Source: Lysobacterales bacterium 66-474 (GTDB taxonomy: Bacteria > Pseudomonadota > Gammaproteobacteria > Xanthomonadales > Rhodanobacteraceae). From it: 64,000 nt of DNA. Within the stretch, counting starts at the first letter, position 1; each line of letters starts with the position of its first letter. Positions 1-64,000 of the stretch are shown here, piece by piece. The stretch is taken from positions 186,001 through 250,000 of the forward strand of contig MKWP01000014.1 in assembly GCA_001899805.1 (NCBI GenBank). Reading direction: 5' to 3'. The notes beneath the pieces are model-generated. The model saw only the letters and a program-made list of their open reading frames with translations. It did not search any database and was not told where the DNA came from. The position numbers and the translations under genes were made by a program.

Positions 1-52
1 GGGTATCGTGGGCCAGCGCCTTCAAGGCTTCAACGGCTACTTGCTGTTTCAT
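1..52 (-). CDS. ArsR-type HTH regulator, N-terminal fragment (runs off left edge)
   Basis: A reading frame starts at the ATG at 52 on the minus strand and runs off the window after 17 codons. The residues MKQQVAVEALKALAHDT resemble the first helix of ArsR/SmtB-type winged-helix repressors, where a run like ALKALAHDTRL is common. Only this N-terminus is visible, so the ligand and target cannot be told. It lies within the integrated island and probably belongs to its cargo. Family assignment is tentative because it rests on 17 residues. Confidence 0.5.
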   Translation of the reverse strand, partial: MKQQVAVEALKALAHDT

Positions 53-418
53 AATTCGGAAAATATAAAACTAATTTTGCAGAAGTCAAGTGGATAAATG
101 CATGGGTCAAGCACGCGGTTTGCCCGGCTCTTCGCGATTGGGGTGAAGGTGCTGCCGATGCAACCCCAAAGCTGACTCAATCCGTCACCTTTAGCCGCTA
201 GACTTGGCGCAGGAACAGCATGATCACCCCCACGAGATCAGTGGCCATGTCTGCCAGTCCGATCGATCGGGACGCGTTTGAGGCCATCAATGGCCCGTCG
301 ACAGCCCCGCCAGGGCCGTTGTCATGTACATCAAGGTGGCCTGACCCTGCGGTAGGAGTGAGCGAGCTGGCGAGAACCGCCGGCCTTGCAAGGTCGCTTG
401 GCACAGGGGGCGCAGAAT
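53..418. other. Intergenic region without a supported gene
   Basis: This 366-base stretch separates the ArsR-like start from the small membrane protein gene. Both strands carry short open frames (for example 198-404 minus), but none has a convincing ribosome binding site or protein-like composition throughout. The AT-rich part at roughly 55-85 would suit the promoter of the ArsR-like gene. I see no RNA gene or repeat here. Confidence 0.5.
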
Positions 419-1003
419 TTACATGTTCGAGTACCGGACGCCGTCACTGAGCACGCGGCGCTGGATCGTCCAGGGCTTCACGAAGCCGAGATTGACGCTC
501 CACGCCATCGCAATCACGTAAGCGGCGGCGGTGCAGAACTTAGCGGCTTGCAGAGCCGACAAGTGATGCACGGTCAGCATCCCGGGCAGTACCATCAGTA
601 CGTATTCGACGAAAATTCCAACAATGAGGCACCGGCCGTAGATCGCCGAACCACGTGTGGCTGTTAGTGCGACGGTGCCGTTCTTGCGCTTAAGATTGCC
701 CGTCCGCTTCAAAAACCGAATCTCGCGGTCGGTTACATCGCGTTTGTGTTTGAGTTCGATCAGGGCAATGCGATCACGCCGCGGCCAGTCGAAGCCAAAG
801 CGCCATGAGAAGAACCGCTCGTCTTCGACGGCTCGCTGGTCCCAAGCCGCAGCCAGCGCCGAGTAGGGATTCACGGGCTCTGCTTCGTGGAGCAACGCGG
901 TTATTTCTTCGTCAAAGAGATGGGCCTCTCTGCGGCGACTTTCGGCCGACCCCATCGGGGGTAACTCCGGGTGCTGTGATGTCCCGTCTTCGTCCCGCTT
1001 CAC
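419..1003 (-). CDS. Small membrane protein of unknown function, downstream of XRE repressor
   Basis: This protein of 194 residues has a charged N-terminal half and two hydrophobic segments in its C-terminal half (about residues 120-145 and 150-170), so it is probably an inner-membrane protein with a cytoplasmic head. The start is set at the GTG at 1003 because an AGGAGG box overlaps the stop codon of the upstream repressor gene and lies six bases before it. The longer open frame up to 1159 would overlap the repressor and has no such site. It is translationally coupled to the XRE gene. No family was recognised; lysogeny-linked or toxin-like roles are only guesses. Confidence 0.6.
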   Translation of the reverse strand: MKRDEDGTSQHPELPPMGSAESRRREAHLFDEEITALLHEAEPVNPYSALAAAWDQRAVEDERFFSWRFGFDWPRRDRIALIELKHKRDVTDREIRFLKRTGNLKRKNGTVALTATRGSAIYGRCLIVGIFVEYVLMVLPGMLTVHHLSALQAAKFCTAAAYVIAMAWSVNLGFVKPWTIQRRVLSDGVRYSNM

Positions 1004-1013
1004 GATCGGCCTC

Positions 1014-1451
1014 CTACGCTGCCAAGGACAGCATGTCCCGTACTTCACCGACATTGACTTGCCCGGAACGTATGCAGCGCGCATACGCGAGCCCAACCAG
1101 ACGGGCCTTCTTGGCTGGCTTGAGCGTTTTGTGCGCACGGCGCAGCGCCTCTTCCACAATCCGCATCAGCTCTTCAAGCAATTCCAAATCGAGTTGACGT
1201 TCGAGCGCGCGGACCGGCTCGGCTTCCGGCCCCACTAATAGCCACGCCGGATCGATCCCGCGGATCTCGTACAGCGTCCGAAAAAGGGCGACGGGCATTT
1301 CGCGTTCCCCGCGTTCGTAATTGACGTACGCTCTGGGGGAAACGCCCAGACTTTCCGCAAACGCATTCTGGCTCAGCCCGGTCGCGGCACGTACGGCCGC
1401 CAACCGCGCGCCCAGCGCCGCGTTTCGTTCGATAGTGGCTATGCTACTCAT
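1014..1451 (-). CDS. XRE-family HTH transcriptional repressor (phage C1-like)
   Basis: A 145-residue protein with an N-terminal helix-turn-helix: residues about 22-60 hold the pattern LSQNAFAESLGVSPRAYVNY, typical of the Cro/C1 (XRE) fold. A helical C-terminal region probably serves dimerisation. The gene is divergent from a Ner-like protein with only 46 bases between the start codons, and two near-identical direct repeats lie in that gap. This is the layout of a lysogeny or island-maintenance switch. It is followed, with coupled translation, by a small membrane protein gene. The family is clear; the regulated genes are inferred from position. Confidence 0.8.
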   Translation of the reverse strand: MSSIATIERNAALGARLAAVRAATGLSQNAFAESLGVSPRAYVNYERGEREMPVALFRTLYEIRGIDPAWLLVGPEAEPVRALERQLDLELLEELMRIVEEALRRAHKTLKPAKKARLVGLAYARCIRSGQVNVGEVRDMLSLAA

Positions 1452-1483
1452 TTATGCAGTGCTATGCTCTCATCTATGTAGTG
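1449..1483. promoter_or_regulatory. Paired operator-like direct repeats between XRE repressor and Ner-like gene
   Basis: Two 13-base repeats, CATTTATGCAGTG at 1449-1461 and CATCTATGTAGTG at 1471-1483, agree at 11 of 13 positions and are 22 bases apart, close to two helical turns. They occupy almost the whole 46-base gap between the divergent start codons, and the first overlaps the start codon of the repressor. This fits binding sites for the XRE protein or the Ner-like protein on the same face of the helix. Function is inferred from placement. Confidence 0.55.
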
Positions 1484-1497
1484 TGACTCTATCACGC

Positions 1498-1752
1498 ATG
1501 CACCCAAACCAGAAACGCCATGAACAGATCAAGATGCGCCTGCGTCTGATGGGAAGTTCGCTGTCGGACGTTGCGCGTGAGCTGGGCGTCGCGGCGACCA
1601 CGGTAACCTCGGTCAGCCAAGGCGCTCGTCGTTCGCGCCGCATCGAGGCATTGATCGCCGTGAAGCTAAAGACTACGCCGGCACGGCTGTGGCCGGACCG
1701 GTACGCCGTGGGTCGCAGGCAGACGGGCTGCCAACAAGGAGGATCACCATGA
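1498..1752 (+). CDS. Ner/Nlp-like DNA-binding protein
   Basis: An 84-residue protein with a helix-turn-helix (roughly residues 20-45, around LSDVARELGVAATTVTSVSQ) followed by a segment ending in PARLWPDRY. That ending matches the Ner/Nlp (SfsB) family, which commonly ends its domain with a WPSRY-like motif. In phage Mu, Ner is the early negative regulator opposite the C repressor, and the divergent arrangement here mirrors that. No Mu-type transposase follows; an IS21 element lies downstream instead. The start at 1498 is the first ATG that keeps the conserved domain; no strong ribosome binding site is visible. Confidence 0.7.
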   Translation: MHPNQKRHEQIKMRLRLMGSSLSDVARELGVAATTVTSVSQGARRSRRIEALIAVKLKTTPARLWPDRYAVGRRQTGCQQGGSP

Positions 1753-1792
1753 CGTAGCCGCTCAACGCCTGGGCTTCTGAGCGGGCAAAGCA

Positions 1793-1826
1793 AAGGCCCC
1801 GAGCGTCTGGCAACGACCGGGGCCTT
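1793..1826. terminator. Terminator-like hairpin downstream of Ner-like gene
   Basis: AAGGCCCCG at 1793-1801 is perfectly repeated in inverted orientation as CGGGGCCTT at 1818-1826, with a 16-base loop. No long T-run follows. The hairpin sits 41 bases after the Ner-like stop codon and probably ends that transcript or insulates the IS21 element. Confidence 0.5.
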
Positions 1827-1966
1827 GGATGATGCGGCGAAACTTGTTGTAACTGCATTTTCTGCGCTTTTCCCTTGCACGTCAACTGTCGAACCGCGTG
1901 TTCGCGCGATTCGCCGGGTGGTTGTTGCCGCATACCGCAGCAACATGCCACCTTCGGGAAGGGCAG

Positions 1967-3499
1967 ATGATTCCAATCAAGAGCTTGTGCCGAATGGTGC
2001 TGGCCACATCCCTGTCGAATCGGCAGATCGGTGGTGCACTGCACGTGAGCCACAATACCGTCGCGCGCTACCGGGAGCGCCTGACCGTCGAGCAGCTTCG
2101 CTGGGACGAAGTCGCCCACTTGGACGAGCAAGCCTTGGATCGGCGACTCAACGACGGGCGCGAGCGTCTCAGGCGGCGGTTTGTCGAGCCCGACTGGTCG
2201 CATGTCTATGCGGAAATGCAGAGGCGCGCGGTGACACTCACGCTTCTCTACGAGGAATACGCCGAAGGCGTGGCGGAAGGTGTGATGTCGGAGACCGAGT
2301 TCCGGCGCCGGTACGCAGGTTACCAGCGAACACGTGGACTGGTCATGCGTCAGGTGCACCGCCCCGGTGAGTGCCTGTACTTGGATTTTTCCGGCATGCG
2401 GCCATTCTTGACCGATCCGGCTACCGGCAAGCAGACGCCCGTCGAGCTATTCCTTGCCGTCATGGGCGCAAGCCGCAAAACGTTTGCCTTGGCCGTCCCG
2501 AGCCAGAAGCTCCCTGACTGGATCAATGCAAATACCAAGGCACTGACCTTTTTCGGTGGTGTGCCGATGTACCTCGTCCCGGACAACCTGAAGTCAGCCG
2601 TGATTTCACATCCTCGGGGTGAATCGGTGTTGCTCAATTCAACCTTCAGCGAGTTTGCCACTCACTACGGAACGACGATTTTACCTGCGCGGCCGCATCG
2701 GCCTAAAGACAAGGCGCATGTGGAGCTCGGCGTCAAAATTGTCCAGCGTTGGATCCTCGCCCGGCTGCGCAACCGCATCTTCACGAACCTTCATGACTTG
2801 AACGCAGCGATCGGCGAGCTGCTGGAACGCATGAACGCCAAACCGATGCGTGGCTGCGGTGGCAAGAGCCGCAGCCAGTTGTTCGATGAGCTGGACCGAC
2901 CTGCGCTGCAACCGCTGCCCGTGGAAGCCTACACTTTCGCAGAGTGGAAGATCGACGTACGCGTAGGACGGGATTACCACGTCCGCTGGGATGATGCGTA
3001 CTACTCGGTGCCGTACACGCTCGTCAGTGCAAAAGTGAACGTCAAGGCGACCGCCACGGTGATCATGATTTTCCATCGGGATCGCCGAGTGGGCCTACAT
3101 CCGCGTTCGTATGTCGTCGGCCACGTGAGCACGTTGCCTGAGCACCAGCCGCAGTCGCACCGGGCCTACTCACAAGACCAGCCCGCGGCAATCCTGCGCT
3201 GGGCAGAAAGTGCCGGCAAGGCCACTCACCGATTCCTACTGTGCCATATCGAGCAATACCGCCGACCGGCGTTGTCGCTTCAGGCTGGACGCGGGTTGCA
3301 GCGGCTCGCGCGCGAGTACGGTCAGGAACGCTTGGAGGCAGCCTGTGAACGTGCCCTGCAGCTACATGCATCCAGTATCAAGACCGTGCGCTCGTTGCTG
3401 AAGCGCGGCCTTGAGCACGCTGCTTCCGGCGCCCCCGCCGCCAACGATGAACCAACGCCCGCGCACGACAACGTGCGGGGTGCTTCCTATTACCAGTGA
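1967..3499 (+). CDS. istA: IS21-family transposase IstA
   Basis: A 510-residue transposase of the DDE (retroviral integrase) superfamily. An N-terminal helix-turn-helix (residues about 5-40) is followed by the integrase core: LYLDFSG near residue 138 carries the first Asp, VPDNLKSAV near residue 208 the second, and the AHVELGVKIVQRW region near 255 the Glu. The C-terminal Mu-transposase-like domain includes YYSVPY. Length fits IstA. The start is the ATG at 1967, preceded by a GGGAAGGGCAG stretch. IstB follows 10 bases after the stop. The frame looks intact, so the element may be active. Confidence 0.9.
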   Translation: MIPIKSLCRMVLATSLSNRQIGGALHVSHNTVARYRERLTVEQLRWDEVAHLDEQALDRRLNDGRERLRRRFVEPDWSHVYAEMQRRAVTLTLLYEEYAEGVAEGVMSETEFRRRYAGYQRTRGLVMRQVHRPGECLYLDFSGMRPFLTDPATGKQTPVELFLAVMGASRKTFALAVPSQKLPDWINANTKALTFFGGVPMYLVPDNLKSAVISHPRGESVLLNSTFSEFATHYGTTILPARPHRPKDKAHVELGVKIVQRWILARLRNRIFTNLHDLNAAIGELLERMNAKPMRGCGGKSRSQLFDELDRPALQPLPVEAYTFAEWKIDVRVGRDYHVRWDDAYYSVPYTLVSAKVNVKATATVIMIFHRDRRVGLHPRSYVVGHVSTLPEHQPQSHRAYSQDQPAAILRWAESAGKATHRFLLCHIEQYRRPALSLQAGRGLQRLAREYGQERLEAACERALQLHASSIKTVRSLLKRGLEHAASGAPAANDEPTPAHDNVRGASYYQ

Positions 3500-3509
3500 G
3501 GACTTTCTC

Positions 3510-4247
3510 ATGACGCTGCAATACACGATGGACCAGCTTCGCCAACTGCATCTGTCCGGAATGGTGGATGGACTGGAGCAGCAACTCAGCCAAGCCACTT
3601 ATCAGGAGTTGCCATTCGACGAACGCCTCGGTCACTTGGTCGATGCTGAAATCAGTCATCGACACAGCCAGCGTTTGCGGCGTTTGCTGAAAAACGCCAA
3701 GCTCAAGGTGCAAGCCGACCCGGAATCCGTTGATTACCGACCCAGTCGGGGGCTGGACCGGTCAGCGATTGCCGAACTGCTGACCTGCCACTGGATAGAG
3801 CATCAGCAGAATCTGCTGGTCACGGGCAAGACTGGCACCGGCAAGACTTGGCTTGCGTGCTGTCTCGCGGTGCAAGCGGCGCGCCAAGGGCTGGCGGTGG
3901 GGTATCGTCGAGTCGGACGCCTATTGGAAGAGTTTGAGATCGCTCACCAAGACGGCTCGCTGGCCAAGCTTCGCAGCCAGTTGGCGAAACTGAAGCTGCT
4001 GATCCTGGACGACTTTGGACTGGTTACCCTGACGGCCCGAGGGCGCTCCGATTTGCTCGAACTTCTCGATGACCGCGTCGGCACAAGCTCGACTATCGTG
4101 GCGGCCCAGATGCCCGTGAAAGAATGGCACGATTTCATCAACGATCCCGCACTGGCCGACGCAATTCTCGATCGCCTCGTTCACAGCAGCGTCAAGCTCA
4201 ACCTCAAAGGCGAATCCCTGCGCAAGTCGAAAGCCACCAACCGCTGA
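3510..4247 (+). CDS. istB: IS21-family helper ATPase IstB
   Basis: A 245-residue AAA+ ATPase that assists IstA by target selection and strand-transfer complex assembly. It shows a Walker A motif GKTGTGKT near residue 109, a Walker B LLILDDFG near residue 165, and the N-terminal IstB-specific region. The start ATG at 3510 lies 10 bases after the istA stop, with GAGGAC upstream. The frame is intact. Confidence 0.9.
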   Translation: MTLQYTMDQLRQLHLSGMVDGLEQQLSQATYQELPFDERLGHLVDAEISHRHSQRLRRLLKNAKLKVQADPESVDYRPSRGLDRSAIAELLTCHWIEHQQNLLVTGKTGTGKTWLACCLAVQAARQGLAVGYRRVGRLLEEFEIAHQDGSLAKLRSQLAKLKLLILDDFGLVTLTARGRSDLLELLDDRVGTSSTIVAAQMPVKEWHDFINDPALADAILDRLVHSSVKLNLKGESLRKSKATNR

Positions 4248-4368
4248 TCGATCCTAGCAAGAGCCGGTCAGATAGTAGGCACCGTCGGTCATCCCGCTTG
4301 GCTGTACTGGTCAGCGTCGTTGCCACCGCTGGTCAGTTGGTTTGCTGATCAGTGGTCAAATTAGTGGC

Positions 4369-4680
4369 GGTTTGCAGGCGACGGTGCGAGCGCTGCTACG
4401 CGGCTTCCTGCGCACCGGCATCGGCTACAAGAAGGCCGGCGTCATGCTGCACGACCTCACCCGCCCGGAACGCCTGCAGGGTGACTTGTTCGGCGGTGCC
4501 ACGCTTGGCGACCCGGTACTCATGCGCGTGGTGGACCGCATCAACGAACGCTACGGCCGCGGTGCGGCGGGGTTCGGTGCGACCGGGTGGAACGAGAAAC
4601 CCGCATGGGGCATGCGCCAGCAGACGCTTTCGCCGTGCTACACAACGCGGTTTGCCGACTTGCCGGCGGCGCTGTGCTGA
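4369..4680 (+). pseudogene. umuC: umuC C-terminal remnant, truncated at the IS21 right end
   Basis: About 100 codons match the C-terminal part of UmuC, the catalytic subunit of DNA polymerase V: YKKAGVMLHDL, then GDLFGG, then RVVDRINERYGRG, and finally a MRQQTLSPCYTTRF segment. The polymerase palm, fingers and little-finger parts are missing and the similarity begins right after the IS21 terminal repeats. No umuC 5' part is found left of the element inside the window, so the insertion was followed by a deletion or the rest was never brought along. It cannot give a working polymerase. Confidence 0.8.
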
Positions 4681-4697
4681 TGCCATGGGTTCGCGAG

Positions 4698-5870
4698 TTA
4701 CTGGCCTCCTTTGGCGACCTTTGCTGCATCTACGATTGTCTGGGCAGCTTTCAGCAACTCGGCAGTGGGTGAGACAGTGAGTTCGTGCTTCTCGTAAATG
4801 CGCCCGGGTCGATTAGTGATCTGCGCGAGCGTAGCATCGCAGAGCGTCTTCAACGGCTCATTGTCCGCCGCCGAACCTCCAACGATTTTCATTTGTTCTT
4901 GGAAGCCTTGGAAGGAAGAAGCAACTGAAGCCTTGAACCCATAGTCTTCTTCCAGTCGCTTCGCCAGCGCAGATTCGCGACTTGCGTGCATGGCGAGCCA
5001 GATAAGTGCAGCAGCGAATGGAACGCGTGCAGCCCACAGCACGAGTAATCCCGTAAACCCTATTGGTTGCGGCTGACGATAAACCTCAACGAGGCTCGCG
5101 AGTGCAATCGCAGCAAGAAATACCACAGACCCGACAAAAATCCATTGCCAGTGTTTACTGGGGTTCAAAAATGTTTTTCGACGCTTATCGAACGCGGAAG
5201 CCAGCCCGGCGGCAGTAGCACCAGGAAGCGCATCCGTAATTTTCTCAAGCTGGGTGTCGTACTGTGCCTTGAGGATAGCAAGCTTTTCCTCATAATCATT
5301 GATGCGCTGTTCGACAGTTTCTGCTTTATCGGCGAGACGCTTTGTAGTGGCGGTCGCAGCCTTTGATGCGCTCAAGGCAGCGGCCACCGCTTCAGCATTT
5401 GCTTCTGACGTGGCTTTAATCTTGAGGATGTCAGCGTCGGTTTGAGAAGCTGAAGTTTTGGCGCTCTCAACACTCTGCTTTAGGCTGTCAGCTTCAGACT
5501 GTGTTTGCTTTGCGGCGACGAGCAGCTTGTCTAACTCAGTTCGTACATCGGTTGTGTGCTTCTGAGTTTCGTCTACTTGCTGCGCATGCGTCGTGACGGC
5601 AGTCCGCTTGGTCTCGACCTCGACCGCGGCAGCAGCGAATTTCGGTATTGCATCAGCGACCTTGGTGTATTCTTCCTTGGCATCGGCCAGCAATTCTTTG
5701 AGCTGCTTGACTATCGCCTGTGCATCACTCTCGGACGCTTTCACACTTTCACTACCCAGCTTGGCCGCTGTGATGAATTCTGCAAGCTGCGCCTGAGTCG
5801 TTGCAGCGGTCTCATCAGCCGCCTGAGCATTTTTTTCTTCGCCCGGGTTGGAGTCCTGTTCGTCATTCAT
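4698..5870 (-). CDS. Coiled-coil protein with two membrane segments, next to restriction-modification gene
   Basis: A 390-residue protein. Residues about 20-215 are Ala/Lys/Glu/Gln-rich with heptad character, predicting a long coiled coil. Two hydrophobic segments follow at about 243-263 and 272-294, then a 95-residue C-terminal domain. The likely picture is an inner-membrane hairpin with a long coiled-coil rod and a soluble tail. It sits 43 bases downstream of the Type IIL enzyme on the same strand and is probably cotranscribed. Its composition is visibly less GC-rich than the core genes, consistent with transfer. No family was recognised; an accessory role in phage defence is a hypothesis only. 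Confidence 0.6.
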   Translation of the reverse strand: MNDEQDSNPGEEKNAQAADETAATTQAQLAEFITAAKLGSESVKASESDAQAIVKQLKELLADAKEEYTKVADAIPKFAAAAVEVETKRTAVTTHAQQVDETQKHTTDVRTELDKLLVAAKQTQSEADSLKQSVESAKTSASQTDADILKIKATSEANAEAVAAALSASKAATATTKRLADKAETVEQRINDYEEKLAILKAQYDTQLEKITDALPGATAAGLASAFDKRRKTFLNPSKHWQWIFVGSVVFLAAIALASLVEVYRQPQPIGFTGLLVLWAARVPFAAALIWLAMHASRESALAKRLEEDYGFKASVASSFQGFQEQMKIVGGSAADNEPLKTLCDATLAQITNRPGRIYEKHELTVSPTAELLKAAQTIVDAAKVAKGGQ

Positions 5871-5913
5871 TTCGGCTTACCCCTGTGTCAGTTATCCAAT
5901 AATTAGTGAAGTG

Positions 5914-8691
5914 TCACACCCGCTTTCGATGCTTGCCAACGCCGCTCGCGGCCGGCAGCAATTCGGCTTCGAGCTTGCGATACAGCGCGAACAGAAACGC
6001 GACGCGCGCGGCATCATCTTTACCGCCCCTGTAGCTGTAGGCGGCGTCCACGGCCTTGTCCAGCTCGCGGTGCGCGGTGCGCAGATCGTCGGGCATCGCG
6101 TCGGTGTCGTACAACTCGGCCAGCGTGGCGCCGGGATGCGCAGCGCGGGCAGCCAAAACCACGTCCGCCGCCGCGGCGATAGTCCGGCGTCGTTCCTCTG
6201 GCACTTTTTGCGGCCAAGGGAAGTTGTTGTAAACGATTTTGGCCGAGTATTGGTAATCGCTTTTCAAACGGCCAGTGACGTATCGCACCCAAGCCATGTG
6301 CATCGTGCTGGTCAACACGCCGAAGTCGAACAGCGTCGCGTGGTCGACCAAGCGCAACTTGTCACCGCACAGCATCGAGTCATCGAGAAACGCGATCGGA
6401 ATGAACCGTCGGCGCTCGGATGAGACTTGCGGCAGCGCAAGGTAATTCCCGCGCGGGATGAACTCGGTGTGGAATCGCCGCGGCGTTTCGGCCAGTTTGC
6501 GGGTCGGGGTGCTTTTACTCGCAGCACGAAACTTGCGTACAGCGGCCACCCGTTGCATTGCCAATGGCAGCGCTTTCAGCGCCGACGGTTCCGCATCACC
6601 TAGCCACAGACACCAGCGTTCAATATCATTGATGAACTCCTCACCACCCAACCAGCGTCGAAAGTAGGGAGCAGCGGCGGGCTCCTGCGCCAGAAACGCC
6701 TCGTGCTGTTCCGGAGTGAACAGGTAATTGCCATCGTCGATCGGCTTATTGCCAGACACCATTTCTGGGCTTTCGCACAACGGCTTGCTGCGACGGCGCA
6801 GCACCACGTCCGGCGCGTCAGCAAGATACGGGTTGATGTTTTTGGCGGGTAGCTCGACCGGCTCGCCTTTGATCCCATTGGGATACAAGTAGAGCGTACG
6901 CTTTGCGGGCTCACGTAAGCCGAAACCGATGATGACGCAGTGCACCGCAGCGACGCCTTTCCCCTCGTTCATCCACTGAAACGTATGATGGGCAAAACGG
7001 ATATGGATGCCGTGGCCCAGGAGCCATGGCCACAGCACGCCGACTTGCTCGCCCTGGGTGATGCTATTGGTCGAAACGAACGCCACATCGATCGACGGGT
7101 GGCCGTGGATGTATTCCGCAGCCTTCACGTACCACGCGGCGACGTAATCCAGCAGACCACCATTGGTCAGCGGCGCGAAGATCGGCGCCACGTCCGCGCG
7201 CTGCGCATCGTTCATGTATTTGGCGCCCACAAACGGCGGGTTGCCCAGCACGTAGCTACACCGCTCGGGAGGCAGCACCTCGCGCCAGTCGGTTAGCAGC
7301 GAGTTGGCGCACCTGATGGTCGGCGCCACAACAAGCGGGACGGTCGGGCGAGTGGTGCCAAATCGCTCGGCTGCCTCAAGGTTCATTTGGTGGTCGGTGA
7401 TCCACAGAGCCACGCGGGCGATGTGTGCCGCGGCCTCGTCTATCTCGATACCGTAGAACTGGTGTACGGTGACCCGGCAGAGCGTAGAGACGTCCAGAAT
7501 GCCGGGCTGGTCCCCGAAGATCTCCGCGATCAAATCCAATTCGATGCGCCGCAGTTCGCGGTACGCGATCACGAGGAAATTGCCGCAGCCGCAAGCCGGA
7601 TCGAGGAAGGTCAGTGTTGGGAGCTTGTCGTACAGCGCGCGCAACGAGGCCTTGGTGCGTTTGGGCGCATGCAACTCAGCGCGAAGGTCATCCATACACA
7701 GTGGATTGATGACGCGCAGGATGTTGCGCTCGCTGGTGTAGTGAGCGCCCAGTTCGCGACGGGAAGCCTGCCGGCGTTCGTCCGGGTGCTGCGCTTCCAG
7801 AACGCCCTGAAACATGGCGCCGAAGATCGCTGGCGAAATGTCGCCCCAATACATGCCGGAGCAATCCAGCAGCAGCTTGCGTAGCGTGCTGTTGAACGAC
7901 GGGATGCGGCTGCGCTCTGCAAAGAGACTGCCGTTGATGTACTCGAACGCGGCCAAGTCCTCGTCAAGCGTGGCTTGGCGTGCGTCGTGTGGTGTATCGA
8001 GTACCTGGAACAACTCAGCAATGATCGAACCCGTGTCCTTCCCGTCCTCGCGGCTGCGCTGTACCAGCCGATCGAACTGCCCATTAGCGCCGAAAATCCC
8101 GGTGTCGTCCGCGAAGAAGCAGAAAAGCAGCCTGGTCATGAACACTTCGAGGTCGTGACCGGTGAAGCGGACTTCAAGAAGGGCTTGGTGCAGCTTCGAC
8201 ACTTGGTAGGCGGCAGCGCGGTCGGCGTCGGATTCCTCTGCAATGGTGCGTTCGTCGCCCAGCAGGAAGGAAAACCAGTCCGCGCGCCGAGGTAGCTGTT
8301 TTAGGGTGCAGGCGTGGGCCTTCCCATTACGCAGGTCAACGAGCCGGAAGCGGGCGAAGTCAGACGTGATGATGTAGCGCGGGCGCTCGGCCTCGGGCAG
8401 CGCCAGAAAGTAGTCCTCGGCCTGGGCCTCCGCGGCATCGAGATCCTTGCCGCGGCTCTTGTGCTCGACGATCAGCAGGCCCGGGATGAAACTGTCGATG
8501 TACCCATGCGCGCCGTTGAGCTTGGTGACGGCTTTTTCGTAGACCGTGGCGGACTCTGGCCGGATGCCGAAACACTCGTAGAACCTCGCCCAAAAAAGCT
8601 TGGCGTCTGCATTCTCGCGCTCGGCGCTCTGCCACTGCTGGGCGAAGGCGGACAAGCGGGTTCGCACCTCGTTTCGAGTAATGGCTGGCAT
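5914..8691 (-). CDS. Type IIL (MmeI-like) bifunctional restriction-modification enzyme
   Basis: This 925-residue protein joins nuclease and adenine methyltransferase in one chain, like MmeI (about 919 residues). The N-terminal nuclease has Asp66, nine residues, then Glu76-His-Lys78, exactly the D-X9-EXK spacing of MmeI. A helical linker follows, then the methyltransferase with the SAM-binding motif DPACGCGNFL (364-373) and the catalytic NPPF (484-487). The C-terminal third would hold the target recognition domain. Enzymes of this family cut about 20 bases away and methylate one strand for protection, so no separate methylase is needed. All key motifs are intact. The recognition sequence cannot be read off by eye. 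Confidence 0.88.
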   Translation of the reverse strand: MPAITRNEVRTRLSAFAQQWQSAERENADAKLFWARFYECFGIRPESATVYEKAVTKLNGAHGYIDSFIPGLLIVEHKSRGKDLDAAEAQAEDYFLALPEAERPRYIITSDFARFRLVDLRNGKAHACTLKQLPRRADWFSFLLGDERTIAEESDADRAAAYQVSKLHQALLEVRFTGHDLEVFMTRLLFCFFADDTGIFGANGQFDRLVQRSREDGKDTGSIIAELFQVLDTPHDARQATLDEDLAAFEYINGSLFAERSRIPSFNSTLRKLLLDCSGMYWGDISPAIFGAMFQGVLEAQHPDERRQASRRELGAHYTSERNILRVINPLCMDDLRAELHAPKRTKASLRALYDKLPTLTFLDPACGCGNFLVIAYRELRRIELDLIAEIFGDQPGILDVSTLCRVTVHQFYGIEIDEAAAHIARVALWITDHQMNLEAAERFGTTRPTVPLVVAPTIRCANSLLTDWREVLPPERCSYVLGNPPFVGAKYMNDAQRADVAPIFAPLTNGGLLDYVAAWYVKAAEYIHGHPSIDVAFVSTNSITQGEQVGVLWPWLLGHGIHIRFAHHTFQWMNEGKGVAAVHCVIIGFGLREPAKRTLYLYPNGIKGEPVELPAKNINPYLADAPDVVLRRRSKPLCESPEMVSGNKPIDDGNYLFTPEQHEAFLAQEPAAAPYFRRWLGGEEFINDIERWCLWLGDAEPSALKALPLAMQRVAAVRKFRAASKSTPTRKLAETPRRFHTEFIPRGNYLALPQVSSERRRFIPIAFLDDSMLCGDKLRLVDHATLFDFGVLTSTMHMAWVRYVTGRLKSDYQYSAKIVYNNFPWPQKVPEERRRTIAAAADVVLAARAAHPGATLAELYDTDAMPDDLRTAHRELDKAVDAAYSYRGGKDDAARVAFLFALYRKLEAELLPAASGVGKHRKRV

Positions 8692-8995
8692 TGCGGCCCC
8701 TTGGTGAAGATGCTGCGATTATGCGAGGTTGCGCGTGCTTCGCAACCGCATCCCGGATACTAAAAGCGCCGCCCTCTCGGGCGGCGCTAGCCGGGGCAGT
8801 CGGCTTTGCTACATCCGTGCAGCGCCAGACAACCGGCATAGCCATCATCGAGGGTCCGTCGCGGCGTGTCTGTCGGGAAAGGGCGCTCGAAGGCGTAGGA
8901 ATCGCCTTACACCGCGTCGGCCAGTGAAGCAGCTGAGAGCTGTCACTTAGAAATGATGGTGCTAGGCTCTTGCGAATCGCGAAACAGGGGCGGCA
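8692..8995. other. Intergenic region between divergent island genes
   Basis: This 304-base region separates the minus-strand restriction enzyme from a plus-strand two-gene cassette, so it must hold promoters for both. A strong hairpin at 8765-8788 faces the minus strand. The minus-strand frame across 8789-8990 stays open but I cannot support a gene there; it could be a decayed remnant. Confidence 0.5.
8765..8788 (-). terminator. Rho-independent terminator on the minus strand
   Basis: AGCGCCGCCC at 8765-8774 pairs perfectly with GGGCGGCGCT at 8779-8788 around a 4-base loop. Read on the minus strand the stem is followed by TTTTAG. It lies upstream of the restriction enzyme start, so it would end a minus-strand transcript coming from the right, although no intact minus-strand gene is visible there. 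Confidence 0.6.
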
Positions 8996-9691
8996 ATGAC
9001 CAGCGAGTTGTGCACCGTTGACTGGCCGGCAGTTGTGGGCGTCGCCAAGGACGTCGTGGTGGCGATCGCTGCCATCGTGACGGCAACCGTTGCTTGCATT
9101 GGTATCAGCAAATGGCGTGCGGAGGAATCCGGGAAGGCCGACTTCGACCTCGCGCGACGACTTGGCACTGCGGTCTATCAATTCCGTGACGCAATCGCTG
9201 CGGCCCGTCGCCCCCTCGTTACGGCCGGTGAGTTTCCTGATGGGGTCCCATCTGCCGTCGGCAAGAGCGAAGCAGAGGCGTACGCCCATGTATTCAATCA
9301 GCGATTCCGAGACGTCCAGACTAGTGGGACTGACCTCCTCGCGGTGCGCAACGAGGCCGAGGCGCTGTGGGGCAAAGATATTGTCTCGAAGCTCGAAGCG
9401 CTGCTTCGCCACGGGTCCACTCTGCACCTCGCGATGGAGGCATACGTCGCTGACAAGGCTTCCCATGGCGCAGATTTCAGGCACAGCACAGAGTTCGGCA
9501 ATCGCATTCGCGCCGAGGTGTTCGATACCGGACACTCGATCAACAGTGACGGTACGAAAGGGGCAGCCAACGAACTCACGACGAAGACCGACAAGGACGT
9601 CGAGATTGTCGCCGCGTATTTGCGGACCAAGCTGCCTCGACGATCACGCCGCACCTCTTCAACCAGCGGGGCAAGCAGTGATACGGCTTAA
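8996..9691 (+). CDS. Membrane-anchored protein of unknown function
   Basis: A 231-residue protein with one hydrophobic segment near the N-terminus (about residues 14-36) followed by a mostly helical, charged domain, so it is probably anchored in the inner membrane with its bulk in the cytoplasm. The start ATG at 8996 is preceded by AGGGGCGG. Its last codons overlap the next gene by 14 bases, indicating coupled translation of a two-gene unit. No family was recognised. Its position between a restriction-modification gene and an island integrase makes a defence or mobile-element role plausible but unproven. Confidence 0.55.
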   Translation: MTSELCTVDWPAVVGVAKDVVVAIAAIVTATVACIGISKWRAEESGKADFDLARRLGTAVYQFRDAIAAARRPLVTAGEFPDGVPSAVGKSEAEAYAHVFNQRFRDVQTSGTDLLAVRNEAEALWGKDIVSKLEALLRHGSTLHLAMEAYVADKASHGADFRHSTEFGNRIRAEVFDTGHSINSDGTKGAANELTTKTDKDVEIVAAYLRTKLPRRSRRTSSTSGASSDTA

Positions 9692-10583
9692 CACGGAAAA
9701 GGGGTGGGCACGCATCGATTCGTGGGATGACGTGCTAACGCGACCAGGGTTTGTGACCGACGTAGACCCGAAAGCGGTAACACTCAAGAGCATCATCGGG
9801 AGCTACGCGTTTTCCACGTTCCTGCCGTGTGGGCTATCCACCTGCCACACACCTCACGGCCGCGGCTACTTGGTCACCACCGGCGACGGGCGCGAGACCA
9901 ACATCGGGAAGGACTGCGGCAAGAAGTATTTTTCTGTCGATTTCGAGAGCATGGCGAGGACATTCGACAGAGAGCTGCGAGCCCAGGAGAGGCGCGAGGC
10001 GATCATCGCGTTTCAGCACAAGATTCAAGGCATCGAAACCCGATTGGCCGAGCTTAGAAGCGGCGAACACGGGGCGTACTGGGTGCAGAGGAACGTGTAC
10101 CAATTGACGAATGGTCGGGATGGAATCCCGCAGTCCGTGGCGCACGTCCTGCATGGGTTGGTGAGGCGACGTAACGGCGCTATTACCGTGGATCGTCCGG
10201 CGACGCCCGACGAGATTGAACGCATGCGCGCGCAAGGTCAGCGCGCACAGCATGGATTAACCATCGTGACCGACACCGTGGGCCAACTGGATGGGGTTTC
10301 GGCACTGTACGCTGGAAATGATGTGCACGAGTTGCTTTTCGGGAGGGGGAAGTCGATCGAGACGATCAAGGGCGTCGACGTTGGCAAGCTGAAAGACAGC
10401 GAACTTCGCCAAATGTCGAAATGGATAGAAGACATCGAACCATTGCTTGCCCGGTCAGAAAACTGGATCGCGGCCGGGCGGCGATTACTCACCCGCGCGA
10501 ACATTCAGCAACTGGTCCAGTTCGCCCAGGACGAGAAGGAACGGCGGGCCATGCGCGCGTTCATATCGCTACTGCCGGAGTAG
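9678..10583 (+). CDS. Protein of unknown function with Cys/His cluster
   Basis: A 301-residue protein starting at the GTG at 9678, chosen because the frame overlaps the upstream stop by 14 bases and similarity-like composition begins there. The N-terminal third has a possible metal site: Cys51, Cys56, His57, His60 and Cys80, the last within TNIGKDCGKKYF. Residues about 90-125 are likely helical (coiled coil), and the rest is mixed. No catalytic motif was recognised. With the preceding membrane protein it forms a compact operon inside the island. A nucleic-acid-binding zinc domain is one possibility. Confidence 0.55.
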   Translation: MIRLNTEKGWARIDSWDDVLTRPGFVTDVDPKAVTLKSIIGSYAFSTFLPCGLSTCHTPHGRGYLVTTGDGRETNIGKDCGKKYFSVDFESMARTFDRELRAQERREAIIAFQHKIQGIETRLAELRSGEHGAYWVQRNVYQLTNGRDGIPQSVAHVLHGLVRRRNGAITVDRPATPDEIERMRAQGQRAQHGLTIVTDTVGQLDGVSALYAGNDVHELLFGRGKSIETIKGVDVGKLKDSELRQMSKWIEDIEPLLARSENWIAAGRRLLTRANIQQLVQFAQDEKERRAMRAFISLLPE

Positions 10584-10613
10584 GCCGGCGTGGGGTTTGC
10601 GCCGAGACGTGAC

Positions 10614-11828
10614 TTACCCCTTATCGACCAGCGCCACCAGCTCTTCATCGGTTGGGTTGTAGTACCGCATGAGCATGCGCAAGGTCAGGTGCCCGGTGAT
10701 CTTCGCGAGCTGGTGAATCTCGATCTTCCGTGCAGCCAGCCGGCTGATCGCCTCGTGTCGAAGATCGTGCAACCTCACATCGACCAGGAACTTGTCGTTG
10801 GGCCTGCGGCGCTGTTTCTTACACTCGGCCGTGTATTTTCTCCGCGCGCGCGCCGCCGCGCGACCAAAGGCCTGCGTTGCGCTGTCCGGCCCCGTCCAGC
10901 CCACCAACACGCGGTCACCGGCACGTGGGAGTGCAGCCAAAAGCGCGGCCGCTTCGCGTGTCAACGGTACGGTGCGCGGCTGGCCGTTTTTGGTTTTACG
11001 GAGTCGTGCGGTGCGGGCTTTGAGATCCACGTCCGCCCAACGCAAATACACAAGTTCCTCGCGCCGACACGCGGTTTCAACCGCCAGGCGCACAAGGTCG
11101 CTCAAGTGACGCGTTTCCTCGCCGGCCGCGATGATCGCGTCGAGCTCGTCACTCGACACGCGCCTATCGCGCGCGTCGTCTTCATCCGGAAGCGTGACGC
11201 CACTGACTGGGTTCACGAGCGCAGGCATGTGCCATTCCTTCCGCGCGATCGTGAAGACATGCGAAAGCGTGTGCATGCGCCGGAGCACTGACCCCGCCTT
11301 CAAGTCCGCTGCGAGCCAGCGATCACGCAACGTTGCAATATCCGCTTCGTGTATCGACGCCAGTGCCCGTCTTGCGAGCGTGTCAGCTTTCAGTTGACGC
11401 AGGATCGATGCTTCGCGGGGTTTGCCGAGCACCGACACGCCGAGGATCGGTGCGGTCGACAGCGCTTTCAGAACCTCCGTACGTGGAACGTTGCCGACCT
11501 TTTTTCCCTCGAGTCTCCGCACGGCCGGGGTCACGCGTTCGGCTGACTTGCCGGAGCGTGGGACGTCGAATACGTACGCATTGTCTAGCTTGTCCAGGTA
11601 ACGAATGTGCAGCCCCAACGCATAGCGATCGACAGCCGTGCCCAACGTGGTGGTTTCCGCTTCCCCGTTCGGGTGCCACAATCCCCGCTCGATGTCACGC
11701 TCGACCCCGCGTGCCCAGGCCTCGGCATCGGCCTTGGTTAGAAAGTTCTTGCTTTGCTTTGCTGCACCTGGCCGGCGGACGCGCGCACGCCACTTTCCGG
11801 TCGACTCGACCTTGTAGACGCTTGCCAT
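10614..11828 (-). CDS. Tyrosine recombinase (island integrase)
   Basis: A 404-residue phage-type integrase. An N-terminal arm-binding region is followed by a SAM-like core-binding domain (about 140-215) and the catalytic domain. The full catalytic set is visible: Arg255 (in TACRREE), Lys280, His354-x-x-Arg357 (HDLR), His380 and Tyr389, with the His-to-Tyr spacing of nine. It probably integrates and excises the island at the tRNA-Val site, whose 3' half lies 87 bases upstream of its start. Being at the very end next to the attachment site and reading inward is typical of genomic islands. Confidence 0.9.
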   Translation of the reverse strand: MASVYKVESTGKWRARVRRPGAAKQSKNFLTKADAEAWARGVERDIERGLWHPNGEAETTTLGTAVDRYALGLHIRYLDKLDNAYVFDVPRSGKSAERVTPAVRRLEGKKVGNVPRTEVLKALSTAPILGVSVLGKPREASILRQLKADTLARRALASIHEADIATLRDRWLAADLKAGSVLRRMHTLSHVFTIARKEWHMPALVNPVSGVTLPDEDDARDRRVSSDELDAIIAAGEETRHLSDLVRLAVETACRREELVYLRWADVDLKARTARLRKTKNGQPRTVPLTREAAALLAALPRAGDRVLVGWTGPDSATQAFGRAAARARRKYTAECKKQRRRPNDKFLVDVRLHDLRHEAISRLAARKIEIHQLAKITGHLTLRMLMRYYNPTDEELVALVDKG

Positions 11829-11914
11829 GCTCTTTGGCCCTGTGATGGCCCCGAAAACATGATTATATTCTGAAAACCTTGTATCATCTAGCTTTCAGCG
11901 AGTTGAATTTCGCA

Positions 11915-11959
11915 TTTACACGGAGAGGGTCGGGGGTTCGATCCCCTCAGCGCCCACCA
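11915..11959 (+). other. Attachment site: 3' half of a tRNA-Val gene
   Basis: The 45 bases read as the second half of a tRNA: anticodon loop TTTACAC with anticodon TAC (Val), the 3' anticodon strand GGAGA, variable loop GGGTC, a T-arm with TTCGATC loop, acceptor strand AGCGCCC and ACCA. The bases before it (for example TTTCGC) do not pair with GGAGA, so the 5' half is absent here. This is the expected product of integration with crossover in the anticodon loop. An intact tRNA-Val copy should lie at the far left end of the island, outside the window. Confidence 0.8.
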
Positions 11960-12107
11960 ACAACTTGCGGCCCGGTTCGAGCGGTCGATTGCCCGCGTCC
12001 GGTTGCAGCATCGGCGGCCTGATTCCGGGCGGCGCTCGCCGGCGGCCAGGCAGGTGCCGCTTCCCTTACAATACTTGGCTGATTTGGCCATCGTCACGGC
12101 GGTACCC

Positions 12108-14030
12108 ATGCTGCAAGCCATCCGCAACATGTTCAAGAACTGGATCGTCATCACGATCTTCGGGATTCTCGTGATCGTCGCTTTCCTGTTCTTCGGCATC
12201 GAAGGCTACTTCAGCCAGAGCAACGCGACCTGGGTCGCCAAGGTCGACGGCCACGAAATCTCGCAGCAGGATTTCAACACCGCCTTCAACAACTATCGCC
12301 AGCAGCAGTTGAACGCGCCGGGCAACACCATGGACCCGGCGGACTTCGAGAAGCCCGAAGTGAAGCAGGCGGTGCTGAACCAGGTCGTCAACCGGCAATT
12401 GTTGCTGAACCTGGGCGACAAGCTCGGCATCAAGGTGCCGGACTCGTTGTTGCGCGAGCAGATTGCCTCGTATCCGATCTTCCAGGTCAACGGCAAGTTC
12501 GATGCGACGGTTTACACCTCGTGGCTGCAGCAGCAGGGCAAGACGCCGGAACAGTTCCAGGACGAAATCCGGTCCGACCTGGCTACCCAGCAGTTGCCGC
12601 AAGCCATCGTCGCCACCGCGTTCGGCACCAAGGCCGAGGCGGATGCCTTCCTGCGCCTGCAGTTGCAGACCCGCGATTTCAGTTACGTCGACCTGCCGCC
12701 GCCGGCACCGACCGCGGCGCAGGGCGAGGTGGCCGATGCCGAGGTCGCGGACTACTACAAGCAGCACCAGGCGGATTTCATGACGCCCGAACAGGTGTCG
12801 GTGAATTACATCGACCTCGATGCGGCAACCATGAAGGCCGAGCCGGACCTGAGCGACAAGGCCCTGCAGGCGCGTTACGACAAGGAAAAATCGCGCTTCG
12901 TCAGTCCGGCCCAGTGGCAGGTGTCGCATATCCTGGTCAAATTGCCGGCCAAACCGAGCGAAGCCGAAAAGCAGGACGCGCTGGCCAGGGCCCGGAAGAT
13001 CGACGCGGAGGCCAAGGCGCCCGGCGCCGATTTCGCCAAGCTCGCCGAACAGTATTCCGACGACCTGGGTTCCAAGCGCCAGGGCGGCGATCTCGGCTGG
13101 CTGTCGCAGGGCGATGCCGGCCCCGAATTCCAGGCCGCGCTGGACAAGCTGAAGAAGGGCGAGGTTTCCGATCCGGTGCTGACATCGGACGGCTACCACA
13201 TCATCGACCTGCGCGACGTGCGTGAGGGCCACACCGAAACCTTTGCTCAGGTGCGCGACCAGTTGGTGCAGGAAGCCACCAAGGACGCACGGCAGGACGC
13301 TTACCGCGACGTCGGCAACAAGCTGACCGACATGATCTACAACGACCCGACTTCGCTGAAGCCGGCAGCGGAGAAACTCGGGTTGACCATCCAGACCACG
13401 CCGCTGTTCGGTCGCGAGGGCGCCCAGAGCGGGCTCGCCGCCGATCCCAAGGTGGTGAAAGCCGCGTTCTCCGACATCGTGTTGCAGCAGGGCAACGCTT
13501 CCGACCCGATCGATCTCGGCAGCGAGCACATGGTCATCATCCACATCGACAAGCACGTCGCCGCGGCCCCCAAGCCGTTGGCGGAGGTGGCCGGCCAGAT
13601 CAAGCAGGCGATCATCCAGCAGCGCGTGGACGTCGACGCGAAGAAGGCCGCCGAGGCGGCGCTCGCGAAACTGCAGGGCGGCGAGAAGCTGGATGCGTTG
13701 GCAGCCGCGGCCGGCCAGCAGGTGCAACAGAAAACCGACGTGTCGCGCAACGAGGCTTCGCTCGACCCGGAATTGCTGGACGCGGTGTTCAAGCTGGCCC
13801 ACCCGGCGAAGGACGCCGACACGCGCGCGTTGGTGCCGTTGGCCAAGGGCCACTATGCGCTGGTGGTGCTGAGCGGGGTCAAGCCGGGTGATGGATCGAA
13901 GATCCCCGAACAGGCACAGGGCTTCCTGCGCGAGCAGATGGCGCGCGCGTTCGGCGCCGCCGATCTCGACGGCCTGATGGATGCGTTGCGCAAAGGCGCC
14001 AAGATCGAAACCGCGCCGGATCGGATGTGA
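12108..14030 (+). CDS. ppiD: Periplasmic chaperone / peptidyl-prolyl isomerase PpiD
   Basis: A 640-residue protein anchored by one N-terminal membrane helix (about residues 10-32) with a large periplasmic part: a SurA-like N-terminal chaperone region, a parvulin-type rotamase domain at about 269-365 (starting WQVSHILVKL), and a C-terminal helical region. It helps proteins leaving the Sec translocon to fold. The start is the ATG at 12108 because the membrane helix follows directly. In many gammaproteobacteria the order is lon-hupB-ppiD with tRNA genes in between, which fits the tRNA-Val integration site just upstream. Confidence 0.92.
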   Translation: MLQAIRNMFKNWIVITIFGILVIVAFLFFGIEGYFSQSNATWVAKVDGHEISQQDFNTAFNNYRQQQLNAPGNTMDPADFEKPEVKQAVLNQVVNRQLLLNLGDKLGIKVPDSLLREQIASYPIFQVNGKFDATVYTSWLQQQGKTPEQFQDEIRSDLATQQLPQAIVATAFGTKAEADAFLRLQLQTRDFSYVDLPPPAPTAAQGEVADAEVADYYKQHQADFMTPEQVSVNYIDLDAATMKAEPDLSDKALQARYDKEKSRFVSPAQWQVSHILVKLPAKPSEAEKQDALARARKIDAEAKAPGADFAKLAEQYSDDLGSKRQGGDLGWLSQGDAGPEFQAALDKLKKGEVSDPVLTSDGYHIIDLRDVREGHTETFAQVRDQLVQEATKDARQDAYRDVGNKLTDMIYNDPTSLKPAAEKLGLTIQTTPLFGREGAQSGLAADPKVVKAAFSDIVLQQGNASDPIDLGSEHMVIIHIDKHVAAAPKPLAEVAGQIKQAIIQQRVDVDAKKAAEAALAKLQGGEKLDALAAAAGQQVQQKTDVSRNEASLDPELLDAVFKLAHPAKDADTRALVPLAKGHYALVVLSGVKPGDGSKIPEQAQGFLREQMARAFGAADLDGLMDALRKGAKIETAPDRM

Positions 14031-14038
14031 TCAATCAA

Positions 14039-14075
14039 GGGACGGTGGGAGTTGCAACTTGATTCCCTCCGTCCC
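14039..14075. terminator. Terminator hairpin between convergent ppiD and fabI
   Basis: GGGACGGTGGGA at 14039-14050 pairs with TCCCTCCGTCCC at 14064-14075 with one mismatch and a 13-base loop. It lies 9 bases after the ppiD stop and before the fabI stop, so it may serve both strands. Confidence 0.6.
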
Positions 14076-14099
14076 CGGATTGTTCCCGCACGCGGGCTT

Positions 14100-14888
14100 C
14101 TACATCTCCATGCCGGCCATGCCCAGCGTGCTGTAACCGGCGTCGACGTACACGACTTCGCCGGTGATGCCGGCAGCCAGATCCGAGCACAGGAAGGCCG
14201 CGGCATTGCCCACGTCGTCGATGCTGACGTTGCGGCGCAGCGGCGACACCTGGGCGACGTGGTCGATCATCTTGCGCAAGCCCGCCACGCCGGAAGCCGC
14301 CAAGGTCCGGATCGGACCGGCCGAGATCGCGTTGACGCGGGTGCCTTCCGGACCGAGGTTGTAGGCGAGGTAGCGCACATTGGCTTCGAGACTGGCCTTG
14401 GCGAGGCCCATCACGTTGTAGGACGCCAGCGCACGTTCGGAGCCAAGATAAGTGAGTGTGAGGACCGCGCCGTTGCGGCCCTTCATCATCGGGCGCGCGG
14501 CCTTGGCCAGCGCGGCCAGGCTGTAGCTCGAGATGTCATGGGCGATCCTGAAGTTCTCGCGGGTCAGGCCGTCCAGGAATTCCCCGGTCAGTGCCTCGCG
14601 CGGGGCGAAGCCGATCGAGTGGATCAGGATGTCCAGTCCGTCCCAGCGCTTGCCGAGGCTTTCGAAAAGATTTTCGATGTCGCTGTCGCGACCGACGTCG
14701 CACGGCAGCACGATGTCGGAACCGAGCTGGGTGGCCGCTTCGTCCACCCGCCCACGGAGCTTGTTGTCGACGTAGGTGAAGGCGAGTTCGGCGCCCTCGC
14801 GATGCATGGCTTGCGCGATTCCCCACGCGATCGAGCGGTTGCTGAGGATGCCGGTGACGAGTGCGCGCTTGCCTTGGAGGAAACCCAT
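14100..14888 (-). CDS. fabI: Enoyl-ACP reductase FabI
   Basis: A 262-residue short-chain dehydrogenase that reduces enoyl-ACP with NAD(P)H in the last step of each fatty-acid elongation cycle. It has the glycine-rich nucleotide motif ([11 protein letters not shown], 13-23) and the FabI active site Tyr157-x6-Lys164 in [11 protein letters not shown], with the second conserved Tyr147. Length and motifs match E. coli FabI closely with a one-residue offset. The gene is convergent with ppiD and alone on its strand here. Confidence 0.95.
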
Positions 14889-14943
14889 GTCCGCTGGCTC
14901 CGTGTCGGAGTGAAAGCGGGCATTGTACGCGACGGGCGCCGTT

Positions 14944-16188
14944 TCAGCCCCGGATGTGCAGCAGTTCGCCCGGGTGCACCACGCTGCCGTGCAAGTCGTT
15001 CCAGCGTTTCAGGTCGTCCACGCTCACGTGGTAGCGTTGCGCGATCGACCACAGGGTTTCGCCCTTGCGCACGCGATGGCGCTTCGCGTGCGCCGTTGTC
15101 GCCGGAGCCAGGCTGTCGGGGCTGGCCTGCGGCGGCGCGGGTTCGGCCGGCAACGGGAGGTTGCCGCCGGGGCCCGCGTTGCGTTCCCGCGTGCTGACTT
15201 GTGCGATCGCCTCCGACGCGTTCACCGTCAATGCCGCCGCCAGCGATTGCGCCGCACCCGCCGGGAGCAGCAGGGTGCGGGGGCTGCTGGCGGGAATGCT
15301 CGCGCCGAGGTAACCCGGGTTCAGCGCGCGCAACGCGGACTCCGTGGTTTCCGCCATGTTGGCCGCGGCGGCCAGGCGGGTGCCGGCGGGGACCAGCACG
15401 GTCGCCAGTTCATCGTTCGCGGAGGGCTTGGGCAGCTCGACGCGGAAGCGTTCCGGTTCGCGCAGGATGCAGGCGAGCGCCATCAGCTTGGCGAGGTGGT
15501 TGCGGGTGGTGTTGTTGATCGGGATGTCGGGAATCCCGGAGTCGCCCAGGTCCGGGTCCCCGCGCAGTGCACCGAGCACCGCGTAAGGCCCCGCGTTGTA
15601 GGCCATGTCGGCCAGTCGCCAGTCGCCGAAGCGTTCGCCGAAGGCGGCCAGCATCTTGACTGCGACGCGGGTCGAGGCGACGGGATCGAGGCGACCGTCA
15701 TAGTGGCGGTCGACCACGATGCCATGCATGTGAGCGGTGCGCGGCATCAATTGCCACATGCCGGCAGGGTCGCCGCGACGGCTGGGCTCGTGCGGGTTGT
15801 ACGAGCTTTCCAGCATCGGCAACATTGCAAATTCGCCAGGAATTCCGGCAGCCTGCAATTCCTTGTGCACGTACATCATCAACGGCAGCGATTGCTGCAA
15901 CAACTGCTCGAACCGGGCTGGCGAACGGGTGAACATCGCTTCGCGCGCGCGGATCAGCGGCGAGTCGGAACAATCGTCCATCGCGAAGCTGGCGACGAGG
16001 CTGGCCCAGGGTTCGTTCTCGGCGATGACCGGCGCAAGCGGTGTCAGGGTCGGCGGTGGTGGCGCAGGGCGCGCGATCACCGTCGCGGGTTTCGGCGTCG
16101 GTTTGGTGGGCGGCGTGGCGCAGGCGGCGAGCAATGCACACGCGGCGAGCGTCAGGATGAAGCGGCTCCCGGCGCGTTGCGCACTCAT
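14944..16188 (-). CDS. mltD: Membrane-bound lytic murein transglycosylase with LysM domain
   Basis: A 414-residue lipoprotein. The N-terminal signal ends in a lipobox with Cys23. The SLT (family 1) domain has the catalytic Glu127 in ESSYNP, followed by [11 protein letters not shown] and the AYNAGP motif near residue 200. A single LysM peptidoglycan-binding domain closes the protein (about 368-414). E. coli MltD has two LysM copies. It cuts peptidoglycan glycan strands from the outer-membrane side. The start ATG at 16188 overlaps the gloB stop by four bases, so the two are translationally coupled. Confidence 0.88.
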
Positions 16189-16964
16189 GCCCGGAAATGA
16201 TCCTTGGCCAGCCTGAGCGCGGCGAAGCGGTCCACCCGTCGGCGTGTCGGCACGCTGTCTCCGGGCCACGGCATGCGTTCGTCGGCGATGGCTTCCACCC
16301 GCAGGAACGGGTTGGCGGCGCGTTCTTCGGCCAGGCGTGCAGGCAGGGTGGGTTCGCCGCGCGCGCGCTGCGCGCGCGCGGCGTCGGTACGCGATTTGAG
16401 GGCGCCGTTGTCGGGCTCGACCGTCAACGCGAAGGCCGCGTTGGCGAGGGTGTATTCGTGCCCGCAGCAAACCCGTGTATCGCCCGGCAACGCGGCCAGC
16501 CGATCCAGCGAGGCCAGCATCTCTTCGGCCGTGCCTTCGAACATCCGGCCGCAGCCGAGGCTGAACAGGGTGTCGCCGCAGAACAGCAGTCCCTCGCCGT
16601 GGTAGGCGATGTGGCTGCGGGTGTGGCCGTGTACTTCCAGTACCTCGAAGCGCGCGGCAGGCGCGACGATTTCGATGGCGTCCCCGTCGCCGACACGCGT
16701 GGCCTGCAAGGCGATGCGTTCGTCGCGCGGGGCATGGATCGTCGCGCCGGGGTAATGCGTCACCAGTTCGACAGCGCCGCCGATGTGGTCGGCGTGGTGG
16801 TGGGTCAGCAGGATCGCGGTCAATTCGAGGCCGTCCCGGTCCAGTTCGCGCAACACCGGCTGCGACTCTCCGGGATCGACCACCAGCGCGCTGCCGGACG
16901 CGGCGTCGGCCAGCATCCAGATGTAGTTGTCGCGCAGGGCGGGCAGTGCACGCAGGGAGTGCAT
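16185..16964 (-). CDS. gloB: Hydroxyacylglutathione hydrolase (glyoxalase II)
   Basis: A 259-residue metallo-beta-lactamase-fold enzyme that releases lactate and glutathione from S-lactoylglutathione, the second step of methylglyoxal detoxification. The metal motif THHHADHIGG lies near residue 54, with further ligands in HGHTRSH and CGHEYT. The C-terminal part holds the glutathione-binding arginines (RVEAIADER region). It is followed by mltD with a 4-base overlap. The start lies 162 bases from a divergent methyltransferase gene. Confidence 0.92.
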   Translation of the reverse strand: MHSLRALPALRDNYIWMLADAASGSALVVDPGESQPVLRELDRDGLELTAILLTHHHADHIGGAVELVTHYPGATIHAPRDERIALQATRVGDGDAIEIVAPAARFEVLEVHGHTRSHIAYHGEGLLFCGDTLFSLGCGRMFEGTAEEMLASLDRLAALPGDTRVCCGHEYTLANAAFALTVEPDNGALKSRTDAARAQRARGEPTLPARLAEERAANPFLRVEAIADERMPWPGDSVPTRRRVDRFAALRLAKDHFRA

Positions 16965-17126
16965 GACGCAAATGTGGCCAAAAGATGGCGACCTTATCAG
17001 TCGCCTCCCCGGCGTTCGTTAGCATGAGGTTAAGCAGCAGCGGCCGCTTATCGTCCACTCATGAAATCCGTCACAATGTCGGATATCCACGTGTTTTAAC
17101 GTCACGGATTCCGCTTGCAAGCCACG

Positions 17127-17777
17127 ATGCCGACTCGCAAATTCGAATTGCACGAAGCCGCGCTGGCAGCGATCGGCGCGGATGCCTCGACGGCCTGCAC
17201 GGGCCGGCTGGCGCGGATGGCGGGCACGCACGCGTTGGTGCTGGATGGCATGAACCTGCCGTTGCCGGTGGCGGCGGGCGTGGCGCGCTGGACCCGCCTG
17301 TTGCCCCACGTCGGCGGGTCGGGCTGGGAGGGCCCGCTGCGGGCGGACGAGGATGTGCTGCCGTTCGGGGACGAATCGTTCTGCGCCGTGCTGGCCCGAT
17401 TCGTCGCCGTGGCCGATCCGGAAACCCTCGCGATGGAACTCGCGCGCGTGCTGGCTCCGCACGGCATCCTGCTGGTGGCGGACCTGCACCCGCATTCGTT
17501 GTGGCATGCGGGCGAAGCGCCCGGGCGATGGGAGCGCGCGCTGCGCCGCGCCGGCCTCGATGTCGTGCCGGCGGTGCGTTGCGGAGCGCCATGGCCACGT
17601 GCGCATGGCGCCGCCGGCATGCCACGCTGGCTGATGCGCGGCATGGGCGGCGCGTGGGTGGTCGAGGCGCGCCGGCGCACGTTGGCCGCGATTCCGTTGC
17701 GCAAGCCGGCAACGGGCCGGCGTGCGGTCGAGCAAGCCGGCACGCTGGTCCCCGGCGCGCGCCGGCAGTGCGCATGA
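17127..17777 (+). CDS. SAM-dependent methyltransferase-like protein, nucleotide motif degenerate
   Basis: About 216 residues with the outline of a class I methyltransferase: [16 protein letters not shown] and [18 protein letters not shown] correspond to motifs seen in the UbiE/BioC-like group. The glycine-rich SAM loop is poorly preserved (VLDGMNLPL). It is joined to rnhA by a 4-base ATGA overlap and so forms an operon with rnhA and dnaQ, an arrangement found in other members of the order. The substrate is unknown. The start at 17127 (MPTRK) was preferred over 17115 because it lies closer to conserved sequence; both are possible. Confidence 0.7.
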
Positions 17778-18226
17778 GCGGGAGCGACGCGGTCGAAATC
17801 TTCACCGATGGCGCCTGTCTCGGCAATCCGGGACCGGGCGGCTGGGCCGCCTTGCTGCGCTGGCGCGGCACCGAAAAATTGCTCGCAGACGGCGAGCCGG
17901 CCACCACCAACAATCGCATGGAACTGATGGCGGCGATCGCGGCGCTGGAATCGCTGAAGCGTGCTTGCGATGTCGTGCTGACGACCGATTCCCAGTATGT
18001 GCGGCAGGGCATCGAGCAGTGGCTCGCGAAGTGGCGCGCCAACGGCTGGCGCACCGCCGCGAAGGAGCCGGTCAAGAACCAGGACCTCTGGCAGCGGCTG
18101 GCGGCGGCGGCCGAACCCCATCGGGTACGCTGGGCGTGGGTGCGCGGGCACGCCGGACACCCCGAAAACGAGCGCGTGGACCAGGCTGCGCGTGCCGAAG
18201 CCGAACGGTTCAAGGAGTCGCCATGA
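17774..18226 (+). CDS. rnhA: Ribonuclease HI
   Basis: A 150-residue enzyme that degrades RNA in RNA-DNA hybrids. The catalytic acids sit in [27 protein letters not shown] and in the late ENERVDQAA segment, and the basic handle region ([16 protein letters not shown]) is present. Start and stop overlap the upstream methyltransferase and the downstream dnaQ by four bases each, so the three are co-translated. Confidence 0.94.
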
Positions 18227-18948
18227 CCCGCCACATCGTCCTGGATACCGAAACCACCGGACTGGAAGTCGCGAGCGGGCATCGCGTGATCGAGATCGGT
18301 TGCGTCGAACTGGTCGACCGCCGCCCGAGCGGACGCAGCTTCCAGCGATACCTCAACCCCGAACGCGCGATCGACGCCGGCGCGGTCGCGGTACACGGCA
18401 TCACCGACGCCTTCCTGCGCGACAAGCCGAAGTTTCCGGACGTCGTCGATGACTTCCTCGCCTTCATCGAGGGCGCCGAATTGCTGATCCACAACGCCGC
18501 GTTCGACACGGCGTTCCTGGACGAGGAGTTGAAGCGCGCCGGGGCAACCCATGGCAGCGTGGCCGACCACGCCGTGGTGGTGGACACGCTGGCGCTGGCG
18601 CGCCGGAAATATCCCGGCCAGAAGAACACGCTGGACGCGCTGTGCAGGCGTCTCGGCATCGACAACAGCCATCGCGAGGTGCACGGCGCCCTGCTGGACG
18701 CCCACCTTCTGGCCGACGTATGGGTGGCGATGACGGCCGGGCAGGGCGCGCTGGCGCTGGGCGGCAACGAGCCGTCCGGCGCGGCATCGAGCGCGCGTTC
18801 GACGGACCTCGAGGTCACGGCACGTCCGCGCGTGCAACGTGCGGACGCGGCGGAAAGCGCCGCGCACGCAGCGCGGCTCGCTCGCCTGGACCAGGCCTGC
18901 GGTGGCGAAAGCCTGTGGCGACGGGCCGCCGACGGATCGACGCGTTAG
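18223..18948 (+). CDS. dnaQ: DNA polymerase III epsilon subunit (proofreading exonuclease)
   Basis: A 241-residue DEDDh 3'-5' exonuclease. Motifs are VLDTETTGL near the N-terminus (Exo I), [14 protein letters not shown] (Exo II) and [13 protein letters not shown] (Exo III, with the catalytic His). The C-terminal tail of about 65 residues would contact the alpha subunit. rnhA and dnaQ are neighbours in many proteobacteria, usually divergent; here they run in the same direction with a 4-base overlap. Confidence 0.92.
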
Positions 18949-18982
18949 CAGGCCCTGGCTGGATGCGCGGTTGCGACTGCGG

Positions 18983-19675
18983 CTACGAAACCCGCACCAG
19001 CACGATGCTGACGTTGTCGCGCCCGCCCGCGTCCAGCGCGGCCAGCAGCAGTTGATCGACGCATTCCTGCGCGGCAAGGTCGCCGCGCGCCAGCATCGCG
19101 GCGAGTTCGCGTTCATCCAGCTCTTCGGTCAGGCCGTCGCTGCACAACAGGAATTGCATGCCGCGTTCGAACGCCGCCTGGACGGGCGCGGCATCGAGTT
19201 CGGCGGCGGGTGTGATGCCGAGCGCCTGGGTAATCCGGTTGCGCTTCGGGATTGCGCCGGCGGGATCCGCCGCCCCGCGGTCGGACGACGGCGCCGGATC
19301 GGTTACGCACAGCGGCGTCAGGTCGCCGTGTTGCCAAAGGTAGATGCGCGCGTCGCCTATCCGCGCCGCCTCGAACCGCCCGCCGTCGATGCGCAGCGAT
19401 GCCAGCGTCGCGCCGGTCGGCGAATGTTCGGCGGTCCTGGACGCGAACGCCGCGATGGCCGCGCCGGCATCGCGGACAGCCGGTTCAAGGCTGCCGCCGC
19501 GGCGTGCGGCACCGACCAGGGCGTCGCGTGCGATGGCCGCCGCCGCTTCGCCGCGTCCGGGTCCGCCGATGCCGTCCACGACCAGGAACAGGCCGAGTTC
19601 GGCATCCGCCCAATAGGTGTCCTCGTTGCATTCGCGGCGCAGCCCGGTATGGCTGGCGTGCCCGATTTCGATCAT
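18983..19675 (-). CDS. PP2C-type serine/threonine protein phosphatase
   Basis: About 230 residues with the PP2C metal-binding motifs in order: NEDTYW, VVDGIGG, SPTGATLASL, GDARIYLW, CSDGLTEEL and GGRDNVSIVLV. Such soluble phosphatases (Stp/PrpC type) reverse Ser/Thr kinase phosphorylation. No matching kinase gene lies in this window. The start at 19675 (MIEIGHASHTG) gives the typical N-terminus; the frame is open up to 19762 and a longer form overlapping the next gene cannot be excluded. Confidence 0.85.
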   Translation of the reverse strand: MIEIGHASHTGLRRECNEDTYWADAELGLFLVVDGIGGPGRGEAAAAIARDALVGAARRGGSLEPAVRDAGAAIAAFASRTAEHSPTGATLASLRIDGGRFEAARIGDARIYLWQHGDLTPLCVTDPAPSSDRGAADPAGAIPKRNRITQALGITPAAELDAAPVQAAFERGMQFLLCSDGLTEELDERELAAMLARGDLAAQECVDQLLLAALDAGGRDNVSIVLVRVS

Positions 19676-19736
19676 CTGCTGCGCACGTCCATGGGTGGTG
19701 CGGGGGCGCTGCGGGCGCCGCGCGCGGGTCGTTCCG

Positions 19737-20204
19737 TCAAGCCTCGTTTCCGCCGGTTTCAAGCCGCGACGAGAACACCTTCAGCTCGCGCATGATGCGC
19801 AGCACCTGGCGATGCAGCTCCTCGCTTTCGGTCGAATGCGCGCCGTGGGTTTCGTGGTACACCAGCGCGATCCACAACGCCAATCCGCGCATGCGCACCT
19901 GCACGTTGTCGGAACGGGCGCGGTCGAAGCCCACGTCGAGCCCGCTGGTGGTGACGCCGTCCTCGGTCTGCATGCCGTACTGCGAAGGGTCTGGGCTCTG
20001 CGCGACGTTGTCGCATTCGCGCCCGATCAGTTCGGCCAACTGCTCGCGATAGGAGCGCGGCAATTCCAGGCTGCGGTGCTCGACGTCGGTGAGCTGGCGG
20101 CGCAGGCGCGCACTGCGGCTCATCGCGGTGACGCGCGTGACGAGGCGCCGGAGGTAATTGTCCCCGGTTTTCTGGTGTTGCGAGATCAACGTCAAGTTCC
20201 TCAC
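19737..20204 (-). CDS. Conserved-looking protein of unknown function
   Basis: About 155 residues, mostly charged helices without signal peptide or membrane segments. The part from NYLRRLVTRVTAMSRSARLRRQL onward has good protein character and coding bias. The start is uncertain: GTG at 20204 is given, while TTG at 20195 or ATG at 20129 would also be in frame. It is on the same strand as the PP2C phosphatase just downstream (62-base gap), suggesting an operon. No family was recognised. Confidence 0.6.
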   Translation of the reverse strand: MRNLTLISQHQKTGDNYLRRLVTRVTAMSRSARLRRQLTDVEHRSLELPRSYREQLAELIGRECDNVAQSPDPSQYGMQTEDGVTTSGLDVGFDRARSDNVQVRMRGLALWIALVYHETHGAHSTESEELHRQVLRIMRELKVFSSRLETGGNEA

Positions 20205-20325
20205 GCGTCCACGCCGTCCCCCGTGTCGGGTGATTGTGCCTTGATCGCGGGCTGGCGACAAATGCGGGGTAGCCGGTCCATGGGCGGTCCGACGCGGACC
20301 GGCATGCCGCAGGCAGTCCCGGGGG

Positions 20326-21159
20326 TCACCAATCCGCCAACCGCTGGCCCAGCCGGATGGGGGTTTCGGCGCCAAGTCCGGGGTCGAACTGCCCGCCCGG
20401 CAGCAGCACGATCACGGTGGAACCCATTTCAAAGCGCGCCATTTCGGCCAACCGCGCGAGCCGGACGCCGCGGCCGCGCCAGTCGCGTCGCTCGATGTCC
20501 CGCGCATAGGGTGGCACTTCCGCGCCGCTCCAGACGGTGGTGATGCCGGACACCAGCATCGCGCCCACCATCGCCACCACGAACGGACCGCGTCCGCCTT
20601 CGAAATGGCAGACCAGCCGTTCGTTGCGCGCGAACAGGTTCGGGATTTCGGCGACCGGCTTCGGCGCGACGCTGAACAGGCGTCCGGGCACGTGCACGGT
20701 TTCCACGAGTTCGCCGTCCAGTGGCATGTGCACGCGGTGGTAATCGCTGGGCGAAAGGTAGAGCGTCGCGAAAATGCCGCTGCGGTATGTGCCTGCGGTA
20801 TCCGCGTCGGCCAGCAGTTCGGCGACCGAATAGGCGCGGCCCTTGGCCTGCAGGATGCGGCCGTCCTCGATGCGTCCGACCTGGCTGACGCGGCCGTCCA
20901 CCGGGCTGACGATGGTCGCGGCGTCACCGGCCGCGCTGCGTGCGCCGTCGCGCAGCGCGCGGGTGAAAAACGCGTTGAAGGACGGATACGCGTGCGGATC
21001 CGGTTGCACGGCGTCGGCCATGTCCACGTCATAGGCGCGTACCACGTGGCCGATCAGGAAATCCTTCCACGGGCGCCAGGTCCAGCGCGTGGCTGCCCGC
21101 ACGATGCGGCTCAGGGTTTTCTGGGGGAGCAGATATTGGAGCAGGACGGAGAAGGTCAT
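20326..21159 (-). CDS. psd: Phosphatidylserine decarboxylase proenzyme
   Basis: A 277-residue proenzyme that makes phosphatidylethanolamine at the inner membrane. Self-cleavage at the Gly-Ser bond of the GST motif, here FEMGSTVIVLL near the C-terminus, creates the pyruvoyl cofactor. Other hallmarks are the SPVDGRV segment, the DYHRVHMP motif with catalytic His, and FARNERL. The residue before GST is Met instead of the more common Leu. The start is the ATG at 21159. Confidence 0.94.
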   Translation of the reverse strand: MTFSVLLQYLLPQKTLSRIVRAATRWTWRPWKDFLIGHVVRAYDVDMADAVQPDPHAYPSFNAFFTRALRDGARSAAGDAATIVSPVDGRVSQVGRIEDGRILQAKGRAYSVAELLADADTAGTYRSGIFATLYLSPSDYHRVHMPLDGELVETVHVPGRLFSVAPKPVAEIPNLFARNERLVCHFEGGRGPFVVAMVGAMLVSGITTVWSGAEVPPYARDIERRDWRGRGVRLARLAEMARFEMGSTVIVLLPGGQFDPGLGAETPIRLGQRLADW

Positions 21160-21213
21160 GGCGGCAGTGTAGCCGCAGCCCGCCCTTATACTGCGGGCTT
21201 TCGGATGCGCCTC

Positions 21214-22281
21214 ATGACTGCAGAGCTGAGCACGCTCGTCGACCTGATCCGCTATGCGGCAAGCCGCTTCAACGCGGCCGGCCTGACCTTCGGCCACAGC
21301 CACGACAACGCGATCGACGAGGCCACCCACCTGGTCTTGTCGAGCCTGCATTTGCCCCCGGATTTGCCCCCGGCCTACGGTAGCGCCCGTGTCATCGCCG
21401 ATGAAAAGGACAGGGTTCTGGCGTTGATCGAACGCCGCATCGAAACCCGCGAGCCGGTCGCGTACCTGGTCGGCGAGGCGTGGTTCGCGGGCATGCCTTT
21501 CAAGTCCGACCGGCGCGCGCTGGTGCCGCGTTCGCCCATCGCCGAATTGATCGAGGATGGTTTTTCGCCGTGGCTGGATGGGCGCGACGTCGAACGTGCG
21601 CTCGACCTGTGTACCGGTTCCGGCTGCATCGGCATCGCGATGGCCGCGCACAACCCGGGTTGGCGGGTGGACATCGCCGACCTCAGCGACGATGCCCTGG
21701 CGCTGGCGCGCGAGAACATCGCCTTGCACCAGCTTGGCGATCGCGTACGGGCGATCCATTCCGATTTGTTCGCCGGGCTGAATGGCGAACGCGAAGAAGC
21801 CTTTGAAAAGCGTAGCGAGCGAGGGCAGATTGGCCGTCGCGGAGCGCAGGAAGCGGAGTGTACACGTCAGTACATGAGCATTCCGAGCACCGCCGGCGGT
21901 CGATCTGTCGAGCGCAGCAGCTTTGCGAAGGCTTCGTACGACCTGATCGTTTCCAATCCGCCCTACGTCACCGATGCCGAATATGCGGCGTTGCCCGGCG
22001 AATATGCGCACGAGCCGAAGTTGGGGCTGACTGCCGGCGCGGATGGCCTCGACATCGCCTTGCGCATCCTGCGCGATGCGCCGGATCACCTTTCCGATGA
22101 CGGGCTGCTGATCGTCGAAGTCGGGATGAGCGAGCGTGCCCTGAACGCGTTGTTGCCCGAAGTGCCGTTCACGTGGATCGAGTTCAAGGTCGGGACCATG
22201 GGCGTGTTCGCGCTGGAACGCCACGAGCTCGTGGAGCACGCTGCGGCGATTCGCGTCGCGGCCGACCGGCGGCCGGGTTGA
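21214..22281 (+). CDS. prmB: Ribosomal protein L3 glutamine methyltransferase PrmB, with in-frame insertion
   Basis: A HemK/PrmB-type methyltransferase of about 355 residues that methylates a glutamine of ribosomal protein L3. The SAM motif is LDLCTGSGCIGIA and the catalytic motif SNPPYVTD. Family members are usually near 300 residues; the surplus is a 48-codon segment (21793-21936) between the SAM fold (SDLFAGLNGER) and YDLIVSNPPY, a place where the chain normally passes directly. The insertion has a palindromic, repeat-like nucleotide sequence. The start could be ATG 21205 or 21214. Whether the enlarged enzyme is active is unknown. Confidence 0.9.
   Translation: MTAELSTLVDLIRYAASRFNAAGLTFGHSHDNAIDEATHLVLSSLHLPPDLPPAYGSARVIADEKDRVLALIERRIETREPVAYLVGEAWFAGMPFKSDRRALVPRSPIAELIEDGFSPWLDGRDVERALDLCTGSGCIGIAMAAHNPGWRVDIADLSDDALALARENIALHQLGDRVRAIHSDLFAGLNGEREEAFEKRSERGQIGRRGAQEAECTRQYMSIPSTAGGRSVERSSFAKASYDLIVSNPPYVTDAEYAALPGEYAHEPKLGLTAGADGLDIALRILRDAPDHLSDDGLLIVEVGMSERALNALLPEVPFTWIEFKVGTMGVFALERHELVEHAAAIRVAADRRPG
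21793..21936. repeat. Palindromic repeat-like insertion inside prmB
   Basis: A 144-base segment interrupts the conserved prmB core without breaking the frame. At its centre CGGAGTG (21854-21860) and CATTCCG (21879-21885) frame TGTAC (21859-21863) and GTACA (21870-21874), giving a hairpin. Its translation is of low complexity and charged, unlike the flanking enzyme. I recognise the hairpin sequence as resembling dispersed repeats of xanthomonad genomes, but cannot confirm this here. Confidence 0.65.
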
Positions 22282-22282
22282 A

Positions 22283-22807
22283 ATGGAAATCGTGACCGCG
22301 CGCCTGCGCCTCGACGCCTTGTGCCGCGAGGACGCGGAGGCATTGTTCCGGTATCGCGGCGACCCCGCGGTGAGCCGCTACCAGGGCTGGAAACCCGCTT
22401 CCGTCACCGATGCCGAGCATTTCATCGAAGCGCAGGATGGCGTCGCACCGGACACCCTCGGCGCCTGGTGGCAGCGCGCGATCCGGCTGCGCGATACGGA
22501 CGCGTTGATCGGCGACCTCGGGTTGCATTTCCTGGATGACGCAACGGTCGAACTGGGCATCAGCCTCGCGCCCGCGTACCAGGGACAAGGCCTTGCACGT
22601 GAAGCCGTGGAAGTGATGCTTGATTTCGTGCTCGGCGGGCTGCGCAAGCAGCGCGTGATCGCCTTGGTCGATCCGCGCAACACCCCATGCATCCGGTTGC
22701 TTGAAGGGCTTGGCATGCGTCGCGCCGGCGGACAGGCGGACCCGGTGATGTTCGTGCTGCGGGCTGGCGAATGGCTGGCCGCACCGGACGATGCCAGCGA
22801 CCGCTAA
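22283..22807 (+). CDS. GNAT-family acetyltransferase (RimJ/RimL-like)
   Basis: A 174-residue protein with the pattern of ribosomal-protein-alanine-type GNAT enzymes: an N-terminal TARLRLDAL strand, the acetyl-CoA loop region AYQGQGLAREAVEVML, and NTPCIRLLEGLGMRR near the C-terminus. It starts two bases after the prmB stop and is probably cotranscribed. The natural substrate is unknown. Confidence 0.85.
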   Translation: MEIVTARLRLDALCREDAEALFRYRGDPAVSRYQGWKPASVTDAEHFIEAQDGVAPDTLGAWWQRAIRLRDTDALIGDLGLHFLDDATVELGISLAPAYQGQGLAREAVEVMLDFVLGGLRKQRVIALVDPRNTPCIRLLEGLGMRRAGGQADPVMFVLRAGEWLAAPDDASDR

Positions 22808-22840
22808 GCTTGCCTGGCTCGTTGCCGGGAATTGAACGCC

Positions 22841-23944
22841 GTGTCCTCGAATACCTTCGGAAAACTTTTCGCGGTCACCACCTTCGGTGAATCGCATGGA
22901 CCGGCCATCGGTTGCGTGGTCGACGGATGCCCGCCGGGCATCGCGATCGCGCCCGGGGATTTCGTGCACGACCTGGCGCGCCGCGCCACCGGCAAGTCGC
23001 GCTACACCTCGCAACGGCACGAGGCCGACGAGGTGGAAATCCTGTCGGGCGTGTACGAGGGGAAAACCACCGGCACGCCGATCGCGCTGCTGATCCGCAA
23101 TGTCGACGCGCGCTCGAAGGATTACGCCGGAATCACGCGCAGTTTCCGCCCAGGCCACGCGGATTACACCTACTGGCACAAGTACGGGATCCGCGACCCG
23201 CGCGGCGGCGGGCGTTCGTCCGCGCGCGAAACCACGATGCGCGTCGCCGCGGCGGTGATCGCGAAGAAGTGGCTGAAGGGAAGACATGGCGTCGAGGTGC
23301 ACGGCTGGATGGCGCAGATGGACGACATCGTGCCCGCGTTTCCGGCGGGCACGGCCATCGATTTCGGCGTGGTCGAATCCAACCCGTTCTTCTGGCCGGT
23401 CGCGGCGCAGGTGCCGGAGCTGGAAGCACGCATCAATGCCTTGCGCAAGGCCGGCGATTCCTGCGGCGCGCGCGTCAACGTGGTGGCGACCGCCGTGCCG
23501 CCCGGCTGGGGCGAGCCGGTCTACGGGAAACTGGACGGAGAGCTGGCGGCGGCGCTGATGTCGATCAACGCGGTCAAGGGCGTCGAGATCGGCGCCGGGT
23601 TCGCCAGTGTCGCGCAGAAGGGGACCGGGCACCGCGACGAGATGCGTTTGGACGGCTTTACGTCCAACCATGCGGGCGGTATCCTCGGCGGCATTTCCAG
23701 CGGACAGGATGTCCTCGCCTCGATCGCGCTGAAGCCGACGTCCAGCCTGCCGACGCCGGGGCGCAGCGTGAACCTCGACGGCGAGGAAGTGGAGGTGCGC
23801 ACCACCGGCCGCCACGACCCCTGCGTCGGCGTCAGGGCGACGCCCATCGCCGAGGCGATGGTGGCGCTGGTGTTGATGGACCAGGCGCTGCGGCACCGCG
23901 CGCAATGCGGCGACGTGGGCGAGATCAAGCCCAGGATCGCCTGA
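22841..23944 (+). CDS. aroC: Chorismate synthase
   Basis: A 367-residue enzyme that converts EPSP to chorismate using reduced FMN, the last step of the shikimate pathway. Signatures include [18 protein letters not shown], the [10 protein letters not shown] arginine cluster, and the C-terminal [10 protein letters not shown] segment. The GTG at 22841 gives the typical [10 protein letters not shown]-terminus; the frame continues upstream to a TTG at 22832. Confidence 0.95.
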
Positions 23945-24024
23945 AAACCCGGCGTCATTGCCGCGCCCGCGTGGCGGTGGCGCCGCCGATCCGTGATGAC
24001 GAATCTTTCCGGAAGCAACGATCG

Positions 24025-25053
24025 ATGAGCAACAAGCAGCAGTACAACGTCGCGATGGTCGGCGCCACCGGTGCGGTCGGCGAAGCCCTGCTGGCTATCC
24101 TCGACGAACGCGACTTTCCGGTCGCCGAACTGGTGCCGCTGGCCAGCGAGCGCTCGGCCGGCAGCACGGTGAGGTTCCGCGGCAAGGAAATCCGCGTGCG
24201 CGAACTTGCGAAGCACGACTTCGCCGGCATCCACATCGCGTTCTTCTCGGCGGGCGGATCCGTGAGCCGCGAACACGCGCCGCGCGCGGCGGCAGCCGGC
24301 GCGGTGGTGATCGACAACACCTCGGAATTCCGCTATGTCGATGACGTGCCGCTGGTGGTCAGCGAGGTCAATCCGCACGCGATCGCCGAATACACCCACC
24401 GCAACATCATCGCCAACCCGAACTGCTCGACCATGCAAATGCTGGTCGCGCTGGCGCCGATCCACCGCGCCGCCGGCATTGAACGCATCAACGTGGCAAC
24501 GTATCAATCCGTGTCGGGGGCCGGGCGATCGGGCATGGAAGAACTCGGCCGCCAGACCGCCGAGTTGCTCAACTTCCACGAGATCGCACCCGAGAAGTTC
24601 CCGGCGCAGATCGCCTTCAACGTGATCCCGCACATCGACGTGTTCCTGGACAACGGCTACACCAAGGAAGAAATGAAGATGGTGTGGGAGACCCGCAAGA
24701 TCCTCGAGGACGATTCCATCCAGGTAAACCCGACCTGCGTGCGGGTGCCGGTGTTCTACGGCCACTCCGAGGCGGTGCACATCGAGACGCGCGAGGAGAT
24801 CGACGCGGCCACCGCGCGGGGATTGCTCGAACAGGCCGAAGGCGTGGTGGTGGTCGACGAGCGCAAGCCGGGCGGTTATCCGACGCCGGTGGGCAATGCC
24901 GCCGGGAAGGATCCCGTGTTCGTGGGACGCATCCGCGATGACATCTCGCACCCGAACGGACTGGACCTGTGGATCGTGTCGGACAACATCCGCAAGGGTG
25001 CGGCATTGAACGCGGTGCAGGTGGCGGAGATACTTGTCCGAGACTATCTTTGA
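24025..25053 (+). CDS. asd: Aspartate-semialdehyde dehydrogenase
   Basis: A 342-residue NADP-dependent enzyme of the aspartate pathway feeding lysine/diaminopimelate, threonine and methionine. The N-terminal GATGAVGE nucleotide loop lies at residues 13-20; the catalytic Cys134 lies in NPNCSTMQM; substrate residues are in the [13 protein letters not shown] region. Length is standard. The ATG at 24025 starts the frame. Confidence 0.95.
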
Positions 25054-25078
25054 TCGCGCGAACGCAGGAGTCCGCCGC

Positions 25079-25402
25079 ATGACCACGAAATATGCGTTGT
25101 CGAAGTGGGTGTTGTCCGGCTGCATGTTGTGCGCCTCGCTGGCGGCGTTTGGTGCGCCATGGGCTTCTTCGCAGCACGCGGGCAAGACTTCCGATCTGAA
25201 GGCGCAGCAAAAGGACGTCGACGCGAAACTCGCGTCCGCGCGCACGCAGCACGACGCGTTGCAATCGCAGGTCACGCAATTGGAACAGCAGAATGCCGCG
25301 CAGCAGGCGCAGTTGCAGCAGCGCGACGCCGAAATCGCCGCGTTGCAACAGAAGCTGCAGGCGGCCGGCGTGCCGGCATCCGCAGCGTCGTCGAGCCACT
25401 GA
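25079..25402 (+). CDS. Small secreted coiled-coil protein
   Basis: A 107-residue protein with a signal peptide-like N-terminus (residues about 8-26, ending near AFGA) followed by a heptad-type coiled coil rich in Gln, Ala and Lys (about 35-98). The start ATG at 25079 has an AGGAG box nine bases upstream. It lies between asd and fimV on the same strand. In this position it may be an envelope spacer-type protein, but no named family was recognised. Confidence 0.65.
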   Translation: MTTKYALSKWVLSGCMLCASLAAFGAPWASSQHAGKTSDLKAQQKDVDAKLASARTQHDALQSQVTQLEQQNAAQQAQLQQRDAEIAALQQKLQAAGVPASAASSSH

Positions 25403-25540
25403 CGGTCCCGCACCTGCGCGGACGCCGCGGCCGGCGGGCTTGGTGATTGGCGGTTTCTGCAATACCCTTGCGCTGCGCGTGGGGGCGTTGCCGGACGAAG
25501 GTGGTTCCCGCGCATCCGGCCGCCAGCAGGAACCGTTTGC

Positions 25541-27634
25541 ATGAAGCTCAAACTCCGCATCCTCTGTGCCGCGCTGCTGGCTGCGTCAGCCGCACCGGCA
25601 TGGGCACTCCAGCTGGGCCAGATCCAGGTGAAGTCGGCGCTCAACCAACCCCTGGTCGCCGCGATTCCCCTGCACCCGCAAAACCTTACCGAGCTCGAGG
25701 GGTTGACGGTCGGGTTGGCGCCGGCCGCCGATTACGCGCGTGCGGGCCTCCAGATCACGCCGACCGACTTGACCCTGCGATTCAGCGTCGTCACCGACAA
25801 CAATGGCCAGAAGCTGCTGCTGGTCACCAGCAGCCAGCCGATCACCGATCCGTACCTGGATTTCCTCCTGCAGGTGAATACGCGCGAGGGCAAACAGGTG
25901 CGCGAATTCGTGGTGCTGCTGAACCCGGTGATTGCGGCCCCGGCGCCCGAAGTGCAGACCGCGCCGGTTGCCAGTGCGCCTGCCACCCCGACGCAGGCGC
26001 CCGCGGAATTGCCGCCCGCCTCGGCGTTCCCGCAACCTGCGCCTGCGCCGGCGGCAAAGCCGACCGCGTCCGCACCCGCGCCACAACCCGAGTCCGCGGC
26101 GACTGCGCCGGCGACGGCGCGACCGGCAGCGCAGCCATCGGGCGGAACGATCAACGTCGAGAAGGGCGACACGCTTTACGTGATCGCCAGGCACGAAGTC
26201 GGGACCAACCGCGGGAGCATCAACCAGATGATGCTGGCATTGAAGGCGGCCAATCCCGATGCGTTCTTCAAGGACAACATCAACGATTTGAAGTCGGGCG
26301 CGATCCTGCGCATCCCGACCCGCGACGAGATCGACCAGACCAGCGTGGCCGCGGCCAACGCCGAAGTCCACCGTCAGTACGAGGCGTGGCGGGCCTCGCG
26401 TCCGCAGTCCGCGACGGTACTCGCGGGTACGGCGGCAGCAGCCGCAGCCAATGCCGCGCCCAAGGCCGGGAACACCGCGCCGCAATCCGATCATCTGGCT
26501 TTGACGCCGCCGGCCGGCGACGGCAGCGGCGCCAGCAGCCGCGCGGGCGTCGCCGGCGGTACCGGCAACGAAACGGTGACCGGCCTGCAGCAGCAGTTGC
26601 AGAACGATCGCGGGACCCTGGTCAGCCTGGAGCAATCCAACGCCGACCTCGAGTCGCGCGTGCGCAGCCTGAAGGACATCTCCGACAAGTCCGGCAAGCT
26701 GCTCAGCCTCAAGGATGCGACCGTCGCCGAGTTGCAACGCAAGCTGGCCGAGGTGCAGTCCGGAAAATCCGGCGTCGCCGGGGCTTCGGCGGGCACGGCT
26801 GCGGCAGCGAGTGCATCGAAGCAGGCCGCGGTACCCGCGGCTTCGGCACAGGCCGGCAGCAAACCGACAACGAAGCCCGCGGGCGGCGAGTCCTGGTTCA
26901 ATCGGCCCGTTACCTGGCTCGTGGCCGGCCTGGTCGTGTTGGCGTTGATCGTGCTGGGCTGGTTGCGCAGGCGGCGTGGAGGTGCGGCGACCCCGGTTGC
27001 AAGGGGTCCGTTGCCGGACCCCGACGACGTCACGCCACCACAATCCGATTCGGCCGATGAAGAGACCGCGCTGCATGCCGAAATCGCGGAGCATCCGGAA
27101 GACCTCGCCGCGCACCTTGCGCTGTGCCGCTTGATCCACGCGCGCGGCGACGAACCCGCGTTCATCGAGGCCGCGAAGGCGATGCGCGCCCACGTCGACG
27201 ACCTGCACGGCCCGGAATGGCGGGAAGTGGCGGAGATGGGCGAGGAGCTGGCGCCGCATCTGCCGCTGTTCGAGTTGCCGCCCGCGACGCACGATTACCC
27301 GGAAAGCGTGGCGGTCGTGCCATCGCGCGTCGATGAATCCGGGACGGACGAGACGGCGATCGCGACCGTCGAGTCTGAACCCACCCACGCCGCAGACCTT
27401 CACATGCAGGAGCCGTTCGACAATACGGTGATCGCACCCGTGGCGGCGCCGGAGCCTGCCGCAGAACCCGAGTTCGCCGACGATCCGGTCGACACCAAAC
27501 TCGACCTCGCGCGCGCCTACCTCGACATGGGCGACCCGGTCGGCGCACGCGCGATGCTGGATGAAGTGCTGGAAGAAGGCTCGCAGACGCAGAAGGACGA
27601 AGCCAAGCGATTGTTGGCCGACGTCGCCGGTTAG
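25541..27634 (+). CDS. fimV: FimV-like polar membrane protein with LysM domain
   Basis: A 697-residue protein of the FimV/HubP group, which organises the cell pole and supports type IV pilus function. A signal peptide (1-22) precedes the FimV N-terminal domain ([18 protein letters not shown]), an Ala/Pro-rich linker, a LysM domain at about 201-264, a coiled-coil stretch, one membrane helix (about 455-473) and an acidic cytoplasmic tail ending in the FimV C-terminal TPR-like motif ([14 protein letters not shown]). truA follows 14 bases later, a gene order common in this order of bacteria. Confidence 0.92.
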
Positions 27635-27648
27635 GGCTTGCTGGCGCC

Positions 27649-28422
27649 ATGCGCATCGCGCTGGGCATCGAATACGACGGCACCGATTTCCTCGGCTGGC
27701 AACGGCTCGCGCACGGGCCGAGTGTGCAGGCCGAGGTCGAGGCGGCATTGTCGTTCGTCGCCGACCATCCGGTCGCGGTGACCTGCGCGGGACGCACCGA
27801 TGCCGGCGTGCACGCGCGTTGCCAGGTGGTGCATTTCGATAGCGATGCCGAACGCGACGATCGCGCATGGGTGCTCGGTGCCACCACGCAGTTGCCGCGC
27901 GCCATCGCGGTGTTGTGGGCGAGGCAGATGCCGGATGATTTCCACGCGCGTTTCGCCGCGCGCGCACGGCGTTATCGCTACGCGATCCTGAATCGCGCGG
28001 TTCGTCCCGCGCTGGATGCGCGCTACGTCGCGTGGGAGCGCAGGCCCCTCGATGCGGACGCGATGCACGCTGCCGCGCAATGCCTGGTCGGAGAGCAGGA
28101 TTTTTCCTCGTTCCGTGCGGTGTCGTGCCAGGCCGCGCACGCGCGCCGCAGCGTGCATGCGGTGAGCGTGCGACGCGACGGCGAGCATGTGATCCTCGAG
28201 ATCGAGGCGAACGCCTTCCTGCACCACATGGTGCGCAACATCGCGGGGTCGCTGCTGGAAGTCGGGCGCGGCGAGCGGCCGCGCGGATGGATCGCCGAGC
28301 TGCTGGCCGCGCGCGATCGCGAACTTGCCGGTGTCACCGCGATGCCGCAGGGCCTGACCTTCGTCGGGCCACGTTATCCCCCACAATGGGGGCTCCCACC
28401 CGGTGTCACGCTGCCGGCATGA
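27649..28422 (+). CDS. truA: tRNA pseudouridine(38-40) synthase
   Basis: A 257-residue enzyme that isomerises uridines 38-40 in the anticodon arm. The catalytic Asp51 lies in [11 protein letters not shown], and [11 protein letters not shown], typical of TruA, lies near residue 190. The stop overlaps the trpF start by four bases (ATGA), so translation is coupled to trpF and the following cupin gene. Confidence 0.94.
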
Positions 28423-29057
28423 ACCGTACCCGCGTGAAAATCTGCGGCGTCACCCGCATCGAGGATGCGCTGCTCGCCTGCGAGCTGGGCGCGGACGCGA
28501 TCGGCATGGTGATGACGCCAACCAGTCCACGCTGCGTGTCGATCGACCAGGCGCGCGCGATCCGCGATGCGCTGCCGGCGTTCGTCGACGCGGTGGTGTT
28601 GAGCCATGGCCTGCCTGCAGACCAGGTCGGCCGGATCATCGGCACGGTGCGGCCCGACCTGGTGCAATTCCACGGTCTTGAAGACGCCGCGTTCTGCGAA
28701 TTGTTCGGCGTGCGCTACCTGAAGGCCTTGGGCATGGCCGGCAATGTCGATGTACGCGCGATTGCGGCCGAACATGTGCACGCAGCCGGCTTCGTGCTGG
28801 ACGGCCATCCGCCCGGCCAGCAGGGCGGGCAGGGCAAGACCTTCGACTGGTCGCGCATTCCGCGCGATCTCGATCGTCCGATCATCCTCGCGGGAGGCTT
28901 GAATCCTGGCAACGTGGGCGACGCGATCCGCGCGGTGCGGCCATGGGCCGTGGATCTCGCCAGTGGCGTGGAGTCTTCGCCCGGCGTCAAGGACGCCGCG
29001 AAGCTGCGCGCGTTCTTCGCCGCCGTGCACGCCGCGGATGCGGAAGCCAGCCCATGA
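28419..29057 (+). CDS. trpF: Phosphoribosylanthranilate isomerase
   Basis: A 212-residue TIM-barrel enzyme of tryptophan synthesis. The catalytic Cys9 lies in KICGVTR, the catalytic Asp in DLVQFHG, and the phosphate-binding loops are [11 protein letters not shown] and [14 protein letters not shown]. Its gene is uncoupled from trpBA (about 25 kb away) and sits in the truA-trpF-cupin chain, each joined by a 4-base overlap. Confidence 0.94.
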
Positions 29058-30085
29058 ACGCGACGACGGCGGCGATCGCGAAGTCCGCCCCGATCGAGGA
29101 ATACGCAGGCGATCCGCGCAAGTTCGATCTCGCCGCGGTCATCGCGCGCGGCAAGCCGCTGGTGATCCGCGGGCTGGTGCGCGACTGGCCCATCGTCAAA
29201 CTGGCGTTGCAATCGGACACCGCCTTCGCGCAGCGGCTGGGCGAACTGGACAACGGCGCCGACGTCACCACCCTGATGATCGCGCCGGACGCCGATGGCC
29301 TCATCGGCTACAGCACCGACATGGGGGAACTCAACTACCAGCACTTCAAGGTGCCGATCACGCTGGGGCTGCAGCGGTTGGCCGGCTACAGCCAGCGCGA
29401 GCACGCGCCGGGACTGGTGATCCAGAGCGTGCCGCTGCGCGAGTGCCTGCCCGGCCTGCTGGCCGACCACGTGCTGCCGTTCCTCGATCCGGGCATCGAG
29501 CCGCGCCTGTGGATGGGCAATCGCACCGTCACCCCCACGCACTTCGATTCGCAGCAGAACATCGCCTGCGTGGTGTGCGGCACGCGCCGCTTCACGCTGT
29601 TTCCGCCCGGGCAACTGCCCAACCTGTACGTCGGTCCGCTGGATTTCGCGCCGACCGGCGCGGCGATCAGCATGGCGCGGCTGGATCGCCCGGACGATCC
29701 ACGCTACCCGCGCCTCAAGCTCGCGCTGGCGGCGGCGCAGGCGGCCGACCTCGACGAGGGCGATGCCATCTACATCCCGCCGCTGTGGTGGCACCACGTC
29801 GAATCGCTGGAACAGCTCAACGCGCTGGTGAACTACTGGTGGAGCACGGTTCCCGTCCCGGGTTACCACTCCGGCCATGCGCGCGCCGCGTTGTTCCACT
29901 GCCTGCTCGCGTTCCACGCGCTGCCGCCTGCCGAGCAGGCGGCGTGGCGCAACCTGCTGGACTACTACGTGTTCGGCGACGAGGATGCGTTCGCGCACAT
30001 CCCGGAACAGCGGCGCGGTGTGCTCGGCCCGCTCACGCCCGAGACCATGGAACAGTTGAAGCAATTGGCGCGCAGCAATCTCTGA
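29054..30085 (+). CDS. Cupin-like (JmjC-type) Fe(II)/2-oxoglutarate dioxygenase family protein
   Basis: A 343-residue protein of the cupin_8/JmjC-like group. The iron-binding facial triad is visible as THFD (His and Asp near residue 165) and the distal His in WWHHVESL. Such proteins usually hydroxylate protein side chains. It overlaps trpF by four bases. In this bacterial order, cupin_8 genes are frequent companions of TonB-dependent receptor loci such as the one starting 5 kb downstream. The substrate is unknown. Confidence 0.8.
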   Translation: MNATTAAIAKSAPIEEYAGDPRKFDLAAVIARGKPLVIRGLVRDWPIVKLALQSDTAFAQRLGELDNGADVTTLMIAPDADGLIGYSTDMGELNYQHFKVPITLGLQRLAGYSQREHAPGLVIQSVPLRECLPGLLADHVLPFLDPGIEPRLWMGNRTVTPTHFDSQQNIACVVCGTRRFTLFPPGQLPNLYVGPLDFAPTGAAISMARLDRPDDPRYPRLKLALAAAQAADLDEGDAIYIPPLWWHHVESLEQLNALVNYWWSTVPVPGYHSGHARAALFHCLLAFHALPPAEQAAWRNLLDYYVFGDEDAFAHIPEQRRGVLGPLTPETMEQLKQLARSNL

Positions 30086-30123
30086 GCAGGCCGGGCAAGG
30101 CACGAACGGATCGCGCCCACCGT

Positions 30124-30153
30124 ATTTTGGAAGGCGCGATTTTGGAAGGCGCG
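30124..30153. repeat. Perfect 15-base tandem duplication
   Basis: ATTTTGGAAGGCGCG occurs twice without a gap, at 30124-30138 and 30139-30153, between the convergent cupin gene and the sugar transporter gene. It is non-coding and may be a slippage product. Confidence 0.7.
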
Positions 30154-30202
30154 GATGTCACGTCGAACGTCGAATGGCCCGGCACGCCATTCGCCCCGCG
30201 CC

Positions 30203-31591
30203 TCATGCGCCGATGTTGCGCAAGCGTTCGCCAGCCATCAACTTGCGTTCGATCTGTTCGAGGCTGACGCCCTTGGTTTCCGGCACCAGTGCCCAGGTGA
30301 ACAGCAGGAACGATGCGTTGAAGGCGGCGTACAGCCAGAACGTGTTGGCGCTGCCGATGTTGTTGAGCAGGGTCAGGAAGGTCACGCCCACGATTCCGGT
30401 GAACACCCAGTTGGTCACGGTGGAAACGCCGATCCCGAAATCGCGCCCTTTCAGTGGCTGGATTTCGGAGCACAGCGTCCATACCAGCGGACCGGCGGAG
30501 AACGCAAAGCCGATCACGAACACCAGCAGCATGGCGACCGCCAGCAGGTGTTCGCCCTGGCTGGCCATGCCGACATGCATCAGCAGGCCGACGATGCCAA
30601 GCCCGATCGCCATCACCACGAAGCCGGCGTAAAGGATGGGTTTGCGGCCGATCTTGTCGACGAAGCCGATCGCAATGAAGGTGGCCAGCACGTTGGTCAG
30701 GCCGACGATCGCGGTGAACCACATCTGTGCGCTGGTGGCGTAGCCCATGTCCGCGAAGATGCGCGGCGCGTAGTACATCACCACGTTGATGCCGGTCAGT
30801 TGCTGGACCACCTGCAGCGCGATGCCGAGACCCACCGAGCGACGGAAATTGCGGTTCTGCAGGAACAGCTGCCAACCCTGCTGCGGCGTGCGCAATTGTT
30901 CCTGGATGTCGGCTACTTCCTTGCGCACGGCCTCGGGGTCGCCGCGCAACTTCTGCAGCACCGCGTTGGCGTCGGCGGCGCGTTGCTTGAGCACCAGCCA
31001 GCGCGGGCTTTCCGGCAGGCTCAACACGCCCAGCAGGAACAGCGCGCCGGGCAGCGCGATGATGCCCAGCATCCAGCGCCAGCTTTCGATGTAGCTGAAA
31101 CCCGTGTCGGACAGGAACGCCACGAAGATGCCGATGGTGATCATCAGCTGGTAGGTCGAGATCATCGCGCCGCGTCGGTCCGTCGGTGCGATCTCGGCCA
31201 GGTACAGCGGTGCGGTGAACGCAGCGATGCCGATCGCGAGGCCGAGCACGAAGCGCGCGCCGATCAGGGCGTCGGGCGACCACGCCGCGGCACAGACCAG
31301 GGAGCCGACCACGAACAGGCTGGCGCTCAGGATCAACGAGCGCTTGCGTCCGAAGTGTTTGGAAAGCCACGCCGCCAGCGCCGCGCCGACGGCGGCGCCC
31401 CACATCATGCTGCTGACGATGTGCTCGAGCACGGCATCGCTGATGCCGAACTCGCGCTGGATGAATTGCTGCGCACCCGAAATCACCCCGACGTCGAGGC
31501 CGAACATCAATCCGGCCAGGGCGGCGAGGATGGCAACGAAGGCGGCGTGGCGGCGTGCGTGTCCGGTGGCGGTCGTGGCGATCGTGTTCAT
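30203..31591 (-). CDS. MFS sugar transporter (sugar porter family)
   Basis: A 462-residue, 12-helix inner-membrane transporter. Sugar porter signatures are present: the GRKRSLIL loop between helices 2 and 3, PESPRWL after helix 6, QQLTGINVVMYYAP in helix 7, DKIGRKP between helices 8 and 9, and PETKG at the end of helix 12. It probably takes up glucose or another hexose by proton symport. It follows the periplasmic trehalase by 62 bases on the same strand, so the pair would split trehalose outside the inner membrane and import the glucose. Confidence 0.9.
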   Translation of the reverse strand: MNTIATTATGHARRHAAFVAILAALAGLMFGLDVGVISGAQQFIQREFGISDAVLEHIVSSMMWGAAVGAALAAWLSKHFGRKRSLILSASLFVVGSLVCAAAWSPDALIGARFVLGLAIGIAAFTAPLYLAEIAPTDRRGAMISTYQLMITIGIFVAFLSDTGFSYIESWRWMLGIIALPGALFLLGVLSLPESPRWLVLKQRAADANAVLQKLRGDPEAVRKEVADIQEQLRTPQQGWQLFLQNRNFRRSVGLGIALQVVQQLTGINVVMYYAPRIFADMGYATSAQMWFTAIVGLTNVLATFIAIGFVDKIGRKPILYAGFVVMAIGLGIVGLLMHVGMASQGEHLLAVAMLLVFVIGFAFSAGPLVWTLCSEIQPLKGRDFGIGVSTVTNWVFTGIVGVTFLTLLNNIGSANTFWLYAAFNASFLLFTWALVPETKGVSLEQIERKLMAGERLRNIGA

Positions 31592-31653
31592 CGGAGCGTC
31601 CTGGTGGATGCAGCGGGCGGAAGGATGGTGGTCGCGGTGCGATGTGGGCTGGG

Positions 31654-33327
31654 TCAATGCGCGGCTGCGGATGGGGCTGCCGGCGCGGATTTGCAGCCGC
31701 CGTCGGCGGCGATGAGGTGATCCATCTTGAGGTACACGCCGTTGGTCCAGCCGAAGCCGATCACGTTGGCCTTGTAGCCCGCGGTGATCTTCACGTCGGC
31801 GTTGCCGAGCACCATGTTGTACTTCTCGCGGATGGTGCCGTCCTTGGCCAGGCTGCGGTCGATCGTGCCCGTGAACGCGCAGGAAATCCGCAAGGCGTCG
31901 GTCCTGAAGCCGTAGTCCTGGAGGCCCTTGGCGGCGATCCAGTTGGTCGGCGCCCAACCGAACGGCGCGTCCCATTGCGCGCCGGTGTCACGGGTACTCA
32001 TGGCGAGGCCGCCCTTGTGTTCGAACAGCTTGAGCTGGCCGACCAGTGCCTTGGCCTGCTGCGGTGAAGCCGCGCCGGCCCACAGCGGATAGAACATCGT
32101 CAGGTAGGGATCGGTGGAGGCCTTGCCGGCGACGAAATCCCAATCCATGTAGCGGCCCTGGTCGGCGTGCCACAGGTATTTGTCCATTGCATTCTTGCGG
32201 GCTGCGGCAGCATCGGCCCAGCGTTGCGCATCGTCGGCCTTGCCAAGTTCCGCCGCGAAGTCATGCAGGTCGCGCGCGTACTTGTAGAGCAGGCTGTTGA
32301 GGCCGGCGCCGGCATAGTGGTGGGTGGAACCGCCCCACGGGCCGAAATGGAAATCGGTGTCGAAACCGGATTCGCGCATCGCGCGGTCGCCGAGGTAGTA
32401 GTCGGCGGTGAGGCGGTAGCCGTCCAGCCAATCGCCCGCACAGATTTTCGACTTCGTGACGTCGCAACTGGTGGTCTTCAGTGTTTCGGCTTGTGCCTTG
32501 TCCGGATGTTGCGGCGCCTTGATCAGATAGCCGGGGTTTTCGGACGGATGCGCCAGCAGCCAGCGGATCACGCCGACGTAGTAGTCGCTGTCGGGCATCT
32601 CGATGACCGGGCCGTGGCCGAAGTCGAAATAGCGCGACAGGCCGGTGTCGCCGGCGAGGTGTTGCTTGCGCGTCCAGATTTCATAATTGCGGACCGCCAG
32701 CGGGTAGGCCTTTTCGAGCCACGCGCGCTTCGCGGCGGCATCCTTGAAACTGGCGGGATCGTCCATCACCGCGGTCATCATCGCCGTCAGCAGCGGCGGC
32801 TGCGAACGGGTGAGGTAGTAGGTGCGATTGGCGTTGAGCACGCCGCCGTAGTATTCGACTTCGTACAGGGCGTTGTCGACCATGTCGAGCGCGAGCTGCT
32901 GGCGATGGTCGGCCACCAGCCCCAGCACGATGAAATAACTGTCCCAGCCATACATCTCGTTGAAGAAGCCGCCCGGCACCACGTAGGGATGGGGCAGGTA
33001 CAGCAAGCCTTGCGCGGGCAACCTGGTGGGATCGACATCACCCAGCTCGTGGATCGGCGTCGGCAGGTTTTCCACCTTCACGCCGCAACGTTTGGCGCTT
33101 TGCGCCAGCGAAGCCGGAGCCGTCACGCCCGCAGGCAGGTAGATCACCGAACGCGACGGCACCTTGGGATCGACCAGGGCCCGGCACTCGTTCACCGAAC
33201 GGGTAAGGGTGCTCCAGGCGTGGTCGATGTAACTGCGGGTTTTGGCCGGATCGGGCGTCGCCGCGAAGCTGGTGGTCGCGACGAGTGCCGTGAGGGCGAA
33301 GACGACGAAAAGCGGGCGAACTTTCAT
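31654..33327 (-). CDS. treA: Periplasmic trehalase (GH37)
   Basis: A 557-residue secreted enzyme that hydrolyses alpha,alpha-trehalose to two glucose. A signal peptide (about 1-22, ending ATTSFAA) is followed by the family signature PGGFFNEMYGWDSYF, the catalytic Asp in RESGFDTDF, and QWDAPFGWAP; REKYN near the C-terminus carries the probable second acid. The start is the ATG at 33327, with GAGGTG upstream. Two Cys pairs in the middle (CDVTKSKIC region) suggest a disulfide. Confidence 0.9.
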   Translation of the reverse strand: MKVRPLFVVFALTALVATTSFAATPDPAKTRSYIDHAWSTLTRSVNECRALVDPKVPSRSVIYLPAGVTAPASLAQSAKRCGVKVENLPTPIHELGDVDPTRLPAQGLLYLPHPYVVPGGFFNEMYGWDSYFIVLGLVADHRQQLALDMVDNALYEVEYYGGVLNANRTYYLTRSQPPLLTAMMTAVMDDPASFKDAAAKRAWLEKAYPLAVRNYEIWTRKQHLAGDTGLSRYFDFGHGPVIEMPDSDYYVGVIRWLLAHPSENPGYLIKAPQHPDKAQAETLKTTSCDVTKSKICAGDWLDGYRLTADYYLGDRAMRESGFDTDFHFGPWGGSTHHYAGAGLNSLLYKYARDLHDFAAELGKADDAQRWADAAAARKNAMDKYLWHADQGRYMDWDFVAGKASTDPYLTMFYPLWAGAASPQQAKALVGQLKLFEHKGGLAMSTRDTGAQWDAPFGWAPTNWIAAKGLQDYGFRTDALRISCAFTGTIDRSLAKDGTIREKYNMVLGNADVKITAGYKANVIGFGWTNGVYLKMDHLIAADGGCKSAPAAPSAAAH

Positions 33328-33499
33328 GACGGGCACCTCATGATCGTGTTGGCAGCGTGCGGGTTCCGGCCGGTCCGACCGGGCCGGACGCGCCCGGGTC
33401 GCATGCGCCGGAACCGGCAGCGCTTCATCGTAGCCCCTTGCGGGTCGCTCCGCCGTCGCGGATGAAATGCCCTGGCGGCGCGTGTCGGCATGCGCAAGG

Positions 33500-34540
33500 C
33501 TACCGTCGGTTGCGCCGGCGCGATTTCGGGCGCGGCGGGGCGGTCGATCCGCGCACCACCAGCTCGGGTGTGAAGCCGGCGTTGTCGACCTCGTCGCCGC
33601 TGATGCGCGCGATCAACATGCGGGTGGCGCATTCGACGATGACGTCGGCGCGTTGCCGCGCGGTGGTGAGCGGCGGCCACGAGTGGCGTGAAAACGGGCT
33701 GTCCTCGAATCCCGCGATCGAGACATCGTAGGGGACGCTCAGCCCGGTCGACTGCGCGGCGGCCAGTGCGCCTGCGGCGATTTCGTCGTTGCATCCGAAA
33801 ATCGCGGTGGGCGGTTCGGCAAGGTCGAGCAGGCGGCGCGCGCCGCGAAACCCGTCATCGAACACGTAGTCGCCCTCGACCATCAACTCCTTGCGCAGCG
33901 GAACACCATAGTCGCGCAGGGCGTCCTTGTAGCCCCTGAGGCGCTCGGCACTGGCGTGGTGATGCTTGCCGCCCTGCAGGAAGCCGATCCTGACGTGGCC
34001 GAGCTGGAGCAGGTGGGCAACGATGGCGTACGCGGCGTCGCGGTCGTCGACGTAGACGCAGGGGAATCCATCCAGCGGGTCCCGTGCGGCGGACAGGATC
34101 CGGACGAACGGAATATCGTACGTGGCCAGCCTGCGCAACGATGCGGTGCGCTCGGACACGGGCGTGGTCAGCACCAGGCCGGAAAGCCGGGAGCGGTGCA
34201 CGAAATCGCGCAATTCCTCTGCCAGTGCGGGTGATCGGGAATTGCACGGGCGCATCTGCAGGCCGAAGTGCAAGTCGTCGCACGCCGCAAGCGCGCCTTG
34301 CTGCATCGAGATGATGTAATAGGCGTTGGGATTGTCGTAAAGCAGCCCGATCGTGTAGGCGTGGGCGCCGCTCAATCCACGCGCGAGCAGGTTGGGGCGG
34401 TAGTCGAGTTGCTCGATCGCGCGCAGCACGCGTTCGCGCGTGTCCGGGCGTACCGAACGTTCGTCATTGGCTACGCGGGAAACCGTTTTGGCGGAAACGC
34501 CAGCCAGCTTGGCGACGTCATCGAGCGTTACCGATCCCAC
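33500..34540 (-). CDS. LacI/GalR-family transcriptional regulator
   Basis: A 346-residue regulator. The N-terminal helix-turn-helix and hinge (VTLDDVAKLAGVSAKTVSRV to LDYRPN) are followed by a periplasmic-binding-protein-like sensor domain with FLQGGKHHHASAERLRGY and FGCNDEIAAGAL. The GTG at 34540 is preferred because AAAGGAG lies seven bases before it; the upstream ATG at 34567 has no such box. It lies between the trehalase-transporter pair and the TonB receptor operon, and a perfect palindrome lies 34 bases upstream of its start, so it likely represses itself and the surrounding sugar genes until an alpha-glucoside or its product binds. Confidence 0.9.
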   Translation of the reverse strand: MGSVTLDDVAKLAGVSAKTVSRVANDERSVRPDTRERVLRAIEQLDYRPNLLARGLSGAHAYTIGLLYDNPNAYYIISMQQGALAACDDLHFGLQMRPCNSRSPALAEELRDFVHRSRLSGLVLTTPVSERTASLRRLATYDIPFVRILSAARDPLDGFPCVYVDDRDAAYAIVAHLLQLGHVRIGFLQGGKHHHASAERLRGYKDALRDYGVPLRKELMVEGDYVFDDGFRGARRLLDLAEPPTAIFGCNDEIAAGALAAAQSTGLSVPYDVSIAGFEDSPFSRHSWPPLTTARQRADVIVECATRMLIARISGDEVDNAGFTPELVVRGSTAPPRPKSRRRNRR

Positions 34541-34573
34541 CTGACGCTCCTTTCGATGGTCTCTCATTAGGCG

Positions 34574-34589
34574 GTGACAGCGCTGTCAC
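34574..34589. promoter_or_regulatory. LacI-type operator 1 (autoregulation)
   Basis: GTGACAGCGCTGTCAC is a perfect 16-base palindrome with the central CG typical of LacI-family operators. It lies 34 bases upstream of the LacI gene start. The core TGACAGCGCTGTC recurs 205 bases to the right. Confidence 0.8.
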
Positions 34590-34776
34590 GAAATGCCGCG
34601 GGGCACAGTGTGGCACAGCTCGGCCCCTTGGCAAAAGCCCCGATTTACGCGGCCCGCTGTTGCTGCGACGCAACATGCGAAGTGGCGCCGATGCGGCATC
34701 GTGCCTGACTTGGCGCGTTTCGGTCGATGCGATGCTGTTCATCCGCCACCCCCGCAGCAGGATGACGCGCTGCAAG

Positions 34777-34792
34777 TTGACAGCGCTGTCTT
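34777..34792 (+). promoter_or_regulatory. LacI-type operator 2 overlapping a TTGACA box
   Basis: TTGACAGCGCTGTCTT contains the same 12-base palindromic core as operator 1 (34779-34790). Its first six bases, TTGACA, equal the sigma-70 -35 consensus on the plus strand, so a bound repressor would block a promoter reading toward the TonB receptor. The -10 box is not clear; GACTTT at 34803-34808 is a weak candidate. Confidence 0.7.
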
Positions 34793-35314
34793 TGCGGGCG
34801 CAGACTTTGTCCCGCGAGCCATCGGGGAATGATCGGTATGAGTGCGGGTACCGTTGTCGTTCGTTGGAGTGGGCAAGCAGCGCCACGGGCCACCAGATTG
34901 GCCATCTCGACCGCGGGTACCCCGAAACCGATCGCGGGTGCGATGCGCCTGCAAGCCGCCCTCTTTCACGCGCGCGATGTTGCCGCCCGTCGAGGCTGGC
35001 TCGCGCATGCGTCGAAATCATGTCACGCAGCCACGAGCGGCCCGCGTATCGGTGCGGGGCGTTCGCGCGGTCATTCATGGGCGAAGCCCTGGATCCTTTC
35101 GACGAAATCGTCATCCGGAGGTGCCGACGCCATCAATCCGTGAGTGGAAAAAGCGCGCGACGAGTGCGATGCGCGCTGCGAGGAAAACTGCTCGATTCGA
35201 TCAAGGGGGCTCCGTGCGTGCGGTATGCGCGGAGTTCGCTTCATGCAAAAAGGGCGCTGGTCAAAAGGCCCGGCAAGTGCAGCATTGAAAATTTCCCATC
35301 GCTGGAGGACTGTC

Positions 35315-37948
35315 ATGAAGAGCGACAAGTTGATCAGGCTGGCGCTGACAAGCGCCATCATTGCAGCGTTGTCACCGGCCGCCTGGGCAGCGGCCACAGG
35401 CGTGCAAGCAAATGCGGCAACCGCCCAGGACGCGCAGCCTGCGGGCAGCGCCGCCGCGCAAACCACCGCCGGCGCGCAGACCACCGCGCCCGACCGGAGC
35501 CAGAGGGGCAAGCAGGAAAAGACCACGACCTTGCAGACCTTGGTGGTGACGGCCAGTGCGGTCGGCGTCAGGCGACTCGATGCAAGCTACAACATCGTCA
35601 CGGCAAATCGCGAAGAAATCCGGCAAGCCAACCCGGTCAGCGTCGCCGACCTTCTGAAGATTTCCCCCGGCATCTGGCCCGAGTCCACCGGCGGCCAGAC
35701 CGGCGCCAACATCGAGATCGCGGGCTTCCCCGGCGGTGGCGACGCGCCGTTCTTCACCAACATGATCAACGGTTCGCCGATCTACGGCATGCCTTCGTTG
35801 TCGTTCATGGACTCGAGTTCGTTGTTCAGGCTGGACGACACCATCGAACGCGTGGAAATCGTGCAGGGCGGCCCGGGCGCGGTGTTCGGCCCCGGCCAGA
35901 TGGGCGCGACCGCCAACTTCATCCTGCGCCAGGGCACCGCCGAGCCGTCCGGCGACGTCGGGCTCACCTACGGCGACGAAGGCCTGTGGCGTGTCGACGG
36001 CTTCTACGGGTTCAAGCTCGCCGACGGTTGGTATGCGAGCATCGGCGGGTTCTATCGCACCTCCGACGGCGTGCGCTCTCCGCAATTCAAGGCGGACAAG
36101 GGCGGCCAGCTCACCGCCACGCTGAGCCACGATTGGGACAACGGTTCGTTCATGCTGTGGGCGCGCAAGCTCAACGACAAGAACCAGTTCATGGTGCCGA
36201 TCCCGATGATCCAGGGTTCGGGCAGCAGCTTTTCCGGCTATCCGGGGTTCGACCCGTCGACCGGCACGTACGGAAGCCGCGCGATCCAGCACGTGCAGGT
36301 GCCGAACCCGCTGGGTTATCTCGAGAACGCGAACCTCGCCAATGGCCGCGGCGGCAACCTGAACTACTTCGGCGGCAGTTTCGACACCTCGCTCGGTTCG
36401 TGGACCATCTCGGACCACTTCCTGTATTTCGGCGGCGACCTGCCAACCAACGCGTTGTTCTCCGGCCCCAATCCGAGGCCGCTGGGGTATTTCCTGTACG
36501 GTTGCCAGATTGCGCAGCCGGCGGGTTACTGCAACGGCGCGACCGCGAACGACACCAACAATCTCGGGCCGAATGGACAGGGCCTGCCGCCCGGCTACGA
36601 CGTTTCGGCCACGCTGCCCAACGGCCAGACCGTGCCGCTGGACCAGAGCGTGATCGGGCAGGGCTGGTGGTACATCCAGAAACGCCTGAAGAGTCTCAAC
36701 AATGATTTGCGGATCAGCAAGGAAATCTTCAGCGGCAACACGCTCACGGCCGGCGTCTACCTGGCACGCTACACCGACCACGACAACTGGTCGCTGGGCA
36801 ACAACATGCTGATGCTCAACCAGCCGAACACCCAGCCGATCGGACTGACCTACCAGCAGAACGGGCAGACCATCGTGGTGGCCAATCCGCAGGGGTTCTA
36901 CAACTTCAACGGCAACTACAACATCGTCGAGGCGGGCACCGGTACCAACAAGGCGTTCTACCTGTCGGATTCATGGACCATCGGTCCGTGGCTACTGCAG
37001 GCCGGCGGGCGCGTCGAGAACATCGATGTCCACCAGCGGACCTGCAACCGTTCGCCGGTCGACCTCGACGGCAATCCGAACACGCTGTATGACAACAGCA
37101 CGCCGGTGTGCAACGGCACCTGGGACATGGAGCACTACGACAAAACCCACTCCTCGTTCACCGCCGGCGCGAACTACCAGTTCAACGACAACATGAGTGC
37201 GTACGTCCGCGCCAACACCGGCGGCCACTTCAACGATTTCGACAACGGCATCCGCGGCGCCAATGGCAACTTCTCGCCCATGCAGAAGATCAAGAACATG
37301 GAGGCCGGCTTCAAGTTCCAGTCGCAAACGGTGTTCGTGGACGTCAGCGTCTACCACCGCCTGTTCACCGGCTTGCAGTACCAGCCGACGACTATCAGTG
37401 GCGTGCCGACCGGCCCGGTCTCCAATTACGGGGCGAACACCCACGGGCTGGATTTCAACGGCACGTGGTCGCCGATCGAGAACCTGCACCTGAAATTGAT
37501 CGCCGACTACATGGACGGGCACTACAGCCATAACGACTCGTGCCTGCCATACACCGACATCAACGGCAACAATCAGTGCGTCGGTATCAACGGAAAGCCG
37601 CTGCAACGCCAGCCCAAGGTCCGCTACCTGTTCATGCCCAGCTACACCTTGCCGACGGGCTGGGGCAGCGTCACCGGCTTCCTGACCTACGAATATGCCG
37701 GCCAGCGCTACGAGGACCAGACCGGGTTGCAGCCGCTGGGCAATTTCCACACGCTCGGTGCGGGCATCATGGCCGACTATGGCCCGAACTGGCAGTTCCG
37801 CCTGCAAGGCACCAACCTGACCAATGCGATCGGACTGACTGAGGGCAACGCGCGCTTTGCCGGCAAGAACGCCGGCATCGGCGGCGTGATCCTGGCGCGC
37901 CCGCTGACCGGACGCGAGGTGTTTTTCCAGGCGAAGTACCAGTTCTGA
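35315..37948 (+). CDS. TonB-dependent receptor, probable oligosaccharide importer
   Basis: An 877-residue outer-membrane receptor. A signal peptide (about 1-26) and an Ala/Gln-rich linker lead to the TonB box-like LQTLVVTAS, the plug domain (about 90-205, with IEIAGFPGGGD and RVEIVQGGPGAVFGPGQMG) and the beta-barrel, which ends in a C-terminal Phe (AKYQF). There is no N-terminal signalling domain. Its place directly upstream of two secreted GH65 enzymes and behind LacI operators argues for import of an alpha-glucosidic oligosaccharide, not iron. The ribosome binding site GGAGGA is well placed. Confidence 0.88.
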   Translation: MKSDKLIRLALTSAIIAALSPAAWAAATGVQANAATAQDAQPAGSAAAQTTAGAQTTAPDRSQRGKQEKTTTLQTLVVTASAVGVRRLDASYNIVTANREEIRQANPVSVADLLKISPGIWPESTGGQTGANIEIAGFPGGGDAPFFTNMINGSPIYGMPSLSFMDSSSLFRLDDTIERVEIVQGGPGAVFGPGQMGATANFILRQGTAEPSGDVGLTYGDEGLWRVDGFYGFKLADGWYASIGGFYRTSDGVRSPQFKADKGGQLTATLSHDWDNGSFMLWARKLNDKNQFMVPIPMIQGSGSSFSGYPGFDPSTGTYGSRAIQHVQVPNPLGYLENANLANGRGGNLNYFGGSFDTSLGSWTISDHFLYFGGDLPTNALFSGPNPRPLGYFLYGCQIAQPAGYCNGATANDTNNLGPNGQGLPPGYDVSATLPNGQTVPLDQSVIGQGWWYIQKRLKSLNNDLRISKEIFSGNTLTAGVYLARYTDHDNWSLGNNMLMLNQPNTQPIGLTYQQNGQTIVVANPQGFYNFNGNYNIVEAGTGTNKAFYLSDSWTIGPWLLQAGGRVENIDVHQRTCNRSPVDLDGNPNTLYDNSTPVCNGTWDMEHYDKTHSSFTAGANYQFNDNMSAYVRANTGGHFNDFDNGIRGANGNFSPMQKIKNMEAGFKFQSQTVFVDVSVYHRLFTGLQYQPTTISGVPTGPVSNYGANTHGLDFNGTWSPIENLHLKLIADYMDGHYSHNDSCLPYTDINGNNQCVGINGKPLQRQPKVRYLFMPSYTLPTGWGSVTGFLTYEYAGQRYEDQTGLQPLGNFHTLGAGIMADYGPNWQFRLQGTNLTNAIGLTEGNARFAGKNAGIGGVILARPLTGREVFFQAKYQF

Positions 37949-37962
37949 AAATCGCCGTGAAA

Positions 37963-37994
37963 GGCCCGGATCGTGCCTGATGACGATCCGGGCC
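37963..37994 (+). terminator. Strong hairpin after the TonB receptor gene
   Basis: GGCCCGGATCGT at 37963-37974 pairs perfectly with ACGATCCGGGCC at 37983-37994 around an 8-base loop, 15 bases after the receptor stop. No T-run follows. It may partly terminate transcription or stabilise the receptor message before the GH65 genes. Confidence 0.6.
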
Positions 37995-38149
37995 GCGGCA
38001 GAAGCTGCAGTTCGCAGGTTGGGTCGAGCCCGCGCTTTCCCGCGGGTGAAACCCGGCCTGGTTCGTTCGTCCGTTGGGGTCCGCAAGAGCCGCTCCCCCA
38101 ACCTGCCGGCTGTGTGCCGTGTATCCCAGCCGAACACCGGAGCATCGCG

Positions 38150-40402
38150 ATGAAAAGCCGCGGCCTCGTATTTTCATTTCTTTTCGCGCTCGTACTTGTG
38201 CCGTGCGCGCCTGCCTTCGCACAGAATGCCACCGATCCGGGGTTCCTGCTGACGGCTACGGCGAAGGATTTCGGCGCGTACTTCCCGTCCTATCTCGCCA
38301 ACGGCTACTTCTCGACCATGACCTCGGTGCGCGGCACCGAACCGGATCGCGCGTACATGGTCGCCTTCATGGATTACACCCAAGGCGACATTTCGCGGCC
38401 GGCCGCGATCCCGGGCTGGAGCGAGGTCGACTACAACCCCGGCACGGGCTGGATGAATTCGACGCGTCTCGATCCGGAGATCTTTTCCGGCTATTCGCAA
38501 ACGCTGAACATGCATGACGGCACGCTGACCACGAACTACCGCTTCACGTATGTCAAGAATCCGACCGACGTGAAAGTGGTGACGTTCGTCAGCCAGGCCG
38601 ATCCGCATCTCGCCGCGACGCAAATCTCGATCACGCCGCAGTTCGACGGCAAGGTGCAACTCAAGTTTCCGTTCCGGTTGTGGTCGGGCCACCAGCCGCG
38701 CTTCCCGATCGACAGCATGACCGGCGACGGGATGATCGACGCCGTGATCGCCAGTGGGCAGAACCTCAACGACAAGCCGATCCCCACGCCGGATCGCGCG
38801 CCCGTCTGGTATCCGGGCACCACGACCATCACCAACGATGGCGGCGACGCGAAGCAATTGACGCTGTGGCTCGACGGCCAGGCAGTGAACGGGTTGAAGA
38901 TGGCCGAAGCCGCGGCGATCGCGCTGCCGCGTGGGCTGAAAGTCGAGAGCGTGAAGCTGGAGAAAACCCCCGACAAGTTGTCGCTGGATATCGTCGCCAC
39001 GGTGCGCAAGGGGAAAAGCTACACCTTCACCAAATATGTCGCGGCATCGCGGCAGGACTGGGGTGGCGATGCCAAGGCCGACCTTGAGCTCGCGACCCGG
39101 GCGCGCAGCGCGGGCTTCGACCGGCTGCTCGCCCGTCACGTCGCCGCATGGCACGATCTCTGGAAAGCCGACATCGTGGTCGATCACGACGAGGCGGTGC
39201 AGCGCGCGCTGCATTCCGACCTTTACTACATCCTTTCCAATACCACGGCAAACACCGCGTGGGCGATGGGCGCCTGCGCACTGACGCCCAACTACGCAGG
39301 CCACGTGTTCTGGGATTCCGATTCGTGGGTGTTCCCGGCGCTGTTGCTGCTGCATCCGGAACGCGCGAAATCCATCGTGATGTTTCGCCATCGCACCATG
39401 CAGGGCGCGCGCGAACGCGCTGCGCAGTACGGGGCGAAGGGCCTGATGTATCCGTGGGAATCCGATCCGCAGAAGGGCGTGGACGTCACGCCGCACTTCG
39501 CCTACGGCGTCTATCGCGAAATCCACGTCAACGCGGACATCGCGATCGCGCAATGGCAGTACTACCTCGCGACCGGCGATCGCGATTGGCTGAAGCAATA
39601 CGGTTGGCCGGTGATCGAAGGCATCGCGACGTTCTGGAAAAGCCGCGTCACGTACGACAGGGCGAAAGACCGCTACGAAATCCTGCACGTCACCTCGCCC
39701 GATGAAGCCTACGACGACGTCCCCAACGACACCTTCACCAACGCCGCGGCGGCCAAGGCGCTCAGGATCGCGACGAAAGCGGCGGCGCTGGTCGGCGCGA
39801 AACCGGATCCCGCCTGGGCCGAGATCGCGTCGAAGATGTACATCCCGTTCGATGAAAAGGCGCAGCGTCACTACGATTTCGATCCGTCGGTGCCGCACGA
39901 CAAGATCACCTGGATGGGTTCGTCGCTGGCGTGGCTGATGTATCCGAACCTCGATTTGCCGATGTCGCCCGAAGTGCGGCGCAACGATTTCGACTTCCAG
40001 TTGCAGGCGCTGAAGACCCACGGCGACAACCCCAACGAAATGATGATGGTGATGCTGACCGTCGGCGCCGCCGAGCTGGGCGACGCGCAGGCCGTGGGGG
40101 ACTGGATCCACCGCAACCTGGTCGGGTTCCTCAAAGCCCCGTTCAACGTCCGCACCGAAACCGCCACCAACAACGCGGGTTACATCCTCGCGACCTCGGC
40201 GGGCTTCGTGCAGAGCTTCATCTATGGCTTGAGCGGCTTGCGCATCGACGACGAGGGGCTCGACCCGAAATACGCGCCGATCCTGCCGCCGGGCTGGAAA
40301 TCGGTGACGTTGCGGGGCATCGCGTTCCGCGGCAAGCACTACGACGTCACGGTCGGTCGTGGCGTCGGCGGCAAGGCCCGCCTCACACGCACGGAAGAAT
40401 GA
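38150..40402 (+). CDS. Secreted GH65-family alpha-glucosidase-type enzyme (first copy)
   Basis: A 750-residue protein with a signal peptide (about 1-24). The GH65 catalytic (alpha/alpha)6 barrel shows HVFWDSDSW (385-393), YPWESDPQKG (434-443), EIHVNADIA (457-465), the general acid Glu519 in TSPDEAYDDV, and Glu670 in PFNVRTET. The last motif aligns with the WTE segment of hydrolytic GH65 members such as eukaryotic ATHL1, whereas phosphorylases differ there; hydrolysis is therefore more likely than phosphorolysis. Known bacterial GH65 hydrolases act on kojibiose, nigerose or trehalose. Export and the receptor context suggest processing of imported alpha-glucosides in the periplasm. Confidence 0.82.
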   Translation: MKSRGLVFSFLFALVLVPCAPAFAQNATDPGFLLTATAKDFGAYFPSYLANGYFSTMTSVRGTEPDRAYMVAFMDYTQGDISRPAAIPGWSEVDYNPGTGWMNSTRLDPEIFSGYSQTLNMHDGTLTTNYRFTYVKNPTDVKVVTFVSQADPHLAATQISITPQFDGKVQLKFPFRLWSGHQPRFPIDSMTGDGMIDAVIASGQNLNDKPIPTPDRAPVWYPGTTTITNDGGDAKQLTLWLDGQAVNGLKMAEAAAIALPRGLKVESVKLEKTPDKLSLDIVATVRKGKSYTFTKYVAASRQDWGGDAKADLELATRARSAGFDRLLARHVAAWHDLWKADIVVDHDEAVQRALHSDLYYILSNTTANTAWAMGACALTPNYAGHVFWDSDSWVFPALLLLHPERAKSIVMFRHRTMQGARERAAQYGAKGLMYPWESDPQKGVDVTPHFAYGVYREIHVNADIAIAQWQYYLATGDRDWLKQYGWPVIEGIATFWKSRVTYDRAKDRYEILHVTSPDEAYDDVPNDTFTNAAAAKALRIATKAAALVGAKPDPAWAEIASKMYIPFDEKAQRHYDFDPSVPHDKITWMGSSLAWLMYPNLDLPMSPEVRRNDFDFQLQALKTHGDNPNEMMMVMLTVGAAELGDAQAVGDWIHRNLVGFLKAPFNVRTETATNNAGYILATSAGFVQSFIYGLSGLRIDDEGLDPKYAPILPPGWKSVTLRGIAFRGKHYDVTVGRGVGGKARLTRTEE

Positions 40403-40422
40403 GCAGAGCCGTTTCGATATCT

Positions 40423-40502
40423 CCGTTCGCCTTGGGTTTGTCGAAGGGCGAACGGCTGAATGCTCGTTCCCGTTCATGCTTCGACAAGCTCAGCACGAAC
40501 GG
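40423..40502. repeat. Inverted pair of extragenic palindromes between GH65 genes
   Basis: Two 33-base hairpin units lie at 40423-40455 (stem CCGTTCGCC/GGCGAACGG) and 40470-40502 (stem CCGTTC/GAACGG). The loops carry TTGTCGAAG and its reverse complement CTTCGACAA, so the units are in opposite orientation. The second unit, with TTCGACAAGCTCAGCACGAA, resembles a short repeat that I know as dispersed in many proteobacterial genomes. It ends 21 bases before the start of the second GH65 gene. Confidence 0.75.
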
Positions 40503-40523
40503 AAACTCGGGCTTGACGCCGTG

Positions 40524-42791
40524 ATGAAGCACTTACTCCGCAACGGGTTCGCCGTCCTGCTTCTTGGCTTTACGATGATGGCAGCCGCCGTCACCGCGAC
40601 GGACCCGAGCTTCCTGCTCACCGCCACCGCGAAGAATTTCGATAACTACTTTCCGGGCCAACTCGCCAACGGCTACGTCTCGACCTTCACGTCGCCGCGC
40701 GGGACCGAAGGCAACCTGTCGTATCTCGTCGCGTTCATGGATTACGGCAAGGACGACATCGCGCGACCCGCGGCGATCCCGGGCTGGACCGGCATCGATT
40801 ACCGCGCGGGTCCGTCGGCAACCTGGTTGAACCTCGCGCCGCTGGAATCTTCGGCATTCCAGGATTACCAACAGGTCCTGAACCTGCGCGACGCCACGCT
40901 GACCACGCGTTACCGTTACGTCGATCGGGACAGGGCGACGCGCGTCGAAATCATCAGTTTCGTCAGCGAAGCTTCGCCGCACCTCGCTGCCGCTCGTTTC
41001 ACGATCACGCCGGAATTCGACGGCGTGGTCGAACTGTCGTTCCCGCTGGTGTTGTGGGCGCCGTCCCAGCCGCGCCTGCCACTGGCGAAGCTGCCGGGTG
41101 ACACCGGTCTCACCGGCGATCGCTTCCGGCAAGCGCTGGAAGCGCATGGTCTTGCGTTGAAACCGGTGCCACCGGCCACGCCCGATCGCGCGGCCATCTG
41201 GTATCACGGCGATACACACGTGTTGGACGCCCAGGGCGACACTTCCAATCTTACCTTGCGGCTGGACGGTCAGGCGATGAACGGTCCGCGCATGGGCGAA
41301 GCCGTGGCCGTGCAATTGCCGAAAGGCGTGCAACCGGACGAAACGAAGCTGGATCGCAGCGACTACCGCTTGTCGCTGGACATGCGCGTCAGGGTGGAGA
41401 AGGGCAAGACCTACGCCTTCACCAAATACGTCGCGCTGTCGCGCGAAGGCTGGGGCGGCGATGCCAAGGCCGATCTTGCGCTGGCCGAGGCGGCACGCGA
41501 ACACGGCTTCCAGGCGATGCTGCAGGCGCAGCGCGCGGCATGGGCGAAGCTGTGGCAGTCGGATATCCGCATCGACGGCGATCCGCAGGCCCAGCTCGCG
41601 GTGCACTCGGACCTGTATTACCTGCTCGCCAACGTGGCGCCCGATACATCATGGGGCGTGGGCGCGTGCGGCATCACCACGGGTTACGCGGGCCATGTGT
41701 TCTGGGACAGTGATTCCTGGATGTTCCCGTCGCTGGTGTTGTTGCACCCGCAACGCGCGCGTTCCATCGTGATGTTCCGCGACCGCACGTTGCCGCCCGC
41801 GCAACAGCGCGCGCTGGCGGCCGGATTCGCGGGCGCCCAATATCCGTGGGAAGCCGATCCCGAGAACGGCAGCGAGCAGGTCCTGTACGCCGCGCACCGC
41901 TTGAGTGTCGGCGAGATCCACGTCAATGCCGACATCGCGATCGCGCAGTGGCAGTACTGGCTGGCCACGCATGACCTGGAATGGCTGCGAAAGGACGGCT
42001 GGCCGGTGATCCGCGACGTCGCCGATTTCTGGGCGAGTCGCGCGACCTACGACGCCGCGAAGCGGCGCTACGGCATTCGCGATGTCGTGTCGGTCGAGGA
42101 ACCTTACGCGCACGTCGACGATGACACCTTCACCAATGCTTCCGCCGCCAAGGCGCTGCGGATTGCCACGGCCGCTGCCGGGGTGGTCGGCGCAACCCCC
42201 GACCCACGTTGGGTGAAAATCGCCGCCGGGCTGCACATTCCGTTCTCCGAGGCCGGTCAACACCATCTCGACTTCGATCCCGGCGTGCCGCGCGCTTCCG
42301 ACGATCACGATTTCGCATTCCTGGCGTTTCCCTCGCTGGATGTGCCGATGAGCAAGACCGTGCGGCGCAACGATTACCGGTTGAGTGCCGCGCCGGCGAT
42401 ACGGGGCAGGGAGTCGCCGGGGACCATGGGCCTCGCGCCGCTCACCATCGCCGCCGCCACGCTGGGTGATTCGGCGGACGTCGCGCGCTGGCTGCAACGC
42501 AACATCTCGTCCGACATGCTGAAGGCGCCCTTCAACGTGCGCACCGAAACCCCCGGCAACAACACCGGTTATTTCCTCACCGGCTCGGCCGGTTACCTGC
42601 AAAGCCTGGTCTATGGGCTGACGGGCCTGCGCATCGGGAAGGACGGACTCGTCGCGGCCTGGCCGCCCGTGTTGCCAACCGGGTGGAAGTCGATGACACT
42701 TGAGAATGTGACGTTTCGCGGGCATCGCTACGACATCACGGTCTATCGTGGTGCCGATGGCAAGCCGCGCCTGCGTCGCGATCCGCGTTGA
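40524..42791 (+). CDS. Secreted GH65-family enzyme (second copy)
   Basis: A 755-residue paralogue of the preceding gene, with a signal peptide (about 1-25). HVFWDSDSW (391-399), YPWEADPENG, EIHVNADIA and PFNVRTET are all kept. The region of the general acid reads VEEPYAHV instead of PDEAYDDV; the aligned Glu (526) is retained but the preceding Pro-Asp is not. The C-terminal half also lacks a segment present in the first copy. A different linkage or chain-length preference is therefore possible. The ATG at 40524 has only a weak upstream box, and the palindrome pair lies directly before it. Confidence 0.8.
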   Translation: MKHLLRNGFAVLLLGFTMMAAAVTATDPSFLLTATAKNFDNYFPGQLANGYVSTFTSPRGTEGNLSYLVAFMDYGKDDIARPAAIPGWTGIDYRAGPSATWLNLAPLESSAFQDYQQVLNLRDATLTTRYRYVDRDRATRVEIISFVSEASPHLAAARFTITPEFDGVVELSFPLVLWAPSQPRLPLAKLPGDTGLTGDRFRQALEAHGLALKPVPPATPDRAAIWYHGDTHVLDAQGDTSNLTLRLDGQAMNGPRMGEAVAVQLPKGVQPDETKLDRSDYRLSLDMRVRVEKGKTYAFTKYVALSREGWGGDAKADLALAEAAREHGFQAMLQAQRAAWAKLWQSDIRIDGDPQAQLAVHSDLYYLLANVAPDTSWGVGACGITTGYAGHVFWDSDSWMFPSLVLLHPQRARSIVMFRDRTLPPAQQRALAAGFAGAQYPWEADPENGSEQVLYAAHRLSVGEIHVNADIAIAQWQYWLATHDLEWLRKDGWPVIRDVADFWASRATYDAAKRRYGIRDVVSVEEPYAHVDDDTFTNASAAKALRIATAAAGVVGATPDPRWVKIAAGLHIPFSEAGQHHLDFDPGVPRASDDHDFAFLAFPSLDVPMSKTVRRNDYRLSAAPAIRGRESPGTMGLAPLTIAAATLGDSADVARWLQRNISSDMLKAPFNVRTETPGNNTGYFLTGSAGYLQSLVYGLTGLRIGKDGLVAAWPPVLPTGWKSMTLENVTFRGHRYDITVYRGADGKPRLRRDPR

Positions 42792-42821
42792 GTGGTTGCA
42801 TCGAAAGGGTCGGAGGCGCAC

Positions 42822-43898
42822 ATGAATCCGGGTTTCGGCGGGGCTTCGCGGGTGGTCGTGGTGTTGGCAGCCATGGTGCTGTTCGCTTGTCCGGAGATTG
42901 CGACGCCGCAGACGAGCGTGGACGCGCAAGGCAACCTGACGGTTCCCCCGTTCACCGTTCCCTTTTCCGGCTACGCCTCGCCCGAGGCGCGCAGGATGTT
43001 CCGGCGGATGCTCGAAGAGGGACGCGCTGCGCCGCCGCTGGACGGTCCCGTCGCCGCGAGCCGCGCGTACTACGACAAGATCAATACCGCGCGCGCCGAT
43101 CTGATGCGGCGGCTGTATCCGGTGAAGATCGAGAAGCGCATCATCGGCGGCGTGCCGACCCAGGTGGTCACGCCGAAACCGGGCATTGCGAAGGATCAAG
43201 CGGACCGCGTGCTGGTCAACCTGCACGGCGGCGCGTTCCTGTGGGGCGCGGGGGCCGGCGGGCTGGTCGAATCGATCCCGGTCGCGAGCGTCGGCGGGAT
43301 CGAGGTGATCACCGTGGATTATCGGCAGGGTCCCGAGCACGTGTTCCCGGCCGCGAGCGAAGACGTCGCCGCCGTGTACCGCGAACTGTTGAAGCGCTAT
43401 CCGGCGAAGAACATCGGCATCTATGGCTGTTCGGCTGGCGGCGGCTTGACCGGCGAAGCGGTGGCCTGGTTCATCCACCAAAAGCTGCCGGTGCCGGGCG
43501 CGATCGGAATCTTCTGCGCATCGATCGTCGACATTGGCGGCGACTCGGCCTACATCGCCCCGGTGCTGGATGGCGAGCCCCCGCCCACAGCGGTGTTGAA
43601 GTTCGCCGATTTGCCCTATTTCAAGGGGACGGACCCGAAAGACCCGTTGGTGTTTCCGGCCGAATCGCCGACGCTGCTCGCGAAGTTCCCGCCGACGCTG
43701 TTGATCACCGGTACCCGCGACTTCGCGATGAGCTCGGCCATCCAGAGCCAGCGCCTGCTGACCGACGCAGGCGTCGATGCGGAACTGCACGTCTGGGACG
43801 GCATGTGGCATTCGTTCTTTTCCGATCCGGAGATGCCCGAATCAAAAGAAGCCTACGCCGTGATGGTGAAGTTCTTCGACCGGCATTTGGGGCGATAG
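42822..43898 (+). CDS. Secreted alpha/beta hydrolase of the hormone-sensitive lipase type
   Basis: A 358-residue protein with an N-terminal hydrophobic signal (about 8-30). The oxyanion motif HGG (135-137) and nucleophile Ser204 in GCSAGGG mark the HSL/bacterial type IV carboxylesterase group; Asp300 (GTRD) and His330 (WHSF) complete the triad. Likely substrates are short acyl esters; in this locus, deacylation of esterified sugars is a reasonable guess. It follows the second GH65 gene by 30 bases and is probably cotranscribed. Confidence 0.82.
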   Translation: MNPGFGGASRVVVVLAAMVLFACPEIATPQTSVDAQGNLTVPPFTVPFSGYASPEARRMFRRMLEEGRAAPPLDGPVAASRAYYDKINTARADLMRRLYPVKIEKRIIGGVPTQVVTPKPGIAKDQADRVLVNLHGGAFLWGAGAGGLVESIPVASVGGIEVITVDYRQGPEHVFPAASEDVAAVYRELLKRYPAKNIGIYGCSAGGGLTGEAVAWFIHQKLPVPGAIGIFCASIVDIGGDSAYIAPVLDGEPPPTAVLKFADLPYFKGTDPKDPLVFPAESPTLLAKFPPTLLITGTRDFAMSSAIQSQRLLTDAGVDAELHVWDGMWHSFFSDPEMPESKEAYAVMVKFFDRHLGR

Positions 43899-43955
43899 CG
43901 CGGCGCGCGTGCATCCGACATCATTCGGACGATTCCCGATAATCCATCGAAGCAC

Positions 43956-45773
43956 ATGATTTCCGCCCAGCTTCCGGATGCCATGCGGCAGATCAGCGGA
44001 TTGCTGCAATCCGGGGACTATCGCGCCGCGCACGATCGGCTCGAAGTCATTGCGAGCACCAACCCCGATTATGCCGAGGCGAGGCGGCTGCTCGCCGGCG
44101 CCAAACTGGCGCTCGGCGATGCGGCAGGCGCCGAGCAGGTCTTGCGTGCGGCGGCGGCGCTCGATCCGGTGTGGCCTCCCACGTTGACGATGCTGGGTGA
44201 GTTGTTGCTCAACGGCGGCCGGCAAACGGAAGCCGAACAGTTTCTGTTGCGAGCCGCCACCGGAGCGCCCGCCGATCCGCGCGCGGCGCTGGTGTTGGCG
44301 CGCCGTTGCAACGACACGCGCCGTCACGCGCAGGCGCTGGCGGTTGCCGCGCCGTTCTGTGTCACGGGCAACGCCGCGCCGGAGTTGGCCACGCAACACG
44401 TGACTTCACTGGTCGCACTCGGACGCAAGGACGAGGCGATTGCGTTCTACCGGCGTCTCGCGGCGGATTCTCCCGACAATGCCGCCGCAGCGCATGCACT
44501 GGCGGTCGCATTGCAGGCCGCGGACCGCCACGGGGAAGCCGAAAGCGTGGCGCGGCGCACGCGCGCGCGGGAGCCGCAAACGGCGGCTTTCAGTTACACG
44601 CACGCCCGCAGCCTGGTCGCGCTGGGTGCGTTCGATCGCGCCGAAGCCGCGTTGCGGGACTGCCTGCGGGCGGACCCGCAACACGTCGATGCGCACGGCG
44701 ACCTGGCGCGACTGATCTGGATGCGTGCAGGTGATAGCGCGGAAGCCACCGCCGAGCTCGATCGCGCGTTGCAGTCCAGTCCCGGCAATGACGCATTGTG
44801 GGCGGCCAAGGCCGCCGTGTTGCAGGGCGCTGGCGATCCGCGCGCCGCCTACGCCTGCCTTGCAGCAAGGGTGGAACGCCCGCAGTCACCGCCCGCGTTG
44901 CAGGTGCGCGCCGGGCTCGCCGCGCTGGAATTCGATCCGCGCATTGCGCTCGAACGCGCAGAACGCGCCCTGCGGGCAACGCCCGATGATGTGGCGGCAC
45001 GCACCCTCCAGGTCGCCGCGCTGCTGGGCGTCGGCGCTGCCGACGCCGCACTCCCGGCGTGCGAGGCGCTGCGGGTCGCGTCGCCCGACGATCAGTACCT
45101 CATCGCCTTGCAGACGACCGCGTGGCGAATGCTCGGCGACGAGCGTTACGCGCGGCTTTGCGATTACCGGAACCTCGTCGTGCCCTATCGACTCGAAGCG
45201 CCGCCTGCGTGGCAATCACAGGCCGATTTCCTGGGCGACCTGAAGCGCAGTCTCGAAAAATTGCACGCGGCCCATCGTCACCCGCTGTTGTTCCAGTCCC
45301 TGCGCCACGGGACCGAGACGACGGAAGACCTGGTCCACAGCGGGGATCCCGCGGTCCGCGCTCTGTTCGGGGCGTTCGACGCGCCGATCCGCGACTACAT
45401 CGCGCGCATGGGCCAGAGCGACGATCCGCTGCGCCGCCGGAACACCGGCGCCTACCACTTCAACGGAAGCTGGTCGGTCAGGTTGCGCAGCGATGGTTTT
45501 CATCACAACCACGTGCATCCGCGCGGCTGGATTTCATCGGCTTGTTACATCGACCTGCCCGACAGCATGGCCGACGCCACGACGCGCGAGGGCGTGTTGA
45601 CGTTCGCCGAGCCCGGCATCCTCACCATGCCCGCGTTGGCGGCTCAGCACGAAGTTCGTCCGGAGGCGGGCATGCTGGTGCTGTTTCCCTCCTACTTCTG
45701 GCACGGCACGGTGCCGATTTCCGGTGAACAGACGCGCCTCACCGTCGCCTTCGATGCGGTGCCGGGCCGCTAG
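43956..45773 (+). CDS. TPR-repeat protein fused to a 2OG-Fe(II) oxygenase-like domain
   Basis: A 605-residue cytoplasmic protein. Residues about 1-390 are TPR-type helical repeats; the C-terminal 200 residues match the putative 2OG-Fe(II) oxygenase family found near TonB receptors (PF13759 type), with the metal-binding stretch FHHNHVHPRGWISSACYIDLP beginning near residue 513 (only part quoted as a motif) and a distal His in SYFWHGTVPI. Such proteins are thought to modify proteins or peptides; substrates are unknown. It starts 57 bases after the esterase gene and is the last of the plus-strand run. Confidence 0.78.
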   Translation: MISAQLPDAMRQISGLLQSGDYRAAHDRLEVIASTNPDYAEARRLLAGAKLALGDAAGAEQVLRAAAALDPVWPPTLTMLGELLLNGGRQTEAEQFLLRAATGAPADPRAALVLARRCNDTRRHAQALAVAAPFCVTGNAAPELATQHVTSLVALGRKDEAIAFYRRLAADSPDNAAAAHALAVALQAADRHGEAESVARRTRAREPQTAAFSYTHARSLVALGAFDRAEAALRDCLRADPQHVDAHGDLARLIWMRAGDSAEATAELDRALQSSPGNDALWAAKAAVLQGAGDPRAAYACLAARVERPQSPPALQVRAGLAALEFDPRIALERAERALRATPDDVAARTLQVAALLGVGAADAALPACEALRVASPDDQYLIALQTTAWRMLGDERYARLCDYRNLVVPYRLEAPPAWQSQADFLGDLKRSLEKLHAAHRHPLLFQSLRHGTETTEDLVHSGDPAVRALFGAFDAPIRDYIARMGQSDDPLRRRNTGAYHFNGSWSVRLRSDGFHHNHVHPRGWISSACYIDLPDSMADATTREGVLTFAEPGILTMPALAAQHEVRPEAGMLVLFPSYFWHGTVPISGEQTRLTVAFDAVPGR

Positions 45774-45794
45774 CCGTTCGGGAGGAGCGGGGCG

Positions 45795-46391
45795 TCACGC
45801 CTGGGCAATCACTGCATTGAACGCGATCACGATGCGCGGCTCGTCGCTGTCGTGCGGCTCGACGTAGTGTTCCATCCAGCACGGGAACAGCACCATCAGC
45901 CCGGCTTCCGGCGTGAGCTGGATGTCGCTGTAGCCGTTCGGCACCGCGCCCTTGACGTAACCGTGCACCACGCCGGGTCGCGGATCGCGGAACACGAACC
46001 TTCCGGAGCCGGGCGGCACCTTCAGGTAGAACGAACCCGACAACAGGCAGCCCTCGTGCACGTGCAGGAAGTTGAAGCCGCCGCGGTCGTGCAGGTTCAC
46101 CCAGGATTGCAGGTCGAACGGAACGCCCGTGACGCCCATCTCGCGCAACGCGCTGGTGCAGGCCGCGCGTACCGCATCGCGCAGTGGCGCGAACGTCGGT
46201 GTTTCGAGCACCGCCATGTCTTCGCTGTTCCAGCCCTGGCGGTTGGTGCGGCCCGCGGGTTTCGGATTGGCCGCCCGCATTCGCAGCACGAGCTCCATCC
46301 ACGAATCGAATTGCGGACGCAAGGCAGGCAACTGCGCCTGCCAGATGCGCGTGGGAAAGAGATCGAAAGCCTGCAGGGGGGGCGTGACCAT
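45795..46391 (-). CDS. Stand-alone 2OG-Fe(II) oxygenase-like protein
   Basis: A 198-residue protein of the same family as the C-terminal domain of the neighbouring TPR protein. It starts with the typical LFPTRIWQAQLP strand; FLHVHEGCLLSGSFYLKVP carries the proximal His residues and CWMEHYVEPH the distal one, followed by the RIVIAFNAV strand with the 2OG-binding Arg. It is convergent with the TPR protein gene and downstream of the GH36-like gene on the same strand. The role is unknown. Confidence 0.78.
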   Translation of the reverse strand: MVTPPLQAFDLFPTRIWQAQLPALRPQFDSWMELVLRMRAANPKPAGRTNRQGWNSEDMAVLETPTFAPLRDAVRAACTSALREMGVTGVPFDLQSWVNLHDRGGFNFLHVHEGCLLSGSFYLKVPPGSGRFVFRDPRPGVVHGYVKGAVPNGYSDIQLTPEAGLMVLFPCWMEHYVEPHDSDEPRIVIAFNAVIAQA

Positions 46392-46474
46392 GGAGCGAAT
46401 GTTCCTCGACTGCGGCCGCGCTCGCAACTGCAGGGGCGGGCGGCGGCAGATGGCGGCGCGGGAATGAAGATGGC

Positions 46475-48721
46475 TTACCTGATTCTTTCGATCACGACCA
46501 GTTCCGATGAATTCGCCAGCGGCAGCGATACCGTGACGCCGGTGCGCATCAATTCGTCGCCGCCCGCGGTGCGATCGGGCGATGTGCCGTCCCTGAAGTG
46601 CAGCGTGTATCGATCGGTGGCGCGCAGGCCCTTGAGGCGGAACGCGTGCGACCCCGGCTTCGCATCGTCGCCGTGAAAGGCGTAGAGCACGCCGGTGCCA
46701 CGCCGGCTGTCGAAATATTCCATGCCGTCCCAACCGTGCCCGTCGGGGCGGGAACCCACGTGAAAGAGATCGGCATCGCGGATCAACGGGCGCAGCGTCG
46801 ATTTGTAGAAGGCGATCTCGCGCGCCGCGGCGGCGTGCTGTTCGCGCGTCCAGGTGCTGGTGTCGATCATCGCCGTGAACCACCCCAGCATGCCGCTGCG
46901 CAACATGTAGCGGAAGTTCTCGATGCGCGGTGCCGGCACCGCCATCACGTAGGCTTCCAGCATCGCCGGCGGCAATACGTGGCTGGCATCGTGGAAGGCC
47001 TTGCGGTTGGACACCGGATCGTAGGCGTCCACGATCGAGAAATAGTCGCCGTGCGCGGCGCTGCCGAAATCGACCATGCGTCCGCCGTCGTTGCAGATCT
47101 CCAGCAGCAGGCCGGGATGCCGGCGCCTGAGCCGCGACTGGATCGCGTAATAGGCGCGCGTCGCGTGCAGGCTGACGTCGGTGTCGTTGCTGCCGGTCAC
47201 CCACGGGAAATCATCGTCGCGATAATGATGTGTCTTCGCCGGGTCCGACGGCATGTGCGGATGGTCTTCGCGGTCGCAACCCTGGGCCACGACGTAGCCG
47301 TCGTGTTCGAGCATGTCCACGTGGTACTCGCTGACGATGCGGTTGGTTTCGTGCGCCGCCCACGCCTGCGCCGCCGGCACGCCCAGGTCGATCGTGATGC
47401 CCTTGAACTCGGCCGGCTTCCAGCCGGGCGGCGGATCGGTGATCAGCCAGCCCCGCACGCGCGGATCGGCGACATCGAGGGCGCCTTTTGCCGTGCTGGT
47501 GCCGGCCTGCGCCCAATCGGCCCACAGGCCGAACTTCATCCCGTGCCGGTGCGCGTCGGCGGCGAGCCAAGCCAGTCCATGCGGAAACTTCTTCGGGTCC
47601 GGACGCCAGTCGCCGACCGCGCGGAACCAGCCCGCATCCAGATGGAACATCTCGAAGCCGAGCGCGCTGGCGTCGGCGATCATCTGTGTCGCCTGCTTTT
47701 CATCGATCGCCATCGCGCTGCCCCAACTGTTGTTGGTGACCAGCGGATAATGCGGATCGCGCAGCGTGGCCGGATCGTTCAGTACGGCGCGCACCCAGCG
47801 CCGCAAGGTGTTGCCGGTGTCGTCGAGGTCGCCGTCGCTGGCACCGAGGAAGACCGTGGGCGTGGCGAAGGTCGCGCCCGCTTCGATGCGCGTGCGGAAC
47901 GGTCCCGGCTGCGGGTCGAGTCCGACGGTGCCTGAGAGTTCGCCACCGTGCCGTTGCACGGTCATCGCGATGCGTCCGCTGAACTCCACGCCGGTGTACC
48001 ACGCGCCCGTTCCCGCGTCCGTCGCGCGCACCAGGAAATACGGGATGATCTCGCGCGGCTGTCCCTGGCGCGGATGCGCGAAGGTGCTGGATGTGCCGCG
48101 CCACGCGTAACCATCCGGCACGGGAGCCAGATGGGTGCCGACGGGGGGTGCCTCGCCGGCGCCCTTGTCGATCCACGACTGCTGCAGCGGTTGCCGGGCG
48201 TCGATCTTCCAGTTGAAATCGAGGCTGTCCTGCAGCGGGATCTCCACCTCGTTCCCGCTGCGGTTCTCGATGACGATCGTGTGCTCGAGCGGCCCGTGTG
48301 CCGATCTCGCCTGCCAGGTCCAGCGCAGGCGCAGGTCGGGAGCGTGCGTGACGTACACCAGGCTCGCGTCGCGTTCGCCAACGCGGCTGCCGGCGGGATC
48401 GAAACGCCAGTGCAACGGGATAGTCCGTCCGGCCACGATCGCCGAATCGATCAGGTGCGCCTCGCCCGTTGCGATCCAGGCATCCGCGCCGCCACGTGTC
48501 AGACGCAGCACGCGCGGCGCCGCGGCGCCTGCCTCCAAGACGATACGGTTGTCCGCGTTGCCGATCGTGACCGGCGTGCCGGTCGCGGCGCGCAACGGCA
48601 GCGTGGCCGGGATTGCCAGCAGCATCGCTGGTCCGATGAAGTGCGCGGCGCGACGGAGGGCAGCGGTCGCCCGAGCGCGGGTGCGGCGACATGGCCCGGG
48701 TTTGTGCATCGCTGGCATCAC
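46475..48721 (-). CDS. Secreted GH36-like alpha-glycosidase
   Basis: A 748-residue protein with a signal peptide after a basic N-terminus (cleavage near residue 45). An N-terminal beta-supersandwich leads to the clan GH-D barrel: NNSWGSAM, GFEMFHLDAGWF, GDWRPDPKKFPHGL and GMKFGLWADW are typical of GH36 alpha-galactosidases. The nucleophile would be the Asp in YHVDMLEHDG (near residue 465) and the acid lies beyond LLEICNDGG (near residue 540). Substrate could be an alpha-galactoside or alpha-glucoside; the locus context favours glucosides. The start may be the ATG five codons downstream. Confidence 0.75.
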   Translation of the reverse strand: MMPAMHKPGPCRRTRARATAALRRAAHFIGPAMLLAIPATLPLRAATGTPVTIGNADNRIVLEAGAAAPRVLRLTRGGADAWIATGEAHLIDSAIVAGRTIPLHWRFDPAGSRVGERDASLVYVTHAPDLRLRWTWQARSAHGPLEHTIVIENRSGNEVEIPLQDSLDFNWKIDARQPLQQSWIDKGAGEAPPVGTHLAPVPDGYAWRGTSSTFAHPRQGQPREIIPYFLVRATDAGTGAWYTGVEFSGRIAMTVQRHGGELSGTVGLDPQPGPFRTRIEAGATFATPTVFLGASDGDLDDTGNTLRRWVRAVLNDPATLRDPHYPLVTNNSWGSAMAIDEKQATQMIADASALGFEMFHLDAGWFRAVGDWRPDPKKFPHGLAWLAADAHRHGMKFGLWADWAQAGTSTAKGALDVADPRVRGWLITDPPPGWKPAEFKGITIDLGVPAAQAWAAHETNRIVSEYHVDMLEHDGYVVAQGCDREDHPHMPSDPAKTHHYRDDDFPWVTGSNDTDVSLHATRAYYAIQSRLRRRHPGLLLEICNDGGRMVDFGSAAHGDYFSIVDAYDPVSNRKAFHDASHVLPPAMLEAYVMAVPAPRIENFRYMLRSGMLGWFTAMIDTSTWTREQHAAAAREIAFYKSTLRPLIRDADLFHVGSRPDGHGWDGMEYFDSRRGTGVLYAFHGDDAKPGSHAFRLKGLRATDRYTLHFRDGTSPDRTAGGDELMRTGVTVSLPLANSSELVVIERIR

Positions 48722-48811
48722 GCAGCAGCCGTGGGCGGAGGTTCACTGGCCGGAGAGGTATCATAATCCCGATCTCCCGGCTGGATTCCAGGCGCAACGG
48801 CGGAACGCGCA

Positions 48812-49519
48812 GTGACGATGGTGCCGAGACCGGATTCGATTCGCAGGCTGTTCGTGGTCGCGCTGTTGCTGCTGGCGGGCAGCGTCGCGCACGCCCGTCC
48901 GCCCCCGCCGCAGCACTGGCAGGCGGACATCGATGCACTGGTTGCAGGTGACAGCGCGCACCCGCCACCGCAGCATGGCGTGCTGTTCGTGGGCAGTTCG
49001 TCGATCCGGATGTGGACGACGCTGGCCACGGCCTTCCCCGGTGTGCCGGTGGTCAACCGCGGCTTCGGCGGATCGGCGATCGCCGACAGCACCTTTTACG
49101 CGGACCGGATCATCACGGCCTGTCACCCGAAGGTGATCGTGATGTACGCCGGCGACAACGACATCGCCGAAGGCGACACGCCGCGCCAGGTGCTGGATGG
49201 ATTCAAGGCGTTCGTCGGGCGGGTGCGTCACGACCTTCCGGACGTCGCGATTGCCTACATCTCGATCAAGCCGAGCCTCGCGCGGTTCGCGATGTGGCCG
49301 CAAATGCGCGAGGCCAATCGCTTGATCTCCGAGTGGTCGCGCACGCAATCCCGCGTGGCGTTCGTCGACGTCGCGCCGAAGATGCTGGACGCGCACGGCG
49401 AGCCGCGGGCCGAGTTGCTGCGCGAGGATGGCTTGCACATGACGCGGGCCGGCTACGCGATCTGGATCGAGGCGCTGGAACCCGTCCTCGCCGGGTACGG
49501 TTTCAAGGCGGGGTCGTGA
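48812..49519 (+). CDS. Secreted SGNH/GDSL-type hydrolase
   Basis: A 235-residue protein with a signal peptide (about 10-28). SGNH blocks are visible: LFVGSSSIRMW with the nucleophile Ser, GFGGSAIAD with the Gly, YAGDNDIA with the Asn, and EDGLHMTRAGY with the Asp and His. Esterases of this type often remove acetyl groups from sugars. It is divergent from the GH36-like gene and may share its promoter region. Its last 17 bases overlap the convergent metallophosphoesterase gene. Confidence 0.85.
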   Translation: MTMVPRPDSIRRLFVVALLLLAGSVAHARPPPPQHWQADIDALVAGDSAHPPPQHGVLFVGSSSIRMWTTLATAFPGVPVVNRGFGGSAIADSTFYADRIITACHPKVIVMYAGDNDIAEGDTPRQVLDGFKAFVGRVRHDLPDVAIAYISIKPSLARFAMWPQMREANRLISEWSRTQSRVAFVDVAPKMLDAHGEPRAELLREDGLHMTRAGYAIWIEALEPVLAGYGFKAGS

Positions 49520-50684
49520 CGGATGCCCGGGATCGCGGCGAGGTTGGACGGGACGGGGCGCGCAACACGATGCGGGTGATTTCGGACGGACGCCCGAGGC
49601 GGATCGCCAGGCCGTTCCACAAGCCGGTGCCGTTGCTGACGTAGAGTTGCATCGAACCGACCCGATACAGCCCCGACAGGTAACCGTGGTTGGTCCACTT
49701 GGTCAGCAGGTCCGGCCCGCGGATCTGGCCGCCGTGCGTATGGCCGGCCAATTCCAGCGCAACGCCCGCACGCGCGCTCGCGGCCGCGTTGCCGGGACGA
49801 TGGCTCAGCAGGATCACCGGCACGTCGCGCGGAATGCCTTGCATGGCCTTCTTCAGATCGGGACCCGGAAGGCCGAACATCAATGCCGCGGGATCGGTGA
49901 CGCCTGCCACGGCGAGCACGTGGCCATCGTGCTGGATCAGCGCGTGTGCGTTCTGCAGCATGGGCACGCCCAGTTCATGGAACGCCGCCATCCAGCCCCG
50001 GAAATCGACGTAATACTCGTGGTTTCCGGGAACCGCCAGCACCCCGTCGCGTGCACGCAAGTCGTGCAACGGCTGCACGTCGGCCGCGCGCGCCGCGGGC
50101 GTGCCATCCTGCAGGTCCCCGGTGATCACGATCAGGTCCGGGTGCAGGGCATCGGTTTTGGCGACGATCGCCGCGATCCAAGACGCCGGCAACAATCGGC
50201 TGGCGTGCAGGTCCGAAAGCTGCACGATCCGGTAGCCGTCGAAGGCGGCGGGCAGCCCCTGCACTTCGATGTCGACCGTTTTCACGGCAGGTAACTTGAC
50301 CGCCTGCCACACGCCCCACGCCGACAACGCCGCCGCGAGCACCCCGATCGACACCGACAGCTTCGCGTCGGCGAGAATGCCGCGGCCGGCGCGTCGTGCG
50401 AACGGCAAGACCAGTCCGCCCAGCAGGTCGCGCAGCACCAGCAGCATGGCCAGCAGCAGGAACGCGCCGAACGCCCAGGACAGGACGATCAGCATCAAGC
50501 GCGGCAGTTCCGCGGAGGCCAGCGATCCGAAGAAACGGCCGGTGATCGAGTGGTATTCGGCGACCAGCAACAGGACGATCGCCAGCACGCCCCGGACCGG
50601 CTTGCCTGCCGGAAGCTTGCGCACCCAGCGCCACGCGACGTACAGCCAGATGACCCCGGTGATCAGCGGTAACACGGCTCCCAT
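49503..50684 (-). CDS. Membrane-anchored metallophosphoesterase (YkuE-like)
   Basis: A 393-residue protein with about four membrane helices in the first 130 residues and a calcineurin-like phosphoesterase domain after them. Metal motifs in order are LSDLHASR, ITGDLQDG, VPGNHEYY, LLSHRP and LAGHTHGGQ. Relatives hydrolyse phosphodiesters or act on lipid intermediates such as UDP-diacylglucosamine; the substrate here is unknown. The 3' end overlaps the convergent SGNH gene, and an FAD-oxidase gene lies eight bases upstream on the same strand. Confidence 0.86.
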   Translation of the reverse strand: MGAVLPLITGVIWLYVAWRWVRKLPAGKPVRGVLAIVLLLVAEYHSITGRFFGSLASAELPRLMLIVLSWAFGAFLLLAMLLVLRDLLGGLVLPFARRAGRGILADAKLSVSIGVLAAALSAWGVWQAVKLPAVKTVDIEVQGLPAAFDGYRIVQLSDLHASRLLPASWIAAIVAKTDALHPDLIVITGDLQDGTPAARAADVQPLHDLRARDGVLAVPGNHEYYVDFRGWMAAFHELGVPMLQNAHALIQHDGHVLAVAGVTDPAALMFGLPGPDLKKAMQGIPRDVPVILLSHRPGNAAASARAGVALELAGHTHGGQIRGPDLLTKWTNHGYLSGLYRVGSMQLYVSNGTGLWNGLAIRLGRPSEITRIVLRAPSRPTSPRSRASVTTPP

Positions 50685-50691
50685 CGCGGCG

Positions 50692-52104
50692 TCAGCCCAG
50701 CAGCTTGCCGGGATTCATGATGCCCCGCGGGTCGAGCGTCGCCTTGATCCGGTGCATCAACGCCATTTCCACCGGATCCTTGTAGCGGGGCAGGGCATCG
50801 CGCTTGAGCTGGCCGATGCCGTGTTCGGCGCTGATCGAACCACCCACCGCATGCACGCGATCGTGCACCAGTGCGTACACGTCTTGCTGTCGCGACAGCA
50901 ATCGATCCTCGCTCCAGTCCGCGCCGCGCGCCACGTTGTAATGCAGGTTGCCGTCGCCGAGGTGGCCGAAGATCACGTGCACGATCCCCGGAAATGCCTC
51001 GTCCAGCGCCGCGTCGGTGCCCTCGACGAATTCCGCCATCCGCGATATCGGGATCGACACGTCGTGCTTGATGCTCTTGCCGATTTCCTTTTCCGCCAGC
51101 GGAATGCTTTCGCGCAGGTGCCAGAGCGCCTGGCTTTGCGCGAGCGAACCCGCGATCACGGCGTCCGCGACGCAACCCGCCTCGATTGCTTCGCCGAGCA
51201 CGCTCTCGAAGCGTTCGCGCGCATGGGCTTCGGATTCGCTGTCGGACAATTCCAGCAGCGCAAACCATGGCAGTTCGGCCGAAGCGCCGTCGAAGGGCAG
51301 GCGCTGTTGCGGGAAACGGCGCGTCACCATCTGCAGGCAGTTGCCGGCCATCAGCTCGAAACCGGTCAACGCGGCGCCGAAACCGGCGCGCGCGCGTCCC
51401 AGCATCGCGGTCGCGGCCTCGATCGAATCCAGCGCCAGCAGCGCGGTGCAGCGCGCCACCGGCAGCGGATACAGCTTCAAGGTCGCCGCCGTGATCACGC
51501 CCAGCGTGCCTTCGCTGCCGATGAAAAGATCGCGCAGGTCGTAGCCGGTGTTGTCCTTGCGCAGGCCGCGCAGGCCGCGCCACACCTCGCCCTGCGCGGT
51601 GACGACCTCCAGCCCCAGGGTCAGGTCGCGCATGTTGCCGTAGCGCAGCACTTGCGTGCCGCCCGCGTTGGTGGCGAGGTTGCCGCCGATCGTGCAACTG
51701 CCTTCGGCGGCGAGGCTGAGCGGGAACAACCGGCCGGCGTCACGCGCGGCTTGCTGCACAGCCTGCAGGACGCAGCCGGCTTCGACCTCCATGGTGTCGT
51801 TGTCGGTGTCGATGCCGCGCACGCGGTTCATGCGTTGCAACGACAGGACCACCGCCCGCCCGGAATCGTCGGGGGTCGCGCCGCCGCACAGGCCGGTGTT
51901 GCCGCCTTGCGGAACCACGGGGATCGCCGCCTGCGCGCAATGGCGCACGATCGCGGCGACTTCGTCGGTCGAGCCGGGGCGCAGCACCGCGAGCGTGCGG
52001 CCGCGGTAACGCTCGCGCCAATCCGTTTCGTACGCTTGCGCGTCGGCGCCGGTCAGCACGTTCGACACGCCGACGATCGAGCGCATGGCGTCCAGGTGAT
52101 CCAT
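50692..52104 (-). CDS. FAD-linked D-2-hydroxyacid dehydrogenase (GlcD/DLD-type)
   Basis: A 470-residue flavoprotein. The FAD-binding type 4 domain contains PVVPQGGNTGLCGGATPDDSG (first part quoted) and SCTIGGNLATNAGG; the C-terminal FAD-oxidase domain contains HLGDGNLHYNV and the active-site region EHGIGQLKR. Relatives oxidise D-lactate, glycolate or D-2-hydroxyglutarate and pass electrons to the respiratory chain. The ATG at 52104 (MDHLDAMRS) is preferred over 52122. The metallophosphoesterase gene follows closely. Confidence 0.86.
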   Translation of the reverse strand: MDHLDAMRSIVGVSNVLTGADAQAYETDWRERYRGRTLAVLRPGSTDEVAAIVRHCAQAAIPVVPQGGNTGLCGGATPDDSGRAVVLSLQRMNRVRGIDTDNDTMEVEAGCVLQAVQQAARDAGRLFPLSLAAEGSCTIGGNLATNAGGTQVLRYGNMRDLTLGLEVVTAQGEVWRGLRGLRKDNTGYDLRDLFIGSEGTLGVITAATLKLYPLPVARCTALLALDSIEAATAMLGRARAGFGAALTGFELMAGNCLQMVTRRFPQQRLPFDGASAELPWFALLELSDSESEAHARERFESVLGEAIEAGCVADAVIAGSLAQSQALWHLRESIPLAEKEIGKSIKHDVSIPISRMAEFVEGTDAALDEAFPGIVHVIFGHLGDGNLHYNVARGADWSEDRLLSRQQDVYALVHDRVHAVGGSISAEHGIGQLKRDALPRYKDPVEMALMHRIKATLDPRGIMNPGKLLG

Positions 52105-52163
52105 GGTTCGCGAATCCCGCATGCAGGAAGTGGAGCAGGGATTGTAAGCGGCGAGTGCTGCGT

Positions 52164-53054
52164 TCAGGGGGGCGACAGTTCCCGGCGCAGCCAGCCCGCC
52201 AGGGCGGCGAAGCGCGGATCACCCGACGCCCTCGGCGCGCACAACGTCCAGCAGGCACGTGTCGCGCGAAAACCCCAGGGTGCGAGCAGACGGCCGGCTT
52301 CGATGTCGTCGGCCACCAGTGGCTGCGGCGCGATCGCGACGCCGAGGCCGGATACGGCGGCTTCCAGCATGTAATACAGGTGTTCGAAGGCCTGGCCGTA
52401 ATGCAGCGTGCGGACCGCGACACGCTGCACGCGCGCCCACGCCGGCCACGCTTGCGGACGCGATGTCGTGTGCAGCAACGCTTCCCCGGCAAGCGCGGAG
52501 GGCTTCGCCTTGCGCAATGCCGTCGCGCGCGGATGACGCGGACTGAACACCGGGCCGATCCGTTCCGGCGCCAGTTCCTGCACCTGCCAAGCCCTGGGCC
52601 ACGGCGGCTCGGCCAGCAACAGGGCGGCGGCGAGGCCGGGCATGCCGGCGGCTGGCAGCGCATCGATGACGGACAGGTTCAACTGCAATGACGGCAGGTC
52701 GCGACGCATGCGCTCGAGACGCGGGATCACCCAACGCGCCAGCAGGCTGCCGGAACAGCCGAGCACGAACGGCGCTTGGCTCGACCCGCGGCGCAACTCG
52801 CTGCAGCACTGGCGCAATTGTTCGAACGCGCCGCCGGCGCCGTCGCGCAGGCGGCGGCCCGCGGCGGTCAGTGCCAGCCCGCGGCCTTCGCGGGTGAACA
52901 AGGCAACCCCGAGCTCGGCCTCCAGTGAGTGGATGTGCCGGCTTATCGCGCCGTGGGTGACGTGCAGCTCGGCGGCGGCGCGGCTCGCACTTTCCAGCCT
53001 GGATGCGGCTTCGAAGGCGCGCAGCGCGTTCAGCGAGGGCAATTCGCGGGCCAT
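52164..53054 (-). CDS. LysR-family regulator, probable TrpI-type activator of trpBA
   Basis: A 296-residue LysR-type protein. The winged helix ([18 protein letters not shown] to [13 protein letters not shown], residues about 5-55) is followed by the effector-binding domain. The subgroup with [14 protein letters not shown] at the N-terminus includes GcvA and TrpI. It is divergent from trpB with 110 bases between, the same layout as trpI-trpBA of pseudomonads, where indoleglycerol phosphate activates. Control of trpBA is therefore inferred. The start is the ATG at 53054. Confidence 0.88.
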
Positions 53055-53164
53055 GGGATATGTGAGTTTTCCTGACGTGTGGAGGCGATCATATCGCTTT
53101 TGCGGATCGTGACGTTGCGCTAGGGTGGTCGCAACATCCGGCAGGCTTTCGAGCAACGGCGGCA

Positions 53165-54376
53165 ATGTCCAGGATCGACGACTACCACGCATGGCCCGAT
53201 GCCCATGGCCGGTTCGGCCCCTACGGCGGCACCTACGTCGCGGAGACCCTGGTCGCGCCGCTGGAAGAACTGAAGGCCGCGTACCTGCGCCTGCGCGACG
53301 ACCCGGCATTCCAGCAGGAATTCGCCGACGACCTGAAGCACTACGTCGGCCGGCCGTCGCCGATCTATCACGCCAGACGCCTGTCGGAAAAAATAGGCGG
53401 TGCGCAAATCCTGCTGAAGCGCGAGGACCTCAACCATACCGGCGCGCACAAGATCAACAACACCGTCGGCCAGGCGCTGGTCGCGCGCGCGATGGGCAAG
53501 CGCCGCATCATTGCGGAAACGGGTGCGGGCCAGCACGGTGTCGCCACCGCCACGGTGTGCGCGCGCTTCGGGATGCAGTGCGTGGTGTACATGGGCGCGG
53601 TCGATATCGAGCGCCAGAAGATCAATGTGTACCGGATGAAGTTGCTGGGTGCCGAAGTGATCCCCGTGACCTCCGGTTCGCAGACGCTGAAGGACGCGCT
53701 GAGCGAAGCGTTGCGCGACTGGGTGAGCAACGTTGCCGATACCTTCTACATCATCGGCACCGTCGCGGGCCCGCATCCGTACCCGATGATGGTGCGCGAT
53801 TTCAACGCGGTGGTCGGGCGCGAGGCACGCGCGCAGATGCTGGAACAGTTCGGGCGCCTGCCCGACGTGCTGACCGCGTGCGTCGGCGGCGGGTCGAATG
53901 CGCTCGGGTTGTTTCATGCTTTCCTCAACGATCGCGATGTGCGCATCGTCGGTGCGGAAGCGGCGGGCGAGGGTATCGCGAGCGGCCACCATGCGGCGTC
54001 GCTTGCGGCCGGTCGGCCCGGCGTGCTGCACGGCAATCGCACGTATGTTCTTTGCGACGACGACGGCCAGATCACCGAAACGCATTCGGTGTCGGCGGGT
54101 CTCGACTATCCGGGGGTCGGTCCCGAACACGCGTTCCTGAAAGACAGCGGCCGCGCTGAGTATGTGGGCGTGACAGACGACGAAGCGCTGGCCGCGTTCC
54201 ACCTGTTGTGTGAAAGCGAAGGGATTCTTCCCGCGCTGGAGTCCAGCCATGCGGTGGCGCAGGCGATCAACCTCGCGCGCGGGTTGTCGAAGGACAAGTT
54301 GATCCTGTGCAATCTCTCCGGTCGCGGCGACAAGGACGTGCACACCATCGCCAAGCGCGAGGGGTTGGAGCTATGA
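53165..54376 (+). CDS. trpB: Tryptophan synthase beta subunit
   Basis: A 403-residue PLP enzyme that joins indole and serine to tryptophan. The PLP lysine is Lys96 in HTGAHKINN, and the phosphate-binding GGGSNA motif lies near residue 240. The C-terminal [10 protein letters not shown] matches the family. The start ATG at 53165 follows GGCGGCA. The normal tight link to trpA is broken here by a palindromic spacer. Confidence 0.96.
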
Positions 54377-54382
54377 GAAGCA

Positions 54383-54512
54383 AGGGACCGGGGACCAGAG
54401 ACCGAGGATCTTGGGCTGTCGGGGTGAATGCGGCGGTATATCAAGCATCATCCCGGTCGATGGCAGGCAGGAGTTTGGCGGCTTTTGGTCCCCGGTCCCC
54501 GGTCCCTGGTCC
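54383..54512. repeat. Palindromic element between trpB and trpA
   Basis: AGGGACCGGGGACC at 54383-54396 has an exact inverted copy at 54494-54507, and the right arm sits in a longer run of GGTCCC units at 54487-54512. About 100 bases lie between. The element fills the trpB-trpA gap almost completely. Similar GGGACC-type strings occur as short repeats in this bacterial order, to my knowledge. Confidence 0.75.
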
Positions 54513-54527
54513 ATGATCCCTGCGGCC

Positions 54528-55334
54528 ATGAATCGCATCGCCACACGTTTCGGCCAACTGCGCGCAACCCGCCGCACCGCGCTGATCCCTTTCATCACCG
54601 CTGGCGATCCGATCCCGGACGCGACGGTCGCCGTGATGCACGCGCTGGTCGAAGGCGGCGCGGACATCATCGAACTCGGCATGCCCTTTTCCGATCCGAT
54701 GGCGGACGGGCCGGTGATCCAGCACGCCGACGAACGTGCGCTGCGCCACAAGGTCGGCATCGCGGACATCCTCGGTTGGGTGCGCGAATTCCGTGCACGC
54801 GACGACGACACGCCGGTGGTGTTGATGGGTTATCTCAATCCCATCGAAATCCACGGCATCGAACTCTTTGCGCACGAGGCGGTAGCCGCTGGCGTGGACG
54901 GCGTGCTCGTCGTCGATTGCCCGATCGAGGAAGATGACACGCTGCAGCCGTTGCGCGATGCGGGTCTTGCGCGCATCCTGCTGGTTGCGCCGACCACGTC
55001 CAGTGCGCGCCTCGCGCGTGCGATCGAAATGGCCGAGGGCTATTTGTATTACGTGTCGTTCGCCGGCATCACCGGCGCGGCGAAATTGTCGGCCGACGCC
55101 ATTCGTGCGCGCGTGGCGGAGATGCGCCAGCGTGCGCAGGTGCCGATCGCCGTCGGCTTCGGCATCAAGGACGCGGCCAGCGCGGAAGCCGTCGCGGAAT
55201 TCGCCGACGCGGTGGTGATCGGCTCGGCGCTGGTCGATGCACTCTCCTCCGCGACGACTGCCGGGGAGGCATGCCGGCAGGCACGCGCCTTCCTCGCACC
55301 GGTCCGGGCGGCTGTGGATTCGATCCAGCGCTGA
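54528..55334 (+). CDS. trpA: Tryptophan synthase alpha subunit
   Basis: A 268-residue TIM-barrel enzyme that cleaves indoleglycerol phosphate. The catalytic Glu lies in IIELGMPFSDPMADG and the catalytic Asp in VDGVLVVDCP; the phosphate loop is VGFGIKDAA. The ATG at 54528 gives the standard start; an in-frame ATG at 54513 would add five residues. It lies 151 bases after trpB, whereas these genes usually touch or overlap. Confidence 0.95.
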   Translation: MNRIATRFGQLRATRRTALIPFITAGDPIPDATVAVMHALVEGGADIIELGMPFSDPMADGPVIQHADERALRHKVGIADILGWVREFRARDDDTPVVLMGYLNPIEIHGIELFAHEAVAAGVDGVLVVDCPIEEDDTLQPLRDAGLARILLVAPTTSSARLARAIEMAEGYLYYVSFAGITGAAKLSADAIRARVAEMRQRAQVPIAVGFGIKDAASAEAVAEFADAVVIGSALVDALSSATTAGEACRQARAFLAPVRAAVDSIQR

Positions 55335-55464
55335 AGACCTTGTTGCGCCGCATCGAATGCTGGCCGCTGCCATTTCGCCTGGCGATCTCCGCGCCGAAAG
55401 GCGCTGACGGGGATCATGCCGTCTACGTCTCCGCCTGTCGCGTGGTGCTGCGCAGCATCAAGGC

Positions 55465-55478
55465 TTGATCTGGATCAA
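55465..55478. promoter_or_regulatory. FNR/Anr-type binding site upstream of the heme-copper cluster
   Basis: TTGATCTGGATCAA matches the FNR consensus TTGAT-N4-ATCAA exactly and is symmetric. It lies 62 bases before the start codon of the CuA subunit gene; TAGTAT at 55490-55495 is a possible -10 box. Low-oxygen activation by an FNR/Anr protein, or control by a related Dnr-type NO sensor, is inferred. Confidence 0.8.
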
Positions 55479-55539
55479 GGAAACTGTTTTAGTATCGCGT
55501 ACAAGCGGCGAATCCAAACTGCAGCGCGGGAGGGGTGCC

Positions 55540-56085
55540 ATGACCCTGCAGGATGTCATCTGGACCATTGCCCTGGTCGGCATGGGGCTGGTCGCGTTGG
55601 GCTTCATCCACGTGATCATCCAGGCGGGCAAGCCCGCCGACGATGCCGCGAGTCGCAAGTCGGCGCACACCGCCCACGTGCTGCAGGCCTGGTTGTTCGC
55701 GATCCTGTTCGTCGGCTTCGTCGCAGGCAGTTGGGCGACGCTGCGCCACTTTCCGATTCCTCCGCAGCATCGCGATCTGGACGTGAAGCAGGTCGTCGAT
55801 GTGGTCGGGCGCCAGTGGTCGTGGCAGATGACGCCGGCTTCAGTGAAGGCAGGCAGTCCGGTCGAGTTCCGCGTACGCAGCGACGACGTCAACCACGGCT
55901 TCGCGCTGTATGCACCCGACGGGCGCATCGTCACCCAGACCCAGGCGATGCCGGGATTCACCAACAAGCTTGTGTATACCTTCGCCGAGCCCGGCACCTA
56001 TGTCGTGCAATGCCTCGAGTATTGCGGACTCGGGCATGGGCCCATGAAGACCACGCTCGAAGTGGTCGCGGCCCAAGGAGAGTGA
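55540..56085 (+). CDS. CuA-containing subunit II of a heme-copper oxidoreductase (norS-like candidate)
   Basis: A 181-residue protein with two N-terminal membrane helices (about 5-28 and 48-70) and a periplasmic cupredoxin domain. The CuA site is complete: His in DVNHGF and the CLEYCGLGHGPM cluster (Cys-x3-Cys-x3-His-x2-Met). It takes electrons from cytochrome c and passes them to subunit I. The ATG at 55540 follows GGGAGGGG. It is the first gene of a four-gene cluster behind an FNR-type box. It may belong to an oxygen reductase or, more likely, to an sNOR-type nitric oxide reductase. Confidence 0.85.
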   Translation: MTLQDVIWTIALVGMGLVALGFIHVIIQAGKPADDAASRKSAHTAHVLQAWLFAILFVGFVAGSWATLRHFPIPPQHRDLDVKQVVDVVGRQWSWQMTPASVKAGSPVEFRVRSDDVNHGFALYAPDGRIVTQTQAMPGFTNKLVYTFAEPGTYVVQCLEYCGLGHGPMKTTLEVVAAQGE

Positions 56086-56087
56086 CC

Positions 56088-57587
56088 ATGGCTTCGCTCA
56101 CCCTGTACCCGGACGACGAGCGGCTGACCGGCGGCACGCGCGCCGCGTTCAACCTGTACATCATCACGGCAGTGGCGCTGTTCGTGCTGATGATGCTGGA
56201 CGGCCTGACCATGCGCATGAGCCAGGCCAAATGGTTGAATGTACCGCCCGACCTTTTCTACCAACTGCTGTCGATGCACGGCGCCGGCATGGTCGGCACC
56301 ATGGCGCTGGTCACGACCGCGGTGATGTGGTTCTTCCTGCGCAAGTACGTGCATTTGCACCTGTGGGCGTTCGTCGCGAACTACGTGTTGTTCATGCTCG
56401 GGGCGGTGTGCATCATCGTCTCGATCTTCGTGGGCGGTTATGGCGCGCTATGGACGTTCCTGTACCCGCTGCCGGTGCACGGGACGGGGCTGTGGACGGG
56501 GGATTGGTCGGCGCTGTTCCTGGTCGGTTACCTCCTGATCGGCGTCGGTTCGCTGTTGTTCTACCTCGACGCGGCGGCGGCGATCATCAAGGTGCATGGC
56601 AACCTGGGCCGCGCGCTGGGCCTGCAATGGCTGTTTGGCGGAACCATCGACCAGAACCACCCGAAGACCGTGGTGGCCAGCACCATGGTCATCATCGCCA
56701 ACTCGCTCGGCATCCTCGCCGGTGCGGTGGTGCTGGTGATGAGCCTCGTCAACATCTTCTATCCCGAGGTGGTGCTCAACGCGCTGGTCGCCAAGAACCT
56801 GATCTACTGGTTCGGCCACATGTACATCAACGCCACGATCTACATGGGGGTGATCGCGGTCTACGAATTGTTGCCGCGCTACACCCGCAAGCCGTATCCG
56901 ATCTCGCGCCCGTTCCTTTGGTCGTGGGCGGTGAGCACGGTATTCGTGATCGTCGTGTTCCCGCACCACTTGTTGATGGACTTCGCGCAACCGCGCTGGC
57001 TCGCGATCATCGGCCAGGTCGTGTCGTGGGGCGCCGGGTTCCCGGTGTTCCTGGTCACGGCATACGGTGCGCTCACCAATCTTTACCGCTCGAACATCCG
57101 CTGGACCATGCCGTCGCGGCTGATGGTGCTGGCGGTGTTCGGTTGGGCGGCGGGCATCGTGCCGGCCATCCTCGACGGCACCATCCGCAACAACCTGGTG
57201 ATGCACAACACGCAATGGGTGCCGGGCCATTTCCATTTCTACCTGCTGCTCGGCGTGCTGGCGATGGCGCTGGCTCTGATGTTCCACGTGATCGGCAGCC
57301 GCGTGAACGAGCCGCCCAATTCGCGCATGGACAAGGCGGGGTTCCCGTTGTACCTGTTCGGTGGCCTGATCTTCGTGTTCGCGTTCCTCGATGCCGGCCA
57401 CCTCAGCGTGCCGCGACGGATGGCCGAGCACCTGGATGCGTGGACCTTCACCGACAAGCTTGGCTCGATCGGCGCGATCCTGGTGGTGCTGGCGATGCTG
57501 TACTTCGCGATCCGGATCACGACCGGGCTGTTGAAGTCGCCGGCACCGGGAGGTGCGCGTGTCGGTGTTCCGGACGCTGCTGGCTAG
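56088..57587 (+). CDS. Catalytic subunit I of heme-copper family, lacking the active-site Tyr; candidate nitric oxide reductase (sNOR, norY-like)
   Basis: A 499-residue, about 12-helix membrane protein. Metal ligands are present: His64 (low-spin heme), His244 and the pair His293-His294 (CuB), and His381/His383 in PGHFHF (heme pair). Oxygen reductases of types A and B carry a Tyr four residues after the first CuB His (GHPxVY); here the sequence is GHMYIN, giving Asn248. No replacement Tyr is obvious. Loss of this Tyr is a hallmark of NO reductases derived from oxidases. With the CuA gene before it and SCO/SenC plus a membrane protein after it, the order equals norSY-senC-orf1 of nitrifiers. 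An AAGGAG box precedes the start. Confidence 0.8.
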   Translation: MASLTLYPDDERLTGGTRAAFNLYIITAVALFVLMMLDGLTMRMSQAKWLNVPPDLFYQLLSMHGAGMVGTMALVTTAVMWFFLRKYVHLHLWAFVANYVLFMLGAVCIIVSIFVGGYGALWTFLYPLPVHGTGLWTGDWSALFLVGYLLIGVGSLLFYLDAAAAIIKVHGNLGRALGLQWLFGGTIDQNHPKTVVASTMVIIANSLGILAGAVVLVMSLVNIFYPEVVLNALVAKNLIYWFGHMYINATIYMGVIAVYELLPRYTRKPYPISRPFLWSWAVSTVFVIVVFPHHLLMDFAQPRWLAIIGQVVSWGAGFPVFLVTAYGALTNLYRSNIRWTMPSRLMVLAVFGWAAGIVPAILDGTIRNNLVMHNTQWVPGHFHFYLLLGVLAMALALMFHVIGSRVNEPPNSRMDKAGFPLYLFGGLIFVFAFLDAGHLSVPRRMAEHLDAWTFTDKLGSIGAILVVLAMLYFAIRITTGLLKSPAPGGARVGVPDAAG

Positions 57588-58176
57588 CCTCGTGATCCTC
57601 GCGGCCGGCGTCGCGACGCTGGCCGCCGCCACCCACGGCTTCCGCGCGTTCACTTCGGAAACCGCGCGCCGCATCGACGTGCGCGAACATCCGCGCGCAT
57701 TGCCGGCGGTGCCGTTGCAGACCGCCAGCGGCGAACACATCGACTTTTCCGGCCTGCGCGGTCGCTGGCTGCTGGTGGATTTCATCTACACGCGCTGCAT
57801 GACGTATTGCTCGGTGCAGGGCAGCGAGTTCGCGCGCCTGCAGGGCCGGTTGGCCGATCCGATTGCGCACGACCAGGTCATGCTCCTGAGCGTCAGCTTC
57901 GATCCGGCCCACGATGGTCCGGAGCAATTGCGTGCGTACCAGCAGCGTTCGGGCGACCGCGGCGCGGGCTGGATCGCGGCACGCCCGACGAATACGGCCG
58001 ACCTCGATGCGCTGATGCAGGTGTTCGGCGTGACCGCGATCCCCGACGGGCTCGGCGGTTACGTACACAATGCCGCGATCGCGGTGGTCGATCCGCAAGG
58101 GCGGCTGGTTGCGATCACGGATTGGGATGCCCCGGACGATGCCGAACGGTACGTGCGGCGCGGGTTGGCGCGATGA
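57559..58176 (+). CDS. SCO1/SenC-family copper chaperone
   Basis: About 205 residues with one N-terminal membrane anchor (about 5-25) and a thioredoxin-like periplasmic domain. Copper ligands are the two Cys in YTRCMTYCS (Cys-x3-Cys) and the His in GGYVHN. It probably delivers copper to the CuA site of the cluster's subunit II. The GTG at 57559 has GGGAGG a few bases upstream; GTG 57553 is an alternative. It overlaps the end of the subunit I gene by 29 bases. Confidence 0.86.
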   Translation: MSVFRTLLASLVILAAGVATLAAATHGFRAFTSETARRIDVREHPRALPAVPLQTASGEHIDFSGLRGRWLLVDFIYTRCMTYCSVQGSEFARLQGRLADPIAHDQVMLLSVSFDPAHDGPEQLRAYQQRSGDRGAGWIAARPTNTADLDALMQVFGVTAIPDGLGGYVHNAAIAVVDPQGRLVAITDWDAPDDAERYVRRGLAR

Positions 58177-58766
58177 TCGCGTGGTCGCGCTGGCGGCCCT
58201 GGCTGGGCGCGTTGCTGTGGCTGGCGTTGGCGCTGCCGCCGCTGCGGCACGCCACGCAAGCCACGATGACCTTGCAGATGCTGGTCCAGATTCCGATGCT
58301 CGCGATCGCCGGCTGGTGGCTGCGGCCCTGGTTGCCACGGAGGGCGGCCGACGCGCTGGAGGCGTGGAACGGGGGAGGCATCAGCGGAATCGTGCTGGCC
58401 TCTCTCGTCGCAATGGTCTGGATGCTGCCGCGGATGATGGACGCTTCGCTGGACAACCCATGGATCGCGCTGGCGAAGTTTGCAAGCGTGCCGCTGCTGG
58501 TTGGCCTGGCGCTTGCGGTCAGCTGGCCGCGTGCGGGGTTCGTGGTGCGCGGGGTGTTCCTGCTCGAGGTTGTCGCGACGGCGTTCCGGCTGGGCTGGCT
58601 GTACCGGGTTTCGCCGGTGCGGCTGTGCAGCAATTACCTCCTGGATGACCAGCAACGGCTGGGCAACGTGATGCTCGCGCTGGGGGTGGCGATCTGCCTG
58701 GTGCTGGCCTGGAAGCTGGTGTGGGGGCGCATCGACATCGACGGGGCACGCGGCAACCGGGCCTGA
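58173..58766 (+). CDS. Membrane protein of heme-copper cluster (orf1-like)
   Basis: A 197-residue protein with about five to six membrane helices and little soluble part. It overlaps the SCO gene by four bases (ATGA) and closes the cluster. Its place fits the orf1 product of norSY-senC-orf1 operons, a conserved membrane protein of unknown function, possibly in assembly or copper handling. No motif was recognised. Confidence 0.75.
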
Positions 58767-58840
58767 CCGGGAAGCCTGTCCGGCAGGGCCGCCGCGTGAC
58801 GTTGTATCCTACGCGGCTGGAATCACCGCAGGGGCCCCTC

Positions 58841-59704
58841 GTGTCCTGGCTGCAGAAATTGACCACGCCCAAAATCCGTACCGAAGGCGCGCCTGCCCGC
58901 GGCAAGGTGCCGGAGGGCGTGTGGGAGAAATGCGCCGGCTGCGGGATCGGCCTGTACCGACCGGAACTCGAACGCAACCTGATGGTGTGCCCGAAGTGCG
59001 GCCACCATCACCCGATCGGCGCGCGCGCGCGCCTGGCGTCATTCCTCGACGAGGGCGGTGATGAGCTGGACGCGAACCTGGGTCCGGTCGATACGCTGAA
59101 ATTCAAGGACTCCAAGCGGTATCGCGACCGCATCCTCGCGGCCCAGAAGGCCACCGGGGAGAAGGATGCGCTGGTGACGGTGAAAGGCGCGCTCAAGGGC
59201 ATACCGGCCGTCGCGTGCGCGTTCGAATTTTCCTACATGGGCGGTTCGATGGGCTCGGTGGTGGGCGAAAAATTCACCCGCGCCGCCGAAGCCGCGCTGC
59301 GCGACAAGATCCCGCTGGTGTGCTTCACGGCCACCGGCGGCGCGCGCATGCAGGAAGGCCTGCAGTCGTTGATGCAGATGGCCAAGACCTCCGCGGCGCT
59401 GGCGCGTTTGCGCAAGGCCGGCCTGCCGTACATCGTGGTCCTGACCCACCCGACCACCGGCGGCGTGTCCGCCAGCCTCGCGATGCTGGGCGACATCCAC
59501 ATCGCCGAACCCAAGGCGCTGATCGGCTTCGCGGGTCCGCGCGTGATCGAGCAGACCGTGCGCGAGACGCTGCCGGAAGGCTTCCAGCGTTCGGAGTTCC
59601 TGCTGGAGCACGGCGCGATCGACATGATCTGCGATCGCCGCGAACTGCGCGACCGCATCGCGGAATTGCTTGCGATCCTGACGCATCACGACAAGGTGGC
59701 GTGA
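58841..59704 (+). CDS. accD: Acetyl-CoA carboxylase carboxyltransferase beta subunit
   Basis: A 287-residue subunit of the carboxyltransferase that makes malonyl-CoA for fatty-acid synthesis. The N-terminal zinc ribbon (CAGCG ... CPKCG, residues about 30-52) is complete, followed by the crotonase-fold domain with GGARMQEG and TTGGVSAS. The start is the GTG at 58841. folC normally follows accD closely in this order; here a 711-base palindromic region lies between. Confidence 0.95.
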
Positions 59705-59775
59705 CGCCTTGCGCGGCGGTTGTAGCAAAAAGTGCTGCGACGTCCCTGTCTTTTTCCGCGCCATCCCACGGCGCG

Positions 59776-60365
59776 GGCTACTTTCTGTTTCGGCAGAAAG
59801 TAGCCAAAGACCATGGCGCCTGAGGCGATGGTCGAACGAACGTCGTGTTCGTTCGACTGCCCTGCGATGCTCGCCGAACGGCGGCCGCGCCGAACTCGCA
59901 CATCCTTGTGCTCAAACATCCGGCTCTTGCTCCGCCGTTCGGCTGCGCTTCTCGGCATCGCAAACGGCGCCGTTTGTCGCTTCGCTGTCCGGCCGTCCGT
60001 GGCCTGCGTTCTTGCGTGGTGGGGTATCTGGGGTCATGGGCATCGATTCCGCTGGCGGCGTTCGGGAAATGTTGGCCGGTGTGCTCCCTGCACGAGTGGC
60101 GGGTCGAGGCAAGGGCATTGTTCTTCCTTCGAGCGAGGCCAGGATGGCCGCCGTCGGAGGAGGGCTTTCCCCCGCGCCCTTGCACGACGCCGAGCATCGC
60201 AGCGCCAAGCGGGAGCAAGGCGCGCATGTCCGAGCACAAGGATGTGCGAGTTCGCGCCGGCCCGCTTGGCGTGAGAAGCGCAGGGAAGTTGAGGCGACAC
60301 GACGTCGCCGAAATCGTCGTGTCGGGCGCAATGGTTTTGGCGACTTTTGCCGAAACAAAAGTCGC
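59776..60365. repeat. Large imperfect inverted repeat (about 590 bases) between accD and folC
   Basis: The region 59705-60415 has no supported gene and is dominated by nested inverted repeats. The left end has a hairpin with 12-base stem GGCTACTTTCTG/CAGAAAGTAGCC (59776-59805, loop TTTCGG). The right end has GCGACTTTTG/CAAAAGTCGC (60340-60365, loop CCGAAA), whose sequence is the reverse complement pattern of the left. A 23-base segment at 59891-59913 recurs exactly inverted at 60232-60254, with weaker matches extending both ways. The central part, about 59990-60180, is unpaired. Long open frames on both strands here are by-products of GC-rich symmetry. Confidence 0.8.
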
Positions 60366-60415
60366 ACGCTCGCGGTAGCGAGCGGAACCGTTTTTGGACA
60401 AGGGTGGTTCGCCGC

Positions 60416-61753
60416 ATGAGAACCCTCGCCGAGTGGCTCGACTACCAGCAACAAATCCATACGCGCGGCATCGACATGGGCCTCGACCGCGTGCGCGCGG
60501 TGTGGCAGCGCATGGGCGCGCCGCGGCCCGCGCCGGTGGTGATCACGGTCGGCGGCACCAACGGCAAGGGCTCGACGATTGCGTTCCTCGAAGCCATGCT
60601 GCGCGCGGGCGGGATGCGGGTCGGCACTTACACTTCACCCCATATCCTGCGTTACAACGAACGCGTGCGGGTGGATGGCGTCGAAGCCGACGACATGACG
60701 CTGGTCGCCGCGTTCGAGCGCATCGAAGCGGTGCGCGGCCTCGATTCTGGACAACCGGTCACGCTGACCTATTTCGAGTTCGGCACGCTGGCGGCGCTCG
60801 ATGTGTTTGCGCGTGCCGGGCTGGAGGTCGCGTTGCTCGAAGTCGGTTTGGGCGGCAGGCTCGATGCGGTGAACATCGTCGATGCCGACTGCGCGGTGGT
60901 GGTGACGGTCGATCTCGACCACATGGAATACCTGGGTCCGGACCGCGAATCGATCGGCCGCGAGAAGGCGGGCATTTTCCGCGCGGGCAAACCAGCGATC
61001 GTGGGCGAAACCGATCCCCCGCAATCGTTGCTCGAACACGCACAAGCCATCGGTGCGCAGGTCGAGGTGCTGGGTCGCGATTTCGGATGGGAGCCCCAGC
61101 TCGATGCCTTGCGCTGGTGGCATCGCGATCCGGACCAGTCGCGCTACGTGGCGCGCGAGGAAGAGTTCGGCAATCAGGTACTGTTGACCGGGGAACTCGC
61201 GCTCGAGGGCGCGTTCCAGTACCACAATGCGGCGACCGCGGTCGCCGCGTTGCACGCGCTGGGCGAACGAGTGCGCTGGGATGTGCGCGCATTGCAGAAG
61301 CCGCATTCCATCACCGCAGCCATGCCGTTGCTGCCGGGACGCCTGCAACACCTTGCGAGCAGCCCCGATCTCGTCGTCGATGTCGGCCACAACCCGCAGG
61401 CCGCGCGCGAATTGGCGCGCTGGCTGGATCGGCATCCGGTCGCGGGGGGAACGTACGCGGTGTTCGGCGCGCTGGCGGACAAGGACATCGAAGCCGTGGT
61501 GGCTGCGCTGGGCGAGCGCATCCAGCGCTGGTATCTGGCCGGGCTGGCTGATGAATCGCCGCGCGGCGAAGCCGTTGCGCGGCTCGCCGCGCGGGTTCGC
61601 GCGGTGTTGCGGGATGCGACGCTGCGCGAATGCCCGGACATCCCCGCCGCGCTGGCCGCCGCGCGCGCGGAAGCATCGGCGGATGACCGCATCATCGCCT
61701 TCGGGAGTTTCCATGTGGTTGGCCCCGTGTTGCGCGAGGTAGCCCGGCTATAA
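60416..61753 (+). CDS. folC: Bifunctional folylpolyglutamate/dihydrofolate synthase
   Basis: A 445-residue Mur-ligase-like ATPase that adds glutamate to folates and makes dihydrofolate. The P-loop GGTNGKGST lies near residue 44; YTSPHILRYNERV and LEVGLGGRLDAVN are family hallmarks; the C-terminal DVGHNPQAA is typical. The ATG at 60416 follows AAGGGTGG. A SPOR-domain protein gene follows 88 bases later. Confidence 0.94.
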   Translation: MRTLAEWLDYQQQIHTRGIDMGLDRVRAVWQRMGAPRPAPVVITVGGTNGKGSTIAFLEAMLRAGGMRVGTYTSPHILRYNERVRVDGVEADDMTLVAAFERIEAVRGLDSGQPVTLTYFEFGTLAALDVFARAGLEVALLEVGLGGRLDAVNIVDADCAVVVTVDLDHMEYLGPDRESIGREKAGIFRAGKPAIVGETDPPQSLLEHAQAIGAQVEVLGRDFGWEPQLDALRWWHRDPDQSRYVAREEEFGNQVLLTGELALEGAFQYHNAATAVAALHALGERVRWDVRALQKPHSITAAMPLLPGRLQHLASSPDLVVDVGHNPQAARELARWLDRHPVAGGTYAVFGALADKDIEAVVAALGERIQRWYLAGLADESPRGEAVARLAARVRAVLRDATLRECPDIPAALAAARAEASADDRIIAFGSFHVVGPVLREVARL

Positions 61754-61841
61754 TTCTTTCCGTCCGTGGTTTCGGCGTTCGAGCGGACGCGCCTGCGGCG
61801 CGCCGTCCAACGCCAGTACCTCGCATCGTGGTGTCGTCGAT

Positions 61842-62849
61842 ATGGATTCAGGTTTGAAAAAGCGCTTGCTCGGCGCCGCCGTGCTGATCGCGTTGGCGGT
61901 GATTTTCGTGCCGATGCTGCTGCCGAGTCGTTCCGATTCCGGGCAGCAATCGGTCAGCGTGAAGATCCCGCCCGAGCCCAACGGCGAGATGCAGACGCGC
62001 GTCCTCAAGGTCGGCCCCGATGCCGCCAGTGCGGGTTCCAGCACCGCCGCGGCGATCAACGATCCCGACCACGTCGCCACGCTCGACCTGGACAAGGGTC
62101 CGGTGCGTTCGCCGCAAGCCGCGCCCGCCGCGCTGCCCATCGAAGCCACCAATGCGCCGGTGACGTCTGCGCCCGCTACCGCGCCGGCGGCGGGTGCCAC
62201 GTTGGCATCCTCCGCGGCCATCGACGTGGCGCCGACCACGGCCCCGCCCGCCAAGGCGCCCGTCGCCCCGGCGAAACCCGCGCCGCCACCGAAGCCCGAG
62301 CCGATCGCGGGCGGTCCGGGCGCCGCCGCCGGGGCCGTGTACACGGTCAACCTCGGCATCTATTCGGACCACGCGGGCGCCGAAAAGCTGGTGGCGAGCG
62401 CGAAACGGCACGGCTTCAACGCGCTGGCGACGCCGGAAACCTTCCAGGGCAAGTCGGTGACGCGGGTGCGCGTCGGACCGTTCGCCAGCCGTGCGCAGGC
62501 CGAAGCGGCGCGCCTGAAGCTGAAGGATTTCGAACGCGTCTCGATGACGGTCGAGTCGGGCGTCGTGAACCAGGCCGGCGATGCGCCCCCCGCGGCGGTC
62601 GCGGCCGGCCAGCCGGGCGGCTGGGCGGTGCAATTGGCCGCATTCGGCAGCGAGGGTGCGGCCGACAAGTTGCGTGACCGTTTGCGCAGCCAGGGGTTCG
62701 ATGGCTACGTCGACAGCGTGAGCACATCCAGCGGCAAGCTGTGGCGCGTGCGCGCCGGCCCGTACGCATCGCACGACACGGCCACGACCTCGCGTGAGCA
62801 GATTGCACAGAAGCTGAAGATCAAGGGCAATATCGTTACCCAGGATTGA
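61842..62849 (+). CDS. SPOR-domain cell-division/envelope protein (DedD-like)
   Basis: A 335-residue protein with a short cytoplasmic start, one membrane helix (about 9-28), an Ala/Pro-rich periplasmic linker and two SPOR domains (about 165-240 and 258-332) that bind denuded peptidoglycan at the septum. E. coli DedD has one SPOR domain, so the doubled domain is a difference. The order folC-dedD-cvpA-purF is the same as in E. coli. Confidence 0.88.
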   Translation: MDSGLKKRLLGAAVLIALAVIFVPMLLPSRSDSGQQSVSVKIPPEPNGEMQTRVLKVGPDAASAGSSTAAAINDPDHVATLDLDKGPVRSPQAAPAALPIEATNAPVTSAPATAPAAGATLASSAAIDVAPTTAPPAKAPVAPAKPAPPPKPEPIAGGPGAAAGAVYTVNLGIYSDHAGAEKLVASAKRHGFNALATPETFQGKSVTRVRVGPFASRAQAEAARLKLKDFERVSMTVESGVVNQAGDAPPAAVAAGQPGGWAVQLAAFGSEGAADKLRDRLRSQGFDGYVDSVSTSSGKLWRVRAGPYASHDTATTSREQIAQKLKIKGNIVTQD

Positions 62850-62861
62850 AAGCGCGACGCT

Positions 62862-62891
62862 TGTTCGTCGTGCTGGGCTTGCCGAAGCACG
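62862..62891. repeat. Degenerate copy of the palindromic repeat seen between the GH65 genes
   Basis: The stretch contains TTCGTCGTGCTGGGCTTG and CCGAAGCACG, which line up with the reverse complement of the unit at 40470-40502 with several changes. It lies in the gap between the SPOR-domain gene and cvpA. Confidence 0.5.
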
Positions 62892-63039
62892 CCAGGACGG
62901 AGTTCCTAGGCATGGTTCGGGCGCGCATCCTTCGGCTCCACTCGCTGCGCGCTGGCGTCATGCAATCTGTCTTCACCTGCGACGGTTCTCCCGAAGTTCC
63001 CGTCATGCTGAATCCATCGACCAGGCCGAGCCGAACACG

Positions 63040-63681
63040 ATGAACGGCGCCGACATCGCCATCCTCGCGGTCCTTGCGTTCTCGATGCTGTTCGGGTTGT
63101 TGCGCGGTTTCGTCAGCGAGGTCCTGTCGCTGGTCTGCTGGGTGGCCGCGTTCTGGGCCGCATGGATGTTCGGCGATCGGGTCGCGGCGTTCTATGGTGG
63201 CTGGCTGGGGCAGCCGACCGCGCGCATCATCGCGGGTTACGTGACCTGCTTCCTGGGCGTGCTGGTCGTCGGTGCGCTGGTGGGCTGGATGGCGCGCAAA
63301 TTGATGGACCATGGTGGCTTGCGCGGCGGCGACCGTTTCCTCGGCATGGTGTTCGGGCTCGCGCGCGGCCTCGTGCTGGTGACTTTCACGGTACTCATGC
63401 TGGGCTTCACCGCGTTGCCGCGTGAAGCCGCGTGGTGGCGCCAATCCACGCTGCTGCCGCCGTTCGAAAACGGCGCGGGCTGGGTCGCGCAGGCGTTGCC
63501 CCCGGAGGTGACGCACTACCTGGAAATCGGCGGCAAGGCCTTGCCTGCGCTCTCGGAAGTCCCCATATCCACGCTGCAGCGGGCGGCGAACCAGTTGGCG
63601 GCGCCTGCGGGCGCCTCGACCGCGCCGTCCGTCGCGCCTGCGTCGTCGCGTGCCATGGGACACGATCCGGCGCGGGGTTGA
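63040..63681 (+). CDS. cvpA: CvpA-family inner-membrane protein
   Basis: A 213-residue protein with four membrane helices in the first 125 residues (starting DIAILAVLAFSMLFGLLRG) and a soluble C-terminal tail. CvpA proteins are linked to colicin V production and envelope stress and almost always lie next to purF, as here. The exact activity is unknown. Confidence 0.9.
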   Translation: MNGADIAILAVLAFSMLFGLLRGFVSEVLSLVCWVAAFWAAWMFGDRVAAFYGGWLGQPTARIIAGYVTCFLGVLVVGALVGWMARKLMDHGGLRGGDRFLGMVFGLARGLVLVTFTVLMLGFTALPREAAWWRQSTLLPPFENGAGWVAQALPPEVTHYLEIGGKALPALSEVPISTLQRAANQLAAPAGASTAPSVAPASSRAMGHDPARG

Positions 63682-63777
63682 TGTGGGACAATAGCGTCCC
63701 CGAAGCGGGACAGGAATCGGTGGATTCCAACTCGCACGGGAATGGTGAAGCGGAGGCGTCTGGTTCTCGCGCCTTCA

Positions 63778-63834
63778 GCCCCCTTGAGCCAAGGGGGCGA
63801 TCAAGTCCGCGCCTTTGTTTCATGCGGACTTGAT
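63778..63834. promoter_or_regulatory. Two consecutive hairpins upstream of purF
   Basis: The first hairpin has the stem GCCCCCTTG/CAAGGGGGC (63778-63798, 3-base loop). The second has the stem ATCAAGTCCGC/GCGGACTTGAT (63800-63810 and 63824-63834, 13-base loop). Both stems are perfect and only one base separates them. They may terminate cvpA transcription or regulate purF; neither is followed by a T-run. Confidence 0.6.
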
Positions 63835-63905
63835 GGGGGTTGTGGAAGCATGACCTCGTTTGACCGAAGCGCAACATGCGGGCTTTCCTCGAGGCACGAC
63901 TCTTC

Positions 63906-64000
63906 ATGTGCGGAATCATCGGCATCGTCGGCAAGAACGAAGTCGCCACCGCGTTGTACGACGCGTTGACGGTATTGCAGCACCGTGGCCAGGACGCCGC
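63906..64000 (+). CDS. purF: Amidophosphoribosyltransferase PurF, N-terminal fragment (runs off right edge)
   Basis: The first 31 codons read [10 protein letters not shown] followed by a segment ending LQHRGQDAA, the N-terminus of PurF. Cys2 becomes the N-terminal nucleophile of the glutaminase domain after Met removal. The enzyme starts purine synthesis by making phosphoribosylamine from PRPP. The rest is outside the window. Confidence 0.95.

Follow-up and report, generated by a model that had tools for sequence, protein, structure and literature searches.

Heme-copper enzymes of the sNOR type pose the question of whether they turn over NO or O2, and the window examined here, a stretch of 64 kb of DNA, carries an operon to which this question applies. 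The NOR families were reportedly defined by Murali et al. 2024. The definitions of sNOR and the other NOR families used in this study were drawn from sections of PMC8756737, PMC3475470, PMC11388526, PMC6967387, PMC12569097, PMC4940428, PMC3772326 and PMC6094997, in which it is a matter of dispute which of the two gases sNOR turns over. KEGG annotates sNOR as cytochrome c oxidase (coxA), as stated in part of PMC11388526, and counts of NO reduction and N2O production may for this reason be too low. The preliminary description had assigned the operon to the sNOR family, which is supported by the tree, Asn248 of the catalytic subunit, the gene order and an FNR box. The operon is another case of this already described family with its disputed turnover.

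Organization of the norSY operon

All four genes, norS, norY, senC and orf1, are present and form a single plus-strand operon (Table 1). The order of CuA subunit, catalytic subunit, SCO/SenC and membrane protein, which had been equated with norSY-senC-orf1, recurred in 76 of 82 related loci; five of the remaining six have too little contig ahead of norY. The search for relatives kept the best 80 of 350. Pfam matches above cut-off were obtained for the COX2 periplasmic (CuA) domain in NorS, COX1 in NorY and SCO1/SenC in SenC. The CuA ligands of NorS (H119, C158, E160, C162, H166 and M169) are invariant in 10/10 aligned NorS sequences, as are C82, C86 and H172 in 7/7 aligned SenC sequences. Orf1 gave no match in Pfam, NCBIfam or PHROGs and probably assists assembly.

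Table 1 Features of the norSY operon in the window
Feature	Position	Strand	Description
FNR box TTGATCTGGATCAA	55465..55478		perfect match to TTGATNNNNATCAA
probable −10 hexamer TACAAG	55500..55505	+	predicted
norS	55540..56085	+	CuA electron-entry subunit, 181 aa; ATG start at 55540
norY	56088..57587	+	catalytic heme-copper subunit, 499 aa
senC	57553..58176	+	SCO1/SenC copper-insertion protein; GTG start as listed
orf1	58173..58766	+	hydrophobic protein corresponding to orf1 of norSY-senC-orf1

Phylogenetic placement of NorY

A first tree was built from 49 of 120 prepared rows and likewise supports the family assignment. A 63-row tree comprised these rows without L129, plus six of 14 ba3-like and nine of 16 mid-scoring loci. 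In this tree NorY lies inside a 38-row sNOR clade (support 100/100), which includes Nitrococcus mobilis, Nitrosomonas SJ624 and Ruegeria pomeroyi. The last was formerly named Silicibacter, nitrifiers plus Silicibacter being the criterion for an sNOR clade. The clade is separate from ba3, eNOR-like and A-type enzymes; the 11 ba3 rows all fall outside it, and ba3 and eNOR-like rows group together (100/98). NorY thus stands apart from the oxygen reductases, as the proposed check of subunit I phylogeny had asked, in a tree whose rows contain neither a bNOR nor N. europaea; the distinction of sNOR from bNOR rests on other features.

By family, a ba3 or A-type oxygen reductase was rejected, since the cross-linked Tyr is absent and the clade is separate. 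An eNOR was rejected as well, with Asn instead of Gln at the Tyr position and the Gln group separate in the tree. A qNOR has a fused cytochrome c-like domain; in NorY, COX1 is the only domain matched and CuA is encoded by a partner gene, and norY is distinct from the genome's own qNOR gene.

Active-site residues of NorY

Residues were compared in 108 NorY rows, from which copies or fragments among the profile hits (L007, L014, L018, L032, L100 and L105) and likewise the A-type L015–L017, L019 and L020 had been dropped. The rows hold 95 distinct sequences, because 12 genomes were present in both of two collections and one sequence occurs in a pair of records. L106 was dropped from alignment A6 owing to a stop within its stretch. 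As claimed in the preliminary description, the heme and CuB histidines are retained: H64, H244, H293, H294, H381 and H383, the six metal-binding residues, are invariant in all 108 rows. Equally borne out was the replacement of the cross-linked Tyr. The NorY motif FGHMYIN corresponds to FGHPxVY, with Asn248 at the place of the cross-linked Tyr of oxygen reductases; position 248 is Asn in 108/108 rows, beyond what chance would give, and Tyr in 6/6 ba3 and 5/5 A-type comparison rows. Asn is also the sNOR residue at this position in Table A4 of PMC8756737, and the same residue occurs in a purified NO reductase, qCuANOR of B. azotoformans (PMC3475470, section 15 part 1).

Whether a Tyr from another helix takes over had been raised as a point against the assignment, and the answer is divided. 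In the cbb3 of this genome, helix VII carries a Tyr six residues ahead of the His pair; the NorY rows have Val (107/108) or Ile (1/108) there, so that a Tyr is missing at this place. Two residues ahead of the pair, Tyr291 is found in 45/108 rows, including Nitrococcus, Nitrosomonas SJ624 and Ruegeria, and the window NorY has Phe. Furthermore, Tyr252, one helical turn below Asn248, is present in 108/108 NorY rows and in none of the ba3 or A-type rows. In NorY another Tyr may approach the active site. An ideal-helix estimate, calculated on a coarse rotamer grid with clashes unchecked as a stand-in for AlphaFold model distances, placed the Tyr252 hydroxyl at least 7.1 Å from His244 NE2, too far for a cross-link to His244 in such a helix, and Asn248 within reach of Tyr252.

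An sNOR is described as having no conserved proton channel. At the level of sequence, three ba3 K-path positions are lost in NorY (V255 in 105/108, V320 in 105/108 and G327 in 106/108 rows) and two are retained (Y259 and T324). In profile matches of NorY to the PDB ba3 chains were among the best. The AlphaFold model of NorY (pLDDT 84.9, pTM 0.88) matched bo3 and aa3 oxidases best by fold, with a ba3 chain at rank 50; the predicted model and its matches confirm the heme-copper fold and nothing finer.

We tentatively propose, though the idea is rather doubtful, that the active-site Tyr of sNOR has shifted one helical turn down to Tyr252 and could form a second-shell proton/electron relay with Asn248. 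If true, this would set sNOR apart by its chemistry as a reductase of NO (or of NO and O2), and the opposed proposals on its substrate could be reconciled. The invariant Asn248/Tyr252 pair makes the substrate question accessible to structural and substitution tests.

The FNR box and its surroundings

The perfect FNR-type box described ahead of the operon is the sole perfect one in the window. The 3.73-Mb genome holds six perfect sites including this one, versus 0 for a reversed control pattern. Others lie ahead of narK-like-narG and ahead of a cbb3 gene; one is located 3′ of hemN between convergent genes and so does not precede a gene. With TACAAG as the −10 hexamer, the centre of the norS box would be near −40.5 (class II-like). 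The gap between box and hexamer is 21 nt in the window as well as in loci L043 and L046, where a perfect box likewise precedes a −10-like hexamer; L057 has TGTAAA at the hexamer place. A box with at most one mismatch was found in 8 of 78 norS-operon upstream regions, window included, where letter shuffles expect 0.4. Because so few regions have it, FNR control appears to be local and not a family trait. The genome encodes a Crp/Fnr protein with FNR-spaced cysteines, and the norSY operon is probably under FNR control, which would fit the role of an NO reductase and that of an oxidase alike.

Neighbouring genes and genome inventory

No NO-related genes were seen beside the window's own operon, and they occur in small minorities of the 81 related loci. 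Rrf2 regulators are close by in 12/81 loci (nine downstream and three upstream of norY). The best model for six scanned Rrf2 proteins was NsrR in five and RirA in one, all below the NsrR cut-off, and only 5/10 Rrf2 proteins match an Fe–S cluster cysteine pattern made for this analysis. A formate/nitrite-family transporter gene lies near norSY in 4/81 loci and a flavohemoglobin above cut-off in 2/81. The other two members of the flavohemoglobin-like neighbour cluster were one PaaE-type reductase above cut-off and one protein below every cut-off. These genes beside some relatives lend modest, independent support to the NO role that is disputed for nitrifiers in part of PMC6967387.

The genome carries NarG, a qNOR adjoining NnrS and four further non-NOR COX1 genes for O2. 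A genome search found no NirS, no NosZ and no NirK above cut-off. A NirK candidate at C14:348373 was rejected (39.6 bits versus a cut-off of 296.3; multicopper oxidase by Pfam). The window is a clean example of an sNOR with an FNR box in a genome with qNOR in which NirS and NosZ were not found.

Proposed function and alternatives

Clade, residues, gene order and genome inventory point to an sNOR (norSY) that is probably an NO scavenger at low oxygen in nitrate respiration. We consider it likely that this operon, probably FNR-controlled, reduces NO to N2O for NO removal under these conditions. A periplasmic cytochrome c or cupredoxin would deliver electrons to CuA of NorS, from where the low-spin heme of NorY (H64/H383) would receive them and hand them to the site formed by the high-spin heme (H381) and CuB (H244, H293 and H294). 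There two NO would be converted to N2O; Asn248 stands where oxygen reductases have the Tyr that serves in O–O cleavage. SenC would load copper into CuA. The enzyme would clear NO during nitrate respiration at low oxygen alongside the quinol-dependent qNOR. Detoxification or partial denitrification had both been suggested earlier; the former stands, and the latter is less likely because NirS, NosZ and above-cut-off NirK were not found. The presence of NarG and a separate qNOR was weighed along with this. The papers cited here contain no report of a purified sNOR from this clade.

NorSY might instead be a high-affinity oxygen reductase that works without the canonical Tyr by another proton/electron donor and reduces NO as a side activity. 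Part of PMC6967387 argues from transcription that the N. europaea sNOR may be such an oxidase; in this genome an FNR box is common to norSY and a cbb3 gene, and the invariant Tyr252 and the frequent Tyr291 speak for the same. Nevertheless, the missing canonical Tyr, the loss of three K-path positions, the distance of Tyr252 from His244 in the ideal helix, Phe at residue 291 of the window NorY and the NO-related neighbours at some relatives make this unlikely. The same part of PMC6967387 states that some oxygen reductases are known to reduce NO as a side reaction, which together with the FNR box common to cbb3 and nitrate-reductase genes would suit a bifunctional enzyme that clears both gases at low oxygen and thereby shields respiration. 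This we judge quite improbable, as canonical Tyr and K-path residues are lost and four other COX1 genes serve O2. Very improbable is a bNOR (CuANOR), which shares the Asn and the clustered SenC and six-helix protein: the predicted transcription start about 28 nt from norS leaves no room for its small upstream peptide gene, and here too the three lost K-path positions count against it.

Comparison with known systems

NorSY of the window shares with the sNOR of ammonia oxidizers the order of the genes, the Asn that replaces Tyr, a CuA subunit and the clade, the clade being represented by Nitrosomonas SJ624 (L119) and N. europaea by its published gene order (NE0683-86 in part of PMC4940428). The SJ624 NorY is 49% identical and has Ile where the window has Tyr246; the window differs from the ammonia oxidizers by its FNR box and by its nearest named kin, which are Rhodanobacteraceae/Lysobacteraceae among the matches listed. 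As described in part of PMC3475470, the Bacillus azotoformans bNOR/qCuANOR shares Asn for Tyr, CuA subunit, SenC and six-helix protein, but has an extra 46-aa peptide gene upstream. The ba3 (B-type) oxygen reductase has fold and His ligands in common with NorY, whereas it keeps the Tyr and the K-path residues and forms a separate clade. The eNOR-like heme-copper enzymes of Gammaproteobacteria (L163–L178) have lost the Tyr as NorY has, but carry Gln in its place and group with ba3 rather than sNOR. The homologue of Nitrococcus mobilis Nb-231 (L086) is 67% identical, has the same four genes and belongs to the same subclade; unlike the window, its locus contains a flavohemoglobin gene and its NorY has Phe246 and Tyr291.

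Operon organization

The genes norS, norY, senC and orf1 lie on a single strand, overlapping or separated by gaps of 2 nt (see the table), and their order is the one anticipated in the preliminary description. The available part of PMC4940428 lists norSY-senC-orf1. The NCBIfam oxidase models CoxB and CtaD_CoxA match NorS (80.1 bits, cut-off 147.7) and NorY (64.8 bits, cut-off 670.75) below their cut-offs only, and therefore the enzyme is not named by any NCBIfam model. The residues H119, C158, E160, C162, H166 and M169 are invariant in 10 of 10 aligned NorS sequences, as are C82, C86 and H172 in seven of seven SenC sequences.

Genes of the norSY operon and further perfect FNR boxes of the genome
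Feature	Position	Strand	Assignment or location
norS	55540-56085	+	Pfam COX2, 33 bits (cut-off 22)
norY	56088-57587	+	Pfam COX1, 169 bits (cut-off 34.8)
senC	57553-58176	+	Pfam SCO1-SenC, 54.8 bits (cut-off 22.8)
orf1	58173-58766	+	no Pfam match
FNR box			before MFS transporter gene (narK-like) directly preceding narG
FNR box			before cbb3 gene (motif GHNAVAF)
FNR boxes L134 and L135	G000 C1:257634 and C1:264501		before MKILLPVDG ORF and hemerythrin-domain gene
FNR box			downstream of hemN, between convergent genes

The same order on one strand recurs in 76 of 82 loci, namely the best 80 of 350 relatives and two plasmids, from which the detection profiles themselves were grown. Five of the six exceptions have about 260 nt of contig or less ahead of norY, while in the sixth, from Thermomicrobium (L124), senC and orf1 are absent by these profiles. 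In this locus a formate/nitrite transporter follows norY in place of senC.

The operon is flanked by trpBA upstream and by accD and folC downstream (gene names judged from translations), its place between trpBA and accD being covered by positions 53165-59704. An accD-like cluster is found downstream in seven and a trpB-like cluster upstream in six of 81 related loci; thus, this site is common to part of the family. According to a rough gene call over these 81 loci, Rrf2 regulators are present in 12 (downstream in nine, upstream in three), formate/nitrite-family transporters in four (NirC as best model in three, all below the cut-off) and a flavohemoglobin above the cut-off of 432 in two (Nitrococcus 525.8, Thioalkalivibrio 561.8). 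All six Rrf2 proteins scanned exceeded the superfamily cut-off, with NsrR as best model in five (100.8-129.8 bits, under the cut-off of 182) and RirA in one, and a simple motif search revealed a cysteine pattern in five of 10 such proteins. None of these three gene types adjoins the operon of the window.

Active site of NorY

The active sites were compared on aligned sequences, comprising 108 NorY rows (that of the window among them, 95 being distinct), six ba3, five A-type and one C-type sequence; the NorY rows were gathered with NorY queries and are relatives by construction. FGHMYIN of NorY aligns onto FGHPxVY of the A-type and ba3 chains. As had been proposed, all heme and CuB histidines are kept (H64, H244, H293, H294, H381 and H383, invariant in all 108 rows) and Asn248 replaces the cross-linked Tyr: position 248 is Asn in every NorY row, Tyr in none of them, and Tyr in all ba3 and A-type chains. 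Of the five residues that we take to make up the ba3 K-path, three are lost in NorY (V255 and V320 in 105 rows each, G327 in 106) and two are kept throughout (Y259, T324). Table A4 of PMC8756737 lists sNOR with Asn and with 0 proton channels, and in the available part of PMC3475470 the purified qCuANOR of B. azotoformans has Asn at the same place.

A Tyr from another helix might take over the role of the missing residue, as the preliminary description considered. The helix-VII Tyr of the cbb3 oxidase of this genome, six residues before the His pair, is presumably its cross-link Tyr; NorY carries Val (107 rows) or Ile (one row) there. Residue 291, two before the CuB His pair, is Tyr in 45 rows, among them nitrifiers (Nitrococcus, Nitrosomonas SJ624) as well as Ruegeria, Phe in 62 including the window, and Val in one; this Tyr is no family constant. 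Tyr252, four residues after Asn248, is present in all 108 sNOR rows, and its equivalent is Met or Leu in the six ba3 and Leu in the five A-type chains. Reach was estimated on ideal helix geometry only, in which a control Tyr at 248 reaches His244 as in the known cross-link (ring carbon to NE2 1.2 A). In this model the OH of Tyr252 stays at least 7.1 A from His244 NE2 and can come within 2.3 A of the Asn248 side chain. Therefore, Tyr252 can be a second-shell partner of Asn248, rather than a substitute cross-link, and the pair is a detail worth a structural test.

Phylogeny and distribution

In a tree of 49 rows the window falls within a 38-row clade (100/99), with ba3 and A-type outside. When the whole class was searched with ba3 rows, 110 of 369 genomes gave a match at E <= 1e-20, a count that takes in A-type-like scores, and 30 loci were gained. 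Fourteen are high-scoring and ba3-like (HxxVY in 13, the remaining one a fragment). The other 16 are mid-scoring, and all but one of them have the motif GHSSQQ or GHPSQQ. The latter loci (L163-L178) encode ba3-related proteins of Gammaproteobacteria with Gln at the Tyr position (15 of 16), the mark of eNOR according to PMC8756737 (Table A4). A 63-row tree, which took in nine mid-scoring (Gln) and six ba3-like loci, resolved sNOR as a single clade (100/100), eNOR-like (100/100) and ba3 (75/94), the last two joining each other at 100/98. In both trees, built without bNOR and N. europaea NorY, subunit I of the window clusters with sNOR, apart from ba3 and A-type sequences and, in the larger tree, from eNOR-like ones, and the expected placement is upheld. 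The enzyme is almost certainly a member of sNOR, a family already known. L033 and L124, distant relatives whose placement on long branches is unsure, may form a separate NOR subgroup; they likewise bear the Asn (GHTFTN, GHTLVN).

Named members of the clade among the best 80 of 350 relatives are, for instance, Nitrococcus mobilis Nb-231 (67% NorY identity), Nitrosomonas SJ624 (49%), Castellaniella caeni, Comamonas badia and several Rhodanobacter; Ruegeria pomeroyi DSS-3, with a NorY 45% identical, belongs to it as well. At E <= 1e-30, NorY was matched in 14 of the 147 family genomes (six of 26 genera) and in 14 of the 369 class genomes, each count taking in the own genome. The Castellaniella and Comamonas rows are nested among Rhodanobacteraceae rows in the 49-row tree, which suggests that norY has spread by horizontal transfer. 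In a genome of the same genus (G001) norY is present twice, with identities of 86% and 74% to the gene of the window, the second copy being cut by a contig end.

Function in the genomic context

A high-affinity oxidase has been argued for N. europaea in the available part of PMC6967387, which also cites indirect NO-reductase evidence for Nitrococcus mobilis, a near neighbour of the window in the NorY tree. We consider NO reduction the probable main role of the enzyme. A literature search, judged largely by title, found no paper on sNOR in Rhodanobacter or Xanthomonadales.

Six COX1 proteins are encoded in the genome: NorY, a qNOR adjoining NnrS, two A-type proteins with GHPEVY, one cbb3, and a sixth sitting in the cbb3 cluster. 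NarG is present (2123 bits). NosZ (model TIGR04244; clade II model outside the search) and NirS were not found, nor was NirK above the cut-off. Therefore, NO would stem from side reactions on nitrite or from outside. Of the two functions initially suggested, detoxification is favoured, since scavenging of NO would fit the genome better than classical denitrification.

Regulation

The perfect FNR box noticed ahead of the operon, TTGATCTGGATCAA, is indeed the sole one within the window; the whole genome has six, and a reversed control pattern gave none. The ORF starting with MKILLPVDG begins about 80 nt past its box. The promoter role of the box near hemN is not clear because of its position between convergent genes. 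Counted anywhere within 400 nt, boxes with no more than one mismatch are present in eight of 78 upstream regions (window included; 0.4 expected from letter shuffles), and perfect ones in five (0 expected). A gap of 21 nt separates the box from a TACAAG hexamer in the window and in the related loci L043 and L046, whereas L057 has TGTAAA in the position of the hexamer; by this spacing, the box centre would lie near -40.5. Furthermore, a Crp/Fnr protein is encoded in the genome, and close to its N-terminus it has the pattern C-x2-C-x5-C, which we take to be the motif of FNR.
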